NCBI RefSeq assembly: GCF_001179925.1 | Contig: NZ_CVSF01000041.1 | Span: 1-64,000, forward strand | Direction of reading: 5' to 3' | DNA from: Candidatus Pelagibacter communis | Lineage (GTDB): Bacteria; Pseudomonadota; Alphaproteobacteria; Pelagibacterales; Pelagibacteraceae | DNA: 64,000 bases | Shown: positions 1 to 64,000 of the stretch, piece after piece | Numbering within the stretch: the first letter of the stretch is position 1 | Layout of the letters: each line of letters begins with the position of its first letter | Notes under the pieces: model-generated | What the model saw: the letters and a program-made list of their open reading frames with translations, nothing else | What the model was told of the DNA's origin: nothing | Database searches by the model: none | Program-made: the position numbers and the translations under genes

Positions 1-506
1 TTAAGAAATATAAGAACGGTAATGCTTTAGAAAATTTAAAATGGGGACTAATTCCAGAATGGGCAAAAGATAAAGAATTTAAAGCTTTGATTAACGCAAG
101 ATTAGAGACAATTGATGAAAAAGTATCCTTTAAAAAATTAATTAAAGATTTTAGATGTGTGGCAGTCGCCGATGGATTTTATGAGTGGAAAAGAAAAGAA
201 AATGAGAAAATACCTCATTATTTTTTTAGAGAAGATAAAAAACCAATCTTTTTTGCTGCTATATTTGAAAACAATCAGTTTTGTTTAATTACTGAAGAAG
301 CATCTGAAAGTATCAAAGAAATCCATCATCGCCAACCAGTAATATTAAATCAAAAAGATGTGAATCGATATTTAAATTTAGAATTATCAGGCTCAAAGTT
401 TTTAAAAGAATGTGAAAAATCAAACTTAGTTTTTCATGAGGTTTCAAAAGAAGTTAACAAACCGGCTAATAATACTGCGTCATTAATTCAACAAATTAAT
501 AATTAG
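1..506 (+). CDS. SRAP-family DNA-protein crosslink protein (YedK/HMCES type), 5' truncated
   Basis: The reading frame is open from base 3, so the gene starts before the window and the catalytic Cys2 is not visible. Family motifs are seen: KWGLIPEWAKD, then INARLET (the conserved Asn), the GFYEWK block with the catalytic-type Glu, and IHHRQPVIL with the active-site His. The SRAP family forms a covalent thiazolidine link to abasic sites in single-stranded DNA and so protects stalled replication; that function is known from family members, not shown here. The GC-poor codon use matches its neighbours. An internal TTG at 87 can be read as a start but lies inside the conserved domain. Confidence 0.9.
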   Translation, partial: KKYKNGNALENLKWGLIPEWAKDKEFKALINARLETIDEKVSFKKLIKDFRCVAVADGFYEWKRKENEKIPHYFFREDKKPIFFAAIFENNQFCLITEEASESIKEIHHRQPVILNQKDVNRYLNLELSGSKFLKECEKSNLVFHEVSKEVNKPANNTASLIQQINN

Positions 507-547
507 ATAGTTGAGTATATAATCATATTCAATTAAAATAAAAGACA

Positions 548-1660
548 ATGATAACATACATAATACCCTTTATTATTTTAATTTTAATTGTGGTTTTTAT
601 TCATGAGTATGGACATTATTATTTTGCTAGAAAATATGGTGTTGGAGTTACAGATTTTTCGATTGGATTTGGAAAAGAAATTATTGGTTGGAATGATAAG
701 TTAGGCACAAGATGGAAAATTTGCTGGATACCTCTAGGTGGTTATGTAAAATTCTTTGGTGATAGAAATGTATATTCTCAGGCTGACCATGATGAAATTT
801 TAAAAAAATACAGTGAGACAGAACAAGCAAAATTATTTACTTTAAAACCATTATATCAAAGAACACTGATTGTTTTTGGTGGTCCTTTAGCTAATTTCTT
901 ATTAGCTTTAGTTATTTTTTTCTCAATTTATACTTTCATTGGAAAAGACTTTACTCCAGCAGTTATCAATGAAGTTCAAAAAGATAGTCCTGCAATGTCA
1001 GGAGGATTAGAGCAAGATGACATTATTCTAGAAATTGATGGAAATGAAGTTCAAAGCATCCTTGATGTTTCAAAATATATTACAATGTCCACAGATGAAT
1101 TTATCGATTTTAAAGTAAAACGTTCTTATGACGAAATATTATTAAAAATAAAACCAATAATGATTAAAAGTGAGGACAACCTAGGTAATTCAGTTAATAA
1201 AAGAATTGTAGGCATAAAACTTGGGGCTTATAACAATAAGATTAACCATGTAAAACTTGGTCCAGGACAAGCAATTTTGCATGCTATAAATGAGGTTTAT
1301 TATGTGAGTATTTCTAGCCTTAAATATATTGGAGGCATGATTATTGGAAAAGCTGACACCTCACAATTAGGTGGACCAATCAGAATTGCTAAAATTTCAG
1401 GTCAAGTTGCGGATATTGGTGTTTTAGCATTTATAAGTATGATGGCTTATATTTCTATTAGCCTTGGGTTAGTAAATTTATTTCCCATTCCTATGCTAGA
1501 TGGTGGTCACCTGATGTTTTATGCATTTGAGAAAGTATTAGGTCGTCCTCTATCTCAAAAAACGCAAGAAGGTTTTTTTCGAATCGGTATGTTTTTATTG
1601 ATATCTTTAATGTTTTTTACAACATTTAATGATTTAAAGGATCTTGGTTTGTTTAAATAA
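548..1660 (+). CDS. rseP: RseP-type site-2 zinc metalloprotease
   Basis: This is a 370-residue inner-membrane protease of the M50 family. The zinc motif HEYGH lies at residues 19-23 in the first membrane helix. The second metal-site motif PMLDGGH is near residues 315-321, followed by a hydrophobic C-terminal helix. A PDZ region, including GGLEQDDIILEIDG, lies around residues 145-165. Family members cut membrane-bound anti-sigma factors or remnant signal peptides within the membrane. In many proteobacteria rseP sits between dxr and bamA; here it stands between an SRAP gene and hup, so its usual envelope neighbours are absent on both sides. Confidence 0.93.
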   Translation: MITYIIPFIILILIVVFIHEYGHYYFARKYGVGVTDFSIGFGKEIIGWNDKLGTRWKICWIPLGGYVKFFGDRNVYSQADHDEILKKYSETEQAKLFTLKPLYQRTLIVFGGPLANFLLALVIFFSIYTFIGKDFTPAVINEVQKDSPAMSGGLEQDDIILEIDGNEVQSILDVSKYITMSTDEFIDFKVKRSYDEILLKIKPIMIKSEDNLGNSVNKRIVGIKLGAYNNKINHVKLGPGQAILHAINEVYYVSISSLKYIGGMIIGKADTSQLGGPIRIAKISGQVADIGVLAFISMMAYISISLGLVNLFPIPMLDGGHLMFYAFEKVLGRPLSQKTQEGFFRIGMFLLISLMFFTTFNDLKDLGLFK

Positions 1661-1813
1661 TTAAGATTAAAAAAAATTAAAAAAACCAATAAAATCAACA
1701 CTAATTAAAGATTATACAACATATTGTGTTTATAAACATTTAAGTAACTAAAAAAAAGGTTGATTTTTAGGGGTTTTTTTGAAAGATAGAAATAACCTAA
1801 AACCGGAGCTAAA

Positions 1814-2089
1814 ATGAACAAAAAACAATTAGTTGTTAAACTTTCAGGGGCATTAAATTTAAGTAAGGCTGATGCTGAAAGAACTTTTGACACAATTACC
1901 AATACTATTTTAGATGCTTTAAAAGGTGATGATTCTGTAAAAATCGCTGGATTTGGTACTTATAAAGTGGCTAAAAGAAAAGCTAGAGTTGGAAGAAACC
2001 CTAGAACTGGTGAGCAAATTCAAATTGCAGCATCACAAAAGGTAAAATTCTTACCTGCAAAAGCTTTAAAAGAAGTATTCAATAAATAA
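1814..2089 (+). CDS. hup: HU-family DNA-binding protein
   Basis: The protein has 91 residues, the standard HU length. It begins MNKKQLVVKLSG and carries the family signature GFGTYKVAKRKARVGRNPRT for the DNA-wrapping beta arm. It is a small homodimeric nucleoid protein that bends DNA. A GGAG ribosome site lies 6 nt before the ATG. A strong factor-independent terminator follows at once (2101-2137), so it is probably a single-gene transcript. In several other alphaproteobacteria hup follows lon; here lon is about 40 kb away and has no hup behind it. Confidence 0.96.
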   Translation: MNKKQLVVKLSGALNLSKADAERTFDTITNTILDALKGDDSVKIAGFGTYKVAKRKARVGRNPRTGEQIQIAASQKVKFLPAKALKEVFNK

Positions 2090-2100
2090 CTCTTTTTAAA

Positions 2101-2137
2101 ACAGCCTTAATGTTCGTAAAATTAGCATTAAGGCTGT
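2101..2137 (+). terminator. Rho-independent terminator of hup
   Basis: Twelve-base perfect inverted repeat ACAGCCTTAATG (2101-2112) and CATTAAGGCTGT (2126-2137) with a 13-nt loop. It begins 11 nt after the hup stop codon. The T tract behind it is short, so termination may be partial. Confidence 0.85.
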
Positions 2138-2142
2138 TTGTA

Positions 2143-2159
2143 TATGCAAATATTGCATA
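2143..2159. promoter_or_regulatory. 17-bp perfect palindrome upstream of amtB, candidate NtrX-type operator
   Basis: TATGCAA-ATA-TTGCATA has seven-base arms and a three-base centre. It lies 73 bp before the amtB start and directly after the hup terminator. It contains CAA-N3-TTG, a spacing I recall being reported for NtrX sites in other alphaproteobacteria. It also contains TGCA-N5-TGCA, which is shorter than the usual NtrC spacing. A regulator site fits the position and the gene; the identity of the protein is inference. As RNA it could form a seven-pair hairpin, but it has no T tract. Confidence 0.5.
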
Positions 2160-2210
2160 GCCAATTTTCCTAATCAGCGTTAGTTTTTAAATTATTAAAA
2201 AATATAAGTA

Positions 2211-2226
2211 CTCCCTTTACAGGGAG
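2211..2226 (+). promoter_or_regulatory. Hairpin covering the Shine-Dalgarno of amtB
   Basis: CTCCCT (2211-2216), loop TTAC, AGGGAG (2221-2226). The right arm is the ribosome-binding sequence AGGGAGG that ends 5 nt before the amtB ATG. Such a six-pair GC-containing stem with a tetraloop would hide the ribosome site. GC-rich words are rare in this AT-rich spacer, which makes chance less likely. Whether it acts in control of translation is inference. Confidence 0.5.
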
Positions 2227-2231
2227 GTCTT

Positions 2232-3533
2232 ATGACTAAATTAATAAAAATAATAAGTGCACCACTTATTAGTTTAATTTTTTTATTAAACATGAGTAGT
2301 GCAGGTATGGCAGAAACCACAGTTTCTGCTGAAGTTGGATTCATATTTAATACTTTGCTTTTCTTAATTTGTGGATTTCTAGTTATGTTTATGGCGGCTG
2401 GATTTGCAATGCTAGAGTCAGGTATGGTTACATCAAAAAGTGTATCCGTTATCTGTGCAAAAAATATAGGATTATTTTCAATTGCAGGAATTATGTTCTG
2501 GATGGTAGGTTATAACTTAGCCTATGGTATTCCAGAAGGTGGTTATATTGGTAAATTTATTCCATGGTCAGATGCTAGTGCTGTTGATACAGGTTATTCA
2601 GATGGATCAGATTGGTATTTTCAAATGGTCTTTTGTGCAACCACAGTTTCTATAGTTTCTGGTACAATGGCAGAGAGAATTAAATTATGGCCATTTTTCG
2701 TATTTGCTGCAGTTCTTTCAGGAATTATTTATCCAATCGTGATGGGTTGGCAGTGGGGTGGAGGCTGGTTAGCAGAAGCTGGTTTTTCTGATTTTGCTGG
2801 ATCAACTCTAGTACACTCAACCGGTGGTGCAGCTGCTTTAGCTGGTGCAATGATTATTGGCCCTAGACTCGGAAGATTTACAAAGTCTGGTGCTCCAGCT
2901 CCACTAAAGCCTTTTGCAGCCTCTTCAATTCCTTTAGTAACTATTGGTGTATTCATTTTATGGTTAGGTTGGTTTGGTTTTAACGGTGGTTCACAATTAG
3001 CGATGGGAACTGCTGTTGATGCGATTGCTGTTTCAACTATTTTCATGAATACGTTTTTAGCAGGAGCAGGTGGTGTAATTGGTGCTGCTATAATCACAAG
3101 ACTACATTTTGGTAAAACAGACGTTGTCCAAATGTTAAATGGATGTATTGGTGGATTAGTTGCAGTAACAGCTGAACCATTAGCTCCATCACCTTTTGCA
3201 GCTATCTTAATTGGTGCAGTAGGTGGTCTGATTGTAGTTTATGGAACTAAATTATTATTCACATTAAAGATTGATGATGTAGTAGGTGCAATACCAGCAC
3301 ACTTGTTTGCAGGTATTTGGGGAACACTAATTGTTCCAGCAACAAACTCAGATGCTGCTTTCAGCTCACAATTAATTGGTGTGTTATCAGTAAACATATT
3401 TGTATTTGTAGTCGCTTACATTGTCTTTAGCGTTATTAAAGCAACTATCGGCCTAAGGTTGAGTAAAGAAGGTGAAACTAAAGGTACTGATGTTACTGAA
3501 ACAGGTGTAATTGCTTATGCGATACGTGACTAA
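2232..3533 (+). CDS. amtB: Ammonium transporter AmtB
   Basis: The 433-residue protein belongs to the Amt/MEP/Rh channel family and imports ammonium across the inner membrane. A signal peptide is seen at residues 1-27 (ending SSAGMA), as in other AmtB proteins. About eleven membrane segments follow, with conserved blocks AMLESGMV, STGGAAALAGA and IPAHLFAGIWGT containing the pore histidines. There is no glnK or glnB next to it, unlike the usual glnK-amtB pair. SAR11 genomes are reported to lack PII proteins, so control must differ. The upstream palindrome and the sequestered ribosome site are candidates. Two hairpins follow the stop codon. Confidence 0.96.
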   Translation: MTKLIKIISAPLISLIFLLNMSSAGMAETTVSAEVGFIFNTLLFLICGFLVMFMAAGFAMLESGMVTSKSVSVICAKNIGLFSIAGIMFWMVGYNLAYGIPEGGYIGKFIPWSDASAVDTGYSDGSDWYFQMVFCATTVSIVSGTMAERIKLWPFFVFAAVLSGIIYPIVMGWQWGGGWLAEAGFSDFAGSTLVHSTGGAAALAGAMIIGPRLGRFTKSGAPAPLKPFAASSIPLVTIGVFILWLGWFGFNGGSQLAMGTAVDAIAVSTIFMNTFLAGAGGVIGAAIITRLHFGKTDVVQMLNGCIGGLVAVTAEPLAPSPFAAILIGAVGGLIVVYGTKLLFTLKIDDVVGAIPAHLFAGIWGTLIVPATNSDAAFSSQLIGVLSVNIFVFVVAYIVFSVIKATIGLRLSKEGETKGTDVTETGVIAYAIRD

Positions 3534-3545
3534 TTGTTAACAATA

Positions 3546-3599
3546 AAGGGACTCTTCGCTCTCTGCGTATTATTGCGATTACTCATCGAAGAGTTCCTT
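3546..3599 (+). other. Long-stem hairpin downstream of amtB
   Basis: Thirteen-base arms AAGGGACTCTTCG (3546-3558) and CGAAGAGTTCCTT (3587-3599) pair with one G-T wobble around a 28-nt loop. No T tract follows, so it is not a simple terminator. The decamer AACAATAAAG stands near its left arm (3539-3548) and again at the left arm of the next hairpin (3622-3631). It may be a 3'-end stabilising structure or part of a small RNA; I cannot tell. Confidence 0.45.
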
Positions 3600-3627
3600 A
3601 ATGCTTCCTCTAGTTAATATAAACAAT

Positions 3628-3652
3628 AAAGCCCTCTATTTTAGAGGGCTTT
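3628..3652. terminator. Bidirectional terminator between amtB and the glycosyltransferase-like gene
   Basis: AAAGCCCTCT (3628-3637) and AGAGGGCTTT (3643-3652) form a perfect ten-base stem with a five-base loop. A T tract lies on the right and an A-rich stretch on the left, so it can end transcription from both sides. The two flanking genes converge here. Confidence 0.9.
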
Positions 3653-3653
3653 T

Positions 3654-4619
3654 TTATTTATTTTCATCCCAAAATTTTTTGTAATTTATAAATGGTGCAA
3701 GACCATAACTTGAATTGATATTAGTTAAATGTAAAGATAAACTTTTTATTGGAGAGATACAAATTTCTTCTAAATAAATTTCATTAATATATTTTTCAAA
3801 AGGATTATGACGATCTTGACATGTTTTTTCAAATTTATCCCAGTATTTATTCAATAAATATTTGCTAGTCAAAAAAGTACAAAGTGTTTTATCTATTGTT
3901 CGCCAATGTCTTTTGCTCCCTATTAGAATATTAGCTTTTTTATTATCCATATATAAATATGGGTAATCAGAGGGGCACATAAAAATATCCTTACCAATTT
4001 GAGAAGATATTCTTTCATATGACATAATCATTTCTTCTAACATTGAGTCAAAATGAAGATAATCATCTTCAATAAAAAATATTAAATCTTCTCCTTCATT
4101 TTTTCCTATTTCAAAACTTTGTGACAAACTTGCTAGATTTGAAAAAGTTTCTTTTGATTTTTGATTTTTTATCTTGGGTTTAAATTTTTTGTGATCTAGA
4201 GTTATAATCTGAATATCATTGTCTAATAATTTTTTCACACGACCTAAATTTTCAGAGTTTGAATTATCATCAATAATTATAGTCTTAATTTTTAAATTTG
4301 GTAATTTTGCTTGACAATAATTTTTTGCATTTATCAGTGATTTAATTGATCGAACAGAGTATTCTATTTTTGGTTGCTCAAATAATCTTCTTTTATTTTG
4401 ATCCCAAATTTCAATATCTGTATTCATTCTAACTATTAATAAAACAGAATTAACTTTTCTTGAAATTTTTACCTCCCCGAGGGGTAAAATTATTGATTTC
4501 TCATTTAATGTTGAAAGATTTTCATTTAATTCTTTATTTAAAGTTGGCGATTTAAAATCGTTTTGATCAATTAGTTCATAGCCTAATAATTTAGAAAGTT
4601 TAATAAATATTTTTTTCAT
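3654..4619 (-). CDS. Glycosyltransferase-like protein (GT-A fold, family 2-like)
   Basis: The protein has 321 residues. A GT-A type core is suggested by TIIIDDNSNSENLGRV near residue 115 and the acidic motif IFFIEDDYLHF near residue 182, where EDD would bind the metal and nucleotide sugar. About 90 N-terminal residues, with no motif I know, precede the domain. There is no signal peptide or membrane helix. It probably adds a sugar to a surface or lipid acceptor, but donor and acceptor are unknown. It follows the ABA4-like gene by 13 nt on the same strand. Confidence 0.6.
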   Translation of the reverse strand: MKKIFIKLSKLLGYELIDQNDFKSPTLNKELNENLSTLNEKSIILPLGEVKISRKVNSVLLIVRMNTDIEIWDQNKRRLFEQPKIEYSVRSIKSLINAKNYCQAKLPNLKIKTIIIDDNSNSENLGRVKKLLDNDIQIITLDHKKFKPKIKNQKSKETFSNLASLSQSFEIGKNEGEDLIFFIEDDYLHFDSMLEEMIMSYERISSQIGKDIFMCPSDYPYLYMDNKKANILIGSKRHWRTIDKTLCTFLTSKYLLNKYWDKFEKTCQDRHNPFEKYINEIYLEEICISPIKSLSLHLTNINSSYGLAPFINYKKFWDENK

Positions 4620-4632
4620 GATATTTCTTTAA

Positions 4633-5106
4633 TCAATCATAGAGACTAAGTTTTTTAGCGTAAAAAATTCTGATGACCCAATAGATAAATAAACCAATGG
4701 GTCCTATCAAATAAGTAATTATTAAAGGTATTGTCAAAAGCAATCTATTCATAATAAGTTTTTGAGCATCTTTTAAAATCCATCCACCTACAAAAAGATT
4801 TATTGATACAAAGTGGATCCATAACATTAATAAATAAAATTCATCTGTAAATAGTTTTGAAATGTAGTCTAAACCCAAGTAAAGGCTAAAGTTTCCCATA
4901 AAATCAAATGAACTCAAATATGCTTTATACAAAACAAATACATAGGCTCCACTTAATAATAAGATCGGAAATATAGAAGTTGCCAAATATTTACAAAGAT
5001 TTGATTGAGGAAAAAATATAATTAAAAACCAAAATGGCAATACACCAATGTTTACCCAAAAGTAGAGCATTTCAACTGTAAAATAATTATAAATTTGTTC
5101 GATCAT
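4633..5106 (-). CDS. ABA4-like (DUF4281) integral membrane protein
   Basis: The 157-residue protein has about four hydrophobic helices. The stretch LLMLWIHFVSINLFVGGWI followed by LIGPIGLFIYW matches the conserved core of ABA4-like proteins as I remember it. Plant ABA4 is needed for neoxanthin formation; the bacterial members have no settled role. A link to carotenoid or retinal metabolism is possible but nothing adjacent supports it. It starts 28 bp from recX, which is read in the opposite direction. Confidence 0.65.
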   Translation of the reverse strand: MIEQIYNYFTVEMLYFWVNIGVLPFWFLIIFFPQSNLCKYLATSIFPILLLSGAYVFVLYKAYLSSFDFMGNFSLYLGLDYISKLFTDEFYLLMLWIHFVSINLFVGGWILKDAQKLIMNRLLLTIPLIITYLIGPIGLFIYWVIRIFYAKKLSLYD

Positions 5107-5134
5107 TATCTAATATATTATATTAGATCTTATT

Positions 5135-5698
5135 ATGATTCCTATAAGAAACAAAAAAAAATCATTAAAAGTAACTGTTGAAGAAATGCGTAATTTTGCA
5201 TTGGCTTATGTAGAGAAATATGCTCCATCCAAACAGCAGCTTAAAACCTATCTTTTAAAAAAATATTTAAAAATTTCAGTATCAAATGTTAAAAAACAAG
5301 ATATTAACAATTTAATAGATATTGTCTTATCTGATCTAGAAAAAAGTAAGTTTGTTAATGATAAATTTTACTCAGAAAGTAAAGCTAAAAGTATGATACA
5401 AAGAGGAAATTCAATTAATAAAATTAGAAATTATTTAATTGGAAAAGGCATCAACGACGAATTTATTAAAGAAACTGTTGATAAAATAAAGTATGAAAAT
5501 TCTGATCAAGACTTTTTTTCTGCAATTAAACTCTGTAAAAAAAAGAGGGTAGGACCTGCTAGAACTGAGGAGAATAGATCATTATTTTACAAAAAAGATA
5601 TTTCACTATTAGCAAGAAATGGCTTTGATTTTGAAACGTCGAAAAGAGTAATGGATATTAAAAAGGAAGATTATTTAAAAATAATAAATTTACTTTAG
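5135..5698 (+). CDS. recX: RecX-family regulatory protein
   Basis: The 187-residue protein carries RecX-like repeats of three-helix type: ALAYVEKYAPSKQQLKTYL, FVNDKFYSESKAKSMIQRG and the second block FFSAIKLCKKKRVGP. RecX proteins bind RecA filaments and usually limit recombinase activity. recA is not in this window, so the common recA-recX pairing is absent. Its last nine bases overlap the end of the 45-residue ORF on the other strand. Confidence 0.8.
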   Translation: MIPIRNKKKSLKVTVEEMRNFALAYVEKYAPSKQQLKTYLLKKYLKISVSNVKKQDINNLIDIVLSDLEKSKFVNDKFYSESKAKSMIQRGNSINKIRNYLIGKGINDEFIKETVDKIKYENSDQDFFSAIKLCKKKRVGPARTEENRSLFYKKDISLLARNGFDFETSKRVMDIKKEDYLKIINLL

Positions 5699-5827
5699 TT
5701 TTTTTTTCTCTTTAACAAGATTGTCAATTTTATTTTTGATATAATTTCTTACAAATACAAATAATATTAATCCAAAAATTGATACTGAAATAATAATAAT
5801 TAATATTATCCTTAATTGTTCATCCAT
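5690..5827 (-). CDS. 45-residue single-pass membrane microprotein
   Basis: The ORF begins with an ATG that shares its first base with the TAA stop of cysQ (TAATG), a typical translational-coupling arrangement. The product starts MDEQLRIILIIIISVSIFG, continues through a hydrophobic stretch to about residue 26, and ends in a basic tail rich in Lys. I recognise no family. The hydrophobic design and the stop-start overlap support a real gene; it overlaps the end of recX by nine bases. Confidence 0.6.
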   Translation of the reverse strand: MDEQLRIILIIIISVSIFGLILFVFVRNYIKNKIDNLVKEKKKLK

Positions 5828-6600
5828 TATATCAATTTTTTACTTTTTAAAATAAGACTAGGGTTTTCAAAATTTTTCTTTCCATAAAGAATTTCTTTAT
5901 TTTCAAAATCAGTTACTGAACCACCTGAATGTTTTAAAATTGCATGACCAGCAGCAATATCCCATTCACAAGCTCTTGGTTCAGCTACATAACCATCATA
6001 TTCTCCACTGGCAATAACACAAAATTTTAATGAACTTTTCATTTTAGTATATTCTTTAACATTTAACTTATCAAAAATTTTTTGAATTTCTGGTTTAATT
6101 TTATCTGAGTAAGATACAAATTTAATTTTATCTTTTTCATGATTTCTTGAACCGTCTAATTTAATTTCTTTTTTATTTTTTAATTCATATGCATGGCCTT
6201 CACCAAAAGAGTAAAACATTCTTTTTTTTGCTGGAGCGTAAATTATTCCTGCAGCTGGTTTGCGATTTATTATTAAACCTGCATTTATAGTAAATTCATC
6301 TAAATCATTTATATAATCATAGGTTCCGTCAATTGGATCCACCAACCAAAAATCTTTTAGATTTTCAATAGATTTGTTTTCAGATGTTTCCTCTGAAATT
6401 ATTGGAAGAAAAGGAGTCAATTCCTTTAATTTGTCACTGACTATTTTATTAACTTCTAAATCACCATTAGTAACAGGAGTGTTATCTGACTTCATTTTTT
6501 TTGTAAGACCATTTTTTCTTAAATTTATAGATATCTCACCCGCATTAAGAAAAGGTCTTATTAAACTTATAATTAATTTTTTAATATCAATTTCTTTCAT
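5827..6600 (-). CDS. cysQ: 3'(2'),5'-bisphosphate nucleotidase, inositol monophosphatase family
   Basis: The protein has 257 residues, typical for CysQ. Motifs of the lithium-sensitive Mg-dependent phosphatases are seen: DNTPVT near residue 39, an EE pair near 70, DPIDGT near 88 and CEWDIAAGHAIL near 212. CysQ removes the 3' phosphate of PAP/PAPS, a by-product of sulfate assimilation and sulfonation. Substrate is by family; an inositol monophosphatase or histidinol phosphatase remains possible. Its start overlaps the end of the DUF3553 gene by 14 nt. Confidence 0.85.
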   Translation of the reverse strand: MKEIDIKKLIISLIRPFLNAGEISINLRKNGLTKKMKSDNTPVTNGDLEVNKIVSDKLKELTPFLPIISEETSENKSIENLKDFWLVDPIDGTYDYINDLDEFTINAGLIINRKPAAGIIYAPAKKRMFYSFGEGHAYELKNKKEIKLDGSRNHEKDKIKFVSYSDKIKPEIQKIFDKLNVKEYTKMKSSLKFCVIASGEYDGYVAEPRACEWDIAAGHAILKHSGGSVTDFENKEILYGKKNFENPSLILKSKKLI

Positions 6601-6763
6601 TTATCTTTTTCAATTCAATATTATTTGAATTAATTACTTTTTTTCCAGCATTTTGAAAATTTACTGTAACTTTTTCTTTAATTATTGATTGAACTTGTCC
6701 AATACCCCATTCTTTGGCTGCGGGATTATAAACTTTGTCACCTGGTTCAAAATCTAATATCAT
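6587..6763 (-). CDS. DUF3553-family small protein
   Basis: This is a 58-residue ORF. It contains [20 protein letters not shown] near the N terminus and [13 protein letters not shown] further on, which match the DUF3553 pattern (a small beta-rich domain, function unknown). The N-terminal part resembles the barrel of helicase-associated CarD/UvrD C-terminal domains in style, but this is only a resemblance. It is the first gene of the unit DUF3553-cysQ-45-residue protein and overlaps cysQ by 14 nt. It diverges from mnmA with about 40 bp between starts. Confidence 0.8.
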
Positions 6764-6803
6764 TTATTTAACTTATAATAGAAATAAGTATAAATACCAA
6801 TTA

Positions 6804-7922
6804 ATGAACTCTCAATTAAACTCTATAGGACTTTCAAAAAAACCATCTGAAACAACAGTTGTGGTAGCTATGTCAGGTGGAGTCGACTCATCTACTGTGG
6901 CTGGAATGATGAAAAGAGATGGGTACAAGGTATTAGGTATAACTTTAAAGCTTTATGATAATAGTAAAGAAGTTGCATCTTCAAAACAATGTTGTTCTGG
7001 TCAAGATATTATGGATGCAAAAAGAGTCGCTCAGAAATTAGATATAGAACACAAAATTTTATATTATCAAAATAAATTTAAACAAGGTGTTATAGATAAT
7101 TTTGTTAACAGTTATTTAAAAGGCGAGACACCTATACCTTGTGTTCAATGTAACCAAACAGTCAAATTTAAAGACTTATTTGAATTTTCAAAAGATCTAA
7201 ATGCTGATGCTTTAATTACAGGACATTATGTAAAAAGTATAACTCTTAATAATGAAACTAATATGTATCGAGCAATTGATGAAAATAGAGATCAAAGTTA
7301 TTTTTTGTTTAATACAACTAGGGAGCAACTGAATTATTTAAGATTTCCTTTAGGTGGAATGTTAAAAGATGAAACAAGAAAAATAGCAAAAAAATTAAAT
7401 CTGAATGTTGCAGATAAACCAGATAGTCAAGATATATGTTTTGTGCCAAATGGTGATTACGCCTCTGTAATAAGAAAATTCAGACCAGACTCTTTAAAAA
7501 AAGGAAATATAAAAGATTTAGACGGAAAAGTCATTGGTGTCCATGATGGAATAATTAATTTTACAATTGGCCAACGAAAAGGAATTAAAGTTTCAGATAT
7601 AGAACCATTATATGTTATTAAAATTAATTCTGATAAAAATGAAATTATAGTTGGTCCAAGAGAAAAGTTAGGAAAAAAGAATATTCAAATAAATAATTTA
7701 AATTTATTAGTTGATAAAAAAGAATTTTCTAAAAATATTTTAGCAAAAGTTAGATCAACTGGTAAATTATTAAGAGCAAAAGTTAATTTTAAAAATGAAA
7801 ATTCTGCAGAAGTTAATTTAGATGATTTTGAGGACGGAATTTCTCCCGGACAAGCTTGTGTTTTTTATGATTTAGATAATCAAGGATATAAAGTTTTAGG
7901 AGGTGGTTGGATTATAGATTAA
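6804..7922 (+). CDS. mnmA: tRNA-specific 2-thiouridylase MnmA
   Basis: The 372-residue enzyme makes the 2-thio group of wobble U34 in tRNAs for Lys, Glu and Gln, using ATP and a sulfur relay. The P-loop AMSGGVDSS is at residues 22-30. The two catalytic cysteines are in CVQCNQ and [10 protein letters not shown], and GQRKGI is also conserved. I chose the ATG at 6804, because the in-frame ATG at 6735 would lie inside the opposite-strand DUF3553 gene and add 23 unconserved residues. The 3' end overlaps a converging gene by 4 nt. Confidence 0.95.
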
Positions 7923-8629
7923 TCAACCTTCTTCCACATAAAAAAAGTTAAAAGATAAAATGTTATAACTCCTATAAAATAATTCCATTCTAAAGCATGT
8001 TTGAAATATTTTACATTAAATCCCATTACATTATCTCCTGGCAAACTAATAATGGGAATACTTATAGTTGCCACAATAATCAGGATGCTAACAAGGTAAA
8101 TTTTAAGAGTTAGATAAGTTTTATTGATGTATTTTAAAAGTTTGTCCCTAAAGGAATACAAAGTCATCACTAAATATGCTTGAGCAACTATTTCAAATGA
8201 GATGAACATTAACATAACAACTCTTCTGAAAAGTTTATAAATATCATTATCAAATTTGATGCCTAAAAAAATTGAATGAATAGTCAAAGCTATGGCTGAG
8301 GCAATTCCAAAATAAACAATTTTTTTAATATTTTTATGATCTTTATCAAAAAAAGAAACGATACTTTTATTGAACAGCCAATATTTGATAAGTAGAAATG
8401 ATGTTAAAAACATAGCAGGTTTGAATACTAACCATGATGGATAAGGCCTCGCAGTTCTGCTTATAGATGCCCCACCATCAAAATATGGAATAGTATTATG
8501 AATTATATCCTCATGATTAGGAAATAATTCATGAAATTGAGTTATTAGAATTAAGCAAGTATTAACTGCTATAAAAGGAACAATAAAAATCCATATACTG
8601 ATGTACTTGGCCTTATTGATTTGGTCCAT
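7919..8629 (-). CDS. Six-helix membrane protein of unknown function
   Basis: The protein has 236 residues and about six hydrophobic helices. A distinctive polar motif, [19 protein letters not shown], stands after helix 1 on one face of the membrane. The layout (helix, ISxT-rich loop, then five helices) recalls Frag1/DRAM/Sfk1-like proteins, but I am not sure of the relation. Its ATG lies 4 nt after the stop of the 27-residue basic ORF, so the two are probably one transcript. Confidence 0.6.
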
Positions 8630-8633
8630 AGAA

Positions 8634-8717
8634 CTATTTTTTTTTGTTTTTTCTTTTAGCTCTTCTTTTTTTAGACCCTTGTTTTCTTCGGCCTCTATGT
8701 TTTTTTGGGTAACCCAT
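8634..8717 (-). CDS. 27-residue Lys/Arg-rich microprotein
   Basis: The ORF encodes MGYPKKHRGRRKQG followed by SKKRRAKRKNKKK. More than half of the residues are Lys or Arg, as in the smallest ribosomal proteins (bS22 or bTHX type), although I see no clear match to either. A strong Shine-Dalgarno, AAAGGAG, ends 3-4 nt before the ATG; such sites are uncommon in this window and support translation. It precedes the six-helix membrane protein gene by 4 nt and diverges from metC. Confidence 0.65.
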   Translation of the reverse strand: MGYPKKHRGRRKQGSKKRRAKRKNKKK

Positions 8718-8792
8718 AGTCTCCTTTAGTTATAATTTAATTGAAATTATCAGCGGGATATAGCATTGTCCTATGAAGTATTCAAATTTTTT

Positions 8793-9968
8793 ATGTCTAA
8801 ATCTTTCAAGACTTTTCTAAAACATACAGCAAAAGACTTTCATAATCAGTCTGTAAATCCTCCAGTTGTAAGAGCATCGACAATCATTTTTAAATCGATG
8901 CAACATATTAGAAAAACTCAAGCTAAAGCTATAAAAAATCCAATAGGTGGCCATTATGATTACGGCAGACAAGGAACATCAACAACTTACATTTTACAAA
9001 AAATTTTAACTAAACTTGAAGAAAGTTATCATGTATTTACAACTCCAACAGGTTTTGGCTCAGTCTTCTTAGCCATATTTAGTGTTGTAAGACCTGGAGA
9101 TGAAATTATTGCAGCAGATCCAGTTTATAGTCCCACAAGAATTCTTACTCAGGATTTTCTAAAAGAATACAATATAAAGACAATTTTTTATAATCCTAGT
9201 GATCTTGAGACATTAGAAAAAAATATAACCAAAAAGACGAAATTAATTTTTGTAGAAAATCCTGGAAGTAATACATTTGATTTTCAAGATCTTGGAAAAA
9301 TAATTTCAATAGCAAAAAAACACAAAATTTTAACTGCTATGGATAATACTTGGGGTACTCCATATTATTTAAAACCTATCAAACTTGGTTTTGACATGTC
9401 GATTGTTTCAGCAACAAAATATTATTCTGGTCATTCTGATGTTATGGGAGGAAGTTTAGCGGTAAATAAAAAGGTTTTTTCAAAAGTAAAAGCTGCCGAA
9501 AAAATTACAGGTTTAAGACTGGGTCCTGATGATGCATATTTGATAACTCGAGGTTTGAGAACTTTAGATGTAAGATTAGATAGACACAGAGAAAATGCAA
9601 AAAAAATTGCTGCTTTTTTATCCAGAAACAAGAAAATAAAATTACTTTATCCTTATAAGAAAAATTCCCACAATTTTAGAATGTGGAAAAAATATTATAA
9701 AGGCGCTTCAGGCTTAATGGGATTAAAGATAAAGTCAAAAAATATAAACTCTGTAAGAAAATTTGTTAATTCACTAAAACTTTTTGGATATGGTTATAGT
9801 TGGGGTGGTTTTGAAAGTTTGGCTTTACACCAAGAATTTAGAGAAACAGGAAATAGAAAATATATGAATCTAGCGAAAGACGAACATCTTGTTAGACTCC
9901 ATATTGGTCTTGAAGATCCGAATGACTTAATTGCAGATATTAAACAAGCATTAAGACATTTAAAATGA
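8793..9968 (+). CDS. metC: Cystathionine beta-lyase family, PLP enzyme
   Basis: The 391-residue protein belongs to the Cys/Met metabolism PLP family (fold type I). VNPPVVRASTI near the start, HYDYGRQGTSTTY for the phosphate contacts, and the Schiff-base lysine in SATKYYSGHSD near residue 210 are visible. MetC splits cystathionine to homocysteine, pyruvate and ammonia. Other family members differ little in motifs, so the exact substrate is not certain. A TTG at 8766 gives nine more residues; I prefer the ATG at 8793, which places the start at the usual distance from the NPP motif. Its stop overlaps the next start (ATGA). Confidence 0.85.
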   Translation: MSKSFKTFLKHTAKDFHNQSVNPPVVRASTIIFKSMQHIRKTQAKAIKNPIGGHYDYGRQGTSTTYILQKILTKLEESYHVFTTPTGFGSVFLAIFSVVRPGDEIIAADPVYSPTRILTQDFLKEYNIKTIFYNPSDLETLEKNITKKTKLIFVENPGSNTFDFQDLGKIISIAKKHKILTAMDNTWGTPYYLKPIKLGFDMSIVSATKYYSGHSDVMGGSLAVNKKVFSKVKAAEKITGLRLGPDDAYLITRGLRTLDVRLDRHRENAKKIAAFLSRNKKIKLLYPYKKNSHNFRMWKKYYKGASGLMGLKIKSKNINSVRKFVNSLKLFGYGYSWGGFESLALHQEFRETGNRKYMNLAKDEHLVRLHIGLEDPNDLIADIKQALRHLK

Positions 9969-11185
9969 TAATAGAAAATTTTTTTAAATCTAAAACTGCA
10001 ATAATAACTTTATTTGCAGCATGTTTTGTTGTTTTAATTTCTTTAGGAGTAAGACAGGTTTTTGGTTTATTTTTTATAGATTTCAATGAAAGTTTAAATA
10101 TTAGTAACACCGCATTTGGATTAGCTATTGGAATACAAATGTTAATGTGGGGTTTAACTGGCCCAATTTTTGGAGCAATAGCTGATCGATATGGTGGTCA
10201 CATCGCCATAATATCTGCATTTATATTTTATACTTTAGGCATATATTTTTTATATACTGGCCCAAATACAGGTATTTTTTTTCAAATTCATATGGGATTA
10301 TTGATAGGTATTGGCCTTGGCGGTACTGCAATAAGTATTCCAATGTCAGTTGTTGGTAAACATTTTCCGTTATCAACAAGAACAATAGCAATGAGTATCG
10401 TCACTGCTATAGGGTCTTTTGGTTATTTTCTTTCACCAATTTTTACTACTTATTCTTTGCAAGAGTATGGTTGGAATTATACTTTATTTATATTTACTTT
10501 ATTTTTATTAACGGGCTTAGTTGCTGCTTATTTTGTAAGATCTCCATCTGAAGCCGAGAGAATAGAAAAAACTTCAGACCAATCTTTTAAAGAGGCTTTG
10601 ATTGAAGCTTTTAAAACTAAAAGTTATATTCTGCTTGTATCAGGATTTTTTGTTTGTGGTTTTCATATTACCTTAGTTGGAACTCATGTACCAAAATACG
10701 TTATAGATAGAGGCTTAGAAGATTGGACTGCAGCCGCTATTTTATCATTAATTGGGCTGTTTAATATTTTTGGGTCATTATTAAGTGGATATCTTTCAGC
10801 AAAAATGAGTAAAAAGATTATTCTCAGTGCTATTTATTTTTTAAGAGGCATCTCTATTATTCTTTTTATATTTACACCTGCAACTAACATTAGTGCTTTT
10901 TTATTTGGAGCAAGTTTTGGTTTTTTATGGCTTTCAACAGTTCCAGCTACAAGTGGTATTGTGGCACATATATTTGGTACAAAATATTTGGGCATGTTAT
11001 ATGGAATTGTATTTTTAAGTCACCAAATTGGATCTTTTTTTGGTGCATATTTAGGTGGCTTATTTCATGATCTTTATGGTTCATATGATTATGCGTGGTA
11101 TTTAGCAATTGCTTTATCTGTTTTCGCAGCAATAATACATCTACCAATTAGAGAAGAACCAGTTTTGAGATTAAAAACAGAATAA
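9965..11185 (+). CDS. MFS transporter
   Basis: The 406-residue protein has about twelve membrane helices in two halves. The MFS loop 2-3 signature GAIADRYGGH lies near residue 75, and a second half-related motif follows YLSAKMSKK. The start GVRQVFGLFFIDF recalls the monocarboxylate/oxalate-formate (OFA-like) branch. The substrate is unknown. Four-base overlap with metC suggests a common transcript and perhaps an amino acid or 2-oxoacid substrate, but this is only context. Confidence 0.85.
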   Translation: MIIENFFKSKTAIITLFAACFVVLISLGVRQVFGLFFIDFNESLNISNTAFGLAIGIQMLMWGLTGPIFGAIADRYGGHIAIISAFIFYTLGIYFLYTGPNTGIFFQIHMGLLIGIGLGGTAISIPMSVVGKHFPLSTRTIAMSIVTAIGSFGYFLSPIFTTYSLQEYGWNYTLFIFTLFLLTGLVAAYFVRSPSEAERIEKTSDQSFKEALIEAFKTKSYILLVSGFFVCGFHITLVGTHVPKYVIDRGLEDWTAAAILSLIGLFNIFGSLLSGYLSAKMSKKIILSAIYFLRGISIILFIFTPATNISAFLFGASFGFLWLSTVPATSGIVAHIFGTKYLGMLYGIVFLSHQIGSFFGAYLGGLFHDLYGSYDYAWYLAIALSVFAAIIHLPIREEPVLRLKTE

Positions 11186-11186
11186 A

Positions 11187-12341
11187 TTGAATACACAAAA
11201 ACAATTAGCAGAGATTCACCATTCAGGAAAATCCTATGTTATTTATAAATCTAAAAAAGGTTTTGACTTATATACAAACTTTTCCGAGAAGATTATTCTT
11301 AATAATAAAAACGTTAATAGTTTTTTAAACAAAAAATATAAGAACAAACAAAAAAATACAGACTTATTTATTGGTTTTTTTGGCTATGAATTATTAAATA
11401 ATTTGATTAATGTTAAAATACCTAAACAAAAAAACACAAATTTTCCAAAAGGAATTTTCTACAAGCCAGAAAAAAAGATAAAGATAACTAATAAACTTAA
11501 GTACAAAAGTGAAAGAAATTTTAAGGCTAATAAATTTAAGATCAATATAAACAAAAAATCTTATGTAAAAATTTTCGATAAATTTAAAAAAAAGATAAAA
11601 AGTGGTGAAACTTATCAAATTAAAATTTGTACTAAATATAAAACAAAATCAAAAATTGATCCTCTTGATTTTTTTTCAAGGTTATCACAAACAAATTTAG
11701 CTCCAGAAGCTTTTATGATAAGAGATAAAAACTATTCAATAATCAGTTGTTCACCAGAAAATCTTATAACTAAGAAAGGTTCTGATATATCTACAAAGCC
11801 TATTGCTGGAACAGTTAAAAAAACAAAAACTTTAAATAAGTTCAAAGCTTTAAATTATTTCAAAAAAAATCTTAAAGAAACCAAAGAACATAATATGATT
11901 GTTGACATGGAAAGAAATGATTTATCTAAAATTTGTAAAGTAGGATCTGTTAAACTTTCTAAACAAAAGATTGTTGAGGAATATAAAGATCTTTTTCATT
12001 ATGTCAGTCTTATAAAAGGTAAATTGAAAAAAAATATTAATAACATTGACATTATTAAGGCCATGATGCCAGGCGGGTCAGTCATCGGTTGTCCAAAGAT
12101 AAACACACTAAATCTTTTAAACAATCAAGAGAGAGAAAACAGAAATATTTACACTGGAAGTTTTGGATATATCAAATTTAATGGAGATATGAGATTTAAT
12201 ATTATTATTAGATCAATTTTAAATTTTAATAATATTTCTGAAATATCTGTTGCATCAGGTGTGGTAGTAGATAGTAATGCAAAACATGAATTTAATGAAA
12301 ATTATATAAAAGCAAAAGCATTAATTGATTTATTTAAATGA
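11187..12341 (+). CDS. pabB: Chorismate-binding enzyme, aminodeoxychorismate synthase component I
   Basis: The 384-residue protein has the chorismate-binding domain: IKSGETYQIKI, SCSPENLI, KPIAGT near residue 205, VDMERNDL, MMPGGSVIGCPK and FNIIIRS. It is followed by a glutamine amidotransferase and a class IV aminotransferase-fold gene, the classical pabB-pabA-pabC set for p-aminobenzoate and folate. The motif reads PIAGT, as in anthranilate synthase, where E. coli PabB has PIKGT with a nucleophilic Lys. Start is TTG, 1 nt after the MFS stop; no in-frame ATG fits. Context makes PabB more likely than TrpE. Confidence 0.8.
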   Translation: MNTQKQLAEIHHSGKSYVIYKSKKGFDLYTNFSEKIILNNKNVNSFLNKKYKNKQKNTDLFIGFFGYELLNNLINVKIPKQKNTNFPKGIFYKPEKKIKITNKLKYKSERNFKANKFKININKKSYVKIFDKFKKKIKSGETYQIKICTKYKTKSKIDPLDFFSRLSQTNLAPEAFMIRDKNYSIISCSPENLITKKGSDISTKPIAGTVKKTKTLNKFKALNYFKKNLKETKEHNMIVDMERNDLSKICKVGSVKLSKQKIVEEYKDLFHYVSLIKGKLKKNINNIDIIKAMMPGGSVIGCPKINTLNLLNNQERENRNIYTGSFGYIKFNGDMRFNIIIRSILNFNNISEISVASGVVVDSNAKHEFNENYIKAKALIDLFK

Positions 12342-12895
12342 TTTATGTCATAGATCATAACGACTCATTTACTCATAATGTGGTACATCAACTTTCATTA
12401 TTCGATAAAGTTGAGTGTGATAATTTTAATAAGATTAATGAAAATAAGATTAAACATGCATCAACAGTAGTTTTTTCACCGGGCCCTGGTAATCCAAAGA
12501 ATTATCCAACTACTTCAAAAATTTATAGAAAATTAAAAGGAAAAAAAAAGATGATAGGAATCTGTCTGGGGTTTCAACAAATTTTACATTGCGAAGGTGC
12601 AAAAATTATTGAACAAAAAAAGATATATCATGGATATCAATCAAATATTAAAGTAATTAATAACAAATCTTTATTTCAAAAAGGGAAACTATTTAAAGTA
12701 GGCAGGTATCATTCATTAAAATTAAAAGAACCTTTCAAATCTGATAATTTTGAGATAACTATGAGATGCTTAACTTCAAAAGTTGCAATGGCTTTTGAAA
12801 ATAATAAAGATAAAATTTATGGATTTCAATTTCACCCGGAGTCTTTTTTAACTATCAATGGCAAAATACTTATTAAAAAAATCTTATCAACTTAA
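12338..12895 (+). CDS. pabA: Glutamine amidotransferase, component II of aminodeoxychorismate synthase
   Basis: The 185-residue class I amidotransferase releases ammonia from glutamine for the PabB partner. VFSPGPGNP forms the oxyanion region, the nucleophile Cys is in GICLGFQ near residue 75, and the His-Glu pair is in FQFHPES near residue 165. HGYQSN and GRYHSL replace the more common HG and RYHSL blocks and fit the family. It overlaps pabB by ATGA and pabC by 38 nt, consistent with coupled translation. Confidence 0.88.
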   Translation: MIYVIDHNDSFTHNVVHQLSLFDKVECDNFNKINENKIKHASTVVFSPGPGNPKNYPTTSKIYRKLKGKKKMIGICLGFQQILHCEGAKIIEQKKIYHGYQSNIKVINNKSLFQKGKLFKVGRYHSLKLKEPFKSDNFEITMRCLTSKVAMAFENNKDKIYGFQFHPESFLTINGKILIKKILST

Positions 12896-13631
12896 AGACT
12901 TAAAACAGATAGAATTCAATGACCTATGGGGAGATCATGGAATCTTTACAACTATGTGGATTTTTGGAAAACCAGCAAAAATATTGTTCTTTAATAACCA
13001 TTTAAGAAATCTAATTTTATCATTAAAAAAATACCAGATAAAAAAAAAATCTTTAAAAGAAGATATCTTGAAAATAATAAATATAAATTTATCTAAAAAG
13101 AAAAAATATAATCATTTACTTAGAATTGCCGTAAATAAGAAAATTATATCAATTTCTTTAAGAAAAAGAGTCAAATCAAAATCAAATTTTAATCTAAAGT
13201 TAGCAAAAATAAAAAGAGAAAAGCCTCAATTTAAAAACCTAAAATATAAAAAAATACTATCATATCTTTCTAAAATGGATAATTCTCAATCAGATATTGC
13301 GCTTGTGTCTAATAAAAAGATTTTAGAAACCGGAACTTCGAATTTATTATTTGTCAAAGATAAAAAATTTTTTACACCAAAAAAAGATTATTATCAGGGA
13401 AACACTTATAAATTTTTTAAATCAAAGATAAAAAAAATAATAAAGAAAGATATTTTATTAAAAGAAATTAAAAATTACGATGAAATTTTACTTTTAGGTT
13501 CAGGTAAAGGAGTTACATCAGTAAAATCAATAAATGAAATTAAATGGAAAAGAAAAAGTCAAAAAAAATTTAATTTTCTCTCAAAACAATATGACTTAGT
13601 CATAAAAAATTGCAATTTTTATAGATTTTAA
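12858..13631 (+). CDS. pabC: Class IV aminotransferase-fold protein, likely aminodeoxychorismate lyase
   Basis: The 257-residue protein has the fold type IV PLP signature: GDHGIFTTMW near residue 25, the candidate Schiff-base Lys in LKYKKILSYL, and ILETGTSNLLFV. PabC splits aminodeoxychorismate into p-aminobenzoate and pyruvate. A branched-chain or D-amino acid aminotransferase has a similar fold; the pabB-pabA context decides the call. The ATG at 12858 forces a 38-nt overlap with pabA, but the next ATG would remove the conserved GDHGIF block. The composition is very Lys- and Ile-rich. Confidence 0.75.
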   Translation: MAKYLLKKSYQLKDLKQIEFNDLWGDHGIFTTMWIFGKPAKILFFNNHLRNLILSLKKYQIKKKSLKEDILKIININLSKKKKYNHLLRIAVNKKIISISLRKRVKSKSNFNLKLAKIKREKPQFKNLKYKKILSYLSKMDNSQSDIALVSNKKILETGTSNLLFVKDKKFFTPKKDYYQGNTYKFFKSKIKKIIKKDILLKEIKNYDEILLLGSGKGVTSVKSINEIKWKRKSQKKFNFLSKQYDLVIKNCNFYRF

Positions 13632-13635
13632 GCAA

Positions 13636-14034
13636 ATGAAAGATCCAAACAATCCTTGTTTATTTTGTAATAGTGAGGAAAGTGGATGTGCACATGAAAA
13701 TGATCTGGCATATGCTAGTTATGATTCATATCCAGTCTCAGAATATCATTGCTTAATTATTCCTAAAAGACACATAAAAGATTATTTTGATTTATCTAAT
13801 GAGGAATTGATTGCGTGTAATGAATTAATTAAAATTGTAAAAAAAGAAATTACAAATAAAGACTCATCAGTAAAAGGATTTAATTTAGGAACTAATATTG
13901 GAAAAGTTTCAGGTCAATCTATTTTACATTGTCACTTTCATTTGATTCCTAGAAGAGAAGGTGATGTTGAGAATCCCCAGGGAGGAGTAAGATCTGTGAT
14001 CCCAAAAAAACAACATTATAAAAGAGAGAAATAG
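13636..14034 (+). CDS. HIT-family nucleotide hydrolase or transferase
   Basis: The 132-residue protein has the histidine-triad motif HCHFHLIP near residue 99 and the N-terminal CLFC that binds zinc in part of the family. HIT proteins hydrolyse AMP-linked substrates such as AMP-lysine, Ap4A or adenylylated compounds. The C-terminal GGVRSVIP is seen in bacterial members. It lies 4 nt after pabC, so it may be the last gene of that unit. Confidence 0.88.
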   Translation: MKDPNNPCLFCNSEESGCAHENDLAYASYDSYPVSEYHCLIIPKRHIKDYFDLSNEELIACNELIKIVKKEITNKDSSVKGFNLGTNIGKVSGQSILHCHFHLIPRREGDVENPQGGVRSVIPKKQHYKREK

Positions 14035-14068
14035 CCAATTATTAAAGACAAATTGACCTGAGTTTGAG

Positions 14069-14097
14069 GTTGAACTATTAGTTCAACTATATATAAA
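14069..14097 (+). promoter_or_regulatory. Predicted aprM promoter with overlapping palindrome
   Basis: A -35-like TTGAAC (14070-14075), 16-bp spacer and TATAAA (14092-14097) stand ahead of aprM. The inverted repeat GTTGAAC-TATTA-GTTCAAC (14069-14087) covers the -35 box and most of the spacer. A palindrome in this place is typical for an operator of a repressor or redox regulator. No regulator gene is nearby. Confidence 0.5.
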
Positions 14098-14124
14098 ACT
14101 TAAAACTAATTCTAATTTTAACTA

Positions 14125-14928
14125 ATGGCGGAAATGTTAAACAACAATCCTTTTTCTTTATTAGCTGAAACAGTATCGCCACTTGCAATGCAATCCTTTA
14201 TCATTGCTATGATTCTTTTAATAGCTATTGGAACGATAATTCAGATGATCCACCATAAAAATCTTACATATTTTTTTAACAATGCAAGAAAAGCAAAATT
14301 AGCAGCTACGAAAAAATTAGGTGTAGGAGAAAAAGTTTCTGTCATAGCCAAAACAACAGTAGTAGATATTGGCACAACTTCTGAATTGGGTTTTGGTAAA
14401 AGAAGGCTCGCACATGTCCTTGGAATGTACGGAACAATTTTGTTTTGGGTTTCTTCTGCCATCTTAGTTTTTTGTTACACAGGTGCTGATAAACCAAATT
14501 CTCAAACTTGGTCGATCATTTGGCATGTAGGAGCAATATTAACTTGTTTAGGAGGTTATTGGTTTTGGTTTTTTTTGAGAGTCGATGTATCAGCAGAAGC
14601 TTATCCATGGTATAGAATTATTAAAGCTGATCTATTTGTTTTAGCATTACTGGCATGCTCAACTTTTGGTTTAGCTTGGTCATACACTCAATTTAGTGGC
14701 CAAACTGGTTTATCATATTTATTTTTGACTTTATTTATTGCATCTAATTTAATTTTATTTGGTGGAGTTTATTGGTCTAAATTTGCACATATGTTTTATA
14801 AACCTGGAGCTGCAATACAAAAAAATTTAGCAGAAGCTGATGGTTCGAGAGATAATCTTCCACCACCTGCAGATGCACCTGAGCAATTTGGCCTAGGAAT
14901 AAAAAGAGAAGAGCCAAAACATTATTAA
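14125..14928 (+). CDS. aprM: AprM-type membrane protein of APS reductase
   Basis: The 267-residue protein has about five membrane helices, a loop with RRLAHVLGMYGTILFW and WHVGAIL containing possible heme or quinone-site histidines, and a polar tail. aprM genes precede aprBA in several sulfur oxidisers and in SAR11, where the product is thought to link AprBA to the membrane and quinones. The first gene of the apr unit, it is 32 nt before aprB. The function as electron carrier is family-level inference. Confidence 0.8.
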   Translation: MAEMLNNNPFSLLAETVSPLAMQSFIIAMILLIAIGTIIQMIHHKNLTYFFNNARKAKLAATKKLGVGEKVSVIAKTTVVDIGTTSELGFGKRRLAHVLGMYGTILFWVSSAILVFCYTGADKPNSQTWSIIWHVGAILTCLGGYWFWFFLRVDVSAEAYPWYRIIKADLFVLALLACSTFGLAWSYTQFSGQTGLSYLFLTLFIASNLILFGGVYWSKFAHMFYKPGAAIQKNLAEADGSRDNLPPPADAPEQFGLGIKREEPKHY

Positions 14929-14960
14929 TATGTTAATAGGAAAAGGAGAAAATTAAAATT

Positions 14961-15431
14961 ATGTCAACTTTTGTATACATGACAAGATGTGATGGATGTG
15001 GTCATTGTGTAGATATTTGTCCATCAGATATAATGCACATAGATGAAAATATTAGACGTGCAAAAAATATAGAACCCAATTTTTGTTGGGAATGCTACTC
15101 TTGTGTAAAAGCTTGTCCAAATCATGCTATTGATGTGAGAGGTTATGCTGACTTTGCACCAATGGGGCATAGTGTTAGAGTTAGAAGAGAGGAAGAAAAA
15201 GGAACTATCTCTTGGAAAATTAAATTCAGAAATGGTACTGAGAAAAATTTCGTATCACCAATTACAACAAAACCATGGGGTAAATTTATTCCAAAACTTG
15301 CTGAAGGTGATAAGCCTAATCAAGGAGAAATTAATTCTCAAAGACTTTACACTGAACCAGAGGGACTGAATACCAATCAAGAATTGCCATCTGTTCCAAA
15401 AGAGTCTTTTAAAAAAGGGGTTTATTATTAA
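14961..15431 (+). CDS. aprB: Adenylylsulfate reductase beta subunit
   Basis: The 156-residue ferredoxin-type subunit has two [4Fe-4S] motifs: Cys10, 13, 16, 20 (CDGCGHCVDICP) and Cys42, 45, 48, 52 (CWECYSCVKACP). A C-terminal tail that wraps the alpha subunit follows. AprB passes electrons between the FAD of AprA and the membrane partner. AAAGGAG-like ribosome site GGAAAAGGAG lies upstream. The TAATG overlap with aprA shows coupled translation. Confidence 0.95.
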   Translation: MSTFVYMTRCDGCGHCVDICPSDIMHIDENIRRAKNIEPNFCWECYSCVKACPNHAIDVRGYADFAPMGHSVRVRREEEKGTISWKIKFRNGTEKNFVSPITTKPWGKFIPKLAEGDKPNQGEINSQRLYTEPEGLNTNQELPSVPKESFKKGVYY

Positions 15432-17290
15432 TGGCTAAACATAAAACTCATTACGAAGAATGCGATGTACTAGTAGTTGGTGGTGGTATGGCTGGTACAG
15501 GTGCTACTTTCGAGGCAAGGCACTGGGGTAGAGACTTAAAAATTGTTTGTGTTGAAAAAGCGAACATAGATAGAAGCGGAGCTGTAGCTCAAGGTCTGTA
15601 TGCAATTAATTGTTATATGGGAATGCAATGGAATGAAAACCAACCTGAAGATCATGTGAGATATGCAAGAAATGATTTAATGGGAATGGTAAGAGAAGAT
15701 TTAGGATACGATATGGCTCGTCACGTGGACTCTACTGTTCACATGTTTGACGAATGGGGTCTTCCAATGATGAAAAACGAAAAAACTGGTAGATACCTAA
15801 GAGAGGGTAAGTGGCAAATTATGATTCATGGTGAGAGTTATAAGCCAATAGTTGCTGAAGCTGCAAAAAAATCTGCCGATAAAATTTATAACAGAATAAT
15901 GATAACTCATTTGCTTATGGATGAGGCTCAAGAAAATAGAATTGGTGGGGCAGTTGGTTTTAATATGAGAACTGGTGACTTCCATGTCTTTAGAGCTAAA
16001 ACTGTGATTGTTGCTGCTGGAGGAGCATCTCATATATTTAAACCAAGAGCAGTTGGAGAAGGTATGGGAAGAACTTGGTATGCTCCTTGGAGCAATGGTT
16101 CTGCATATGCATTACCAATTGCAGCAGGTGCAAAAATGACTCAAATGGAAAATAGAATTGTATTATGTAGATTTAAAGATGGTTATGGACCAGTTGGTGC
16201 TTATTTTTTACATTTAAAAACATACACACAAAATGCTAATGGCGAAAACTATGAGAAAAAATGGTATGACCAAACTAAAGAGTTAGTAGGAGAGTATATC
16301 GATCATCATCCAACACCTACTTGTTTAAGAAATCATGCATTTATACAAGAAGTGGCTGCAGGTGGAGGACCAATTCACATGGTTACTAAAGAAGCTTTTC
16401 AAGATCCACATTTAGAAACAGTTGGATGGGAAAACTTTTTAGGAATGACAGTTGGTCAAGCTGTAGTTTGGGCATCACAAAATATTGATCCAAAATATAC
16501 AAATCCTGAACTAACTACATCTGAACCTTACGTTATGGGATCACATGCAACATGTTCTGGAGCTTGGGTAAGTGGACCAGAGGATTTATCACCACCAGAA
16601 TATTTCTGGGGATATAATAGAATGTTAACTATTGACGGTCTTTTTGGTGCAGGTGATACTGTTGGTGGAAGTGCTCACAAATTTTCATCAGGTTCGTTTA
16701 CTGAAGGTAGATTAGCTGCAAAAGCAGCTGTTAAATATATTGATGATAAAAAAGCTGAAGGAATTAATGTATCAGACAAACAGTGTGAGAATTTTAAAAC
16801 TGCTGTATATAAACCACTAGATACTTATACTATCGCTCAAAATGAAATCACAGGTGGAACGGTTTCACCAAGTTATATTTCTCCAATTCAAGGTTTACAA
16901 AGACTTCAAAAAATTATGGATGAATACGTTGGTGGAATTACATCTAATTATATGACTAACGGAAATATGTTAAAAAGAGCTTTAGAGCTTCTTGAATGGC
17001 TTCAAGAGGACTTAGAAAAAGTAGGCGCGGAAGATTATCATCAATTAATGAGAGCATGGGAATTAAAACATAGAACTTTAACTTCTCAATGTGTAACAGA
17101 ACATACTTTATTTAGAGAAGAAACACGTTGGCCTGGGTATTATTATAGAGGTGACCATATGAAGCTTGATGATGAGAACTGGCACTGTCTAACAGTTTCA
17201 AGAAGAGACCCTAAAACAGGTAAATTCACAATGGAAAAAGTGCCTGTTTATCATATAGTTGATGAGAACGAGAAGAAAAAAGCCTCTTAA
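15431..17290 (+). CDS. aprA: Adenylylsulfate reductase alpha subunit
   Basis: The 619-residue FAD enzyme interconverts sulfite plus AMP and APS. The dinucleotide-binding VVGGGMAGTGATFEA is at residues 15-29, and HATCSGAWVSGPED and GDTVGGSAHKFSSGSFTEGR are typical AprA blocks. In aerobic marine alphaproteobacteria the enzyme is assumed to run in the sulfite-oxidising direction. The neighbours Xsc and SuyAB both release sulfite, which fits. ATP sulfurylase, needed to turn APS into sulfate plus ATP, is not in the window. Confidence 0.96.
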   Translation: MAKHKTHYEECDVLVVGGGMAGTGATFEARHWGRDLKIVCVEKANIDRSGAVAQGLYAINCYMGMQWNENQPEDHVRYARNDLMGMVREDLGYDMARHVDSTVHMFDEWGLPMMKNEKTGRYLREGKWQIMIHGESYKPIVAEAAKKSADKIYNRIMITHLLMDEAQENRIGGAVGFNMRTGDFHVFRAKTVIVAAGGASHIFKPRAVGEGMGRTWYAPWSNGSAYALPIAAGAKMTQMENRIVLCRFKDGYGPVGAYFLHLKTYTQNANGENYEKKWYDQTKELVGEYIDHHPTPTCLRNHAFIQEVAAGGGPIHMVTKEAFQDPHLETVGWENFLGMTVGQAVVWASQNIDPKYTNPELTTSEPYVMGSHATCSGAWVSGPEDLSPPEYFWGYNRMLTIDGLFGAGDTVGGSAHKFSSGSFTEGRLAAKAAVKYIDDKKAEGINVSDKQCENFKTAVYKPLDTYTIAQNEITGGTVSPSYISPIQGLQRLQKIMDEYVGGITSNYMTNGNMLKRALELLEWLQEDLEKVGAEDYHQLMRAWELKHRTLTSQCVTEHTLFREETRWPGYYYRGDHMKLDDENWHCLTVSRRDPKTGKFTMEKVPVYHIVDENEKKKAS

Positions 17291-17312
17291 TCAATATTAA
17301 AGAATAAAAGCT

Positions 17313-17663
17313 ATGGATCTTTTATCCAAATCTGATGATGAAATATTTACTATAGGCAAACCTTTATGGGAAAACTTAGTAAGATCTTCAAATCTTAAAG
17401 ATTATGGGGGTTTTACAAGAGATTTTTCAACACAAATGTTATTTGGAGCTAATGAAGTAGAACTGGGTAAACAGTGGGCCAACAACGAGCTTATTACTAA
17501 CCTCAATGAAACTTATGAACCTTTCGGCACATTAAGAAGGGGTGAACACATAACTGTTTTAATCAAGCAAACAAACAAGAAAATTCCTGGAGAGTTCCTA
17601 GGAAGACTAGTTTTAGGAGTTGAGGATGGAGAGATTAAGGTCTTTGGGGCAACGATCTATTAA
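17313..17663 (+). CDS. Unknown 116-residue protein of the apr operon
   Basis: I do not recognise the family. The product is soluble, with no signal peptide, helix or Cys pair. It starts MDLLSKSDDEIF, has LWENLVRSSN, and ends GEIKVFGATIY after alternating hydrophobic strands, giving an alpha-then-beta pattern. It lies 22 nt after aprA and is read in the same direction, so a role in APS reductase assembly or in sulfite handling is a guess from position only. Confidence 0.7.
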   Translation: MDLLSKSDDEIFTIGKPLWENLVRSSNLKDYGGFTRDFSTQMLFGANEVELGKQWANNELITNLNETYEPFGTLRRGEHITVLIKQTNKKIPGEFLGRLVLGVEDGEIKVFGATIY

Positions 17664-17696
17664 TTTAAAAAAATTACCGTTCTAAGTAATTATTAT

Positions 17697-17724
17697 TTGA
17701 CAATTTTTACCCTGGGTGTATTCA
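17697..17724 (+). promoter_or_regulatory. Predicted sigma70 promoter ahead of the 44-residue ORF and tauE-like gene
   Basis: Perfect -35 TTGACA (17697-17702), 16-bp spacer ending in TG, and -10 TATTCA (17719-17724). The start would be close to 17731, only a few bases before the ATG at 17734, so the first ORF could be leaderless or nearly so. Confidence 0.5.
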
Positions 17725-17733
17725 GAAATATAT

Positions 17734-17868
17734 ATGCATCTTTCAAATATAAAAATTTTCCAAAAAATAAATAATAATAAAACGACTTATATTAAAACAG
17801 GAATTTTTTCAGCTATAGTTGCTTGTTGGGGTGTTATCTTAGTTGGAACTTTTCTAACTTTTAAATAA
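17734..17868 (+). CDS. 44-residue single-pass membrane microprotein
   Basis: The product begins MHLSNIKIFQKI, has a polar stretch, and then the hydrophobic segment GIFSAIVACWGVILVGTFL near residues 23-41. The stop comes 26 nt before the tauE-like start on the same strand. A perfect TTGACA-type promoter lies just upstream. The family is unknown; it may be an accessory of the neighbouring exporter. Confidence 0.6.
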   Translation: MHLSNIKIFQKINNNKTTYIKTGIFSAIVACWGVILVGTFLTFK

Positions 17869-17894
17869 ATTATATTTTATAATTTTTATTTTAA

Positions 17895-18980
17895 ATGGAA
17901 GTTTTTTTACCCATAGCTCAAGTATTCATTAATCCAATAGAAATTCTTTTATTAAGTGCCATCGTTGGAGTTCTATCAGGATTGTTTGGTGTTGGTGGTG
18001 GATTTTTAATGACACCATTTTTGATTTTTATGGGAATTCCACCGGCATATGCAGTTGCAAATGAAGCTAATAACATTTTAGCTACGTCTGTCTCAGGATC
18101 AACAACTCACTATTTAAAAAATACTTTAGATTATAAAATGGGTTTTATGATTGTAATAGGTGGAGCAATAGGAACTTCGTTAGGAATTTATACTTTTACT
18201 TATTTTAAAGGTATTGGAAAAATTGATACAGTTATTTCTTTAGCTTATATGTACATCCTCGCAATAATTGGAACTTTAATGTTAGTGGAAAGTCTTGGTG
18301 AAATTGATAAGGCAAAAAAAAACGTTGTTGAAAGAAAAAAACTACATGTTCATTACTGGATACATGGACTGCCTTTCAGAATGAGATTTCCAAAATCAAA
18401 ATTATATGAAAGTATTTTTACACCAATTATTATTGGTTTATTTGTTGGATTTATTGCTGCAATAATGGGCATAGGTGGAGCTTTTATATTAGTGCCTGCA
18501 ATGATTTATATTATTAAAATGCCAACAAGATTGGTTCCAGGTACATCTTTATTTGTTACTATTTTTGTAAGTGTAATAGTTACTTTTTTACATTCAATTA
18601 ATTACGGTTCGATAGATCTAATGTTAGTTTTATTACTAGTGGTTGGTTCTATTGTAGGTGTTCAAGTTGGACAAAAACTTGGAGAACAAATTGATAGCTC
18701 AGGATTAAAAGCTTTATTAGCAATTTTATTATTAGTAGTTGGTATAGCTATTGCTTATGATACTTTTTTTGCTAATGAAATTTCAAATCAAATTACAAAA
18801 AACCCTAACACGGATTTAAATTTTTTTTCAAAATTTATTGAGGAATTTTCTAAAGACATGCCTTTCTTCTATGGATTATTTTCTATTATGTTTGCTGTAA
18901 TTTTGGGGATTGGTGCAGCGTTTATAAGAAGATTTTTATCTAATTTAAGAAAAAAATACTTAATTAAAGCTGCTAAATAA
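17895..18980 (+). CDS. TauE/SafE-family sulfite or organosulfonate exporter
   Basis: The 361-residue membrane protein has about nine helices. The two family repeats are seen: GLFGVGGGFLMTPFLIFMG near residue 30 and AAIMGIGGAFILVPAMIYI near residue 190, with a cytoplasmic loop between them. TauE/SafE proteins are linked to export of sulfite or sulfoacetate in sulfonate degraders. The location between aprBA and suyAB-xsc supports sulfite export. Anion choice is inference. Confidence 0.85.
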   Translation: MEVFLPIAQVFINPIEILLLSAIVGVLSGLFGVGGGFLMTPFLIFMGIPPAYAVANEANNILATSVSGSTTHYLKNTLDYKMGFMIVIGGAIGTSLGIYTFTYFKGIGKIDTVISLAYMYILAIIGTLMLVESLGEIDKAKKNVVERKKLHVHYWIHGLPFRMRFPKSKLYESIFTPIIIGLFVGFIAAIMGIGGAFILVPAMIYIIKMPTRLVPGTSLFVTIFVSVIVTFLHSINYGSIDLMLVLLLVVGSIVGVQVGQKLGEQIDSSGLKALLAILLLVVGIAIAYDTFFANEISNQITKNPNTDLNFFSKFIEEFSKDMPFFYGLFSIMFAVILGIGAAFIRRFLSNLRKKYLIKAAK

Positions 18981-20040
18981 AAAATTTTAAATAACTTTCA
19001 ATAGTAACAATACAAACTATCCCCACTGTAAGCATTCCGATAAATCCAACAATAAATGGTTTATATCCCATGCTTTTGATATCTTTTAAATTTGTAGACA
19101 AACCTATGGCCGCCATTGCCATGGTTAAAAAAATTTTAGATGATTGTTTAATAATTTCTATTGTCTCTATCCAGTTTGAAGTTGAGTTAAACATTTCATC
19201 TCCAAGATTTCTTATTATGATCATTCCAACAAAGCCCAAAACAAAATATGGAAAAATATTAAGTATAGAATAATTTTTTTCCTTTGTTTGACCTCTGTTA
19301 TATAGAAATGCAAAAAGGGGAATCATTATGATTAAGAATGTATTACGAATAAGTTTTGTGACTGTTGCTATATTTAATGTTTCAGGACTGTTATATTGCT
19401 GTTCATATATAAGTCCTGCAGCAGCTACTTGAGAAGTTTCATGAATAGAAGTTCCTAAAAATAAGCCAATTAAAAGAGACTCTCCATCAAAATAAATGTT
19501 AGCAAAATAGGGATAAATCAACATGGAAAGTATTCCAAAAAAAGTAATATTTGCTATCGCGTAAGATACTTCACTTTTATTTGCTTTTATTACTGGTGCA
19601 GTGGCCATTATCGCTGTAGTTCCACAAACAGTGCTTCCTATTGAAATTAAATAAGCCATTCTAGTCGGAATTTTGAGTTTTTTTATTAAAAGTTTAATAA
19701 CAACTAAAACACTTATTATGCATATAATGATTAATGGAAAAGCAATTTTACCAAAGTCTAAAAACTCAAATGGTTTAAGCTGTATGCCTAGAAAAATTAT
19801 TCCAAGTTTTAAAATGTACTCTCTTGTAAAATCTAATCCTTTTTGAAAACTGTCTCTTATTTTAAAAAAATTACCAAAAAACATTCCCAACAAAATTGCA
19901 ATCATTGCAGTAGAAATAGGACTTTTCGTATATCCTAAAAGTTCAATACCAATTATATTGTTGAAACCTTGCGAAATTGTATAAAGTACAAATGCAAGAA
20001 TTATACCTGGTATAATTACCAAATATTTTTTAACTACCAT
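18973..20040 (-). CDS. YeiH/UPF0324-family putative sulfate exporter
   Basis: The 355-residue protein has about ten helices. Family blocks are GTSIHETSQVAAAG near residue 205, STVCGTTAIMATAPVI near residue 135, and FKIRDSFQKGLDFTREYILKLG cut here to the key residues around positions 60-80. UPF0324 proteins are annotated as sulfate exporters, with little direct proof. It lies 14 nt after suyB and in the same direction, so it belongs to the suyA-suyB-yeiH unit. The end overlaps the tauE-like gene by 8 nt. Confidence 0.85.
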   Translation of the reverse strand: MVVKKYLVIIPGIILAFVLYTISQGFNNIIGIELLGYTKSPISTAMIAILLGMFFGNFFKIRDSFQKGLDFTREYILKLGIIFLGIQLKPFEFLDFGKIAFPLIIICIISVLVVIKLLIKKLKIPTRMAYLISIGSTVCGTTAIMATAPVIKANKSEVSYAIANITFFGILSMLIYPYFANIYFDGESLLIGLFLGTSIHETSQVAAAGLIYEQQYNSPETLNIATVTKLIRNTFLIIMIPLFAFLYNRGQTKEKNYSILNIFPYFVLGFVGMIIIRNLGDEMFNSTSNWIETIEIIKQSSKIFLTMAMAAIGLSTNLKDIKSMGYKPFIVGFIGMLTVGIVCIVTIESYLKFFI

Positions 20041-20054
20041 TTTTTAAGTGATTA

Positions 20055-21221
20055 TTAAGCGCTTCTGTAAAGTTTTGTCATAACAAATTCTCTATGACCT
20101 AAAGCTTCAGCACAAGTTAATCTTCCATTAGCAACTTTTAAAGTAGTCTCAATAAGTTTATCTCCAGCTTGAGACATATTCATTTCTCTTGAAAGAATTT
20201 TAGAAACATCACAATCAATGTGTTCACCCATGCCTTTTACAGTTAAAGGATTAGCAGTTAATTTTACCACTGGTTCAATTGGGTTACCGACAATGTTTCC
20301 TTGACCTGTAGGGAAAAGATGAATATTGAAACCTGCTGCAGCTTGTAAAGTTACACACTCGGCTGCTGCTGAAGAAGTATCCATAAAATATAAACCTTTA
20401 CCTTTTTTTGGTTCCTCTGCTGGTTCTAACACATCTACAAATTTACAATTTCCAATTTTTTGAAAATTACCAAATGCTTTTTCCTCAATTGTAGTTAGTC
20501 CACCTGCAATGTTACCTGCAGTTGGTTGGCTCTCTGAAAGATCATCAGTTGCTTCTTTTAAGATAAAATCATTATAAGCACTCCAAGTTTTCATAAATTT
20601 ATCTGAAGCCTCTTTGGTTGCGCCTCTTGTTGCACAAACTTTTTCAGCCCCAGTTAATTCTGATGTTTCACCAAAACATAAATGAACACCTAGTGGCTCA
20701 AGTTTATCCATTAAATTTCCAACTGTTGGGTTTGCTGCTAGACCAGATGTAGTATCAGATTCGCCACACTTTACAGAAATCCAAAGATCACTTATTGGAC
20801 ATTCCTCTCTTTGTTTTTCTGAAGCCCACATTACATACTCTTGTGCTTTCTTTGAAGCTTTCATAACTGTTCCAATATCTCCAGTTCGCTCAATGTGAAA
20901 ACCTTCAACTGGCTTTCCGGTTTTTGCTATTCCATCAACTATTTTTTTTGTCCACTTAGGCTCAATACCAATCACAATAACAGCGGCTACATTAGGATTA
21001 CTACCCGTTCCTATCATAGTTCTAAAATGTAATTCTAGATCTGCCCCAAATTGTAATCTTCCATATGAATGAGGAAGTGCAATTGTCCCTTTAATATTAT
21101 TTGCTACTGCTTCTGCACATGCATTTGAAATATCATCTACAGGTAAAATTATTACATGATTTCTAGTTCCAGCTCTTCCATTTTCTCTTTTATAACCTAA
21201 AAAACTTTTTGGAATTTCCAT
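20055..21221 (-). CDS. suyB: (3R)-sulfolactate sulfo-lyase large subunit (UxaA family)
   Basis: The 388-residue protein is of the altronate dehydratase C-terminal type: [19 protein letters not shown] at the start, [20 protein letters not shown] in the middle and [20 protein letters not shown] near the end. SuyAB splits sulfolactate to pyruvate and sulfite. The related altronate and galactarate dehydratases share these motifs, but separate small subunit suyA and adjacent xsc favour the sulfonate role. Cys residues in KCGES may hold an iron centre. Confidence 0.85.
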
Positions 21222-21225
21222 ATTT

Positions 21226-21510
21226 CTACCACTTCTTAGTTTTTACATTGTGCACATGCACATGCTCACCTTTTTTAATTGCTTTGACAACCTTACCAAT
21301 ATCATGACCATATTTTAGAATTGTATCTCCCTCTTTTAAATCGGCCATTGCTATTTTGTGACCTAAAGGGATTTCATCTACTGATTGAATGGTTGTAGAG
21401 CTATCATTTTCCATAATCCAGCATTTACAGTCTTGTTTTGGAGTTATTTTTTCGATAACGACTACCCCGACATTATCTTTTTGGTCGTGGATTATGATGT
21501 CAGTCGCCAT
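21226..21510 (-). CDS. suyA: (3R)-sulfolactate sulfo-lyase small subunit (SAF domain)
   Basis: The 94-residue protein begins [18 protein letters not shown] and ends [12 protein letters not shown], as in SuyA and UxaA N-terminal SAF domains. It pairs with suyB, 4 nt downstream. I chose the ATG at 21510, because the upstream ATG at 21567 adds 19 residues without family likeness. TATAAT lies 1 nt before this ATG on the minus strand, so if that is the -10 box the mRNA would be leaderless. Confidence 0.85.
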
Positions 21511-21626
21511 TATTATAGTGTCGATTTGTTTATTTGAATTTTGTGAAATCTTATATATTAATCGCAAAAATTAACAATTAGTTTTTAAAAAAATTATTCA
21601 TATATTAATTTAGAAAGGTTCTATAA

Positions 21627-23411
21627 ATGACAAAAATGACAACAGAAGAAGCTTTTGTAAAAGTTTTACAAATGCGCGGTATTGAACATGCCTTTGGTAT
21701 TATAGGATCAGCGTTCATGCCTATATCTGACATCTTCCCAGACGCAGGAATTACTTTTTGGGATGTTGCTCATGAAACTAATGGTGGATTAATTGCCGAT
21801 GGTTATACGAGAGCCACTGGAAAAATGTCTATGGTCATTGCACAAAACGGACCTGGTATCACTGGTTTAGTTACACCTATTAAAACTGCTTATTGGAATC
21901 ATACTCCATTATTATTAGTAACACCTCAAGCTGCTAATAAAACTATGGGTCAAGGTGGTTTTCAAGAAGTTGAACAAATGAATTTATTTAAGGATATGGT
22001 CTGTTATCAGGAAGAGGTAAGAGATCCATCAAGAATGGCTGAAGTTTTAAATAGAGTTATTGAAAAAGCAATTAGAGGTTCAGCACCAGCACAAATAAAT
22101 GTTCCAAGAGATTATTGGACACAAGTTATCGATATTGAATTACCACCGATTGTAAGATTAGAAAGACAAGGTGGAGGTGCAGATGCAATTGATAAAGCAG
22201 CAAAACTTTTATCAAATGCAAAGTTCCCAGTTATTTTATCAGGTGCAGGAGTTGTGATTGGTGGAGCTGTTGAAGAAACAAAAAAACTTGCTGAAAAGTT
22301 AGACTCGCCAGTTTGTTCTGGTTATCAACATAATGATAGTTTTCCAGGAAGCCATCCATTAGCTGTTGGACCATTAGGATATAATGGATCAAAGGCCGCA
22401 ATGGAATTAATTTCAAAAGCAGATGTTGTTTTAGCGTTAGGTACTAGACTGAATCCTTTTTCAACACTTCCTGGATATGGAATTGATTATTGGCCAAAGA
22501 ATGCAAGTATAATTCAAGTAGATATGAACCCAGATAGAATTGGATTAACAAAAAAAGTAACAGTCGGAATTAGTGGGGATGCAAAGTTAGTTGCTACGCA
22601 AATTTTAGAAAAATTATCTGTGAATGCTGGAGATGCTGACAGACAAAAAAGAAAAGATTTAATTCATCAAACAAAATCTGCTTGGTTACAAAAATTATCA
22701 AGTTTAGATCATGAAGATGATGATAAAGGAACAGTTTGGAATAAAGAGGCAAGAGAGAGAGATAAAGATAGAATGTCACCAAGACAAGCTTGGAGAGCTA
22801 TACAAGCTGGAATGCCAGAGGATGTAATTATCTCAAGTGATATTGGAAATAATTGCGCTATTGGAAATGCTTATCCAACTTTTGAAAAGCCTAGAAAATA
22901 TTTAGCGCCAGGTTTATTTGGACCCTGTGGTTATGGCTTTCCATCAATACTAGGAGCAAAAATAGGCTGCCCTGAAACTCCAGTAATTGGTTTTGCAGGC
23001 GATGGAGCATTTGGAATAAGTATGAACGAAATGAGTTCTTGTGCTCGCGAAGAATGGCCTTCAATTACAATGGTTATTTTCAGAAATTATCAATGGGGTG
23101 CAGAAAAAAGAAATACAACTTTGTGGTACGATAATAATTTTATAGGCACAGAATTAGATCCAAATTTGAGTTATGCTAAAGTTGCAGACGCGTGTGGTTT
23201 AAAAGGTGTTACTGTTAAAACTATGGAAGAAACTACTGCTGCAATTAAGCAATCTTGTGAGGATCAAAAAAAAGGTATTACAACATTTATAGAGGTAATT
23301 CTGAACCAAGAACTTGGTGAACCTTTTAGAAGAGATGCAATGAAGGCACCAGTCAAAGTTGCTGGTATTAAAAAAGAAGATATGAAAAAGCAACCTTCTT
23401 TAGTTTCTTAA
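21627..23411 (+). CDS. xsc: Sulfoacetaldehyde acetyltransferase Xsc
   Basis: The 594-residue ThDP enzyme converts sulfoacetaldehyde and phosphate to acetyl phosphate and sulfite. DVAHETNGGLIADGYTRATG carries the catalytic Glu near residue 51. The ThDP-binding GDGAFGISMNEMSS block is near residue 457, and RNYQWGAEKRN and GTELDPNLSYAKVA near 495-525 are, as I recall, typical of Xsc rather than acetolactate synthase. An AGAAAGG ribosome site is upstream. It diverges from suyAB over 116 bp. No phosphotransacetylase gene is in the window. Confidence 0.92.
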   Translation: MTKMTTEEAFVKVLQMRGIEHAFGIIGSAFMPISDIFPDAGITFWDVAHETNGGLIADGYTRATGKMSMVIAQNGPGITGLVTPIKTAYWNHTPLLLVTPQAANKTMGQGGFQEVEQMNLFKDMVCYQEEVRDPSRMAEVLNRVIEKAIRGSAPAQINVPRDYWTQVIDIELPPIVRLERQGGGADAIDKAAKLLSNAKFPVILSGAGVVIGGAVEETKKLAEKLDSPVCSGYQHNDSFPGSHPLAVGPLGYNGSKAAMELISKADVVLALGTRLNPFSTLPGYGIDYWPKNASIIQVDMNPDRIGLTKKVTVGISGDAKLVATQILEKLSVNAGDADRQKRKDLIHQTKSAWLQKLSSLDHEDDDKGTVWNKEARERDKDRMSPRQAWRAIQAGMPEDVIISSDIGNNCAIGNAYPTFEKPRKYLAPGLFGPCGYGFPSILGAKIGCPETPVIGFAGDGAFGISMNEMSSCAREEWPSITMVIFRNYQWGAEKRNTTLWYDNNFIGTELDPNLSYAKVADACGLKGVTVKTMEETTAAIKQSCEDQKKGITTFIEVILNQELGEPFRRDAMKAPVKVAGIKKEDMKKQPSLVS

Positions 23412-23450
23412 GATCTTTAAAATAGTAAACAATTATCGTAATCTTTCTTT

Positions 23451-24755
23451 ATGGAAGTTGTTAATGATAATTGTTGTAGTTGGGTAAACGATCTCAATCC
23501 CAGAACAAATATTCAAAAACTTTCTTCTGATTTAAGTTGCGAGTGGTTAATAGTAGGCGCTGGGTATACAGGACTTTCTGCTGCAAGAAAATTAGGTCAG
23601 CTTTATCCTAATCAAAAAATTTTATTAGTTGATGCTCAATTAGCAGGTGAGGGTGCAAGCTCAAGAAATTCAGGTTATTTAGTTGATACTACACTTAATG
23701 ATGGTTTCACTTCTAATAAAGAATTAGAAAATTATAAAAAAAAATCTGATATTTATAAATTAGGCATAGATGCAGTTAAAAAATTCATTAAAGAGTATCA
23801 GGTTGATTGTGATTGGAACGAAAGTGGAAAGTATTTTGCATCATCAAACACTGAAGATAAAAATATCTTAGAAAATTTTTCAGACACTCTGTCTAAATTA
23901 GGATTTAAGCATAATTTATTATTTCAAAAAGAACTTACAAAAAGATTAGGTACTACCTTCTATAACATTGCTCTTCACACAAAAGGAGGAATCCTATTGC
24001 ATCCAGGTAAATTAGTAAGAGCAATGATTGACACATTGCCTGACAATGTAAAACTTTATGAGAATTCATTGCTATTAAACTGGAAAAAGATTGATGGTTT
24101 AATAAATTGTAATTTCAAAAATGGCTCAATAAAAACAAAAAGAATAATCTTTGCAACTAATGGATTTCTTAAATCACTCGGTATTAAAGTAAATTATAAT
24201 TTTCCAATAACTCTAACCGCTAGTATGACAAGGCCTTTAACTGAAAAAGAATTTATATCTATTGGAGAACCAAAAGAATGGGGTGTTTTACCTGTTAGAC
24301 CAATGGGTGCAACAATTAGAATGACCAAAGATAGAAGAATTTTAATAAGAAATACTGCAGAAGTTCATAATCCATTCCAGATGTCTAAATCTATTTTGGA
24401 AAAAAGATCTATAAAGCAAAAGATTGGTATTAAAAAAAGATTTCCACTATTTCCAGATGATATAATCCAATCAACTTGGTCAGGAATTGTCTCTAGAACC
24501 AGAAATAGTTCTCAAATCTTTGAAAAAATTCAAGAAAATATATTTGTTGCAGGTTGTTATAATGGTTCAGGCATTGGAGTAGGCACATTATTTGGTGAAC
24601 AAATTGCTATAAAGGCTAGCAATGAAAACACAAAAGAAATTGAAACTATTGAGGCAAGAACCAAGCCAACTTGGTTACCACCACAACCTTTTTTGGATTT
24701 TGGAGTAAAAGCTAGACTTATGTATGAAAGATTAAGAGCTAGATCTGAAATTTAA
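23451..24755 (+). CDS. FAD-dependent amine oxidoreductase (DAO fold, PuuB/OrdL-like)
   Basis: The 434-residue flavoprotein has the dinucleotide motif LIVGAGYTGLSAARKLG near residue 33, followed by GEGASSRNSGYL, which in this branch is near the flavin. The C-terminal VAGCYNGSGIGVGTLFGE is typical of DAO-type oxidases. Such enzymes oxidise secondary or primary amines. Placed 39 nt after xsc, it could form sulfoacetaldehyde from taurine or an N-methylated relative, as TauXY does elsewhere; no small partner subunit is seen. This substrate is a hypothesis. Confidence 0.75.
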   Translation: MEVVNDNCCSWVNDLNPRTNIQKLSSDLSCEWLIVGAGYTGLSAARKLGQLYPNQKILLVDAQLAGEGASSRNSGYLVDTTLNDGFTSNKELENYKKKSDIYKLGIDAVKKFIKEYQVDCDWNESGKYFASSNTEDKNILENFSDTLSKLGFKHNLLFQKELTKRLGTTFYNIALHTKGGILLHPGKLVRAMIDTLPDNVKLYENSLLLNWKKIDGLINCNFKNGSIKTKRIIFATNGFLKSLGIKVNYNFPITLTASMTRPLTEKEFISIGEPKEWGVLPVRPMGATIRMTKDRRILIRNTAEVHNPFQMSKSILEKRSIKQKIGIKKRFPLFPDDIIQSTWSGIVSRTRNSSQIFEKIQENIFVAGCYNGSGIGVGTLFGEQIAIKASNENTKEIETIEARTKPTWLPPQPFLDFGVKARLMYERLRARSEI

Positions 24756-24783
24756 ACTGGGAGCTCTGTTGCCAGTTGCACTA

Positions 24784-24903
24784 TTATAAATTCATATCAG
24801 GCCAGTCTTTGTCGTTATATCTATCAATTTCTTTTCGAGTAAAAGGTCGAAAAAGAACCCACCCGATAACAATTACTAAAGTTAAAAGTATTATCGTTTT
24901 CAT
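24784..24903 (-). CDS. 39-residue LFRP-motif membrane microprotein (a)
   Basis: The product has a hydrophobic N-terminal helix (residues 3-17), then LFRPFTRKEIDRYNDKDW from residue 17 and the tail PDMNL. It starts 2 nt after the stop of the hydratase-like gene, so it is the last gene of the GMC operon. Compared without gaps with the 39-residue ORF at 44649-44768, Met1, Ile11, Leu17-Pro20, Glu25, Asp27, Asn30 and Lys32 are the same. The family has no name that I know. Confidence 0.65.
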   Translation of the reverse strand: MKTIILLTLVIVIGWVLFRPFTRKEIDRYNDKDWPDMNL

Positions 24904-24905
24904 TT

Positions 24906-25679
24906 CTATCTTATTCTTGCTTTAACAGATCCTAATTTATCTATTTTACCTGTATAAAGACCTTTTCCTTTAATTGGAACAACTCCAACTGACGAACCAG
25001 TAAATACCCAAAAATCCTTACTTAAATTAATTTTATCTTTTTTAACTTTATTCAATACAAATCTTAGTGAATTTAATGGGTTAATATAAACAGTGTTTGT
25101 ATTACCATTTACAGTTTGATTTATTTTTTTGTTTGAAATACTAGTCTTTAAATTACTAACATTCATTCTTTTGTATTTTTTTGACGCTCCCACCAGAAAC
25201 TTTACATTTGCACCAAAATCACTACATAAATCACCAAAAGATGTAATTCCTTTTTTTCTTTGTCTGTAACCAACTACCTCAATACAGGGCGCAATGTGAG
25301 AAATATATCTTGATATATTTTTCATTGTTATTGATCCTTTTAATGAAAAAAAAGATTTCTTAATTTTGTAACAAACTTCGAGCTCAATACCTAAAGTGGC
25401 TTTATTTATTTTTACACTTTTACCATTTTTTAAAAAATTTCTTTTATAAACTGAAGCGTAAAAAGGTTCTTTTTCTTTGAACTTTTTAATTAATGGAATA
25501 CCTGTTCCCGCTGCCTTAAATCCAACAATTGGTAATTTAATTTTGCTTTCACATGCTTTTCTTAATTTTTGAGCTTCTTTAAGTTTTTTTGTGAATTTAG
25601 ATGGAATAGGTGCAATTATCTTATTAGTTAAAAATGCTTTTACTAATTTATCTGAAGTTTTATCAATTAATGTTTTCAT
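24906..25679 (-). CDS. MhpD/2-keto-4-pentenoate hydratase-like protein
   Basis: The 257-residue protein resembles the hydratase/decarboxylase branch of the fumarylacetoacetate hydrolase superfamily: VGFKAAGTGIPL near residue 51, GIELEVCYKI near 97 with the metal-binding Glu, HIAPCIEVVGYR near 128 and FGDLCSDFGANVKFLVG near 147. The usual SDNA type block is altered. The natural substrate is unknown; 2-oxoacid hydration is the family norm. It is the fifth gene of the minus-strand operon that begins with the GMC dehydrogenase. Confidence 0.7.
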   Translation of the reverse strand: MKTLIDKTSDKLVKAFLTNKIIAPIPSKFTKKLKEAQKLRKACESKIKLPIVGFKAAGTGIPLIKKFKEKEPFYASVYKRNFLKNGKSVKINKATLGIELEVCYKIKKSFFSLKGSITMKNISRYISHIAPCIEVVGYRQRKKGITSFGDLCSDFGANVKFLVGASKKYKRMNVSNLKTSISNKKINQTVNGNTNTVYINPLNSLRFVLNKVKKDKINLSKDFWVFTGSSVGVVPIKGKGLYTGKIDKLGSVKARIR

Positions 25680-25684
25680 ATTTG

Positions 25685-26488
25685 TTAGTTTAATACCGAC
25701 ATTGGATCAAGTCTAGTTTGAAACCAATTAATTCTAAAGTCTAAATGTGGACCTGTTGATCTACCGGTAGATCCAACGGTACCTATTACATCTCCTTGTA
25801 GTACTTCGTCGCCAACTTCAACGTTAAGAGAAGACAGGTGTGAGTATATAGTAGAAATACCATGACCATGATCCATAATAATTGTCCCACCAGTATAGTA
25901 TAGATCTGGTTCTGCCATTGTCACAACTCCAGTTGCTGATGACTTGATTTTTGTTCCTTTTTTAGCGGCAATATCTATTCCATAATGAGGCCATTTAGGT
26001 TTTCCATTCAGTATTCTTTGACTTCCATAAACACCACTTATAATTCCTTTAACAGGCATAATGAATTGATTTTTAAAAAAAGGTAAATCAGAATTAATTG
26101 CTCTAGCTTCACCAATCTTATTATTTTCTTCTTTAATTCTTTTATAAACGGACTCTGGAGGAGTCACTTTACTTTCTTCTAGTCCATCGATTCTTTGAAT
26201 ATTATATTTCCTTTTTAAAACCTTCTTGATTATTTTTTCTTTTTTTCCTTCGAAAATTTTTGAAATTGTTATGTCAAATTTCCTATCTCGATCAATACCA
26301 AAAACAAAATAACCATCATTAGAAACTCTTACTTTTTTTTTATCAATTATTATTTCAGCTTGTGGATTTGTTATTCCAATAATGTAATGACCTTGAAGAA
26401 ATTTTCCCTTAAATTCTATAGCTTTTAAATGGGAAGAAGTTAAAAAGATTACTAAAAAAAATAATCTAGAAATTATTTTGCTGTCCAT
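25685..26488 (-). CDS. M23-family peptidoglycan peptidase, secreted
   Basis: The 267-residue protein has a signal peptide (residues 1-23, ending SSHLKA) and a C-terminal LytM domain: HYGIDIAAKKGT supplies His and Asp for zinc, HGHGISTIYSHLS the central block, and GPHLDFRIN the last motif, where the usual HLH is HLD. This Asp form is, as I recall, common in alphaproteobacterial members. M23 enzymes cut peptidoglycan cross-links. The gene overlaps the SDR gene by 16 nt. Confidence 0.88.
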   Translation of the reverse strand: MDSKIISRLFFLVIFLTSSHLKAIEFKGKFLQGHYIIGITNPQAEIIIDKKKVRVSNDGYFVFGIDRDRKFDITISKIFEGKKEKIIKKVLKRKYNIQRIDGLEESKVTPPESVYKRIKEENNKIGEARAINSDLPFFKNQFIMPVKGIISGVYGSQRILNGKPKWPHYGIDIAAKKGTKIKSSATGVVTMAEPDLYYTGGTIIMDHGHGISTIYSHLSSLNVEVGDEVLQGDVIGTVGSTGRSTGPHLDFRINWFQTRLDPMSVLN

Positions 26489-27240
26489 CCACCATCAACC
26501 AATAATGAGGTTCCCGTAATCATAGATGCTGCGTCAGAGGCTAAAAAAACTACAGCGGATGCTATTTCAGATAATTCTGCAAATCTTCCTAGAGGAATAT
26601 TATTAAGTGTTTCTCTTTTAAACTTTTTATTTTTTAAAAACTTTTTAGTCATTGGAGTAACAACAAATGTAGGGCAAATTGTATTTACTCTAATGTTATA
26701 TTTAGCTAAATCTATAGACATACCTTTAGTTAAACCTTCTAATCCCCACTTATTCATATTGTAAACACTTCTGATAGGTCCCCCAACATGACCCATCTGC
26801 GAGGACATGTTTACTATAGCTCCTCCAATTTTTTTTCTATTTTTTGACTTAATCATTTTTAATGCACATAATTGAGCGAGATTAAAAGTAGCTATTGTGT
26901 TTATCTTGACAAGATATTCCATATTTTTGGTTTTTACTTTCGTGAAATGCTCTGGAATATTATTTCCTGCATTGTTAATTAAGATATCAATTTTAGATTG
27001 TTTATTAATAATTTCTTTAATTTCGTTATAATTTGTAATGTCACACACATAAGATTTACATTTAGATTTAAATTTTTTAATTTTTTTTGAAACTTCATTT
27101 AAATCTCTTTGAGTTCGACTTATTACAACTAAATTAGCTCCAGCTTCTGCTAAAGCTATTGCACAAGCTCTACCAAGACCCTTTCCTGCACCAGTAACCA
27201 CAGCTGTCTTATTCTTAAGGTTATAATTTTTTAAATACAT
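26473..27240 (-). CDS. Short-chain dehydrogenase/reductase
   Basis: The 255-residue protein is a classical SDR: TGAGKGLGRA at residues 16-25 for NAD(P), NNAGNN, VNMSSQMG with the catalytic Ser, YNMNK with Tyr and Lys, and the C-terminal TSLLVDGGWTAK. The natural substrate is unknown. It shares one base with the terC-like gene and 16 with the M23 gene, and is co-transcribed with the GMC dehydrogenase, so alcohol oxidation in one pathway is plausible. Confidence 0.88.
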   Translation of the reverse strand: MYLKNYNLKNKTAVVTGAGKGLGRACAIALAEAGANLVVISRTQRDLNEVSKKIKKFKSKCKSYVCDITNYNEIKEIINKQSKIDILINNAGNNIPEHFTKVKTKNMEYLVKINTIATFNLAQLCALKMIKSKNRKKIGGAIVNMSSQMGHVGGPIRSVYNMNKWGLEGLTKGMSIDLAKYNIRVNTICPTFVVTPMTKKFLKNKKFKRETLNNIPLGRFAELSEIASAVVFLASDAASMITGTSLLVDGGWTAK

Positions 27241-27839
27241 TATAAAAATAATATTTTAATATCAGTGTAAATCAATTCAATAGCAACAATTAATATTGCT
27301 AATAACCCTGCCCAAGCAATCCATTTATATTTTTTTATCCAATTTGAAATTAATGTTGCCGCAAATGCCATTAATGCAATTGATAAAACTAAACCAAACA
27401 CTAATAGACCGTAGTGGTCACCAGCTGCTCCAGCTACCCCAAGAACATTATCTAAACTCATTGTAAAATCAGCTAATAAAATTGTCCAAATAGCCTTAAG
27501 AAAGCTTGAATTATCAACTTTAATATCCTCATTATGTTCAGATCCTCTAATTACATCAGTATAAAGTTTATAGACTATATAAAGTAAAAGAATTCCACCA
27601 AAAAGTCTAAGCCCAGTTATTTGCAATAAGTATGCTGTTAGTAAAGTTAAAATCACTCTTAAAATAACAGCTCCTCCAATTCCAAAAAAAATAATTTTTT
27701 TTCTTTGTTCTAAAGGAAATTTTGATGCAACCATTCCAATAATAATTGCATTGTCACCAGCTAAAACTAAATCTATTAGAATAATTTGAGTTAGGATAGT
27801 GATCTGTTCAGGCGTGAATGTGAATAAGTCTGTTGGCAT
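27240..27839 (-). CDS. TerC-family membrane protein
   Basis: The 199-residue protein has about six or seven helices and the two TerC repeats: LIDLVLAGDNAIIIG near residue 19 and LADFTMSLDNVLGVAG near residue 121, with conserved Asp residues in the membrane. Family members such as YjbE/MeeF export manganese or help metallate secreted proteins. Its ends share single bases with genes on both sides. Confidence 0.88.
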   Translation of the reverse strand: MPTDLFTFTPEQITILTQIILIDLVLAGDNAIIIGMVASKFPLEQRKKIIFFGIGGAVILRVILTLLTAYLLQITGLRLFGGILLLYIVYKLYTDVIRGSEHNEDIKVDNSSFLKAIWTILLADFTMSLDNVLGVAGAAGDHYGLLVFGLVLSIALMAFAATLISNWIKKYKWIAWAGLLAILIVAIELIYTDIKILFL

Positions 27840-29434
27840 TATTTTCCTAGTATCATATCTGCACCTTTCTCTGCAATCATTATCGTTGGAGCATTAGTAT
27901 TTCCAGAAGTGATATTAGGCATTATAGAGGCATCTATAATTCTTAAATTTTGTATTCCATGAACTTGTAATTTATCATTAACAACAGAGTAATCATCATT
28001 TCCCATTTTACATGTACCTACAGGATGAAAAATAGTTTGAGTAAATTTACTTCCTTCTTTTACAAGTTCTTCATCAGACTCAAATTCAAAACCTGGTCTC
28101 AATTCCTCTGGTTGATATTTTTTAAAAGTTTTACTCTTTAACACAATATCTCTTACTAATCTTAAACCATCTGCTGCAACTTTCCTATCATCTTCAGTTG
28201 ATAGATAATTCATTTTTATCTTAGGTTTTTCTCGACTATCACTACTAATGATATTTATTTCACCTCTGCTAGTTGGTCTTATATTTGCAACTGTGGGAGT
28301 GAATGCATGAAAATTATGAAGTGATGCTCCACCTAATTTATCTGTGCTGATTGGTTGAACATGGAATTGTAAATTTGGAGTTTCTCTTGATTTATCGCTT
28401 TTTGCAAATAAGCAAAGTTGACTTGCACCCATAGTCATAGGTCCTGATCTATTAAATATAAATTCTAAACCAATTAATAAATTCCCAAAAATACTATTAA
28501 TTTTCTTATTAAGAGATTTAATATTTCTTATTTTATAAACAGGTCTAAACATTAAATGATCCTGAAGATTTTGACCAACACCCTTTAGCTCTTTAATTAC
28601 ATTTATTCCTAAATTTTTTAATTTTTCACCATTGCCTAAACCAGAAGTTTGCAAAATTTGAGTTGAACCTATAGATCCAGCACTTAAGATTATTTCTCTA
28701 TTAGCACCAATTGTATGAGTTTGTCCATTTTTCCAAAATGAAACACTTGATACTTTACTACCTTCAAAGTTTATTTTTTGAACATGACAATTAATTTCAA
28801 TTTTTAAATTTTTTCTGTTTTTTATTGGATTTAAATATCCAACAGCAGCACTACATCTCAATCCATTTTTTTCAGTCACTTGGAAATAACCACATCCAAA
28901 ATTGTCACCTTTATTAAAATCATCTACTTTTGGAATTCCTTTTTCCTCTGCTGCATCCATAAATTTTTCAAGTAAATCTAATTTAATTCTCGTATCTGAA
29001 ACTGACAAAGGTCCGTTATCACCATGATATTCACTTTTACCTCGTTCTTGATTTTCAGATTTTATAAAATAAGGTAAAACGTCATTCCACCCCCAACCTT
29101 TATTACCTAATTGTCTCCAAATATTATAATCTTGTTCTTGACCTCTTATGTAAAGAAGACCGTTGATAGAAGAGCTCCCACCTAAAGTCTTACCTCTGGG
29201 ATATGGTATAGATCTATTCCCCATTGTTTCGTCTGGCTCTGTTGTATAGCACCAGTCTACTTTTGGATTATGCATAGTTTTATAATAACCAACAGGTATG
29301 TGTATCCATGGATTGTTATCTTTGCCACCTGCCTCTATTAACAAAATTTTATTATTGGGATTTTCTGAAAGTCTGTTAGCAAGAACACAACCTGCTGAAC
29401 CTGCACCAATAATTATAAAATCAAAGTTTTCCAT
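27839..29434 (-). CDS. GMC-family flavin alcohol dehydrogenase (choline dehydrogenase-like)
   Basis: The 531-residue protein has the FAD motif FIIIGAGSAGCVLANRLSE at residues 5-23, the GMC signature PRGKTLGGSSSINGLLYIRG near residue 79, SAGSIGSTQILQTSG near 251, and the catalytic-site region FHPVGTCKMG near 464. GMC enzymes oxidise primary alcohols such as choline or, for IseJ, isethionate. It is first in a six-gene operon and divergent from a TRAP transporter, the same pairing as iseJ with iseKLM. Choline remains an alternative substrate. Confidence 0.85.
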   Translation of the reverse strand: MENFDFIIIGAGSAGCVLANRLSENPNNKILLIEAGGKDNNPWIHIPVGYYKTMHNPKVDWCYTTEPDETMGNRSIPYPRGKTLGGSSSINGLLYIRGQEQDYNIWRQLGNKGWGWNDVLPYFIKSENQERGKSEYHGDNGPLSVSDTRIKLDLLEKFMDAAEEKGIPKVDDFNKGDNFGCGYFQVTEKNGLRCSAAVGYLNPIKNRKNLKIEINCHVQKINFEGSKVSSVSFWKNGQTHTIGANREIILSAGSIGSTQILQTSGLGNGEKLKNLGINVIKELKGVGQNLQDHLMFRPVYKIRNIKSLNKKINSIFGNLLIGLEFIFNRSGPMTMGASQLCLFAKSDKSRETPNLQFHVQPISTDKLGGASLHNFHAFTPTVANIRPTSRGEINIISSDSREKPKIKMNYLSTEDDRKVAADGLRLVRDIVLKSKTFKKYQPEELRPGFEFESDEELVKEGSKFTQTIFHPVGTCKMGNDDYSVVNDKLQVHGIQNLRIIDASIMPNITSGNTNAPTIMIAEKGADMILGK

Positions 29435-29488
29435 CTATAGTTGAATAGTTTTTTTTAATTAATTTTTTTAACCTTTACACTCTATTTT

Positions 29489-29543
29489 CACAATTGTCAC
29501 TTGTGCCACCTTTATTTTTCTGATTGTATGCTCCCGTTATAAT
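29489..29543 (+). promoter_or_regulatory. Predicted dctP promoter with upstream inverted repeat
   Basis: A perfect -10 TATAAT lies at 29538-29543, 21 bp before the dctP start; its -35 region is poor. CACAA (29489-29493) and TTGTG (29501-29505) form an inverted repeat, and ACAATTGT at 29490-29497 is an eight-base palindrome. The repeat would sit at about -60 to -45, the usual place for an activator. The 130-bp spacer separates divergent GMC and TRAP units. Confidence 0.45.
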
Positions 29544-29564
29544 TAACTAACAAGAGGAAAAATA

Positions 29565-30659
29565 ATGAAAAAAATCATTTCAATGTTATTTGCAACTTTT
29601 TTAGTATTAGGTTTTATTTCTAATGCTAATGCTGCAAAAACACTTAAATGTCAGACAGTACTTAACACTAAAGCTGATGAAGTTAAGATGTTAAAAGACT
29701 TCACTGATACCGTAACAACTTTAACAGGTGGATCTCTAAAGTTTGAAATTCTACCAGCTGGAGCTGTTGTTGGTGTTAAGGAAACTTTAGATGCTGTTGA
29801 CAAAGGTTTGATCGATTGTGGATTCGCATGGACTCACTATTGGTCAGGAGATCACCCTGCGGCTATGTTATTTGGTTCGCCAGTAGCTGGTGGTGGTGTA
29901 GGTATTGATAATATCGCTTTCTTATCTTGGTTCCAATATGGTGGTGGTAAAGAATTATACGATCAACTGTGGAAAGAGATGGGTAGAGATATCAAAGGAT
30001 TTATGATTCAACCAGTTGGACCAGAGGCTTTGGGATGGTTTCCAAAACCAATTAAAGATATGGCTGATTTTAGAAAATATAAATTCAGAACTCCTCCAGG
30101 AATTCCAGGACAAACATATAAAGACATTGGTATAGCATCTGTTGCTATGGGTGGTGGAGATATTCTACCAGCATTAGAAGCAGGAACTATCGATGCTGCT
30201 GAATGGTGCTGTCCAAAACCAGACTTAACATTTGGTTTTCAAAAAGTATTAAAGCACTACTATCTACAAGGTTTACACCAAGTAGTAGTAAATGCTGACT
30301 TTTACATTACTGGAAAAACTTATAAAGCTATGAGTGATCATGAGAAAAAGTCTCTTGAAGTTGCTGCTAATGCTTCATTAGCTAAATCTTTAAGTTACAG
30401 AATTTATGAAAACGGAAAAGCTTTACAAGAGCTAACTACTAAACATGGAGTAATTTTAGAAGATACACCTTCTGATTATTTCACTGAATATATGGCTGCA
30501 GCAAAAGCTTCATTAAATAAGAATGCTAAAGAAAATAAATTCTTTAACGAGGTTTATAATTCGATGAAAGAATTTGCTGATATTGCTGTTCCATTCTGGA
30601 GTGGTGCTCAAATGTCTAATGCGAAGCTAGGAATGGCTCACGCAGCAACATTAAAGTAA
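29565..30659 (+). CDS. dctP: TRAP transporter solute-binding protein
   Basis: The 364-residue periplasmic protein has a signal peptide (residues 1-23, ending SNANA). KFRTPPGIPGQTYKDIG includes the conserved Arg that binds the ligand carboxylate or sulfonate, and ALEAGTIDAAEWCCPKPDL lies near residue 205. The layout resembles the TakP/mannitol-chloroaromatic branch. An AGAGGA ribosome site is upstream, and a terminator between this gene and dctQ fits high expression of the binding protein. The substrate is unknown; isethionate or another C2 sulfonate is inferred from context. Confidence 0.88.
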   Translation: MKKIISMLFATFLVLGFISNANAAKTLKCQTVLNTKADEVKMLKDFTDTVTTLTGGSLKFEILPAGAVVGVKETLDAVDKGLIDCGFAWTHYWSGDHPAAMLFGSPVAGGGVGIDNIAFLSWFQYGGGKELYDQLWKEMGRDIKGFMIQPVGPEALGWFPKPIKDMADFRKYKFRTPPGIPGQTYKDIGIASVAMGGGDILPALEAGTIDAAEWCCPKPDLTFGFQKVLKHYYLQGLHQVVVNADFYITGKTYKAMSDHEKKSLEVAANASLAKSLSYRIYENGKALQELTTKHGVILEDTPSDYFTEYMAAAKASLNKNAKENKFFNEVYNSMKEFADIAVPFWSGAQMSNAKLGMAHAATLK

Positions 30660-30680
30660 TCAGTAATAGATCTTGATTTA

Positions 30681-30717
30681 ATTAGAGCGGAATTTAATGT
30701 CCGCTCTAATTTTTTTT
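30681..30717 (+). terminator. Terminator or attenuator between dctP and dctQ
   Basis: ATTAGAGCGGA (30681-30691) and TCCGCTCTAAT (30700-30710) form a perfect 11-base stem with an eight-base loop, followed by seven T. It stands inside the transporter operon, so most transcripts would end after dctP and fewer would reach dctQM. Confidence 0.88.
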
Positions 30718-30729
30718 AACTAAAAATTT

Positions 30730-31344
30730 ATGGTAGACGAACCAAGCAAACTAGATATATCGGATGAAATGATCGCCGAAAGGCGAGGTGGTTCGGGAAA
30801 AATGCCTGATGATATGCCACTATGGATGGCAAAATCTATTTTAAGTATTGATAAATTTAGTAAGCGGATTGGCAATATAGTTTGCTGGATATTAATGCCA
30901 TTAATTTTTGCAATGACCTACGAAGTTCTTGCAAGAAAATTATTTTTAGCACCTACTATATGGGCTTACGACATAAGTCGATTTTTATATGGAGCTTTGT
31001 TTATGCTGGGAGCAGGGTACGCTCTTTCAAGGGGAGTTCATATAAGAGCAGATTTTTTATATAGAAATTTTAAAACAAAAAACCAAGGTCTAATAGATTT
31101 TTGGTTGTATCTATTATTTTATTTTCCAGGCCTAATAGTTTTTTTATATATGACAATAGGATTTGTTGGAGAGTCAATTCAAAGAGGAGAAAGAGGCATG
31201 GATACTACTTGGATGCCTTATATGTGGCCAATTAAAACATGTCTTTTAATAGGTATAATATTTTTACTTATTCAAGGTATCTCAGAATTACTAAAAAGTT
31301 ATTGGGCTGCCAAAAAAGGTGAATGGCCTGGAGAAAATAAATGA
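30730..31344 (+). CDS. dctQ: TRAP transporter small membrane subunit
   Basis: The 204-residue protein has a hydrophilic N-terminal part of about 45 residues (longer than usual) and then four helices. VLARKLF and TIWAYDISRFLYGALFMLG are typical for DctQ of the mannitol/chloroaromatic type, and ALSRGVHIRADF follows. It forms the membrane carrier with DctM. It overlaps dctM by four bases (ATGA). Confidence 0.88.
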   Translation: MVDEPSKLDISDEMIAERRGGSGKMPDDMPLWMAKSILSIDKFSKRIGNIVCWILMPLIFAMTYEVLARKLFLAPTIWAYDISRFLYGALFMLGAGYALSRGVHIRADFLYRNFKTKNQGLIDFWLYLLFYFPGLIVFLYMTIGFVGESIQRGERGMDTTWMPYMWPIKTCLLIGIIFLLIQGISELLKSYWAAKKGEWPGENK

Positions 31345-32675
31345 TAGCTGAGTTTATAGATCCAGCAATTTTGGGATTTATTCTAGTGGGAGTAATGCTT
31401 TTTGCAATTTTTGTGGGTTTCCCAATTTCATTTACTTTAATTTTCTTAGGTTTTGTTTTTGGATATTTAGGTTTTGGAAAATTAGTTTTCTATTTAATGA
31501 CTCTCCAGTTTTCTATGGTAATGACGGAACAAACTCTCGCAGCCGTACCACTCTTTGTCTTTATGGGAATCATGATGGAACAAGCTGGACTTATGGAAAG
31601 ACTCTTTTCAGCTTTTCAAATGATGCTGGCGAAAGTTAAGGGATCTTTATATTACGCGGTTTTATTTGTTTCTGTAATATTTGCAGCAGCAACAGGTATA
31701 GTTGGGGCATCAGTTACAATACTTGGAATTATGGCAGCTAAATCTATGAATAGATCAGGTTATGATGTCAGACTTGCAGCCGGAACAATCACAGCTGGTG
31801 GAACTTTGGGAATATTAATTCCACCAAGTATCATGTTAGTTGTTATGGGACCTATAATGGAAATTCCAGTAATAGACTTGTTTGCTGCAGCTATTCTTCC
31901 AGGAATTCTGCTCGCAAGTTTGTATGCAGGATATACTACAATAAGGTGCATGATAAATCCTAAGTTAGGACCAGTAATACCCGAGGATATGAGAGCAGCA
32001 AGTATGAAAGATGTATGGATAGAATTTTTCTTAGGATTAGTTCCGCCAGCGGCTTTAGTATTTGCAGCGTTAGGTAGTATTTTGTTTGGTTTTGCCACAC
32101 CAACAGAAGCTGCAGGTTGTGGTGCTATGGGTGCATTGATTCTTTCATTAGCTTATAAAAAGTTAAACCTTTCAAAGTTACAAGAGGCTTTAGTTAAAAC
32201 TTTAGAAATAACAGCTTTAATTATGGTCTTAGTTGCTGCCTCCAATTTTTTTGGAGCTGTATTTGCTAGATTAGGTACTCCCACTTTATTAACTGAATTC
32301 TTATTAGGTTTGGAAATGAATAAATACTTAATACTTGGAATGATTATGGTTATGATTTTTTTATTAGGATGGCCATTGGAATGGGTACCAATCGTTATGA
32401 TTATTGTTCCAATAATTTTACCATTAGTTGAGGCTTTAGGTTTTAACCTCACATGGTTTGCAATTCTTGTTGCAGTCAATTTACAAACTGCCTGGCTTTC
32501 TCCACCTGTAGCTCTTTCGGCTTATTTCTTAAAAGGCGTTGTGCCAGAGTGGGATCTTAAAGATATTTACTATGGAATGATGCAATTTATGGTCTTACAA
32601 GTCATTGGTTTGATTTTAATTATTATATTTCCTAAAATTGCTCTTTGGCTTCCAACGCTCTTATATGGACAGTAA
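31341..32675 (+). CDS. dctM: TRAP transporter large membrane subunit
   Basis: The 444-residue protein has about twelve helices. TITAGGTLGILIPPSIMLVV near residue 150 and FGFATPTEAAGCGAMGAL near residue 252 are family signatures, and LQTAWLSPPVALSAYFLKGV near residue 376 closes the transport domain. It moves the substrate with sodium from the DctP protein into the cytoplasm. Last gene of the TRAP unit; the NCS1 gene begins 25 nt later. Confidence 0.92.
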   Translation: MIAEFIDPAILGFILVGVMLFAIFVGFPISFTLIFLGFVFGYLGFGKLVFYLMTLQFSMVMTEQTLAAVPLFVFMGIMMEQAGLMERLFSAFQMMLAKVKGSLYYAVLFVSVIFAAATGIVGASVTILGIMAAKSMNRSGYDVRLAAGTITAGGTLGILIPPSIMLVVMGPIMEIPVIDLFAAAILPGILLASLYAGYTTIRCMINPKLGPVIPEDMRAASMKDVWIEFFLGLVPPAALVFAALGSILFGFATPTEAAGCGAMGALILSLAYKKLNLSKLQEALVKTLEITALIMVLVAASNFFGAVFARLGTPTLLTEFLLGLEMNKYLILGMIMVMIFLLGWPLEWVPIVMIIVPIILPLVEALGFNLTWFAILVAVNLQTAWLSPPVALSAYFLKGVVPEWDLKDIYYGMMQFMVLQVIGLILIIIFPKIALWLPTLLYGQ

Positions 32676-32700
32676 AAAATATTAGTTTAATATCTTAAAT

Positions 32701-34158
32701 GTGAGTCAGAATAAAATCAGTCAAAAAAATATAAATTGGGAATTGGTTGCTGTTAACCCAAATTCTAAAAATTGGAATTGGAAAGATCTATTTTGTTTTT
32801 GGGGTGTAAACATTCAAAGTATAATAGGTTTTTCTTTAATTGCTTCTTTATATATAATTTACGATTTAAGTTTTTTTGTAGTTTTTTTTGGAACAATTAT
32901 AGGGTCCATTTTAGTTTATTTCTTTTCTAATTTAATTGGCATGCCATCACAAAAATACGGTTTACCATTCGCAACATTATTACGATCGTCTTTAGGTTAT
33001 AATGGAGCTAGTTTTTTTGGTTTTTTAAGAAGTCTAGTTGGAATTTTTATGTTTGGTATCCAAACATATTTTTTGTCCAAAGCTATAAGTTATTTAATTA
33101 GGATATTATTTTTTACTTACGACAAATCTATTCTAGATAAAGATATCTTTCTTACATTTTTACTTGGATTAAATTTAATTGACTGGGTTTCATTATTTAT
33201 ATGTTTAGTATTTCAGATTTATATTTTTAGTAAAGGCATGTTGTATAATAGAAAGATAATAAATTTTTCAGCGATTTTTGTTTATTCTGGTATGTTATTT
33301 TTTTTGATTTTTATTTTATTGTCAGATGTAAAACTAACAGTTAATGCTTTTACAGAATTATTGAATTTTAAAAATTTTATAGATTATAGCAATCTCATTC
33401 CAATGATTACTGTTGCAGGAACTATGTTCGCTTATTTTTCGATTATTATTATTAGTTTTGGAGATTTCTCTCGTTATATTAAAAGTGAGAAAGAATTAAA
33501 ATTTGGAAACTTTAGTTTATTAATTAATCTTTTATTGTTTTCTTTATTTGCAGTTTTTATTGTTTCGGGATCTGATGTTTTTTTAAAACAACAATTTAAT
33601 GATATTGAAAGAATATTTACAAATCCAACAGATATAATTGGCAAATTTAATAATTTACAAATAACTATTACAGTTTTATTTTTTATTATTGTTGCTTCTG
33701 CATCGACTAATTTAATAGCAAATTTTATTCCATCACAATATTCTTTAATCAACTTTAAGCCAAAAAGTTTTAGTATAAAATCAGTCAGTTATATTATAGG
33801 TTTATTTGGATTATTGATTGCAATTTTTTGGCCAACTTTATTAAGTCAAATTGGTATTCTTTCTTTCATCGATACTTTTGGATCTTTTTTTGGTCCCATA
33901 ACCGGGATTATGATTGTTAATTATTATATTATAAATAATTCAACTATAAATGTGAAAGATATTCACTCAATATCACATGAAAGTTCATTCTATTTTTCTA
34001 AAGGTTGGCATTTAAAAGGAGTATATTCAATTATAATTGGATTTATTTTTTCATCGTCTACTATCTGGAATTCTAATCTGATGTTTTTACAATCTTATTC
34101 TTGGATAATAGGTGCGTTTGTTGCAGGATTTGTCTATTATCTTTTAGCTAAAAAATAA
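32701..34158 (+). CDS. NCS1-family nucleobase/hydantoin permease
   Basis: The 485-residue protein has about twelve helices. The N-terminal NWNWKDLFCFWGVNIQSI and the following helix with PSQKYGLPFATLLRSSLGYNG near residue 90, here given by key residues, fit the Mhp1/NCS1 family for cytosine, allantoin or hydantoin. GDFSRYIKSEKEL near residue 257 is another family block. The start is GTG; an ATG two bases upstream is followed at once by a stop. It may share the transcript with dctM and the next SDR. Confidence 0.82.
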   Translation: MSQNKISQKNINWELVAVNPNSKNWNWKDLFCFWGVNIQSIIGFSLIASLYIIYDLSFFVVFFGTIIGSILVYFFSNLIGMPSQKYGLPFATLLRSSLGYNGASFFGFLRSLVGIFMFGIQTYFLSKAISYLIRILFFTYDKSILDKDIFLTFLLGLNLIDWVSLFICLVFQIYIFSKGMLYNRKIINFSAIFVYSGMLFFLIFILLSDVKLTVNAFTELLNFKNFIDYSNLIPMITVAGTMFAYFSIIIISFGDFSRYIKSEKELKFGNFSLLINLLLFSLFAVFIVSGSDVFLKQQFNDIERIFTNPTDIIGKFNNLQITITVLFFIIVASASTNLIANFIPSQYSLINFKPKSFSIKSVSYIIGLFGLLIAIFWPTLLSQIGILSFIDTFGSFFGPITGIMIVNYYIINNSTINVKDIHSISHESSFYFSKGWHLKGVYSIIIGFIFSSSTIWNSNLMFLQSYSWIIGAFVAGFVYYLLAKK

Positions 34159-34162
34159 TTTT

Positions 34163-34915
34163 ATGGAAAAAATAACTTTTGATTTTAATAATAAAACTGC
34201 TGTGATTACTGGTGGAGCCCAAGGATTTGGACTTGATATAGCAAAAAGGTTTTTGAAATCCGGTGCTAAAGTAGTTATCTGGGACATCGATCCTAAAATG
34301 ATGGAAAAAGCCTTAAAAGATTTAGATAATCCTAATTTAAGCTCTAACTTAATAGATGTGTCTAATTATAAAGATGTTGAGAATTGTGTTAATGAAATCT
34401 TAAAAAATTCAAATATTGATATTCTTATAAATAATGCGGGAATTACAGGGCCAACAGCCACATTGTGGGAATATGATATAGAAATGTGGAAAAAAGTTGT
34501 TGATATAAATTTAATGGGCACTTTTAATTGTTGTAGAGCAATAGTTCCAAATATGATTAAAAAAAACTATGGTAGAATCGTTAATGTTGCATCTGTTGCA
34601 GGAAAAGATGGCAATGCTAACGCAAGTGCTTATAGTGTTGGCAAAGCTGGAGCAATTGGATTAACTAAATCGTTGGGTAAAGAGCTAGCAGATAAGAATA
34701 TAGCTGTTAATGCCGTTACTCCTGCAGGAGCCAAAACGCGAATTTTAGATCAAATGACCAAAGAACATGTTCAGAGAATGTTATCAAAAGTGCCAAGAGG
34801 AAGATTTCTTGAAGTTGAGGAGTTCACCTCTTTAATTTGTTGGCTGTCATCTGAAGAGAATACTTTTTCTACGGCAGCTGTTTTTGATATAAGTGGTGGT
34901 CGTTCGACTTATTAA
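34163..34915 (+). CDS. Short-chain dehydrogenase/reductase (FabG-like)
   Basis: The 250-residue SDR has TGGAQGFGLDIA at residues 14-25, NNAGITGPTATLWEYD near 90, VNVASVAGKDGNANASAYSV with catalytic Ser and Tyr, followed by GK, and the C-terminal VFDISGGRSTY. Such endings occur in sugar or hydroxyacid dehydrogenases as well as in FabG. It follows the NCS1 permease by 4 nt, suggesting one pathway for an imported alcohol or hydroxyacid. Confidence 0.85.
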   Translation: MEKITFDFNNKTAVITGGAQGFGLDIAKRFLKSGAKVVIWDIDPKMMEKALKDLDNPNLSSNLIDVSNYKDVENCVNEILKNSNIDILINNAGITGPTATLWEYDIEMWKKVVDINLMGTFNCCRAIVPNMIKKNYGRIVNVASVAGKDGNANASAYSVGKAGAIGLTKSLGKELADKNIAVNAVTPAGAKTRILDQMTKEHVQRMLSKVPRGRFLEVEEFTSLICWLSSEENTFSTAAVFDISGGRSTY

Positions 34916-35049
34916 CCTCTGGGTTTTTGATCTAAAATTTTTATATTGTTTATTTTTGCTCTACTCATTTTGAGGTCTTTAGACATAACAGGAGCAAAAA
35001 TCATGATTGACCAGTAAAGCAACAGTATAAAAATTGAAATAGTTTTCAT
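34912..35049 (-). CDS. 45-residue membrane microprotein
   Basis: The product begins MKTISIFILLLYWSIMIFAP, one hydrophobic helix that may be a membrane anchor or uncleaved signal, followed by a basic tail with LKMSRAKINN and DQKPRG. The stop codon overlaps the stop of the converging SDR gene by four bases. No relative is known to me. The intact frame, the Met-Lys start and the clear hydrophobic then basic design support it. Confidence 0.5.
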   Translation of the reverse strand: MKTISIFILLLYWSIMIFAPVMSKDLKMSRAKINNIKILDQKPRG

Positions 35050-35135
35050 TTATTATGATTTAAGCGTAAATATTGATTTTAGGATGTTTAAATCTTGTCA
35101 AAATGATGTATTAACAATTTTTTTAAAAAAATTTT

Positions 35136-35786
35136 ATGAATTTATTAATTCAAACTTTTATTATACTTCTATTTTCTAGCATTATTATCCATGCTAACGA
35201 GGTAAAAGTATTCGATTTTACTGATACAGAACTTTCTCAACTAGAGGTTAGAAAAGTAAGGGGTGCAGATAATAAGACAATCTATACTGTTGGAACTAAT
35301 GAGAATGGTAACTTTATTAAAGCTGTGGCTGATAATGCAGCATCAGGTTTAGGTAAAGAACTGAAAATTGATCTTAATAAAACTCCATTTATAAATATTA
35401 CGTGGAAAATTGAGAAAGACTTAGCAGGTATAAAAGAAAACACAAAAAAAGGACACGATTTTGCTGCTAGAGTCTTTGCTATTAAAAAAACAGGTGCTAC
35501 CGCACTATCAAATAGGGCAATAAATTATGTATTTTCAAGCAACAACGAAATAGGTTTTAATTCACCTAGCCCTTATACGAAGAAATCAATAGATAATGTT
35601 TTAGCAACTACTATTTATAATCTTAATGAATGGGTTACTGTTAAAGCTAATGTAAAAGAGGATTTTAAAAAGTTTCATGATCTAGATGTAAATGAACTAG
35701 ATGGATTAGCTATAATGTCAGATACAGATAATTCTAAAATGAAAACAATAGCTTATTATCAGAATATATATTTTTCAGAGAATTAA
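35136..35786 (+). CDS. DUF3047-family exported protein
   Basis: The 216-residue protein has a signal peptide (residues 1-20, ending IIHA). Family blocks are DFAARVFAI near residue 108, RAINYVFSSN near 127, and GLAIMSDTDN with AYYQNIYF near the C terminus. DUF3047 proteins are periplasmic beta-rich proteins with no known activity. It is flanked by two microprotein genes on the other strand. Confidence 0.8.
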   Translation: MNLLIQTFIILLFSSIIIHANEVKVFDFTDTELSQLEVRKVRGADNKTIYTVGTNENGNFIKAVADNAASGLGKELKIDLNKTPFINITWKIEKDLAGIKENTKKGHDFAARVFAIKKTGATALSNRAINYVFSSNNEIGFNSPSPYTKKSIDNVLATTIYNLNEWVTVKANVKEDFKKFHDLDVNELDGLAIMSDTDNSKMKTIAYYQNIYFSEN

Positions 35787-35927
35787 TTATAATTTTAAGT
35801 ATTTTTTCAAAAAAAGGTTAAATAAAGCTAAAATAACCGCAACTAAAACATCTTCAAGCGGACTAGCTTTAGGATAACCAAAGTTCCAAGCAATTACTAA
35901 CACTAACCAAATTACAAAAATATTCAT
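35787..35927 (-). CDS. 46-residue two-helix membrane microprotein
   Basis: The product starts MNIFVIWLVLVIAWNFGYPK, continues ASPLEDVLVAVILALFNLFL and ends KKYLKL. Two hydrophobic helices are separated by the polar turn GYPKASPLED. The stop codon directly abuts the stop of the converging DUF3047 gene. The turn sequence is unusual enough that it should be easy to find in relatives if real. Confidence 0.55.
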   Translation of the reverse strand: MNIFVIWLVLVIAWNFGYPKASPLEDVLVAVILALFNLFLKKYLKL

Positions 35928-35984
35928 TTTAATCTTTATACCTTACAATCTATAAATTAAATTATTATTTGATATAATCCTATT

Positions 35985-36407
35985 ATGCATGAAAATTTTT
36001 TCCACAAGATTAAAGTTTACTATGAAGATACAGATTCAGGCGGGGTGGTATATTATGCTAACTATTTAAAATATTTAGAAAGAGCTAGAACTGAGGCTTT
36101 ATTTTCGATAGGTTTTAGTAACAAAAAGATACAAGATAAATTCAATTCTTTAATAATTGTTAAGTCTTGTAATATTGAGTATAAAAAATCAGCTCATTTA
36201 GAGGATGAATTAAAAATAAGATCTTTTGTAAAATCAATAACTAAAACTTCTTTTTTAATGAACCAAATAATTACAAAAGGTGAAGATATAATTGTTGAAG
36301 CTCAAATTCATCTAGTTTTTGTTAATAAAGAAAGTAAGCCGGTAAAAATTCCAGATGAAATATATTCAAAATTTGAACCCTATTTTTGTGATACAATTAA
36401 AACTTAG
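35985..36407 (+). CDS. ybgC: YbgC-type acyl-CoA thioesterase
   Basis: The 140-residue hotdog-fold protein has YYEDTDSGGVVYYANYLKYL at residues 11-30, with the catalytic Asp of the 4-hydroxybenzoyl-CoA thioesterase-like group, and RARTEAL behind it. YbgC hydrolyses short acyl-CoA or acyl-ACP and usually lies before tolQRAB-pal; here no tol gene follows. Its end overlaps the converging glycosylase gene by 11 nt. Confidence 0.88.
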   Translation: MHENFFHKIKVYYEDTDSGGVVYYANYLKYLERARTEALFSIGFSNKKIQDKFNSLIIVKSCNIEYKKSAHLEDELKIRSFVKSITKTSFLMNQIITKGEDIIVEAQIHLVFVNKESKPVKIPDEIYSKFEPYFCDTIKT

Positions 36408-37077
36408 CAAGTTTTTTTGCTTTTTTAAATAAATTTACCATCATTTTATTTGTAACAAGTTTTGTATTTACATTTCTAGGACTTGGATGATAACTTGATA
36501 ATATTATTATACCATTTGGTAGTAATTGAGTTTTGCCATGCTTAAAAGTAAACTTTTTTTTAATATAAAATTTTTGCTTATATAGTTTAGTACAATTATC
36601 AAAAGCAACTTTACCTAAAGTAACTATTACTTTCAATTTTTTTAAATTTAAAATTTCTTCATCAAAAAAGCTCGAACAATTCAAAATTTCATTATTGAGT
36701 GGTTTATCTTCTGGAGGTACACATTTTAGAATATTAGTAATATAAGTAGATTTTAATTCTAAATTATCATTTATATTTTTTGAAATTGGAGAATTTGAAA
36801 TCCCAACTTCATGTAAGCATTTAAACAAAAAATCTCCTGATTTGTCTCCAGTAAAAGCTCTTCCGGTTCTTGTACCACCATGAGCGGCAGGTGCGAGACC
36901 AATAATAGCTAATTTTGACTCTAAATTTCCAAATCCCGGAACAGGTTTGCCCCAGTAAATTTCATTAATATTTTGTTTTCTTTTTTCAGTACTTATTTTT
37001 TTGATAAATTTTACAAGTCTTGGACATTTTTTACAGTTAATTATTGTTTTGTTTAAATTATTCAATTTAATATCCAT
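36397..37077 (-). CDS. udgB: Family 5 uracil-DNA glycosylase (UDGb)
   Basis: The 226-residue protein has the Fe-S cysteines beginning CKKCPRL near residue 15, the active-site motif GLAPAAHGGTRTGRAFTGD at residues 60-78, and SSYHPSPRNV near residue 192. The alanine-rich GLAPA motif lacks the usual catalytic Asp/Asn, which marks family 5 (UDGb). It removes uracil and other deaminated bases. Divergent from the phosphatase gene by 2 nt between starts, so promoters must lie inside the genes. Confidence 0.88.
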   Translation of the reverse strand: MDIKLNNLNKTIINCKKCPRLVKFIKKISTEKRKQNINEIYWGKPVPGFGNLESKLAIIGLAPAAHGGTRTGRAFTGDKSGDFLFKCLHEVGISNSPISKNINDNLELKSTYITNILKCVPPEDKPLNNEILNCSSFFDEEILNLKKLKVIVTLGKVAFDNCTKLYKQKFYIKKKFTFKHGKTQLLPNGIIILSSYHPSPRNVNTKLVTNKMMVNLFKKAKKLAKF

Positions 37078-37079
37078 AA

Positions 37080-37634
37080 ATGAAATTTTTTAAATTTTTT
37101 ATAATATTAATATCTTTAACTACACCTATCAAAGCAGATTTAAATAAAAAATTACTTAGTCAACTAGAGGAGGGGGGGAAATTAATATTTATAAGACATG
37201 CGTATGCACCTGGAAGTGGAGATCCTAATAATTTCAATTTAAACGATTGTTCTACTCAAAGGAATTTAAGTAATGAAGGAAGAGAACAATCAAAAAATAT
37301 TGGTGAGTTTTTTAAAAAAAATAAGATTAGCATAGATAAAGTTTTGTCTAGCGAATGGTGTAGATGTAAAGAAACAGCAAAAATTGCTTTTAAAAATTTT
37401 TCTACAAATAGTTTCTTAAATTCTTTTTTCAGCTTCGAATATGTAAAAAATAAAGACAAGCAAATTAAGATGTTAAATGACTATGTTAAAAAATTTAAAA
37501 GTGAAAAAAATTTAATCTTAGTTACACATTATGTATTAATATTTGAAGTTTTAAACTATGCCCCATCATCAGGTGAAATAGTTGTTTCTGACAAAAATTT
37601 TAATATATTAGGAACTATAAAAATAGATTATTAG
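37080..37634 (+). CDS. Exported histidine phosphatase superfamily protein
   Basis: The 184-residue protein has a signal peptide (residues 1-19, ending TPIKA) and the branch-type motif LIFIRHAYAPG near residue 35. VLSSEWCRCKETA and LVTHYVLIFE carry the second Arg and His of the site. The family transfers phosphate through the first His. Periplasmic members act on phytate, sugar phosphates or phospholipids; the substrate here is unknown. The 41-residue ORF begins 6 nt after the stop. Confidence 0.85.
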   Translation: MKFFKFFIILISLTTPIKADLNKKLLSQLEEGGKLIFIRHAYAPGSGDPNNFNLNDCSTQRNLSNEGREQSKNIGEFFKKNKISIDKVLSSEWCRCKETAKIAFKNFSTNSFLNSFFSFEYVKNKDKQIKMLNDYVKKFKSEKNLILVTHYVLIFEVLNYAPSSGEIVVSDKNFNILGTIKIDY

Positions 37635-37640
37635 AATATT

Positions 37641-37766
37641 ATGTCTTCAAAAAGAGCAATGAAACAAGCGCAAAAGCAAGCCTTCGCTAAGCACAGAAGC
37701 AATATTACTAATAATAGATTTGGAATTAAAAAGAGAAATTTTGTAAAGAATAAGAAAAAAAATTAA
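37641..37766 (+). CDS. 41-residue basic microprotein
   Basis: The product begins MSSKRAMKQAQKQAFAKHRS and ends with a Lys-rich tail (GIKKRNFVKNKKK and N). It has no hydrophobic segment, and about one third of residues are Lys or Arg, so it may bind RNA or the ribosome. It starts 6 nt after the phosphatase gene and its stop overlaps a converging gene by four bases. No family recognised. Confidence 0.55.
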   Translation: MSSKRAMKQAQKQAFAKHRSNITNNRFGIKKRNFVKNKKKN

Positions 37767-38185
37767 CTTTCTTGTTCAAATTTTTGGATTTTTTTACATG
37801 TTGAGATTTTTGAAATACCTTCTTCATTATTTAAAACAGTTTTTATATAAATTTCCTGTTTTCCTTTTTCAAATAAAATTTGAGTATAAAATTGAGGATA
37901 ACCATGTTTATGTGTCAAAATTTTTCCGTTTTCTTCGTATATGTTTCTAACGTAAGTATTAGATTTTTTAACACTCAAGTCTGTTAATTTGTATTTTTGG
38001 TATGTTTTTTCTTTATAAACGTAATTTCTTGTCATAATTAACTCGGTCAGATTAAGAATGTATTCATTTTTTAAATATTCATCTTGTTTGTCATCACAAG
38101 CGCTCATGATGATTATTTCTGATTTCAAACTTTGAAAGGGTATAGTTATAAAAAAAAACAAAATAAAGAGTCTAATTTTTTTCAT
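37763..38185 (-). CDS. Exported protein of unknown function
   Basis: The 140-residue product has a signal peptide (KKIRLFILFFFITIPFQSL, cleaved near residue 22) and two Cys residues in the mature part (SACDDKQDE and STCKKIQ), which may form a disulfide. No family recognised. I chose the ATG at 38185 rather than 38209, since the shorter form gives a normal signal peptide. Its start overlaps the 57-residue ORF by 14 nt, so it is the third gene of the DUF1289 unit. Confidence 0.65.
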   Translation of the reverse strand: MKKIRLFILFFFITIPFQSLKSEIIIMSACDDKQDEYLKNEYILNLTELIMTRNYVYKEKTYQKYKLTDLSVKKSNTYVRNIYEENGKILTHKHGYPQFYTQILFEKGKQEIYIKTVLNNEEGISKISTCKKIQKFEQES

Positions 38186-38345
38186 TTTTTTCAGCAAAAA
38201 ATATTCCAATAAGAAGTAAAGCTGTCCAACCTAAACCTAAAAGACCTTTTAAAATACTTGTATCTGCACTCCAAATTTTAAGAACTAAGGCTCCAAAAAT
38301 AAGACCAATAATATAAATTATAATGACAATTGAAGTTTTACTCAT
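38172..38345 (-). CDS. 57-residue two-helix membrane microprotein
   Basis: The product starts MSKTSIVIIIYIIGLIFGAL, has the turn KIWSADTSILKG, a second helix LGLGWTALLLIGIFF, and a charged end AEKNEKN. It overlaps DUF1289 upstream by 8 nt and the exported protein downstream by 14 nt, which is good evidence of an operon. No family recognised. Confidence 0.65.
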   Translation of the reverse strand: MSKTSIVIIIYIIGLIFGALVLKIWSADTSILKGLLGLGWTALLLIGIFFAEKNEKN

Positions 38346-38589
38346 TTTTTAATCCTTTTTTAAATAAAGAAATACCATTTTCAATTTTATATGTATAGGA
38401 CTCTTCAAAACTTTCTAATTGCCATCCAGAAAGTCTTTTCTTAATTATTTCAAGATTTTCTTTTTTCCATTCATCAGTTGTGTTTTCTAATTTCCATATT
38501 TTTTTTTCCTCATTACTTCTTCCACAACCATAACAATAACCTGTGCTTGGATCAGTCCTACAAATACTAATACAGGGTGAAATAATCAT
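38338..38589 (-). CDS. DUF1289-family Cys-rich protein
   Basis: The 83-residue protein opens with the family pattern SPCISICRTDPSTGYCYGCG at residues 4-23 and then RSNEEKKIW. The four Cys probably bind a metal or Fe-S group. I chose the ATG at 38589, because the upstream start at 38652 adds 21 unrelated hydrophobic residues and would run into the tRNA-Leu promoter. The C-terminal half is longer than in minimal members. Confidence 0.85.
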   Translation of the reverse strand: MIISPCISICRTDPSTGYCYGCGRSNEEKKIWKLENTTDEWKKENLEIIKKRLSGWQLESFEESYTYKIENGISLFKKGLKNE

Positions 38590-38634
38590 AGTAATATTAT
38601 AAAAGAAAATTAATATATTATACAATAATTGTCG

Positions 38635-38663
38635 TTGGACAAATAGTTTCAATAATATATAAA
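38635..38663 (+). promoter_or_regulatory. Predicted promoter of tRNA-Leu and tig
   Basis: TTGGAC (38635-38640), 17-bp spacer, TATAAA (38658-38663). The expected start near 38670 is 8 nt before the tRNA. No terminator is seen between tRNA-Leu and tig. Confidence 0.65.
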
Positions 38664-38677
38664 ACCTTTAAATTTGT

Positions 38678-38762
38678 GGGGCGATGGCGGAATTGGTAGA
38701 CGCGTTGGTCTTAGGAACCAATATGGCAACATGTGAAGGTTCGAGTCCTTTTCGCCCTACCA
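38678..38762 (+). tRNA. tRNA-Leu (UAG)
   Basis: Eighty-five bases including an encoded CCA. The acceptor GGGGCGA pairs with TCGCCCT (one G-T pair). The anticodon loop CTTAGGA gives TAG, for Leu CUN codons. A variable arm of class II type (ATATGGCAACATGT region) and the GGTTCGAGTCC T-arm are present. Confidence 0.95.
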
Positions 38763-38774
38763 TAAAAATAATTT

Positions 38775-40190
38775 ATGAAAGTTACCGTAGAAAATAAAAA
38801 AGGATTGAATAAAGATGTAAAAGTTTTCATTGATAAGAAAACAATGGACTTTTACATGAATGAAAAATATGAAGAAATTAAAAGCTCAGTAAACTTAAAA
38901 GGTTTTAGACCAGGAAAAGTTCCTAGAGAGATCTTAAAAAGACAATTTGGGAAAGCCGTGTTTAGTGAAGTTCTCAACAAAGTTTTAAAAGATACTTCAA
39001 CAAAAGCATTAGAGGAAAAAAAAATTAAACCAGCAGGTCAACCTAAGCTAGATTTAAAAACTTATGGAGAAGATAAAGAATTAGAGTATGTTTTATCTGT
39101 AACTGAGTTACCAAAAGTAGATATAAAAGCAATTTCAGATATTAAATTTGATCAATACTCAATTAAAATTGATATTTCGGAGACAGATAAAAGAATAAAA
39201 GAAATAGCAAAAAATCAACCAAATTTTAAAGATGCTCCTCGAGACAAAAAAGCTGAAGAAGGAGATCTTGTTGTATTAGATTACAATGCTACAGTTGATG
39301 ATAAACCTTTTAAGGGAAGTGAGGGTAAAAACACTCAGCTTACTTTGGGAAAAGATTTATTTTTAAAAGGTTTTGATAAACAATTAATTGGTGTCATGAA
39401 AGATGATACGAAAATTGTTGAAGCAGTTTTACCAGAAAATTTTCCAGAAAAAGAACTAGCTAATAAGAAATCAAAATTTACATGTAAAATAATTTCTATA
39501 AAAAAACCTGAAGATGTAAAAATAAATGATGAATTTGCAAAAAATCTTGGTGCAAAAAATCTTGAAGATTTAAAAAAATTAATATCTAATCAAATTACTG
39601 AAGAATATAAAAACTCATTAGATAGATTATCAAAAAATCAAATATTAAAACAATTAGAAAAATTTAAAATTGAAGATATTCCTGAGAATTTAATTGAGGA
39701 AGAGATTAAGATTTTATCTAAAGGTATGTCTGAGAAAGATGCAAAAGAAAGTAGAAAAAATTTTGAGGAAATTGCAAAAAAAAGAATTAAAACAGGATTA
39801 ATATTAAACGAATTTGGAGAACAAAATAAGATAAAAGTTTCAGAGCAGGAACTTCAGGCTGAAATCCAGAAACAATTAAGAATGATGCCTGGTCAAGAGA
39901 AAATGGTAATGGATTTTTATCAAAAAAATCCTTCAGCAGTTGCTAGTCTCAGAGGAACAGTTTATGAAGAAAAGATCATTAATCTGATAAAAGAAAAAGC
40001 TAAATCAAATAAGAAAGAAATTTCAAAAGTAGAGGCAGAAAAGATTTTAAAGGAGTCTCAAAATGAGGTTAATACTCAAAGTATTAAAAAGGAAACAAAA
40101 AACTCTACCAAATCAAAACCAACAGTAAAAAAAACAAACAAAACTTCTTTTAAATCTAAAGCCTCAAAAAAAAAAGTTAGTAAAAAGTAA
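38775..40190 (+). CDS. tig: Trigger factor chaperone
   Basis: The 471-residue ribosome-bound chaperone has the signature [17 protein letters not shown] near residue 45 for ribosome docking, an FKBP-like PPIase domain at about residues 150-245 ([26 protein letters not shown]), and a helical C-terminal part. A tail of about 45 residues, very rich in Lys and Ser, extends beyond the usual end. It lies 12 nt behind tRNA-Leu and 34 nt before the chosen clpP start. Confidence 0.95.
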
Positions 40191-40224
40191 TCTGAAGTTG
40201 TATAAACAATTCGAATCAAAATTT

Positions 40225-40833
40225 ATGAATAAAATTTCAGAACACATGAGCAATTTAGTACCAATGGTTGTTGAGCAATCAAATAAAGGTGAAAGAGCAT
40301 ATGATATATATTCTAGGCTTTTAAAAGAGAGAATTATTTTTTTAACTGGGCAAATAAATGATAATGTTGCGTCTCTTGTAACGGCTCAGTTATTATTTTT
40401 AGAGGCTGAAGATCCTAAAAAAGAAATTTATCTATACATTAATAGTCCAGGCGGTTTAGTAACAGCGGGCCTAGGCATTTACGATACTATGCAATATATA
40501 AAACCTGAAATTTCCACTCTTTGTATCGGTCAAGCTGCATCTATGGGATCATTTTTACTTGCTGCTGGTTCTAAAGGTAAAAGATTTTCTTTACCGAATT
40601 CTAGAATAATGGTTCATCAACCGTCAGCAGGATTTCAAGGCCAAGCAACCGATATAGAAATTCATGCAAATGAAGTTTTAGCATTAAAAAAAAGGTTAAA
40701 CGAAATATATTCGAAACATACAGGCAAGAATGTTGATGAAATAAAAAGTGCACTAGAGAGAGATAATTTCATGACTGCAGAAGTTGCCAAATCATTTGGA
40801 TTAATTGATCAAGTAGTAGAAAAAAGGTCTTAA
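40225..40833 (+). CDS. clpP: ATP-dependent Clp protease proteolytic subunit
   Basis: The protein has 202 residues from the chosen ATG. The catalytic Ser is in [14 protein letters not shown] near residue 106 and His in [10 protein letters not shown] near residue 131; [18 protein letters not shown] holds the Asp of the family end region. It forms the tetradecameric chamber fed by ClpX. A TTG at 40198 would add nine residues and an ATG at 40246 would remove seven; none has a clear ribosome site. Confidence 0.95.
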
Positions 40834-40865
40834 CACACTACATGTTGAAGATTAAAAATTTGAAA

Positions 40866-40877
40866 CTTGATATCAAG
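40866..40877. promoter_or_regulatory. Palindrome and possible promoter upstream of clpX
   Basis: CTTGATATCAAG is a perfect 12-bp palindrome. TATAAT at 40886-40891 lies 13 bp behind TTGATA, too near for a normal sigma70 pair, but CTTG is also the heat-shock -35 core. TTGAAA at 40860-40865 is an alternative with a 20-bp gap. The start site is therefore uncertain. Confidence 0.3.
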
Positions 40878-40923
40878 GAGTCTCATATAATAAAGTAATT
40901 AAACTGATTCGTTTAAAAAAACT

Positions 40924-42195
40924 ATGAACACTAATAATAAGAATATTTTGTACTGTTCTTTCTGTGGAAAAAGCCAACATGAAGTAAGAAAACTAATTGC
41001 TGGTCCAACAGTATTCATTTGTGATGAATGTGTTGAATTATGTATGGATATTATCAAGGAAGAAAATAAAGATACCATTGTAAAACATCAAGATGGACTT
41101 CCTTCACCTAAGGAAATTTGTACCGTTTTAGATGATTATGTTATTGGCCAAACACATGCGAAAAAGGTTTTATCAGTTGCAGTTCATAATCATTACAAGA
41201 GATTAAATTACGAAAACAAAACAAGTAAAAATGTTGAACTTGCAAAATCTAATATATTGTTAGTTGGACCAACAGGATGTGGAAAAACCTTATTAGCGCA
41301 AACACTTGCAAGAATTTTAGATGTTCCATTTACAATGGCTGATGCTACTACTTTAACAGAGGCAGGATACGTTGGAGAAGATGTTGAAAATATAATTTTG
41401 AAATTACTTCAAGCTGCAGATTATAATGTTGAAAAAGCTCAAAGAGGAATAGTTTATATAGATGAAGTTGATAAGATTAGCAGAAAGTCGGAAAATCCAT
41501 CAATTACTAGAGACGTTTCAGGTGAAGGTGTTCAGCAAGCTTTATTAAAAATTATGGAAGGTACTGTTGCAAGCGTTCCTCCTCAAGGGGGTAGAAAACA
41601 CCCACAACAAGAATTTTTACAAGTAGATACAACAAATATATTATTTATTTGTGGTGGTGCATTTGCAGGATTAGATAAAATAATATCACAAAGAGATAAA
41701 GGCACATCAATTGGTTTTGGTGCAGACGTTAAAAATACTCAAGATAAAAAAACAGGTGAGTGGATGAAAAATTTAGAACCAGAAGATTTACTCAAATATG
41801 GTTTGATACCAGAATTTATAGGAAGATTGCCGATGATAGCAACTTTAGAAGATTTAGACGAAAAATCATTAATTAAAATTTTACAAGAACCAAAAAATTC
41901 TTTAACCAAACAATACCAAGAACTATTTAAATTAGATGGAGCTAAATTAACTTTTAAAGATAATGCTCTAAAAGAAATAGCCCAAAAGGCCATTAGTAAA
42001 AAAACTGGAGCCAGAGGTCTTAGATCAATTTTGGAGAACATTTTACTTAAAACAATGTACGACTTACCTAGTCAAGATAATATTGAGGAGGTTATAGTTG
42101 ACGCTTCAGCGGTAAAAGGTCAATCTCAACCAATTTTAGTTCATTCTAAAAATAATGAAGGAAAATCAAAAAATAACAAAACATCAGCGGCTTAA
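40924..42195 (+). CDS. clpX: Clp protease ATP-binding subunit ClpX
   Basis: The 423-residue AAA+ unfoldase has the N-terminal zinc finger (CSFCGKSQ and CDECVELC), Walker [13 protein letters not shown] near residue 118, Walker [10 protein letters not shown], pore loop GYVGEDVEN, and [11 protein letters not shown] in the small domain. It feeds proteins to ClpP. The clpP-clpX order with 90 bp between them is common, but the spacer has its own possible promoter. Confidence 0.97.
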
Positions 42196-42241
42196 TATCC
42201 TTAATAACTTATAAAAAGCTATTGCAATATTTAATATAATA

Positions 42242-42260
42242 TCCATATTCAATCTATGGA
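42242..42260 (+). promoter_or_regulatory. Small hairpin over the lon start codon
   Basis: TCCATA (42242-42247) and TATGGA (42255-42260) form a six-pair stem with a seven-base loop, and the lon ATG (42256-42258) is within the right arm. No Shine-Dalgarno is seen. A weak stem at a heat-shock gene start might melt with temperature, but the stem is short and AT-rich. Confidence 0.25.
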
Positions 42261-44634
42261 TGTCAAAATTACATTACCGCTTCTACCTTTAAGAGATATA
42301 GTGGTATTCCCGAGCATGGTAATACCTTTATTTGTTGGTAGAGACAAATCTATTTCAGCACTAAATGAAGTGATGAAAAAGGATAAAAAAATAATTCTTG
42401 TTACTCAAAAAAATTCTGAAATTGATGATCCTAAAAAAACAGACGTTTTTATGTATGGTTGTGAAGGAAGTATTTTACAATTATTAAAATTACCTGATGG
42501 AACAGTTAAAGTTTTAGTTGAAGGTATTAAGAGAGTAAAAATTTTAGATTTTAAAGATAATGAGAAATTTATCATATGTGATTATACACCATATAATGAC
42601 AGTGTAGATAAAGATGAAGACCTTTATCCTCTTGCAGCTACAGCAATTAGAAGACTTGAAAAACTAACTTCGATTAACAAAAAAATTTCTAATGAAACTA
42701 TTAATTCAATAAAACAATTAAAAGAACCGTCACAAATTGCTGACAATATTGCATCTCATATAACTGCAACAATATCTGAAAAACAGCAAATATTTGAGAC
42801 AATCGACGTTAAAAAAAGATTGAATGCTATTATTAAGATTATGGAAAATGAAACTAGCATTATTGGAGTTGAAAAAAGAATTAGAGGTAGAGTTAAGACA
42901 CAGATGGAAAAAACTCAAAGAGAATACTATTTAAATGAGCAATTAAAAGCTATTCAAAAAGAATTGGGTGAAATTGAGGATGGAAAAGATGAGAACACAA
43001 GTTTAAATAAATCAATTTTGAAAGCAAAAATGCCTAAAGAGGTAGAAAAAAAATGTCTTCAAGAATTAAAAAAATTAAAAAATATGAGCCCTATGTCTGC
43101 AGAAGCAACTGTCGTAAGAAATTATCTTGATTGGATGATAGATTTACCGTGGCATAAAAAAAGTGAGGTTGCAATTGATTTAGGTAAAGCATTAGATGTT
43201 TTGGATAAAGATCATTTTGGACTTGAGAAAGTTAAAGAGAGAATTATTGAATTCCTTGCTGTGCAAAAAAGAATGGATAAAATTAAAGGCCCAATTCTTT
43301 GTTTGGTTGGTCCACCAGGAGTAGGAAAAACTTCATTAGGAAAATCTATTGCTAAAGCAACAAATAGAGAGTTTGTAAGAATGTCTGTTGGCGGTATGAG
43401 AGATGAAGCAGAAATACGTGGACATAGAAGAACTTATATTGGTTCATTGCCTGGAAAAATTATTCAAATGATGAAAAAAGCTGGAACTAAGAATCCATTA
43501 GTCTTGTTAGACGAAATAGATAAAATTGGAAATGATTATCGTGGCGACCCTTCTTCTGCTCTTTTGGAAGCTTTGGATCCAGAACAAAATACTTCATTTA
43601 ATGATCATTATTTAGAAGTTGATTATGATTTATCAGATGTAATGTTTGTAACAACAGCTAACACACTAAATATTCTTCCTCCTTTATTAGATAGAATGGA
43701 AGTAATTAGATTAGCTGGTTATACTGAAGATGAAAAAATAAATATAGCAAATAAATTTTTATTACCTAAACAAATCAAAGATAACGGTGTTAAAGAAAAT
43801 GAGATGAAACTTGATACAGATATTATTCAACAAGTTATTAGAAATTACACCAAAGAGTCTGGAGTAAGAAACTTAGAAAGAGAAATTTCTAAACTAGCAA
43901 GAAAAGTTGTCAAAAAAGTTGTCTCAGGTGAGCAAAAAGAAGTCAAAATAACTAAAGAAAATCTTAATGACTTTTTGGGTGTAGCAAAGCATAAATTTGG
44001 AGAACTTGAGACTGATAATAAAGTTGGAATAGTTACAGGACTTGCATGGACAGAATATGGTGGTGAAATTTTAAAGATTGAAACTGTAACTATGCCAGGC
44101 AAAGGTAGAATGCAAATTACGGGTAAGTTAGGTGATGTAATGCAAGAGTCTGTAAAAGCAGCTAAATCTTTTGTAAGATCAAAATGCCTAGAATATGGAA
44201 TTATTCCGCCATTGTTTGAGAAAAAAGATTTTCATATTCATGTTCCAGAAGGTGCAACCCCAAAAGATGGACCTTCTGCAGGAATTGGAATGGTGACTTC
44301 AATTGTATCTTCTTTAACAAATATACCTGTTAGAAAAGATATTGCTATGACAGGCGAAGTTACTATTACTGGTCAAGTCTTACCAATTGGAGGTTTGAAA
44401 GAAAAATTATTGGCAGCACATCGAGCTGGAATTAAAGAAGCTATAATTCCAAAAGAAAATGAAAAAGATTTAGTTGATATGCCAAAAAAGATAATCGATG
44501 AGCTAAAAATTACTCCTGTTGAATATGCTGATCAAGTTTTAAAAATCGCTTTAACCAAAGAATTAAAAAGAACAGAATGGGTTGAAGTAGATTTAAGTAA
44601 AAAAGACGATAAATCTCAAGCAAGTATCCAATAA
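42256..44634 (+). CDS. lon: ATP-dependent protease Lon
   Basis: The 792-residue protein has the substrate-binding N domain (LPLLPLRDIVVFPSMVIPLF), AAA+ domain with Walker A GPPGVGKTSLGKS near residue 352, and a C-terminal protease domain with the Ser-Lys pair in PKDGPSAGIGMVTS near residue 674 and GGLKEKLLAAHRAG near residue 713. It removes damaged and regulatory proteins. The order clpP-clpX-lon is conserved in alphaproteobacteria. Confidence 0.97.
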   Translation: MDVKITLPLLPLRDIVVFPSMVIPLFVGRDKSISALNEVMKKDKKIILVTQKNSEIDDPKKTDVFMYGCEGSILQLLKLPDGTVKVLVEGIKRVKILDFKDNEKFIICDYTPYNDSVDKDEDLYPLAATAIRRLEKLTSINKKISNETINSIKQLKEPSQIADNIASHITATISEKQQIFETIDVKKRLNAIIKIMENETSIIGVEKRIRGRVKTQMEKTQREYYLNEQLKAIQKELGEIEDGKDENTSLNKSILKAKMPKEVEKKCLQELKKLKNMSPMSAEATVVRNYLDWMIDLPWHKKSEVAIDLGKALDVLDKDHFGLEKVKERIIEFLAVQKRMDKIKGPILCLVGPPGVGKTSLGKSIAKATNREFVRMSVGGMRDEAEIRGHRRTYIGSLPGKIIQMMKKAGTKNPLVLLDEIDKIGNDYRGDPSSALLEALDPEQNTSFNDHYLEVDYDLSDVMFVTTANTLNILPPLLDRMEVIRLAGYTEDEKINIANKFLLPKQIKDNGVKENEMKLDTDIIQQVIRNYTKESGVRNLEREISKLARKVVKKVVSGEQKEVKITKENLNDFLGVAKHKFGELETDNKVGIVTGLAWTEYGGEILKIETVTMPGKGRMQITGKLGDVMQESVKAAKSFVRSKCLEYGIIPPLFEKKDFHIHVPEGATPKDGPSAGIGMVTSIVSSLTNIPVRKDIAMTGEVTITGQVLPIGGLKEKLLAAHRAGIKEAIIPKENEKDLVDMPKKIIDELKITPVEYADQVLKIALTKELKRTEWVEVDLSKKDDKSQASIQ

Positions 44635-44648
44635 AAATTTATTTAATC

Positions 44649-44768
44649 ATGGAATTTTTATTCATATTTTTAGGCTTAATATTTTTAATTTATTATTTAT
44701 TTAGACCAACTTCTAAACAAGAGGAAGACAATTTTAACTCCAAAAATAATTGGAGAGGTGGTTTTTAA
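44649..44768 (+). CDS. 39-residue LFRP-motif membrane microprotein (b)
   Basis: The product has a helix (MEFLFIFLGLIFLIYY), then LFRPTSKQEEDNFNSKNNW from residue 17 and the tail RGGF. It starts 14 nt after lon and shares length and placed residues with the ORF at 24784-24903: both have LFRP at residues 17-20 and Glu25, Asp27, Asn30 and Lys32. It occupies the place where hup follows lon in other alphaproteobacteria. Confidence 0.65.
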   Translation: MEFLFIFLGLIFLIYYLFRPTSKQEEDNFNSKNNWRGGF

Positions 44769-44801
44769 ATATTTTCTGCATATTATCTCGAGTAATAAAT
44801 C

Positions 44802-44829
44802 TTGACCTTAACATACTAAAAGATATAAA
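44802..44829 (+). promoter_or_regulatory. Predicted promoter of tRNA-Val and tRNA-Asp
   Basis: TTGACC (44802-44807), 16-bp spacer, TATAAA (44824-44829). The expected start near 44836 is about 10 nt before the tRNA. One of the best promoter matches in the window. Confidence 0.7.
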
Positions 44830-44845
44830 TCACTGTTTTGGTTAA

Positions 44846-44921
44846 GGGCGGTTAGCTCAGTTGGTAGAGCATCTCGTTTACACCGAGGGGGTCAAAGGTT
44901 CGAGTCCTTTACTGCCCACCA
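44846..44921 (+). tRNA. tRNA-Val (UAC)
   Basis: Seventy-six bases with encoded CCA. The acceptor GGGCGGT pairs with ACTGCCC (one G-T), the anticodon stem TCTCG/CGAGG holds loop TTTACAC with anticodon TAC, and the T-arm GGTTCGAGTCC is normal. Confidence 0.96.
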
Positions 44922-44937
44922 AAATGATTTTTTAAGT

Positions 44938-45014
44938 GGGGGTGTAGCTCAGTTGGTTAGAGCGATCGCCTGTCACGCGATAGGTCGAGGGTTCGAGTCC
45001 CTTCACTCCCGCCA
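44938..45014 (+). tRNA. tRNA-Asp (GUC)
   Basis: Seventy-seven bases with encoded CCA. The acceptor GGGGGTG pairs with CACTCCC, the anticodon stem ATCGC/GCGAT holds loop CTGTCAC with anticodon GTC, and G is the discriminator base as expected for Asp. It lies 16 nt after tRNA-Val, so both are one transcript. Confidence 0.96.
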
Positions 45015-45048
45015 CTTATTAGATTTTAGGAAATAAATACATTTAACG

Positions 45049-45079
45049 TTGATAATCGTTCTCAATAGTAGTGTATATT
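45049..45079 (+). promoter_or_regulatory. Predicted nuo promoter with Fur-box-like site
   Basis: A -35-like TTGATA (45049-45054) and TATATT (45074-45079) are separated by 19 bp. TGATAAT-C-GTTCTCA at 45050-45064 matches the Fur 7-1-7 consensus TGATAAT-C-ATTATCA at 12 of 14 arm positions and covers the -35 box. Complex I carries many Fe-S clusters, so iron control of nuo is plausible. The binding protein is inferred. Confidence 0.45.
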
Positions 45080-45138
45080 TTCAATAATGTGACCTAACTA
45101 CACTTCATCAGTCAATAAAAAATGATATATATCTCAGC

Positions 45139-45507
45139 ATGTTACCAGAATTTTTAATAGAATATTTGCCAATTATACTTTTTTTAGTGGTTGCTTTGGG
45201 ATTAAGTGGAGCATTTATAGTAGTAAATTTTATTCTTTCTCCAAAAAATCCAGATCCAGAGAAATTATCTGCTTACGAATGTGGATTTGAACCATTTCAA
45301 GACTCTAGAATGGAATTTGATGTTAGATTTTATTTGGTCGCAATTCTTTTTATAATTTTCGATTTAGAAATAGCTTTCCTTTTTCCTTGGGCTATTTCTT
45401 TAGGAAATATTGGTTTACTTGGTTTTACATCAATGATGATCTTTTTATTCATACTTACTGTTGGATTTATTTATGAGTGGAAAAAAGGTGCTTTAGACTG
45501 GGAATAA
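45139..45507 (+). CDS. nuoA: NADH-quinone oxidoreductase subunit A
   Basis: The 122-residue membrane subunit has three helices and the conserved loop [20 protein letters not shown] near residue 43, followed by [14 protein letters not shown]. It is the first gene of a complete 14-gene complex I operon and starts about 60 nt after the predicted promoter. The loop with the Cys lies at the junction with the quinone-binding subunits. Confidence 0.97.
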
Positions 45508-45517
45508 AATAAATTTT

Positions 45518-46033
45518 ATGAATAACAAATTAGAAAAAATTCCTGACGAATTTAAAAAACTAGCTGAAGATTTTGGTAAAAATGGTTTTATAACAACCTC
45601 ACTAGATAACTTGATTAATTGGTCAAGATCTGGATCTCTTCACTGGATGACTTTTGGTTTAGCGTGCTGTGCTGTAGAAATGATGCAGACAGCGATGCCA
45701 AGGTATGATCTAGAAAGATTTGGAGCTGCACCTCGAGGTTCCCCTAGACAATCAGATGTTATGATTGTAGCTGGTACTTTAACAAATAAAATGGCACCAG
45801 CCTTAAGAAAAGTTTATGATCAAATGCCTGAGCCAAGATATGTAATATCAATGGGAAGTTGTGCAAATGGCGGTGGATATTATCACTATTCTTATTCTGT
45901 TGTCAGGGGTTGTGATCGAATAGTTCCTGTAGATGTATATGTCCCAGGCTGTCCACCTTCGGCTGAGGCTTTATTGTATGGGATTCTACAATTGCAAAAA
46001 AAGATAAGAAACAAGGGTTCTTTAAACAGATAA
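45518..46033 (+). CDS. nuoB: NADH-quinone oxidoreductase subunit B
   Basis: The 171-residue subunit holds the terminal Fe-S cluster N2. The tandem cysteines in [11 protein letters not shown] near residue 50, then [10 protein letters not shown] and [14 protein letters not shown], are its ligands. [20 protein letters not shown] is typical. It lies at the interface with NuoD and the quinone site. Confidence 0.97.
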
Positions 46034-46035
46034 TT

Positions 46036-46641
46036 ATGAATACTTTAAATGAATTAGAAAAAAAGATTAATTCTGAACTTACGACAAAAATAAATAATTC
46101 AGAAATAAAACACGATCAGGTTTATATTGAAATTGATAAAGAAGATTTATTAGATGTAATTCTTTTTTTAAAAACAAATAGGGACACAAAATTTAGACAA
46201 TTAATTGATATTACAGCTGTTGATTATCCAGAATTAAGTCAAAGATTTAAATTAGTTTATTTGTTATTAAGTCATGAATTTAATCAAAGAATTATAGTAA
46301 GTTATAGCGTAAATGAAAACGAGGTTATTAACTCATTAACATCGATTTTTCCTTCCGCAAATTGGATGGAAAGAGAAGTTTTTGATATGTATGGTATAAA
46401 TTTTAAAAATCATCCAGACTTGAGAAGAATTTTGACAGATTATGGTTTTGAAGGCCATCCTTTAAGAAAAGATTTTCCTTTAACTGGACACACCGAAGTT
46501 AGATATAGCGAAGATGAAAAGAAAGTAGTCAATGAAGCAGTCAAATTAGAGCAAAATTATAGAAATTTTGATTATGAGAGTCCATGGGAAGGAACTAAAT
46601 ATATTAAAGAACTAAAAGATAAAAATGAAAAAAAAAATTAA
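46036..46641 (+). CDS. nuoC: NADH-quinone oxidoreductase subunit C
   Basis: The 201-residue subunit has the 30-kDa family signature [20 protein letters not shown] near residue 116 and [17 protein letters not shown]. It belongs to the peripheral arm. Its end overlaps nuoD by 17 nt, and a run of ten A (46628-46637) lies in the overlap; loss of one A in the RNA would join the two frames. Confidence 0.96.
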
Positions 46642-47800
46642 GAATTTAAATTTAAATTTCGGTCCTCAACATCCTGCAGCTCATGGTGTTCTGAGATTAA
46701 TACTAGAATTAGATGGAGAAGTAGTTGAAAAAGCTGATCCACATATTGGTTTACTACATCGCGGAACTGAAAAATTAATAGAAAATAAAACCTATATGCA
46801 AGCTGTACCTTACTTTGACAGGTTAGATTATGTAGCCCCAATGAATCAGGAACACGCTTTTGCATTGGCAATTGAGAAAATTTTAGAAATAGATGTACCA
46901 ATACGAGCTCAATATATACGGGTGATATTTTGTGAAATAGGAAGAATATTGAGTCATATTTTAAATGTTACAACACAAGCACTTGATGTTGGAGCACTTA
47001 CACCTTCTTTGTGGGGGTTTGAGGAAAGAGAGACATTAATGACATTTTATGAGCGAGCCTCAGGGTCAAGATTACATGCTAATTATTTCAGAGCGGGTGG
47101 AGTTCACCAAGATTTACCAGCAGGGCTAGAAGAGGATATTGGTAAATTTTGTGAATCTTTTCCAATAATCATTAATGATTTAGAGAATTTATTAACAGAT
47201 AACAGAATTTTTAAACAAAGAAATGTTGATATTGGTATTGTAACTAAAGAAGATGCCTTAGATTATTCTTTTACAGGCGTAATGATTAGAGGCTCAGGTA
47301 TTCCATGGGATCTAAGAAAATCGCAACCATATGATTGTTATGATAAATTAGAGTTTAAAATCCCAGTAGGTAAAAATGGAGATTGTTACGATCGTTATTT
47401 ATGTAGAATAGAAGAAATGAAAGAGAGCATCTCAATAATTAAACAATGTTTATCAAGAATGGAAAAAGGAGCGATCAAATCTCAAGATGGAAAAATTAGT
47501 CCTCCCCCTAAAAAAGAATTAAAACAATCGATGGAAGCATTAATTCATCATTTTAAATTGTTTACTGAAGGTTATAGAGTTCCGAACGATGAAATTTATA
47601 CTGCTGTAGAGGCTCCAAAGGGAGAGTTTGGTGTATATTTGATTTCTGATGGAACTAGCAAACCTTATAAATGCAAAATAAGAGCCCCAGGTTTTTCACA
47701 TTTGCAATCAATGGATTATTTAATCAAGGGACATATGCTGGCAGATGTTCCTGCTGTGTTGGGTTCTTTAGATATAGTTTTTGGAGAAGTTGACAGATGA
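46625..47800 (+). CDS. nuoD: NADH-quinone oxidoreductase subunit D
   Basis: The 391-residue subunit forms the quinone site with Nuo[21 protein letters not shown] near residue 12 and [12 protein letters not shown] near residue 43 are family signatures, and [12 protein letters not shown] is the typical C terminus. The ATG sits in the A-rich overlap with nuoC. It overlaps nuoE by four bases (ATGA). Confidence 0.97.
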
Positions 47801-48405
47801 CATTAAGAAAAATTTCAAAAGAACAACCTGATAATTTTGAATTTACAGAAGAAAATTTGAATGAGGTAAATAAAATTATCAAAAAATATCCTGAAGGAAA
47901 AAAACAAAGCGCTGTTATGTCTTTACTATACTTAGCACAAAAACAAAATGATAATTGGATACCATTATCAGCTATGAAGTATATTGGTAAACTTTTAGAA
48001 ATGCCTTATGTCAAAGTTTATGAAGTAGCAACTTTTTATACTATGTATAATTTAACTCCAGTTGGAAAAAATTTTATTCAAGTTTGCACTACAACACCAT
48101 GCATGATCAGAGGAGCTTATAAACTTGTTGAGGCGTGTAAGGAAAAAATTTCTGAAAATGAAAATGAATTTGTTAAAGAAAAAAATTGTTCTTGGATGGA
48201 AGTGGAATGTTTAGGAGCTTGTATTAATGCACCAATGATGCAGATTAATGATGATTATTATGAGGACTTAGATAAAGAAAAAACTTTAAAAATATTAGAC
48301 CAAATTATTTCTGGAAAAAAACCAGAGCCAGGCTCTTACAGAGGTAGATTAAACTCAGAACCTGAAAATAATAGAAAGACTCTTTTGGATATAAAAAATG
48401 CTTAA
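47797..48405 (+). CDS. nuoE: NADH-quinone oxidoreductase subunit E
   Basis: The 202-residue thioredoxin-like subunit binds a [2Fe-2S] cluster through [11 protein letters not shown] near residue 98 and [14 protein letters not shown] near residue 139. [17 protein letters not shown] is typical. A C-terminal stretch [20 protein letters not shown] is the alphaproteobacterial/mitochondrial-type extension. It overlaps nuoF by 8 nt. Confidence 0.96.
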
Positions 48406-49726
48406 CGATAAAGATAGAATATTTAGAAATTTGTATAATGATTTAGGTTCAGATTTTGAGTCTGCTAGAAAAAGAGGTGATTGGTCCAATACTAAAGAGA
48501 TTTGTGAAAAAGGAAAAGATTGGATAATTAATGAAATAAAACTTTCAGAGTTAAGAGGAAGAGGAGGAGCTGGATTTCCAACGGGATTGAAATGGTCATT
48601 TGCACCTAAAGAAGTTGGTTCAAGACCACATTATTTAGTCATAAATGCAGATGAGTCAGAACCTGGTACTTGCAAAGATAGAGATATTTTAAGATTTGAA
48701 CCTCATAAATTAATAGAAGGATGTTTACTTGCCTCATATGCAGTCAATGTACATACCTGTTATATTTATATTAGAGGTGAATACTATAATGAAGGTCAGA
48801 AACTTCAAAAAGCGATTGATGAAGCTTATGAAAACAAAGTCATAGGTGAAAATGCGTCAGGCACAGGTTGGGACTTTGATATTTATATACATTATGGTGC
48901 TGGTGCATATATTTGTGGTGAAGAAACAGCTTTGCTTGAAAGTCTTGAAGGCAAAAAAGGACAACCAAGACTCAAGCCTCCTTTTCCAGCTTTAATAGGA
49001 TTGTATGGATGTCCTACAATTATTAATAATGTTGAAACAATTGCAGTTGTTCCAACAATATTAAGAAGAGGTGGTGAATGGTTTTCCAAGTTGGGAAAAC
49101 CAAAAAATACGGGAACTAAAATTTTTTGTATTTCAGGAAATGTAAATAATCCATGTAATGTAGAGGAAGAAATGGGAGTCCCTTTAAAAGATTTAATAGA
49201 GACTCATGCAGGAGGTGTTATCGGTGGGTGGGATAACTTGCAAGCTGTAATTCCGGGTGGATCTTCAATGCCTTTATTGCCCAAGAAGACATGTGATACG
49301 ATTACAATGGATTTTGATTCATTGATGACTGAAAAAAGTGGTTTAGGAACAGCAGGGATAGTTGTTATTAACAAAGATCAAGATATTATTAAGTGTATGG
49401 CAAGAATTGCCAGATTTTATAAACATGAAAGCTGTGGACAATGTACTCCTTGTAGAGAAGGCTCGGGCTGGATGTGGAGAATGTTAGAAAGAATGGCAAA
49501 AGGGGAGGCGTCAAGGGATGAGGTTGATATGTTAATGGATGTAACAAAACAAATAGAGGGACATACAATCTGTGCATTTGGAGAAGGCTCTTCATGGCCA
49601 GTTCAAGGATTATTAAGACATTTTAAAGATGAAATTAAAAAAAGAAATAAATTTGATCCAATTGTTAAAGATAATAAAAATATTCCTTACCTAGTTGATC
49701 AACACTTATTGGATAAAAATGCTTAA
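48398..49726 (+). CDS. nuoF: NADH-quinone oxidoreductase subunit F
   Basis: The 442-residue subunit binds NADH, FMN and cluster N3. [17 protein letters not shown] near residue 53 and [20 protein letters not shown] near residue 171 form the nucleotide site, and [18 protein letters not shown] near residue 345 holds three of the cluster ligands. The stop codon overlaps the nuoG start by 8 nt. Confidence 0.97.
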
Positions 49727-51752
49727 ATTAAAAGTAAATGATATTGATGTAGAAATAGAAGAGGGGCTGACTGTTCTTCAAGCTTGTGAAAAAGCTGGAG
49801 TGGAAATTCCAAGATTTTGTTACCACGAAAAATTATCGATAGCGGGTAATTGTAGAATGTGCTTAGTTGAAATGGAAAAATCCCCAAAACCAATAGCGTC
49901 ATGTGCAATGCCTGCCGCAGACGGTATGGTCATAAAAACCAATACCCCAAAAATTGAAAAATCTAGAAAAGGAGTAATGGAATTTTTGTTAGCTAATCAT
50001 CCCTTAGACTGTCCTGTTTGCGATCAAGGAGGAGAATGTGATCTCCAAGATCAGTCAATGTTTTACGGGATTGATAAATCAAGATTCAAAGAAAATAAAA
50101 GAGCAGTTCCAGATAAAAATATGGGACCCCTTATTAGAACTCAGATGACAAGATGCATTCATTGCACGAGATGTATAAGATTTGCAACTGAAATAGCTGG
50201 AGTACCAGAATTAGGAGCTATAGGTAGAGGTGAAGACATGCAAATAACAACTTATCTTGAAAAATCAATACAATCTGAACTGTCTGGTAATGTCATAGAT
50301 TTATGCCCTGTTGGAGCTCTCACATCAAAACCATATGTTTTTGAAGCTCGACCATGGGAATTAAAAAAAACAGAGTCGATTGATGTAATGGATGCAGTTG
50401 GCTCAAATATTAGAGTTGACACTTATGACTGGGAAGTAAAAAGAGTACTACCAATAATTAATGAAGATATAAATGAGGAATGGATATCTGACAAAACAAG
50501 ATATGCTTGCGATGGTCTCTTAAATCAAAGATTAGATACTCCATTTATTAAATATAATGGCAAATTTGAAAAAGCTAGTTGGGAAGAAGTTTTTAAGATA
50601 ATAAAATCAAAAATCGAAAATACATCAAAAGATAAAATTGCTGGATTTGTTGGAGATTTAAGTAATATGGAGTCGAGTTATATTTTCAAAGAATTTTTTG
50701 ATCGTACTTTAGACTCAAGCAACTATGAAAGCAGATCATCAAATTACTATGTAGATAATTCGGAAAGAGAAAATTATATATTTAATTCATCAATCAAAGG
50801 TATTGAAGATGCCGGTTTGATTTTCTTAATAGGTGCTAATCCAAGATTTGAAGCTACAATTTTAAACGCTAGGATAAGAAAATCTTTTTTAAATAACAAT
50901 ACAAAAATAATTTCTTTAAATGATGTGGGAGATTTAACATATTCATATGAAAAACTAGATGGACAAACAAAAACTATTGTTGATATTTTTCAAGGTCGAA
51001 ATGATTTATCTAAAAAAATTATAAGCACAAAAAAACCCTTAATTATTTTAGGAGAGTCTTTTTTTAAAATAGAGTCAGCAAAATATATATTTGATTTAAT
51101 CAAAAATTATTTGAAAAAAAATAATAAAATTTCAAGCGAATGGAATTCTTTAAATAAATTAACTTCCGATGCTGCTACTGTAGGTAGTTTAGATTTAAAT
51201 ATTATCAATCATAATGAAAATATGTTTGATGGATTAAATAATCATAAATATGAAATTATTTATCTTTTAGGTCAAGATGATTTAAAATTTTCAAAAAAAG
51301 ATGAATTTATAATTTACCAAGGTAGTCATGGAGATAAAGGTGCTGAAATTGCAGATATAATTTTACCGAGTTCGGCTTATACAGAACAAAATGGATATTT
51401 TACAAATCTGGAGGGTAAATTACAAAAATCTTACAAAGCGTCTTATCCTCCCGGTGAAGCTAAAGAAGACTGGCAAATTATTAATGAACTTGCCGAATTT
51501 ATGAATAATAGAAAACTATTTAATGATAAAGATGAATTAGAAAGCAGTATGTTTAACTTTATTAATTTAAAAAGAGAAAATAAAAATCTTCAAAAATCAA
51601 ATATAGAAATAAATAACAGTTTTAAAAATGAAAAACTTTTGGTGGATTACAAAAGTTATTATTTTTCCAACGTAATAGCTCGAGCATCTAAAACTATGCT
51701 TGATTGTCATAATTCAAAAATAGGCGTCAAAAGAACAGGCACTTACGGATAA
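49719..51752 (+). CDS. nuoG: NADH-quinone oxidoreductase subunit G
   Basis: The 677-residue subunit carries Fe-S clusters: [20 protein letters not shown] (2Fe-2S, near residue 34), [16 protein letters not shown] with the preceding His (near residue 95), and [16 protein letters not shown] (near residue 143). The C-terminal molybdopterin-oxidoreductase-like domain has weak conservation and is Lys/Asn-rich. I chose the ATG at 49719, since the frame extension upstream to 49695 lies in nuoF. Confidence 0.95.
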
Positions 51753-51753
51753 A

Positions 51754-52752
51754 ATGGATTACTTTGCCATAATTTTTCAAGAGGTCTATAAGATCTTATT
51801 TTTACTTGTACCAGTACTTGTTTCTGTTGCAATGATTGTATGGTTAGACAGAAGAGTTTGGGCTTTTGTTCAAAAAAGACGTGGACCAAATGTTGTAGGT
51901 CCTTTCGGTCTACTCCAGTCTTTAGCTGATGCTCTTAAATATATTTTTAAAGAAATAATTATTCCCGCTAGTTCAAATAAAATTATTTTTATTTTAGCAC
52001 CAATAGTAACAATGACTTTGGCCTTAATTGCATGGGCAGTTATTCCTTTTAGTGAAACCCAAGTTCTTGCAGATATTAATGTGGGAATTCTATATATATT
52101 TGCGGTTTCATCATTAGGAGTGTATGGCATTATTATGGGAGGATGGGCTTCAAATTCTAAATATCCTTTTTTAGGGTCAATTAGATCAGCAGCACAAATG
52201 GTATCTTACGAAGTATCTATAGGAATAATTATCATAAATGTGCTTTTGTGTGTTGGATCATTAAATTTAAATGACATAGTTTTAGCACAACAGAATATGT
52301 GGTTTATAATACCTTTATTCCCAATGTTTATAATTTATTTTATTTCAGCTTTAGCAGAAACTAATAGACCACCTTTCGATTTACCAGAGGCCGAAGCTGA
52401 GTTAGTTGCCGGATACCAAACTGAATATTCAGGAATGATGTATGCAATGTTTTGGTTGGGAGAATATGCAAATATACTATTAATGTGCGCACTTGGATCT
52501 ATTTTGTTTTTAGGTGGTTGGTTATCTCCAATAGATTTGTATCCATTTAATTTACTGCCTGGTGCTGTCTGGTTAATTTTTAAGATAATTTTATTATTTA
52601 TTTTATTTGCTCTAGTAAAAGCAATTGTTCCGAGATATAGATACGATCAATTAATGAGACTGGGATGGAAAATATTTTTACCTTTTTCATTAATATGGGT
52701 AATTTTAACAGCAAGCTATTTATTTTATTTTAATCTTTTACCAGTAACTTAA
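51754..52752 (+). CDS. nuoH: NADH-quinone oxidoreductase subunit H
   Basis: The 332-residue membrane subunit has about eight helices. [20 protein letters not shown] near residue 31 and [20 protein letters not shown] near residue 203 are the classical signatures, lining the quinone tunnel. [12 protein letters not shown] stands near the C terminus. One nt separates it from nuoG. Confidence 0.97.
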
Positions 52753-53238
52753 ATGAAATTTTCAAGATTTTTAAAAACCGTTTTTATGACTGATTTTTTA
52801 GGAGGTTTAGTTATTGCTATTAAAGAATTATTTAAATCAAAAAAAACTATAAATTACCCTTTTGAAAAAGGTAAAATAAGTCCAAGATTTAGAGGAGAGC
52901 ACGCTTTACGTCGTTATCCAAACGGAGAAGAGAGATGTATTGCTTGTAAGTTGTGCGAAGCTGTTTGTCCAGCACAAGCTATAACGATTGAATCATCAGA
53001 GCGAGAGGATGGTAGTAGAAAAACTACAAGATATGATATTGATATGATGAAATGTATTTATTGTGGTTTATGTGAAGAATCATGTCCAGTAGATGCAATT
53101 GTGCAAGGACCAAATTTTGAATTTTCTACTGAAACAAGAGAAGAACTGTATTACACCAAGGAAAAATTATTAGATAATGGAGATCGTTGGGAGAATATAT
53201 TAGCTGCTAATATAAAATCTGATAATCCTTATAGATAG
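52753..53238 (+). CDS. nuoI: NADH-quinone oxidoreductase subunit I
   Basis: The 161-residue subunit binds two [4Fe-4S] clusters: [12 protein letters not shown] near residue 60 and [12 protein letters not shown] near residue 99. [18 protein letters not shown] precedes the first motif. It conducts electrons between NuoG and NuoB. It starts directly after the nuoH stop. Confidence 0.97.
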
Positions 53239-53243
53239 CAAAA

Positions 53244-53873
53244 ATGGCTCACGCAATTTTCTTTTATATTTTTTCTACCATAGCAATTATTTCAGCAATA
53301 ATGGTTACTGCTTCCAAAAATACCGTACACTCAGTTTTTTTTTTAATTTTAGATTTTATAAGCATTTCATGTTTATTTATAATGATTGGTGCAGAATTTT
53401 TGGGAATGATAATGCTAATTGTTTATGTTGGAGCTGTAGCAGTTTTATTCTTATTTGTTGTTATGATGTTAAACGTAGCCCAACAAAAAAACCAATGGTT
53501 TTCTGGTGAACAAAGCTCTAAACATATTCCTATAGGATTAATCATCACCACTCTTATATTCTTAGAAATTATAATTGTAATTGGAGGTTGGAAATATAAA
53601 CCAGAAATTTTTGATATTAATAATTCAATTGCCCAATCAAACATTAGTAACACTCATTCATTAGGACAGGTTTTATACACTGATTATATTCATGTGTTTC
53701 AAATAAGTGGAATGATCCTATTAGTAGCTATGATAGGTGCTATTGTTTTAACATTTAGACAAAGATCTGGCGTTAAAAAACAAAGTTATATCAAACAAAT
53801 TTCTAGAGAAAGAAGTGAAGGTGTTGAGGTATTAGAAGTTCAAAGTAATAAGGGGGTTAAAATAGATGACTGA
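53244..53873 (+). CDS. nuoJ: NADH-quinone oxidoreductase subunit J
   Basis: The 209-residue subunit has five helices. [20 protein letters not shown] near residue 48 and FLFVVMMLN contain the pi-bulge helix of the family. The C-terminal part ([11 protein letters not shown] onward) is a charged extension. It overlaps nuoK by eight bases. Confidence 0.95.
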
Positions 53874-54177
53874 GATAGGTTTAGGACATTATTTAACTTT
53901 AGGCGCAGTGATATTCTCAATTGGAGTAATTGGTATTTTTCTAAATCGAAAAAACATCATCGTCATATTAATGAGTATTGAACTGATATTACTTGCAGTG
54001 AATATTAATTTAGTAGCTTTTTCGATTTATTTAGGTGATTTGGCAGGACAAGTTTTTACTTTATTCATTCTTACTGTTGCAGCTGCAGAGGCAGCAATAG
54101 GTTTAGCAATAATAGTAGTTTATTTCAGAAACTCTGGAACAATACGAGTAGAAGAAATTGATAAGTTGAAAGGATGA
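53866..54177 (+). CDS. nuoK: NADH-quinone oxidoreductase subunit K
   Basis: The 103-residue subunit has three helices, with the conserved Glu residues in [12 protein letters not shown] and [17 protein letters not shown] that take part in proton transfer. [12 protein letters not shown] is typical at the first loop. Start and stop overlap both neighbours (ATGA with nuoL). Confidence 0.97.
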
Positions 54178-56090
54178 TCATGGAACTATCAATTATATTT
54201 TTACCACTTATTGCTTCAATCATCTCTGGATTTTTTGGGAGATATATAGGTGATAGAAACTCTGAAATAATAACAAGTGCACTCGTTTCAATTTCTGCAC
54301 TTCTATCAATTTATGTTCTTTATCAAGTAATTGTAAATCAGTACGAAGAAAATATTATTATAGCCACATGGATTAACTCTGGATCACTTGAAGTAAATTG
54401 GTCAATGTTAATTGATCCATTATCAGCTGTGATGTTAGTAGTAGTAACTTCTGTATCTGCTTTAGTTCACATCTATTCAATTGGTTATATGTCTCATGAT
54501 CCACATAAGCCAAGATTTATGGCTTATTTATCATTGTTTACATTTGCAATGTTAATGCTGGTAACTTCAGATAATTTTATTCAACTATTTTTTGGATGGG
54601 AAGGTGTTGGCTTGTGTTCCTACTTCTTAATTGGTTTTTGGTTTAAAAAGGAGAGCGCAAATGCTGCAGCAATAAAAGCATTTGTTGTAAATAGAGTAGG
54701 TGATTTTGGTTTTGCTTTAGGAATTTTCTTAATATTTTATTTATTTGGAACTGTTAATTATTCAGAAGTATTCCAACAAATTCCAACAGTTGTAGATAAA
54801 AATTTATCCTTTTTAGGTTTTGAAGTTAAAGCGATAGATTTAGTATGTTTGCTTTTATTTATTGGAGCAATGGGTAAATCCGCACAGATATTACTTCATA
54901 CATGGTTGCCTGATGCTATGGAAGGTCCAACACCAGTTTCTGCACTAATTCATGCAGCAACGATGGTAACAGCTGGTGTTTTCTTAGTTGTAAGATGTTC
55001 TCCAATTTACGAATATTCTCCATTAATACTAAATTTTATAACAATCGTTGGAATGACTACTGCATTCTTTGCAGCAACAGTAGCCTTAGTTCAAACAGAT
55101 ATAAAAAAGATTATTGCTTACTCTACATGTAGTCAACTTGGTTATATGTTTTTTGCAGCTGGAGTAGGTGCATATAATGTTGCTATGTTTCACTTATTTA
55201 CTCACGCATTTTTCAAAGCTTTATTATTTTTAGGATCTGGTTCAGTAATCCACGCATTTAAAGATGAGCAAAATATAAATAACATGGGAGGTGTATGGAA
55301 AAAGTTACCATATACCTATACTTTAATGATAATTGGAACACTTGCTTTAACAGGTTTCCCATTTTTATCGGGATTTTATTCTAAAGACGCAATTATTGAA
55401 TTTGCTTATTTACGGGGTAATACTACTGGATACTATGCAGCTGGGATTGGAATAGTTACAGCTTTTTTAACGTCTATTTATTCATGGAGATTGATATTTA
55501 AAACTTTCCATGGAGAATATAATAATAAAGAGATTAAGATAGAGGAAACACACGAATCTCCTTTAGTAATGCTTGTTCCTTTATTTATTCTATCAATAGG
55601 AGCAGTTTTTGCTGGTTTTTTATTTAAAGGACTTTTTATTGGTCATGGTGAGAATTTATTCTGGGCGGAGTCTATCAAGTTTTTAGAGCCTTTAAGTACT
55701 GAACATCCACCTTTATGGTTTTTACTTTTAACACCTTGTTTAGTTTTGTTATCTATTCCAATTGCTTATTACTTATTTGTAAAAAACAAAGAGTTACCTC
55801 ATTCAATAGTTTCAACGAATAAACCTTTGTATAATTTTTTAGTCAACAAATGGTATTTTGATGAGTTGTACGATGTGTTGTTTATTAGAACCTCAAAAAA
55901 TCTAGGTCTATTTTTATGGAAATTTTGTGATGGAACCATAATCGATGGTTTTGGTCCTGATGGAATTTCTTCTTTCATAAAAAAATGTTCAATTAAAGCA
56001 ACTAAATTTCAAAGTGGTTTTATCTATCAATATGCATTTGTAATGTTGTTAGGTTTTTCGGCATTACTAACTTTTTTAATAATTAAATAA
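54174..56090 (+). CDS. nuoL: NADH-quinone oxidoreductase subunit L
   Basis: The 638-residue antiporter-like subunit has about sixteen helices, with the key blocks [18 protein letters not shown] near residue 138, [20 protein letters not shown] near residue 240 and [20 protein letters not shown] near 322, containing the proton-path Lys and His. A lateral C-terminal helix follows. ATG at 54174 or at 54180 is equally possible as the start. Confidence 0.96.
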
Positions 56091-57571
56091 TGAATTTTCC
56101 TATTCTTTCATCATTAATATTGTTACCAACAATTGGTGCTTTATTTTTATTTTTTACCAAAAATAAAGAAGGAAATAACTTAACTGCGAAATATGTAGCT
56201 TTATTTACGACAGTTGTTAATTTTTTAATTTCAATTTACTTGTGGATTTCTTTTGACCAATCTACATCTAGTTTCCAATTTATAGAAGAAAGAATATGGA
56301 TTGAAGGATTAATTAATTATAAAGTTGGAGTAGATGGTATTTCAATTTTATTTATTATATTAACTACATTTATAACACCACTTTGCATTATATCTGTAAA
56401 TAATTCTGTTAAAAATAGATTAAGAGATTTTTTAATTGCAATTCTAATCATGGAAAGTTTCATGATTGGTGTTTTCTGTGCACTTGACTTATTAGTATTT
56501 TATTTATTTTTTGAAGCTGGATTAATCCCAATGTTTTTAATTATTGGTATTTGGGGAGGTGCAAGAAGAGTTTATTCAGCATTCAAATTCTTTTTATACA
56601 CACTGTTAGGATCTGTTTTGATGTTAGTTGCAATAATTTCAATTTATTGGATTACAGGAACAACTGACGTGGTTCAACTATATGAAATTGGTATTGATGT
56701 AAAATATCAAAATCTATTGTGGTTAGCATTTTTTAGTTCATTTGCTGTTAAAACACCTATGTGGCCAGTTCATACATGGTTACCCGATGCGCACGTTGAG
56801 GCTCCTACAGCTGGATCTGTTTTGTTAGCTGCCATATTGTTAAAGATGGCTGGATATGGTTTTATAAGATTTTCTTTAGGTCTTTTTCCAATCGCGTCTG
56901 AAGTATTTACACCATTAATTTACACCTTGAGTGTTATAGCAATAATATTTACTTCACTTATAGCTTTAATGCAGGAAGATATGAAAAAGTTAATTGCTTA
57001 TTCATCAGTTGCGCATATGGGCTTTGTAACTTTAGGTATATTCACTTTGCAGCAACAAGGAATTGAAGGAAGTATAATTCAAATGATAAGCCACGGATTA
57101 GTTTCTGCAGCATTATTTTTAACTGTTGGTGTAGTTTATGACAGAATGCATTCTAGATTAATAAGTACGTATGGTGGACTGGTTTCTGTAATTCCAAAAT
57201 ATTCAATATTGTTCATGTTATTTGCTTTAGCATCCCTTGGTTTACCTGGAACCAGTGGTTTTATTGGTGAGTTTTTAATATTAATGGGAGCTTTCAAAGA
57301 TAATTTTTTAGTAGCTGTTATAGCAAGTATTGGAGTGATTTTGGGAGCTGCATACATGTTGTGGCTATATAAAAGAGTAGTATTTGGAAAATTAATTAAT
57401 GAAGATCTTAAAAAAATGTTAGATTTAAATAGATCTGAATATTTTATTTTATCTTGTTTGGCTGTACCAATCTTATTTTTTGGTTTTTATCCCGATCCAT
57501 TAATAAACACTATTGAAGTTTCTGTTACCGATCTAATTAATATGCATAACACAAATATGGCTAGTAAATAA
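56090..57571 (+). CDS. nuoM: NADH-quinone oxidoreductase subunit M
   Basis: The 493-residue antiporter-like subunit has about fourteen helices. DLLVFYLFFEAGLIPMFLII near residue 132 holds the conserved Glu, and PMWPVHTWLPDAHVEAPTAG near residue 222 and AYSSVAHMGFVTLGIF near residue 302 are also typical. It shares one base with the nuoL stop (TAATG). Confidence 0.96.
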   Translation: MNFPILSSLILLPTIGALFLFFTKNKEGNNLTAKYVALFTTVVNFLISIYLWISFDQSTSSFQFIEERIWIEGLINYKVGVDGISILFIILTTFITPLCIISVNNSVKNRLRDFLIAILIMESFMIGVFCALDLLVFYLFFEAGLIPMFLIIGIWGGARRVYSAFKFFLYTLLGSVLMLVAIISIYWITGTTDVVQLYEIGIDVKYQNLLWLAFFSSFAVKTPMWPVHTWLPDAHVEAPTAGSVLLAAILLKMAGYGFIRFSLGLFPIASEVFTPLIYTLSVIAIIFTSLIALMQEDMKKLIAYSSVAHMGFVTLGIFTLQQQGIEGSIIQMISHGLVSAALFLTVGVVYDRMHSRLISTYGGLVSVIPKYSILFMLFALASLGLPGTSGFIGEFLILMGAFKDNFLVAVIASIGVILGAAYMLWLYKRVVFGKLINEDLKKMLDLNRSEYFILSCLAVPILFFGFYPDPLINTIEVSVTDLINMHNTNMASK

Positions 57572-57572
57572 T

Positions 57573-58991
57573 ATGGAAAATTTAAATTTAATATTGCCTG
57601 AAATTTTTATTTCTCTATCAATTATGTTTCTACTTATTTTGGGTGTGTTTAAAAATAACAGTTCTAAAATTACTTTTAATTTATCTTTGTTTGCTATTTT
57701 AATTACAACAATAATAACAATAAATGAAACTTTCTCTGTAACTCGAGAAACTTTGTTTAATGAAAGTGTTGTGATTGACAGTATGTCCTCGCTAATGAAA
57801 ATTATAACTTTAATTGGAGGTTTTTTAGTTTTAGTGATTTCATCAACTTATTTAAAAACATTTAAAATATATAATATAGAATACCCAATACTTATTTTGA
57901 GCTCTATTCTTGGTATGATGGTAATGATTAGCTCAAATGATTTAATTGTTTTTTATATGGGCTTAGAATTACAATCATTAGCTCTTTACGTTTTAGCGAC
58001 ATATAACAGGGATCAATTAAAATCATCAGAAGCTGGTTTGAAATATTTTGTTTTAAGTGCATTATCATCTGGACTGTTATTATACGGATGTTCTTTAGTT
58101 TATGGTTTTTCAGGTTCAACCAATTTTGATATAATATCAAATCAACTAAATTCTGAGGAGTATTTTTTAACATTTGGAATTGTATTCATCTTGGTTGGTT
58201 TAGCATTCAAAATTTCTGCAGTCCCATTTCATATGTGGGCGCCCGATGTTTATGAAGGATCTCCAACAACTGTAACTTTATTTTTTACAATATTACCAAA
58301 GATAGCTGCTTTGACTGTATTTATTAGATTTTTATATGTTCCCTTTTTAAATTTAATTGATCAATGGCAAATGATAATAGTTTTCTTATCTATAGCTTCT
58401 ATGGTTTTTGGAGCAGTTGCTGCTATAGGGCAAACTAATATTAAAAGACTAATTGCTTACAGTTCTATTGGACACGTTGGTTATACATTGGCTGGTTTAG
58501 CAACAGCATCAAATGATGGAATTCAAAGCTCAATAATTTATATTTCTATTTATGTTGTTATGAACTTAGCTCTTTTTTCTTGTCTATTAATGTTAAGAAG
58601 AAAAGATCAATATTACGAGGATATTGATGATCTTTCAGGGCTATCGAAAAATCATCCATTATTATCTTTAAGTTTATTGTTAATACTATTTTCTTTAGCA
58701 GGTATACCTCCTCTAGCTGGATTTTTTGCAAAATTTTATATTTTTAAAGCCGTATTAGAACAATCAATGTATTTTTTAGCTATAGTAGGTTTATTATCAA
58801 CCGTAGTGGCAGCTTTTTATTATCTAAGAATTATAAAAATTATGTATTTTGACAAAGAAAAAGACAAATACGATACAGACCATAGCCTATGGTTAAAACT
58901 TTCACTTACAGTTTCAACGATATTAATTCTTTTATACTTCATATTCCCAAGTCAGTTAATAGAAGTTGTTTCAAGAATTAATATTATTTAA
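57573..58991 (+). CDS. nuoN: NADH-quinone oxidoreductase subunit N
   Basis: The 472-residue antiporter-like subunit has about fourteen helices. FYMGLELQSLALYVLATYNR near residue 128, VPFHMWAPDVYEGSPTTVTL near residue 216 and LIAYSSIGHVGYTLAGLAT near residue 293 are family signatures. It is the last nuo gene and shares one base with birA, so the downstream genes may be co-transcribed. Confidence 0.96.
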   Translation: MENLNLILPEIFISLSIMFLLILGVFKNNSSKITFNLSLFAILITTIITINETFSVTRETLFNESVVIDSMSSLMKIITLIGGFLVLVISSTYLKTFKIYNIEYPILILSSILGMMVMISSNDLIVFYMGLELQSLALYVLATYNRDQLKSSEAGLKYFVLSALSSGLLLYGCSLVYGFSGSTNFDIISNQLNSEEYFLTFGIVFILVGLAFKISAVPFHMWAPDVYEGSPTTVTLFFTILPKIAALTVFIRFLYVPFLNLIDQWQMIIVFLSIASMVFGAVAAIGQTNIKRLIAYSSIGHVGYTLAGLATASNDGIQSSIIYISIYVVMNLALFSCLLMLRRKDQYYEDIDDLSGLSKNHPLLSLSLLLILFSLAGIPPLAGFFAKFYIFKAVLEQSMYFLAIVGLLSTVVAAFYYLRIIKIMYFDKEKDKYDTDHSLWLKLSLTVSTILILLYFIFPSQLIEVVSRINII

Positions 58992-59527
58992 TGAAATTTA
59001 AAAAATTTAAATTTAAAAAAGTTAAAAGCACAAATAATACTGCAATAAGAATTATTAAAGAAACTAATTATAATTTAGGAATGGTTGTTGCTGAAACACA
59101 AGTAAATGGTAGAGGACAGTATGGAAGAAAATGGATATCATCAAAAGGAAACTTATTTATCTCTTTTTTTAATCAATTAAATGAAGTGAATCTATCTATT
59201 AGCGCTATAACAAAAATTAATTGTCTCTTAGTTAAAAAGTTACTCTCTTCATTTACAAGTAAAAAAATTTTATTTAAAAAACCAAATGACTTACTAATCG
59301 ATAAAAAAAAAATTAGTGGGATTTTACAAGAAGTTATATTTGTAAGAAATAAAAAATTTTTAATTACTGGTATAGGTATAAATATTAAAAAAAATCCAAT
59401 AATAAGGAATTATCCTGCTACAAACTTGCAAGAGGTAAGTAAAAAAAGTATTAGTAAATTAAGTGTAGAAAATAAACTAAAACAACTTTTTGAAAAAAAT
59501 TTATCCAAACTGTATAACATTAGATAA
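58991..59527 (+). CDS. birA: Biotin--protein ligase, minimal form
   Basis: The 178-residue enzyme joins biotin to carboxylase carrier proteins. GRGQYGRKWISSKGNLFISF near residue 38 is the biotinyl-AMP loop and KKPNDLLIDKKKISGILQE near residue 96 the catalytic region. It lacks the N-terminal DNA-binding domain of E. coli BirA and most of the C-terminal domain, so it is not a repressor. The nuoN-birA-coaX order is usual in alphaproteobacteria. Confidence 0.88.
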   Translation: MKFKKFKFKKVKSTNNTAIRIIKETNYNLGMVVAETQVNGRGQYGRKWISSKGNLFISFFNQLNEVNLSISAITKINCLLVKKLLSSFTSKKILFKKPNDLLIDKKKISGILQEVIFVRNKKFLITGIGINIKKNPIIRNYPATNLQEVSKKSISKLSVENKLKQLFEKNLSKLYNIR

Positions 59528-60273
59528 TGTATATTCTAGGCGATATTGGTAATACCGAAACAAAACTATGTATTGTTTCTAAAAACAATAAAATTTTAAA
59601 AAAGATTACATTTTTATCAAAATCATTAAACAACAAGCAGTTAAATAGTTTATTTAAAAAAAATAAAATTCAATTTAATAAAATTGAAAAAATATTATTT
59701 TGCAGTGTTGTACCCAAAACATTTGACATAATTAAAAAATTTTTATCGAAAAAAGTTAAATTAAATTGCTTTGAGGTTAAAAAATTAAACTTAAAATCTC
59801 TTATAAAAATTAAAGTAAATTATAAACAGGTAGGCTCTGATAGAATTACTAATGCTATAAGTTTAATGAATAAAAAAAATAATTTTATAATTTTAGATTT
59901 TGGAACAGCAACAACTTTTGATGTGCTAGTTAAAAATACTTATTATGGAGGAATTATTGCTCCGGGTGTGAGATTGTCTCTTAATACCTTGTCTGATAAA
60001 GCAACTTTGATTCCAAAAATAGATTTAAAGAAGATTAATAAAGTGATTGGCAACAATACAATCTCAGCCGTCAGATCAGGTTTTTTTTGGGGTTATGCAG
60101 GTTTAATTGACAATATTATTAATTTAATTAAGAAAGAGACTGGAAAATCTTTTAAAGTAATTATTACTGGCGGATTTTCAAATTTATTTAAAAACTCAAT
60201 TAAAACAAAAGCAAATCATAACCAAGATATTACAATTAAAGGTTTAATGAAAATTTCAAAATTAATTAAATAA
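59527..60273 (+). CDS. coaX: Type III pantothenate kinase
   Basis: The 248-residue enzyme performs the first step of coenzyme A synthesis. The acetate-kinase-fold motifs LGDIGNTETKLCIV near residue 3, VGSDRITNAI near 98 and FIILDFGTATTFDVL near 118 are present, followed by GGIIAPG. TheGly-rich TGGFSN near residue 216 binds ATP. It overlaps birA by one base. Confidence 0.9.
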   Translation: MYILGDIGNTETKLCIVSKNNKILKKITFLSKSLNNKQLNSLFKKNKIQFNKIEKILFCSVVPKTFDIIKKFLSKKVKLNCFEVKKLNLKSLIKIKVNYKQVGSDRITNAISLMNKKNNFIILDFGTATTFDVLVKNTYYGGIIAPGVRLSLNTLSDKATLIPKIDLKKINKVIGNNTISAVRSGFFWGYAGLIDNIINLIKKETGKSFKVIITGGFSNLFKNSIKTKANHNQDITIKGLMKISKLIK

Positions 60274-60274
60274 T

Positions 60275-61933
60275 ATGAAAGATGAACTTTTATTTTGTCC
60301 CTTAGGCGGATCAGGAGAAATAGGTATGAACATGAATTTGTTCGGTCATGGACAACCTGGTGATCATAAATGGATTATGGTCGACATAGGAGTAACATTT
60401 GCAGATGATACTATTCCAGGTGTTGATTTAATTTATCCAGATCCAGGTTTTATAGTTGAAAGAAAAGATAATTTATTAGGAATAATTTTAACACATGCTC
60501 ACGAAGATCATATTGGGGCAATTGCTCATTTATGGCCAAAATTGCAGTGTAAAATTTTTGCAACTCCTTTCACAGCCGTATTAATCAGAGAAAAATTTAA
60601 AGAAAAACAAATCGATATAACCAATCATTTACATATAGTTGAGTTAAATGGAAAGGTTATTTTGAATCCTTTTGAAATTGAATATATTACCTTAACGCAT
60701 TCTATATTAGAACCAAATGGACTTAGAATAAAAACTCCTGCAGGAGTTATTTTGCATACTGGAGATTGGAAGGTAGATCCAAATCCTTTAATTGGAGACA
60801 ATATAAACGATAAAAGATTAAAGGAAATTGGAGAAGAAGGTGTGCTAGCAATGATTTGTGACTCAACAAATGTTTTTAGCGCTGGTAAATCAGGTTCAGA
60901 ATTAGATGTAAGAAAAAATATGTTGAATATTATGTCTCGATTAAAAAAAAGAATTATAATTACGTCCTTTGCTTCAAATGTAGCCAGAATGGAGACAGCT
61001 TTTTATTGCGCAGAACAAACAGGAAGACAAATCTCATTAGTTGGAAGATCAATGCATCGTATTTATAAGGCTGCACGTCAATGTGGATATTTAGAAAATA
61101 CAATTGAACCAATTGATCCAAGAGAAGCTAAAAATTTCTCAAGAGAAAAAATTGTATACTTATGTACTGGGAGCCAAGGAGAACCTATGGGTGCAATGAT
61201 GAGAATTTCTAGCTATGTTCATCCAGATGTTTTTATTGAAAAAGGTGATGCTGTAATTTTTTCTTCAAAAATTATACCTGGTAATGAAAAAAAACTTTAT
61301 AAACTTCATAATCAACTTGTTAAGGGTGGAATAGAAGTAATATCTGAAGAAACTGAATTTGTTCATGTTTCTGGTCATCCAAATAGAGAAGATCTTAAAG
61401 AAATGTATCAATGGGTAAAACCTAGGTGTGTAATACCTGTGCATGGTGAACATAGACACATGATAGAACACATTAATTTTGCAAAAGAAATGCAAGTACC
61501 ATATCCAGTTCAAGTGGAAAATGGTGATATTGTCAAGTTGTATCCGGGTGAAAAACCTGAAGTATTTGACAAGGCTCCAAGTGGCAGACTTTATTTAGAT
61601 GGCAATGTAAGTGTAGATCCAGATTCACAATCAATAAAAGATAGAAAAAATTTAAGTGCCAATGGATATCTTGAAGTAACAATAATGATTACACCAAAAG
61701 GAAATATACATAATAACCCCATACTTTCATTTCGTGGTTTACCTGTAGATGATCGAGATGATTTTGTTTATGGATTAGAGGAAGAAATAGAAAAAACTTC
61801 TAGAACTTTTAAAATTGGAAGCAAACAACAAGAACATAATCTTATTGATGCATTAAAAATTGCTTGTAGAAAATTTTCTAAAGAAAGAACAGGAAAAAAA
61901 CCATTTACCAATATAAATTTAGTAAGAATTTAA
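60275..61933 (+). CDS. rnj: Ribonuclease J
   Basis: The 552-residue metallo-beta-lactamase/beta-CASP nuclease has GGSGEIGMNMNLFGHG at the start, the metal motif THAHEDHIGAIAHL near residue 73, CDSTNVFSAGKSGSE near 198 and HVSGHPNREDLKEMYQWVKP near residue 364. It processes and degrades RNA from the 5' end. The order coaX-rnj-DUF1467-proS is typical in alphaproteobacteria. Confidence 0.95.
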   Translation: MKDELLFCPLGGSGEIGMNMNLFGHGQPGDHKWIMVDIGVTFADDTIPGVDLIYPDPGFIVERKDNLLGIILTHAHEDHIGAIAHLWPKLQCKIFATPFTAVLIREKFKEKQIDITNHLHIVELNGKVILNPFEIEYITLTHSILEPNGLRIKTPAGVILHTGDWKVDPNPLIGDNINDKRLKEIGEEGVLAMICDSTNVFSAGKSGSELDVRKNMLNIMSRLKKRIIITSFASNVARMETAFYCAEQTGRQISLVGRSMHRIYKAARQCGYLENTIEPIDPREAKNFSREKIVYLCTGSQGEPMGAMMRISSYVHPDVFIEKGDAVIFSSKIIPGNEKKLYKLHNQLVKGGIEVISEETEFVHVSGHPNREDLKEMYQWVKPRCVIPVHGEHRHMIEHINFAKEMQVPYPVQVENGDIVKLYPGEKPEVFDKAPSGRLYLDGNVSVDPDSQSIKDRKNLSANGYLEVTIMITPKGNIHNNPILSFRGLPVDDRDDFVYGLEEEIEKTSRTFKIGSKQQEHNLIDALKIACRKFSKERTGKKPFTNINLVRI

Positions 61934-62178
61934 TGAGCACAACAGGTTTAGCTATTATCTTTATAATTATATGGTGGGTAGTTTTCTTTGCTATTTTACC
62001 TATTGATGTAAATCGAAGAAAGACTGTAAAAATTGACGGGGAAGATCCAGGATCACCTGAAAATCCAAAAATGTTGAAAAAATTCTTATATTGCACTGGA
62101 ATTACTACTGTCATTTTTATTATAATTTATCTATTAATTAAATTTGAATATTTAAATTTAAGAAATATGATCAATTAA
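61933..62178 (+). CDS. DUF1467-family two-helix membrane protein
   Basis: The 81-residue protein has helix 1 with IIWWVVFFAILPIDV, a polar loop with GEDPGSPENPKMLKKF, and helix 2. WWxVxFxxLP and GxxPGxP are the family pattern. The function is unknown. It overlaps rnj by one base and ends 1 nt before proS, so it is within one operon. Confidence 0.88.
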   Translation: MSTTGLAIIFIIIWWVVFFAILPIDVNRRKTVKIDGEDPGSPENPKMLKKFLYCTGITTVIFIIIYLLIKFEYLNLRNMIN

Positions 62179-62179
62179 G

Positions 62180-63514
62180 ATGCTATTATCAGATTCATTT
62201 ATACCAATATTAAAAAACAATCCTTCAGAAGCGAAAATTAAATCTCATCAATTAATGTTGAGAGTAGGCATGATTAAGCAGGCGTCTGCTGGAATTTATT
62301 CATGGTTGCCTTTAGGTTTTAAGGTAATGAAAAAAATAGAGGACATTGTTAGACAAGAGCAAAACAAAATTGGAGCTCAAGAAATATTAATGCCAACAAT
62401 TCAATCCAGTGAAATTTGGAAAGAAAGTGGTCGTTATGAGGACTATGGTGAAGAGATGCTTAGAATAACCGACCGTCAAAATAGAGAAATGTTGTATGGA
62501 CCAACTAATGAGGAACAAGTTACTGAAATTTTTAGATCTTCAATAAAATCTTATAAATCACTTCCACAACTTTTATATCATATACAATGGAAGTTCAGAG
62601 ATGAAATTAGGCCTAGATTTGGAATTATGCGTGGTAGAGAATTTTATATGAAAGATGCTTATTCATTTGATGTATCTGATGAAGAAGCTTTTTATTCCTA
62701 TAATAAATTTTTTCTTTCATATCTAAAAACATTTAAAAAATTATCATTGACAGCAATACCCATGGCTGCTGATACTGGACCTATCGGTGGAAATTTATCT
62801 CATGAATTTATCATTCTTGCTGATACAGGAGAAAGTAAAATTTTCACTGACAAAAGAATATTTGATCTCGATAGTGATGATACTAAACTAGAAAAAGCTT
62901 CATTAGAAAGTATGAGAAAAAAATATGAGCAGTTCTATGCAGTAACAGATGAAAAGTTTAATAAAGATGAATTTGAAAAAGTTGTTTCTAAAGAAAATCA
63001 ATTGATAACAAAAGGTATCGAAGTTGGACATATATTCTATTTTGGTGACAAGTATTCAAAACCAATGGGAGCATCTGTTGACTTACCAGGAGGAAAAAAA
63101 GATTTTGTTAAAATGGGCTCCTATGGAATTGGTGTATCAAGGCTTGTAGGGGCTATAATTGAGGCCAAATATGATGACAAAAAAGAAATCATGAAATGGC
63201 CATTGTCTGTTGCTCCTTATGATATTGCTGTAATACCTATGATAAATAAAAATGATTCTTCGGCTTTAGATAAAGCGAATAATATTAACAATGAATTATG
63301 CAAAAATAATATTGATGCAATAATTGATGATACAGATGAAAATTTCTCATCTAAAATAAAAAAGATGAATTTAATTGGGGCTCCGTATCAAATAATAATA
63401 GGGAAAAAAAGTGACGGTGATTTATTAGAATTCAAGGAAATTGGTGGAGAAACTCAAAATTTACCATTAAGTAAAATTATAGAAATTATAAACCAACAAA
63501 AAAATTCAATTTGA
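62180..63514 (+). CDS. proS: Prolyl-tRNA synthetase, short alphaproteobacterial form
   Basis: The 444-residue class II enzyme has motif 1-type MLRVGMIKQASAGIYSWLPL near residue 27, motif 2-type QWKFRDEIRPRFGIMRGREF near residue 135, and GSYGIGVSRLVGAIIEA near residue 313 (motif 3). The usual editing insertion between motifs 2 and 3 is missing, as in other alphaproteobacteria, and an anticodon-binding domain ends the protein. Its stop overlaps the lolC start. Confidence 0.96.
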   Translation: MLLSDSFIPILKNNPSEAKIKSHQLMLRVGMIKQASAGIYSWLPLGFKVMKKIEDIVRQEQNKIGAQEILMPTIQSSEIWKESGRYEDYGEEMLRITDRQNREMLYGPTNEEQVTEIFRSSIKSYKSLPQLLYHIQWKFRDEIRPRFGIMRGREFYMKDAYSFDVSDEEAFYSYNKFFLSYLKTFKKLSLTAIPMAADTGPIGGNLSHEFIILADTGESKIFTDKRIFDLDSDDTKLEKASLESMRKKYEQFYAVTDEKFNKDEFEKVVSKENQLITKGIEVGHIFYFGDKYSKPMGASVDLPGGKKDFVKMGSYGIGVSRLVGAIIEAKYDDKKEIMKWPLSVAPYDIAVIPMINKNDSSALDKANNINNELCKNNIDAIIDDTDENFSSKIKKMNLIGAPYQIIIGKKSDGDLLEFKEIGGETQNLPLSKIIEIINQQKNSI

Positions 63515-64000
63515 TTTCTACTTTAGAAAAAGAAATTACATTTAGATTTTTAAAAGCCAGAAAAAAAGATGGTTTTTTGAATGTAATTTCCATTTTTTCA
63601 TTTATTGGAATTAGTTTAGGGGTAGCAGTCTTAATAATTGTAATGTCTGTAATGAATGGTTTTAGGACTGAATTGATAAACAAAATTGTTGGGTTTAATT
63701 CTCACATAACAATAAAACCTTATGAGCCTATAAATGTTAAGAACATAAATAATACTAATTTAAAGCTCATTTCAAATAATTTGATAATGAGTAATTCAAG
63801 CGAGGCTATAATTTTAAGAGAGCAAAGTTCAAAAGGTATACTTTTGCGCGGTTATCTTGAAAGTGATTTTTCAAAACTTGAGTTGATGAACAATAAAAAT
63901 TTTGCTGATCAAAACAAAAGATTAGAAAAAAATTTTGTCTCTATAGGAAAAGAGTTAAGTTTTACTCTTGATCTAGATATAGGAGACAATATTACAATTA
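63511..64000 (+). CDS. lolC: Lipoprotein-releasing ABC permease LolC/LolE, 3' truncated
   Basis: The frame is open from a TTG at 63511 (overlapping the proS stop) to the window end. The N-terminal pattern EKEITFRFLKARKKDGF, then a membrane helix with FIGISLGVAVLIIVMSVMNG and FRTELINKIVG, matches LolC/LolE proteins, which release lipoproteins from the inner membrane for transport to the outer membrane. The next gene expected in the usual order is lolD. Confidence 0.88.
   Translation, partial: MISTLEKEITFRFLKARKKDGFLNVISIFSFIGISLGVAVLIIVMSVMNGFRTELINKIVGFNSHITIKPYEPINVKNINNTNLKLISNNLIMSNSSEAIILREQSSKGILLRGYLESDFSKLELMNNKNFADQNKRLEKNFVSIGKELSFTLDLDIGDNITI

Follow-up and report, generated by a model that had tools for sequence, protein, structure and literature searches.

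The window analysed here is a 64,000-nucleotide stretch of Candidatus Pelagibacter communis DNA in which hup is followed by a strong hairpin, a palindrome, and the ammonium transporter gene amtB (Table 1). The closest named counterpart of this amtB is 98% identical and places the genome in the Pelagibacteraceae. The palindrome, TATGCAAATATTGCATA, has two perfectly matching arms around a 3-base centre, and bears out the 17-bp repeat that an earlier note had read in front of amtB. The order of hup, palindrome, and amtB was the same in 29/30 and 14/17 of the loci that we examined in two sets. We note that the hairpin behind hup (-20.6 kcal/mol, z -6.4) also stands in relatives, where changes in one strand of the stem seem to be matched in the other, and that few T bases come after it.

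Table 1. Features around amtB in the 64-kb window (window coordinates).
Feature	Position	Strand	Remarks
hup, neighbour upstream of amtB	1814..2089	+	
Strong hairpin	2099..2139		
17-bp palindrome, putative operator, TATGCA-N5-TGCATA	2143..2159	.	conserved at amtB, common to glnA
Predicted weak -35 (TTAGTT)	2180..2185	+	17 bp before -10; from sequence and alignment; prediction only
Predicted -10 (TATAAG)	2203..2208	+	starts 44 bases past palindrome; prediction only
Foldable hairpin in amtB leader	2205..2232		covers Shine-Dalgarno
amtB, ammonium transporter, marine subtype (TIGR03644)	2232..3533	+	

TATGCA-N5-TGCATA occurs once in the window, against a mean of 0.01 in 100 dinucleotide shuffles. 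When the upstreams of 58 window ORFs of at least 120 aa were scored between -115 and -70, amtB alone reached 12/12 and the runner-up scored 9. In the genome that contains the window, the 14-base form TATGCAA-N3-TTGCATA is found exactly once; the other places found carry one or two mismatches, and all five of the two-mismatch places that we fetched sit in ORFs. The palindrome in front of amtB is real, and a chance origin is unlikely.

We assembled amtB upstreams of relatives from related genomes and database records. All 49 close-relative upstreams (L005-L029, L035-L056, L062, and L099; 25 of them from genomes given as the same genus) match TATGCA-N5-TGCATA at 11 or 12 of 12 bases, 88-95 bp before the amtB ATG, which makes good the earlier note's suggestion of a conserved cis element. 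L030 was left out of these counts because its gene is truncated at the 5' end. At 87-93 bp before amtB, five records from farther relatives (L064-L067 and L079) carry CTTGCAAAAACTGCATA, matching 10 of 12. Three upstreams labelled Pelagibacteraceae (L057, L058, and L063) score 9, at other places; those of the sister family score 7-8, and the other amt loci compared score 9 or less. For alignment statistics we merged identical upstreams, reducing the amtB set from 49 to 47 and the glnA loci described below from 18 to 17. Identity over the 47 distinct amtB upstreams is 0.97 in the arms, 0.73 in the spacer, and 0.72 in the following 62 bases, with the caveat that many of the compared sequences are closely related.

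The exact pattern is present in 51 of 101 genus genomes, at one copy each. These 51 sites lie at amtB (47), before glnA (two; G034 and G066), before a gene for a solute-binding protein (one; G124), and within a coding sequence that we take to be gatA (one; G028). Among the genomes that lack the exact form, some have an amtB site with a single mismatch (CATGCA), and others have assemblies that contain no amtB.

Because two exact sites stood before glnA, we compared glnA upstreams as well. The palindrome lies at -89 to -96 in all 14 type-I glnA loci (the weakest, L193, matching 8 of 12), and four further loci (G066, G124, G134, and G138) bring this to 18/18 Pelagibacter-type genomes. A sister group has it in 5/5 genomes, at -102 to -107, while seven further glnA upstreams (L310, L312, L313, L314, L322, L323, and L324) show no palindrome. 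The glnA form is commonly TATGTGAAAATTGCATAGGTG, with a degenerate left half; identity is 0.92 in the arms versus 0.73 in the following 62 bases. YATG-N9-CATA is the constant part, present in 47/47 distinct amtB and 17/17 distinct glnA upstreams, and GCATA is present in 16 of the latter. That the amtB palindrome also stands before glnA is the new observation of this work.

We also searched for further targets. TGCA-N5-TGCA, tried as the basis of a large regulon, was rejected as uninformative, with 49 to 129 matches per genome. TATG-N7-TGCATA has 27 distinct places besides amtB and glnA in 14 genomes; of the 16 examined, 14 lie in ORFs, one is intergenic (L279) and part of a longer inverted repeat, and one is the G124 solute-binding gene. 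TATG-N9-CATA followed by 43-44 bases and TA gave 49 matches in five genomes, and the 30 examined fall at amtB or glnA (8), in ORFs (21), and before gltD (one, in G022 only). In G124, the exact palindrome (L308, 2958-2974) stands 91 bp before a sugar-type ABC solute-binding protein gene, with TTGAGA at 22 and TAATAT at 44 bases past it (TTGAGA-N16-TAATAT); this gene is a possible lineage-specific third target.

The earlier note had proposed comparing the amtB, glnA, and gltBD upstreams; the first two share the element and gltBD does not, as a palindrome of this kind is absent from 9/9 gltD upstreams apart from the G022 match, at -53. There is likewise no intergenic site at ntrYX (6/6 examined) and none at the second Amt/GS cluster (4/4 loci). 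None of 74 viral amt matches with at least 300 nt upstream scored above 9 of 12. A related pattern, CTATATGCA-N5-TGCATA, is carried by 108 viral stretches, and amt or glnA was present in none of the 80 examined. The gltD upstreams themselves (L339-L347, nine genomes) have another conserved palindrome, AGGTCA-N7-TGACCT with variations, and CATATTAGNTATGCA is likewise conserved there; a separate operator for gltBD is possible.

The cis element is real, conserved, and common to amtB and glnA. It recurs at the promoters of orthologues and at two genes with linked functions, as is characteristic of conserved bacterial operators. We propose that it would act as double-stranded DNA, as the operator of a dimeric transcription factor, and that it would define a very small ammonium regulon consisting of amtB and glnA. 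The factor would most likely activate sigma70 RNA polymerase from near -64 when nitrogen is short, with NtrX as its likeliest binder. We assign this reading a probability of about 0.6.

The earlier note had linked the palindrome to nitrogen control without PII, and two results bear this link out: the site is common to glnA, and no PII gene turned up in the site-bearing genomes tested. The gene was found in 0/15 genus genomes and 0/8 further site-bearing genomes (G124 to G129, G134, and G138), 0/23 in total, and the same search found it in 13/14 control genomes. In the sister family, PII is present in 6/7 genomes and no site was seen at amtB or glnA. The link between the site and PII loss is not strict, since the PII-bearing relative G133 (L309) carries before glnA a variant whose centre is four bases long, TATGCA-N4-TGCATA. 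Judging from this genome, the site at glnA may predate PII loss.

We then considered candidate binders, in a survey that covered the NtrC family. Full-length NtrX was found in 12/15 genus genomes, as a single strong match, and in 4/4 sister-family genomes. Three genomes (G012, G105, and G022) have a second, weaker Fis-type match of 365-386 aa, and many have a weak match of about 190 aa in the NtrC-family search. NtrX is the only strong full-length match to the family in these genomes and hence the likeliest binder; by elimination it would be the leading candidate, at roughly even odds. The NtrX of the window's genome keeps the receiver, ATPase, and HTH domains and lacks GAFTGA, as would suit an activator of sigma70 promoters. 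The NCBIfam family that it matches best is NtrX, with 534.6 bits, under the curated cut-off of 600. According to the available part of PMC13198564, sigma70 and sigma32 are the only sigma factors of SAR11. Four observations count against the proposed reading: (i) it was not found in the site-bearing genomes G016, G029, and G116, all of which are incomplete assemblies (G029 at 92%); (ii) gltBD and ntrYX lack the site; (iii) neither published NtrX motif fits; and (iv) the DNA-binding helix is nearly identical in the sister family, which shows no site at amtB or glnA.

Comparison with known systems, based on the available parts of the cited papers, gave partial likenesses. The NtrC box of Escherichia coli is a 17-bp palindrome with conserved GCA...TGC at positions 2-4/14-16 (PMC8743547). 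The SAR11 site is also a 17-bp palindrome at nitrogen genes, and the amtB sites often have A as their seventh base; however, positions 2-4/14-16 are ATG/CAT, the half-site is TATGCA rather than TGCACC, the promoter is predicted to be sigma70-like, and a PII gene was not found. NtrX sites of Sinorhizobium and Brucella have the form CAAN2-5TTG (PMC9223101). They too are palindromic, their regulator family is present in SAR11, and the common SAR11 amtB core CAAAAACTG is similar to the ftsZ1 probe CAATGGCTG of that study. Unlike in those sites, CAA-N3-TTG, which the earlier note had taken as the core, is present in only 4/47 distinct amtB and 0/17 distinct glnA upstreams. It also matches the window 48 times versus 36.7 expected, and is therefore uninformative by itself. 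We rejected it as the core, and because it is rare among the sites it cannot count as evidence for NtrX.

In Rhodobacter sphaeroides the NtrX motif is GCAn9TGC; there the protein was linked to the cell envelope, and the available text reports no role for it in nitrogen control (PMC7240162). The motif resembles the SAR11 element in having trinucleotides nine bases apart, but GCAn9TGC does not occur in the palindrome's register, where the constant part places ATG-N9-CAT at every distinct amtB and glnA upstream. NtrC of Rhodobacter capsulatus and Caulobacter lacks GAFTGA and works at sigma70 promoters, with glnA among the Caulobacter targets (PMC10274813). The proposed role of SAR11 NtrX is similar, as a family activator without GAFTGA for sigma70 promoters, whereas the regulator in those species is NtrC with NtrB and in SAR11 NtrX is the only strong candidate. 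We found no NtrC-family description of the TATGCA half-site in the literature examined, and no description of the motif in the literature searched, a scope outside which the key 2013 SAR11 nitrogen paper lies.

An operator for a different transcription factor, from outside the NtrC family, is a fair possibility, though a less likely one. The misfit to both published NtrX motifs and the three site-bearing genomes that show no NtrX speak for such a factor, but the 17-bp geometry resembles the NtrC box, and the family has in NtrX a strong full-length match.

Promoter elements were predicted relative to the palindrome, and -10-like elements start 44-45 bases past it at amtB, glnA, and the G124 gene. 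Over the 47 distinct amtB upstreams, the best -10-like offset is 44 bases past the palindrome (mean 4.43 of 6). At glnA, TG-N-TA is conserved at 42-46 bases past it, and scoring for TATAAT alone gives a weak top at 43. An 'amt' start site listed in an mdRNA-Seq paper (PMC5069720, seen in part) was set aside because the gene length fits the second Amt, of ~470 aa. The predicted amtB promoter was not listed by a consensus promoter scan. By these predictions, the palindrome centre would lie near -64 of the transcription start, a usual place for an activator site. A palindrome alone tells nothing about the sign of control, and the site could also be read as a repressor operator that is released under nitrogen shortage. 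We regard repression as unlikely, because the palindrome lies upstream of the predicted -35, which is itself poor, an arrangement more usual for activation. This, together with the nearly fixed position of the palindrome centre some 64 bp ahead of the predicted transcription start, makes activation most likely.

The arms could also pair in RNA, forming a hairpin in transcripts that read through from hup. The window copy is foldable (-5.4 kcal/mol, z -1.6), and many changes at glnA leave G-U pairs (12/17 at pair 5). In the 47 amtB upstreams, however, changes disrupt the outer pair in 13 and the inner pair in 3, and none has a two-sided, compensating change in the arms; the paired changes that keep a stem in structured RNAs were thus not seen. 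Moreover, Rfam has no match for the palindrome, and no hup precedes the glnA copy. The data agree better with a DNA site that a protein binds, and we consider the RNA reading very improbable. Chance, or plain inheritance of an unselected stretch, is scarcely credible even with many close relatives among the compared sequences, as the flanks have diverged around well-conserved arms, the same palindrome stands at the same distance at the unrelated gene glnA, which in itself contradicts this reading, and the reversed control pattern has 0 matches in the 101 genus genomes.

An activator operator at amtB and glnA would have a wider implication. We tentatively suggest, at a little under even odds, that SAR11 has replaced PII/NtrBC by this two-target regulon, with NtrX recognizing the TATGCA half-site and activating sigma70 promoters from it. 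SAR11 are abundant ocean bacteria without the usual nitrogen sensor, and the palindrome is probably a switch for their use of ammonium. With a defined 17-bp operator at both genes, PII-free nitrogen sensing becomes the question of which protein binds it.

Two further observations concern other parts of the window. TATGGTGCTGGTGCATA (48893-48909) also occurs in the relatives G022 and G024, with near forms in G025 and G003, and is probably a conserved coding stretch. Among the amtB leaders of relatives, 30/40 distinct sequences fold better than shuffles (z < -1), with a mean z of -2.27. Native halves of this leader hairpin beat swapped halves (0/5000 permutations, relatedness uncontrolled), and in the window it overlaps the predicted -10.

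Follow-up and report, generated by a model that had tools for sequence, protein, structure and literature searches.

A microprotein family of Pelagibacteraceae with a predicted membrane helix and many genomic addresses

Bacterial single-span regulatory microproteins with known partners include CydX, AcrZ, KdpF and MgtS. The SAR11 microprotein described here resembles them in size, in its one predicted membrane helix and short polar tail, and in a gene that, like theirs, is often found at the end of an operon. The resemblance is one of kind and not of family: none of the four is among the family-library matches of the SAR11 protein, and the genetic neighbourhoods of these examples are more fixed than that of its gene. 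The other close comparison is CcoQ/FixQ, the small subunit of cbb3 cytochrome oxidase, which likewise has about 40 to 60 residues: a single membrane helix, then FRP-x-[S/G]-K-K, then a charged tail. Unlike CcoQ/FixQ, the SAR11 microprotein has its own conserved NW-x-x-GF tail, is not encoded beside oxidase genes and belongs to a bacterial family in which no cbb3 oxidase was detected among the genomes searched.

Two ORFs, a and b, represent this microprotein in the window, by which is meant the whole 64,000-nt stretch of Candidatus Pelagibacter communis DNA that was analysed (Table 1). Both are open, with an ATG start and 39 codons each, and they share 10 of 39 residues without a gap (M1, I11, L17, F18, R19, P20, E25, D27, N30 and K32). 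A sequence-only reading had recorded the common length, LFRP at residues 17-20 and the number of identities, all of which are exact; the N-terminal helix that it proposed agrees with the strong hydrophobicity of residues 3-18 in both ORFs and with the helix predicted for b. Its placing of the two ORFs, one at the end of a GMC operon and the other after lon, is also correct, the 257-aa gene next to ORF a being the last of a co-directional run led by a GMC oxidoreductase. In six genomes of the window's lineage (G000, G060, G219, G453, G526 and G590), the two copies are convergent and lie about 19-20 kb apart, an arrangement that is conserved. Gene names at this and other loci are readings of the sequence, except for genes with Pfam matches.

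Table 1. Coordinates of the two microprotein ORFs, their parts and their flanking features in the window
Feature	Position	Strand	Remarks
ORF a, LFRP-family microprotein	24784..24903	-	MKTIILLTLVIVIGWVLFRPFTRKEIDRYNDKDWPDMNL; a-type dN/dS about 0.17
Predicted transmembrane helix of ORF a (residues 3-18)	24850..24897	-	Mean Kyte-Doolittle 2.9; helix 2-18 modelled for paralogue b
Remainder of ORF a (residues 19-39), with RP boundary, short amphipathic helix and conserved tail containing W	24787..24849	-	From alignments
257-aa co-directional gene upstream of ORF a	24906..25679	-	MhpD/hydratase-like by eye; without Pfam match; 2 nt between its stop and ORF a
lon, co-directional, upstream of ORF b	42256..44634	+	Stop 14 nt before ORF b
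ORF b, LFRP-family microprotein	44649..44768	+	MEFLFIFLGLIFLIYYLFRPTSKQEEDNFNSKNNWRGGF; b-type dN/dS about 0.23
Predicted transmembrane helix of ORF b (residues 3-18)	44655..44702	+	Mean Kyte-Doolittle 2.7; AlphaFold2 helix 2-18, block pLDDT >90
Remainder of ORF b (residues 19-39), with FRP boundary, helix at 23-29 and KNNWRGGF tail	44703..44765	+	Tail is the slowest-evolving part of b-type copies; pN, AlphaFold2 model
77-nt spacer, ORF b to tRNA-Val	44769..44845	+	Sigma-70-like TTGACC-17-TATAAA at 44802-44830

Homology, coding and range of the family

Pairwise identity alone is weak evidence that a and b are related. Direct BLAST of ORF a against the whole genome recovers ORF b at E = 0.033, and 16 of the 24,310 pairs of 30-50-aa ORFs in the window reach at least 10 ungapped identities; a and b are the top pair among the 11 window ORFs of exactly 39 aa. 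The earlier argument that two such ORFs would be improbable by chance is therefore weak by itself, but the homology that it was meant to support is upheld by profiles. Among 486 ORFs of the window, a profile built from a-type relatives only picks out ORF b at E = 4.4e-13, the profile from b-type relatives only finds ORF a at E = 1.6e-9, and comparison of the two profiles gives 99% probability at 61% identity. Each ORF has more than 10 clear relatives in the same genus, at about 50-80% identity, and intermediates match both. Because detection is reciprocal and the profile-profile comparison concurs, it is secure, at the level of sequence comparison, that a and b are homologous and are two paralogous members of one family. 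Another window ORF, at 34912-35049 on the - strand (MKTISIFILLLYWSIMIFAPVMSKDLKMSRAKINNIKILDQKPRG), has a hydrophobic start and lies in the spacer behind an SDR gene. It was considered as a third member (E = 0.0015 to the a-type profile) and rejected, as it has neither the RP nor the acidic helix and tail.

The family is coding and under purifying selection on its amino-acid sequence, as judged from substitution patterns. Median dN/dS, a ratio that the sequence-only reading had proposed to compute, is clearly below 1, at 0.17 for a-type copies (202 pairs) and 0.23 for b-type copies (2771 pairs), as pairwise Nei-Gojobori estimates with 0.1<dS<1 from pairs that are not independent; such values mark the ORFs as protein-coding. 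Entropies by codon position (0.75/0.48/1.09 and 0.68/0.30/0.99) are highest at the third and lowest at the second position. Among b-type copies the tail is more constrained than the membrane helix (pN 0.12 vs 0.28).

The layout common to the family is a predicted N-terminal membrane helix, an [L/I]F[R/K]P boundary, a short amphipathic helix and a tail ending in NWRGGF or NWSxMGF. Across 26 diverse members, F18, E25 and W35 are conserved and L17 and K32 nearly so. The exact length and the LFRP motif, which the sequence-only reading had stressed, hold for a and b and are not family constants: lengths are mostly 38-48 aa, and the motif varies to LTRP, LLRP, IFKP, FREP and FKKP. A divergent 47-residue branch (e.g., MTICSLSLLALFVSGIVMYLFREPSEEEIKKFNSKTQDRSNWSNMGF) has the same tail. 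An AlphaFold2 model of ORF b contains helices 2-18 and 23-29 with a mean pLDDT of 86, the tail being less certain. A single-pass membrane location is thus predicted from hydrophobicity and model, and with fewer than about 50 residues and one hydrophobic helix the protein is of the microprotein kind. Basic residues just after a helix predict the cytoplasmic side (the positive-inside rule); since such residues follow the helix here, an N-out/C-in orientation is expected.

Within the genus, 248 of 399 genomes match at E = 0.1 or better. Roughly 160 of the 399 have strong matches (best E < ~1e-7, counted from listed values), and the remaining matches are to the 47-residue branch (E ~1e-3 to 1e-5) or due to chance. 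Members are also carried by four other groups of Pelagibacteraceae (genera g5, g7, g8 and g9), and the other family of the order yielded matches only at E >0.02. A draw of 289 genomes from the class gave convincing matches in three only, all Pelagibacteraceae, and none in the 286 other alphaproteobacteria. Genome contigs contain 275 relatives, and all of the 80 titles listed are Pelagibacteraceae or Pelagibacterales; searches of phages and viral contigs returned no homologues. No match at all was found in the near-complete genomes G443, G444 and G121, so the gene is dispensable in some lineages. Within the genomes searched, the family is restricted to Pelagibacteraceae and is accessory, being present in part of the genomes.

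Neither broken frames nor a lack of further members, the two outcomes named beforehand as adverse, was seen: members number in the hundreds, and only two listed copies have an in-frame stop. One of these (L039:1495-1614, in G012) has TGA in place of the Arg of NWRGGF, which removes four residues; in the other (G457:C13:12561-12677) the stop is TAA.

Genomic addresses and how they may have changed

The gene is found at at least 10 distinct, unrelated addresses across genomes, an observation new to this analysis; the address table places 184 non-redundant copies. The commonest setting is at the end of a transcription unit, directly behind a co-directional gene and facing a convergent one, and at the main sites 2-15 nt separate the preceding stop from the microgene. 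One site lies between convergent fabI and pnp, where both orientations are found, and another, that of ORF b, lies behind lon and before tRNA-Val. Copies of the ORF a type sit behind an M23 peptidase or the 257-aa gene and face a DAO oxidoreductase, thiamine-enzyme-like or carbamoyltransferase-like gene, and further copies lie behind tmRNA, yajQ, an ABC permease, a peroxiredoxin and others. The downstream neighbour is convergent at 13 of 19 distinct addresses, compared with about 31% of genes in the fetched SAR11 loci (p ~0.001, approximate because distinct addresses were defined by hand). SAR11 rearrangements are reported to concentrate at predicted operon boundaries (Wilhelm et al. 2007, PMC2217521), and it is at operon boundaries that the microgene is found. 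That study, however, compared annotated genes with HTCC1062 and does not appear to name the microgene family.

Empty lon and fabI/pnp sites are present in relatives. The distance from lon to tRNA-Val is 205-261 nt with ORF b between them and 48-57 nt in most genomes without ORF b there. The lon site is nevertheless not a simple clean insertion, because its spacer differs when ORF b is present and includes a promoter-like motif ahead of tRNA-Val. The fabI/pnp spacer is 128-139 nt when occupied (census genomes); when unoccupied, it ranges from near zero or 38 nt up to 1.3 kb of other sequence. Across many Pelagibacteraceae (L278-L304), this spacer is a variable spot between otherwise conserved neighbours.

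On the microgene tree, which was built from 114 columns and is poorly resolved, 13 changes suffice for eight address classes; the minimum is seven, and shuffled labels need about 110. Copies thus cluster by address, which suggests that moves were few and old. On gene trees of the neighbours, the fabI/pnp states need 19 changes (fabI tree) and presence behind lon needs eight, three of them forced (lon tree). This disagreement with the microgene tree would point to loss and lateral exchange after a few moves. For the reversed b copies at fabI/pnp, the fabI tree requires four changes (three forced), but reversed copies require only two when the microgene itself is used for the tree; the idea that orientation flipped many times independently at this site was accordingly set aside. 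It is more careful to read these trees as recording one or two inversions, after which copies were exchanged laterally or lost.

The tmRNA gene immediately precedes an a-type copy in some genomes (L007:1634-1934 on the - strand, L012, L104 and L230), and a-type copies elsewhere have beside them a short segment similar to the tmRNA 3ʹ end (CTGGCAACAGA..); by eye, this is also so in the window, at about 24755-24780. In Rfam this tmRNA-like remnant scores weakly in L005 and has no score in the window beside ORF a. Attachment sites in tmRNA were rejected as a general vehicle, since the pattern is seen only for a-type copies at ssrA and nearby and the window remnant lacks an Rfam score. Some b-type copies are followed gaplessly by ATGAAAAAACTTTTAGGGATCGTGGTTCTGGG or a near copy of it (G194:C2:198119-198311, L013, L015, L016, L041, L182 and L244). 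This segment, a signal-peptide start, has 0-4 occurrences per genome across 12 genomes. The G194 microgene has it on both sides, forming a direct repeat that could serve as a recombination substrate. A tentative suggestion, which we hold to be possible and no stronger, is that the 120-bp gene, having no recombinase of its own, may be a minimal cargo gene shuttled between the 3ʹ ends of SAR11 transcription units, its protein being needed by the cell wherever it is encoded.

A proposed accessory role and its alternatives

No family above cut-off or otherwise convincing was found in Pfam, NCBIfam, PHROGs, PADLOC or PDB, and a literature search for the family or for SAR11 small membrane proteins returned nothing on the family. 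It therefore appears undescribed, but of a known kind, the single-pass bacterial membrane microproteins. The suggestion of the sequence-only reading that this may be an undescribed membrane microprotein family gains support from the hundreds of members, from dN/dS below 1 and from the library searches, the membrane location being predicted.

The reading to which we lean, with some reserve, is that the protein may be an accessory single-pass inner-membrane microprotein acting in trans as a modulator of a larger membrane protein. A role in trans is suggested because the protein is conserved wherever its gene sits, with unrelated neighbours. At most sites the microgene would have no promoter of its own and would be expressed by read-through. 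The protein would insert N-out/C-in, with an acidic or neutral N-terminus and basic residues just past the helix. From its size and architecture, it could then serve as a small modulating or stabilising subunit, with the conserved cytoplasmic tail (the short helix plus NWRGGF or NWSxMGF) probably making a specific contact.

A selfish or toxin-like hydrophobic peptide, of the type I toxin kind or acting in phage exclusion and travelling via variable SAR11 spots, would also be small with a single hydrophobic helix, and the patchy presence, the changing address and the 0.5-1.3 kb of other sequence in the fabI/pnp spacer of many genomes that lack the microgene there all fit such an element. It is nonetheless unlikely: PADLOC models match none of 26 members, none occurs in phages or viral contigs, a separate regulated promoter would not fit into the 2-15-nt spacers of the main sites, and a freely spreading element would not be expected to cluster by address. 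A phage or defence origin was likewise found unsupported by the PADLOC, phage, viral-contig and PHROGs searches. Improbable, too, is a relocated CcoQ/FixQ-like subunit, in which case the small helix would stabilise the aa3 enzyme as the haem-copper oxidase concerned. In Pfam, a b-type member scores best with FixQ (PF05545; E = 5e-5), and six of 18 members match this model over the helix and FRP-x-SKKE, but the best score of 23.6 bits falls below the curated gathering cut-off of 29, and the NCBIfam CcoQ model (TIGR02736) matches one of 26 members at E = 0.065. Furthermore, ccoN, encoding cbb3 oxidase subunit I, was found in none of 20 Pelagibacteraceae genomes, while the control set, e.g., Caulobacter, was positive, and none of the 184 copies in the address table lies beside oxidase genes or in a ccoNO(Q)P operon. 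Membership in CcoQ/FixQ was rejected on these grounds, and the resemblance is taken to be superficial, since ccoN is absent from these genomes.

That the gene lies nearly always directly behind a co-directional gene could mean that it serves its neighbours, as an operon-specific partner, a leader or a 3ʹ-end RNA element. This is very improbable, because a conserved protein is encoded next to unrelated genes (fabI, pnp, lon, tmRNA, M23 peptidase, yajQ, ABC permease and peroxiredoxin), and its amino-acid sequence is what selection acts on. The same selection bears on the notion that these short, intergenic, AT-rich segments are noncoding spacer or terminator sequence open by chance, which is scarcely credible and already contradicted by dN/dS of 0.17-0.23, codon-position periodicity and the same frame in hundreds of genomes.

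Few cell types in the ocean are more abundant than SAR11, whose genome is a model of streamlining. Selection maintains the microgene in a sizeable fraction of Pelagibacteraceae, although Pfam, NCBIfam, PHROGs and PADLOC do not contain it; it is probably unannotated in many genomes and offers a concrete target for small-protein work. The most interesting point of the family is positional rather than biochemical: its changing address is a clean case of tiny genes surviving relocation in a streamlined genome.
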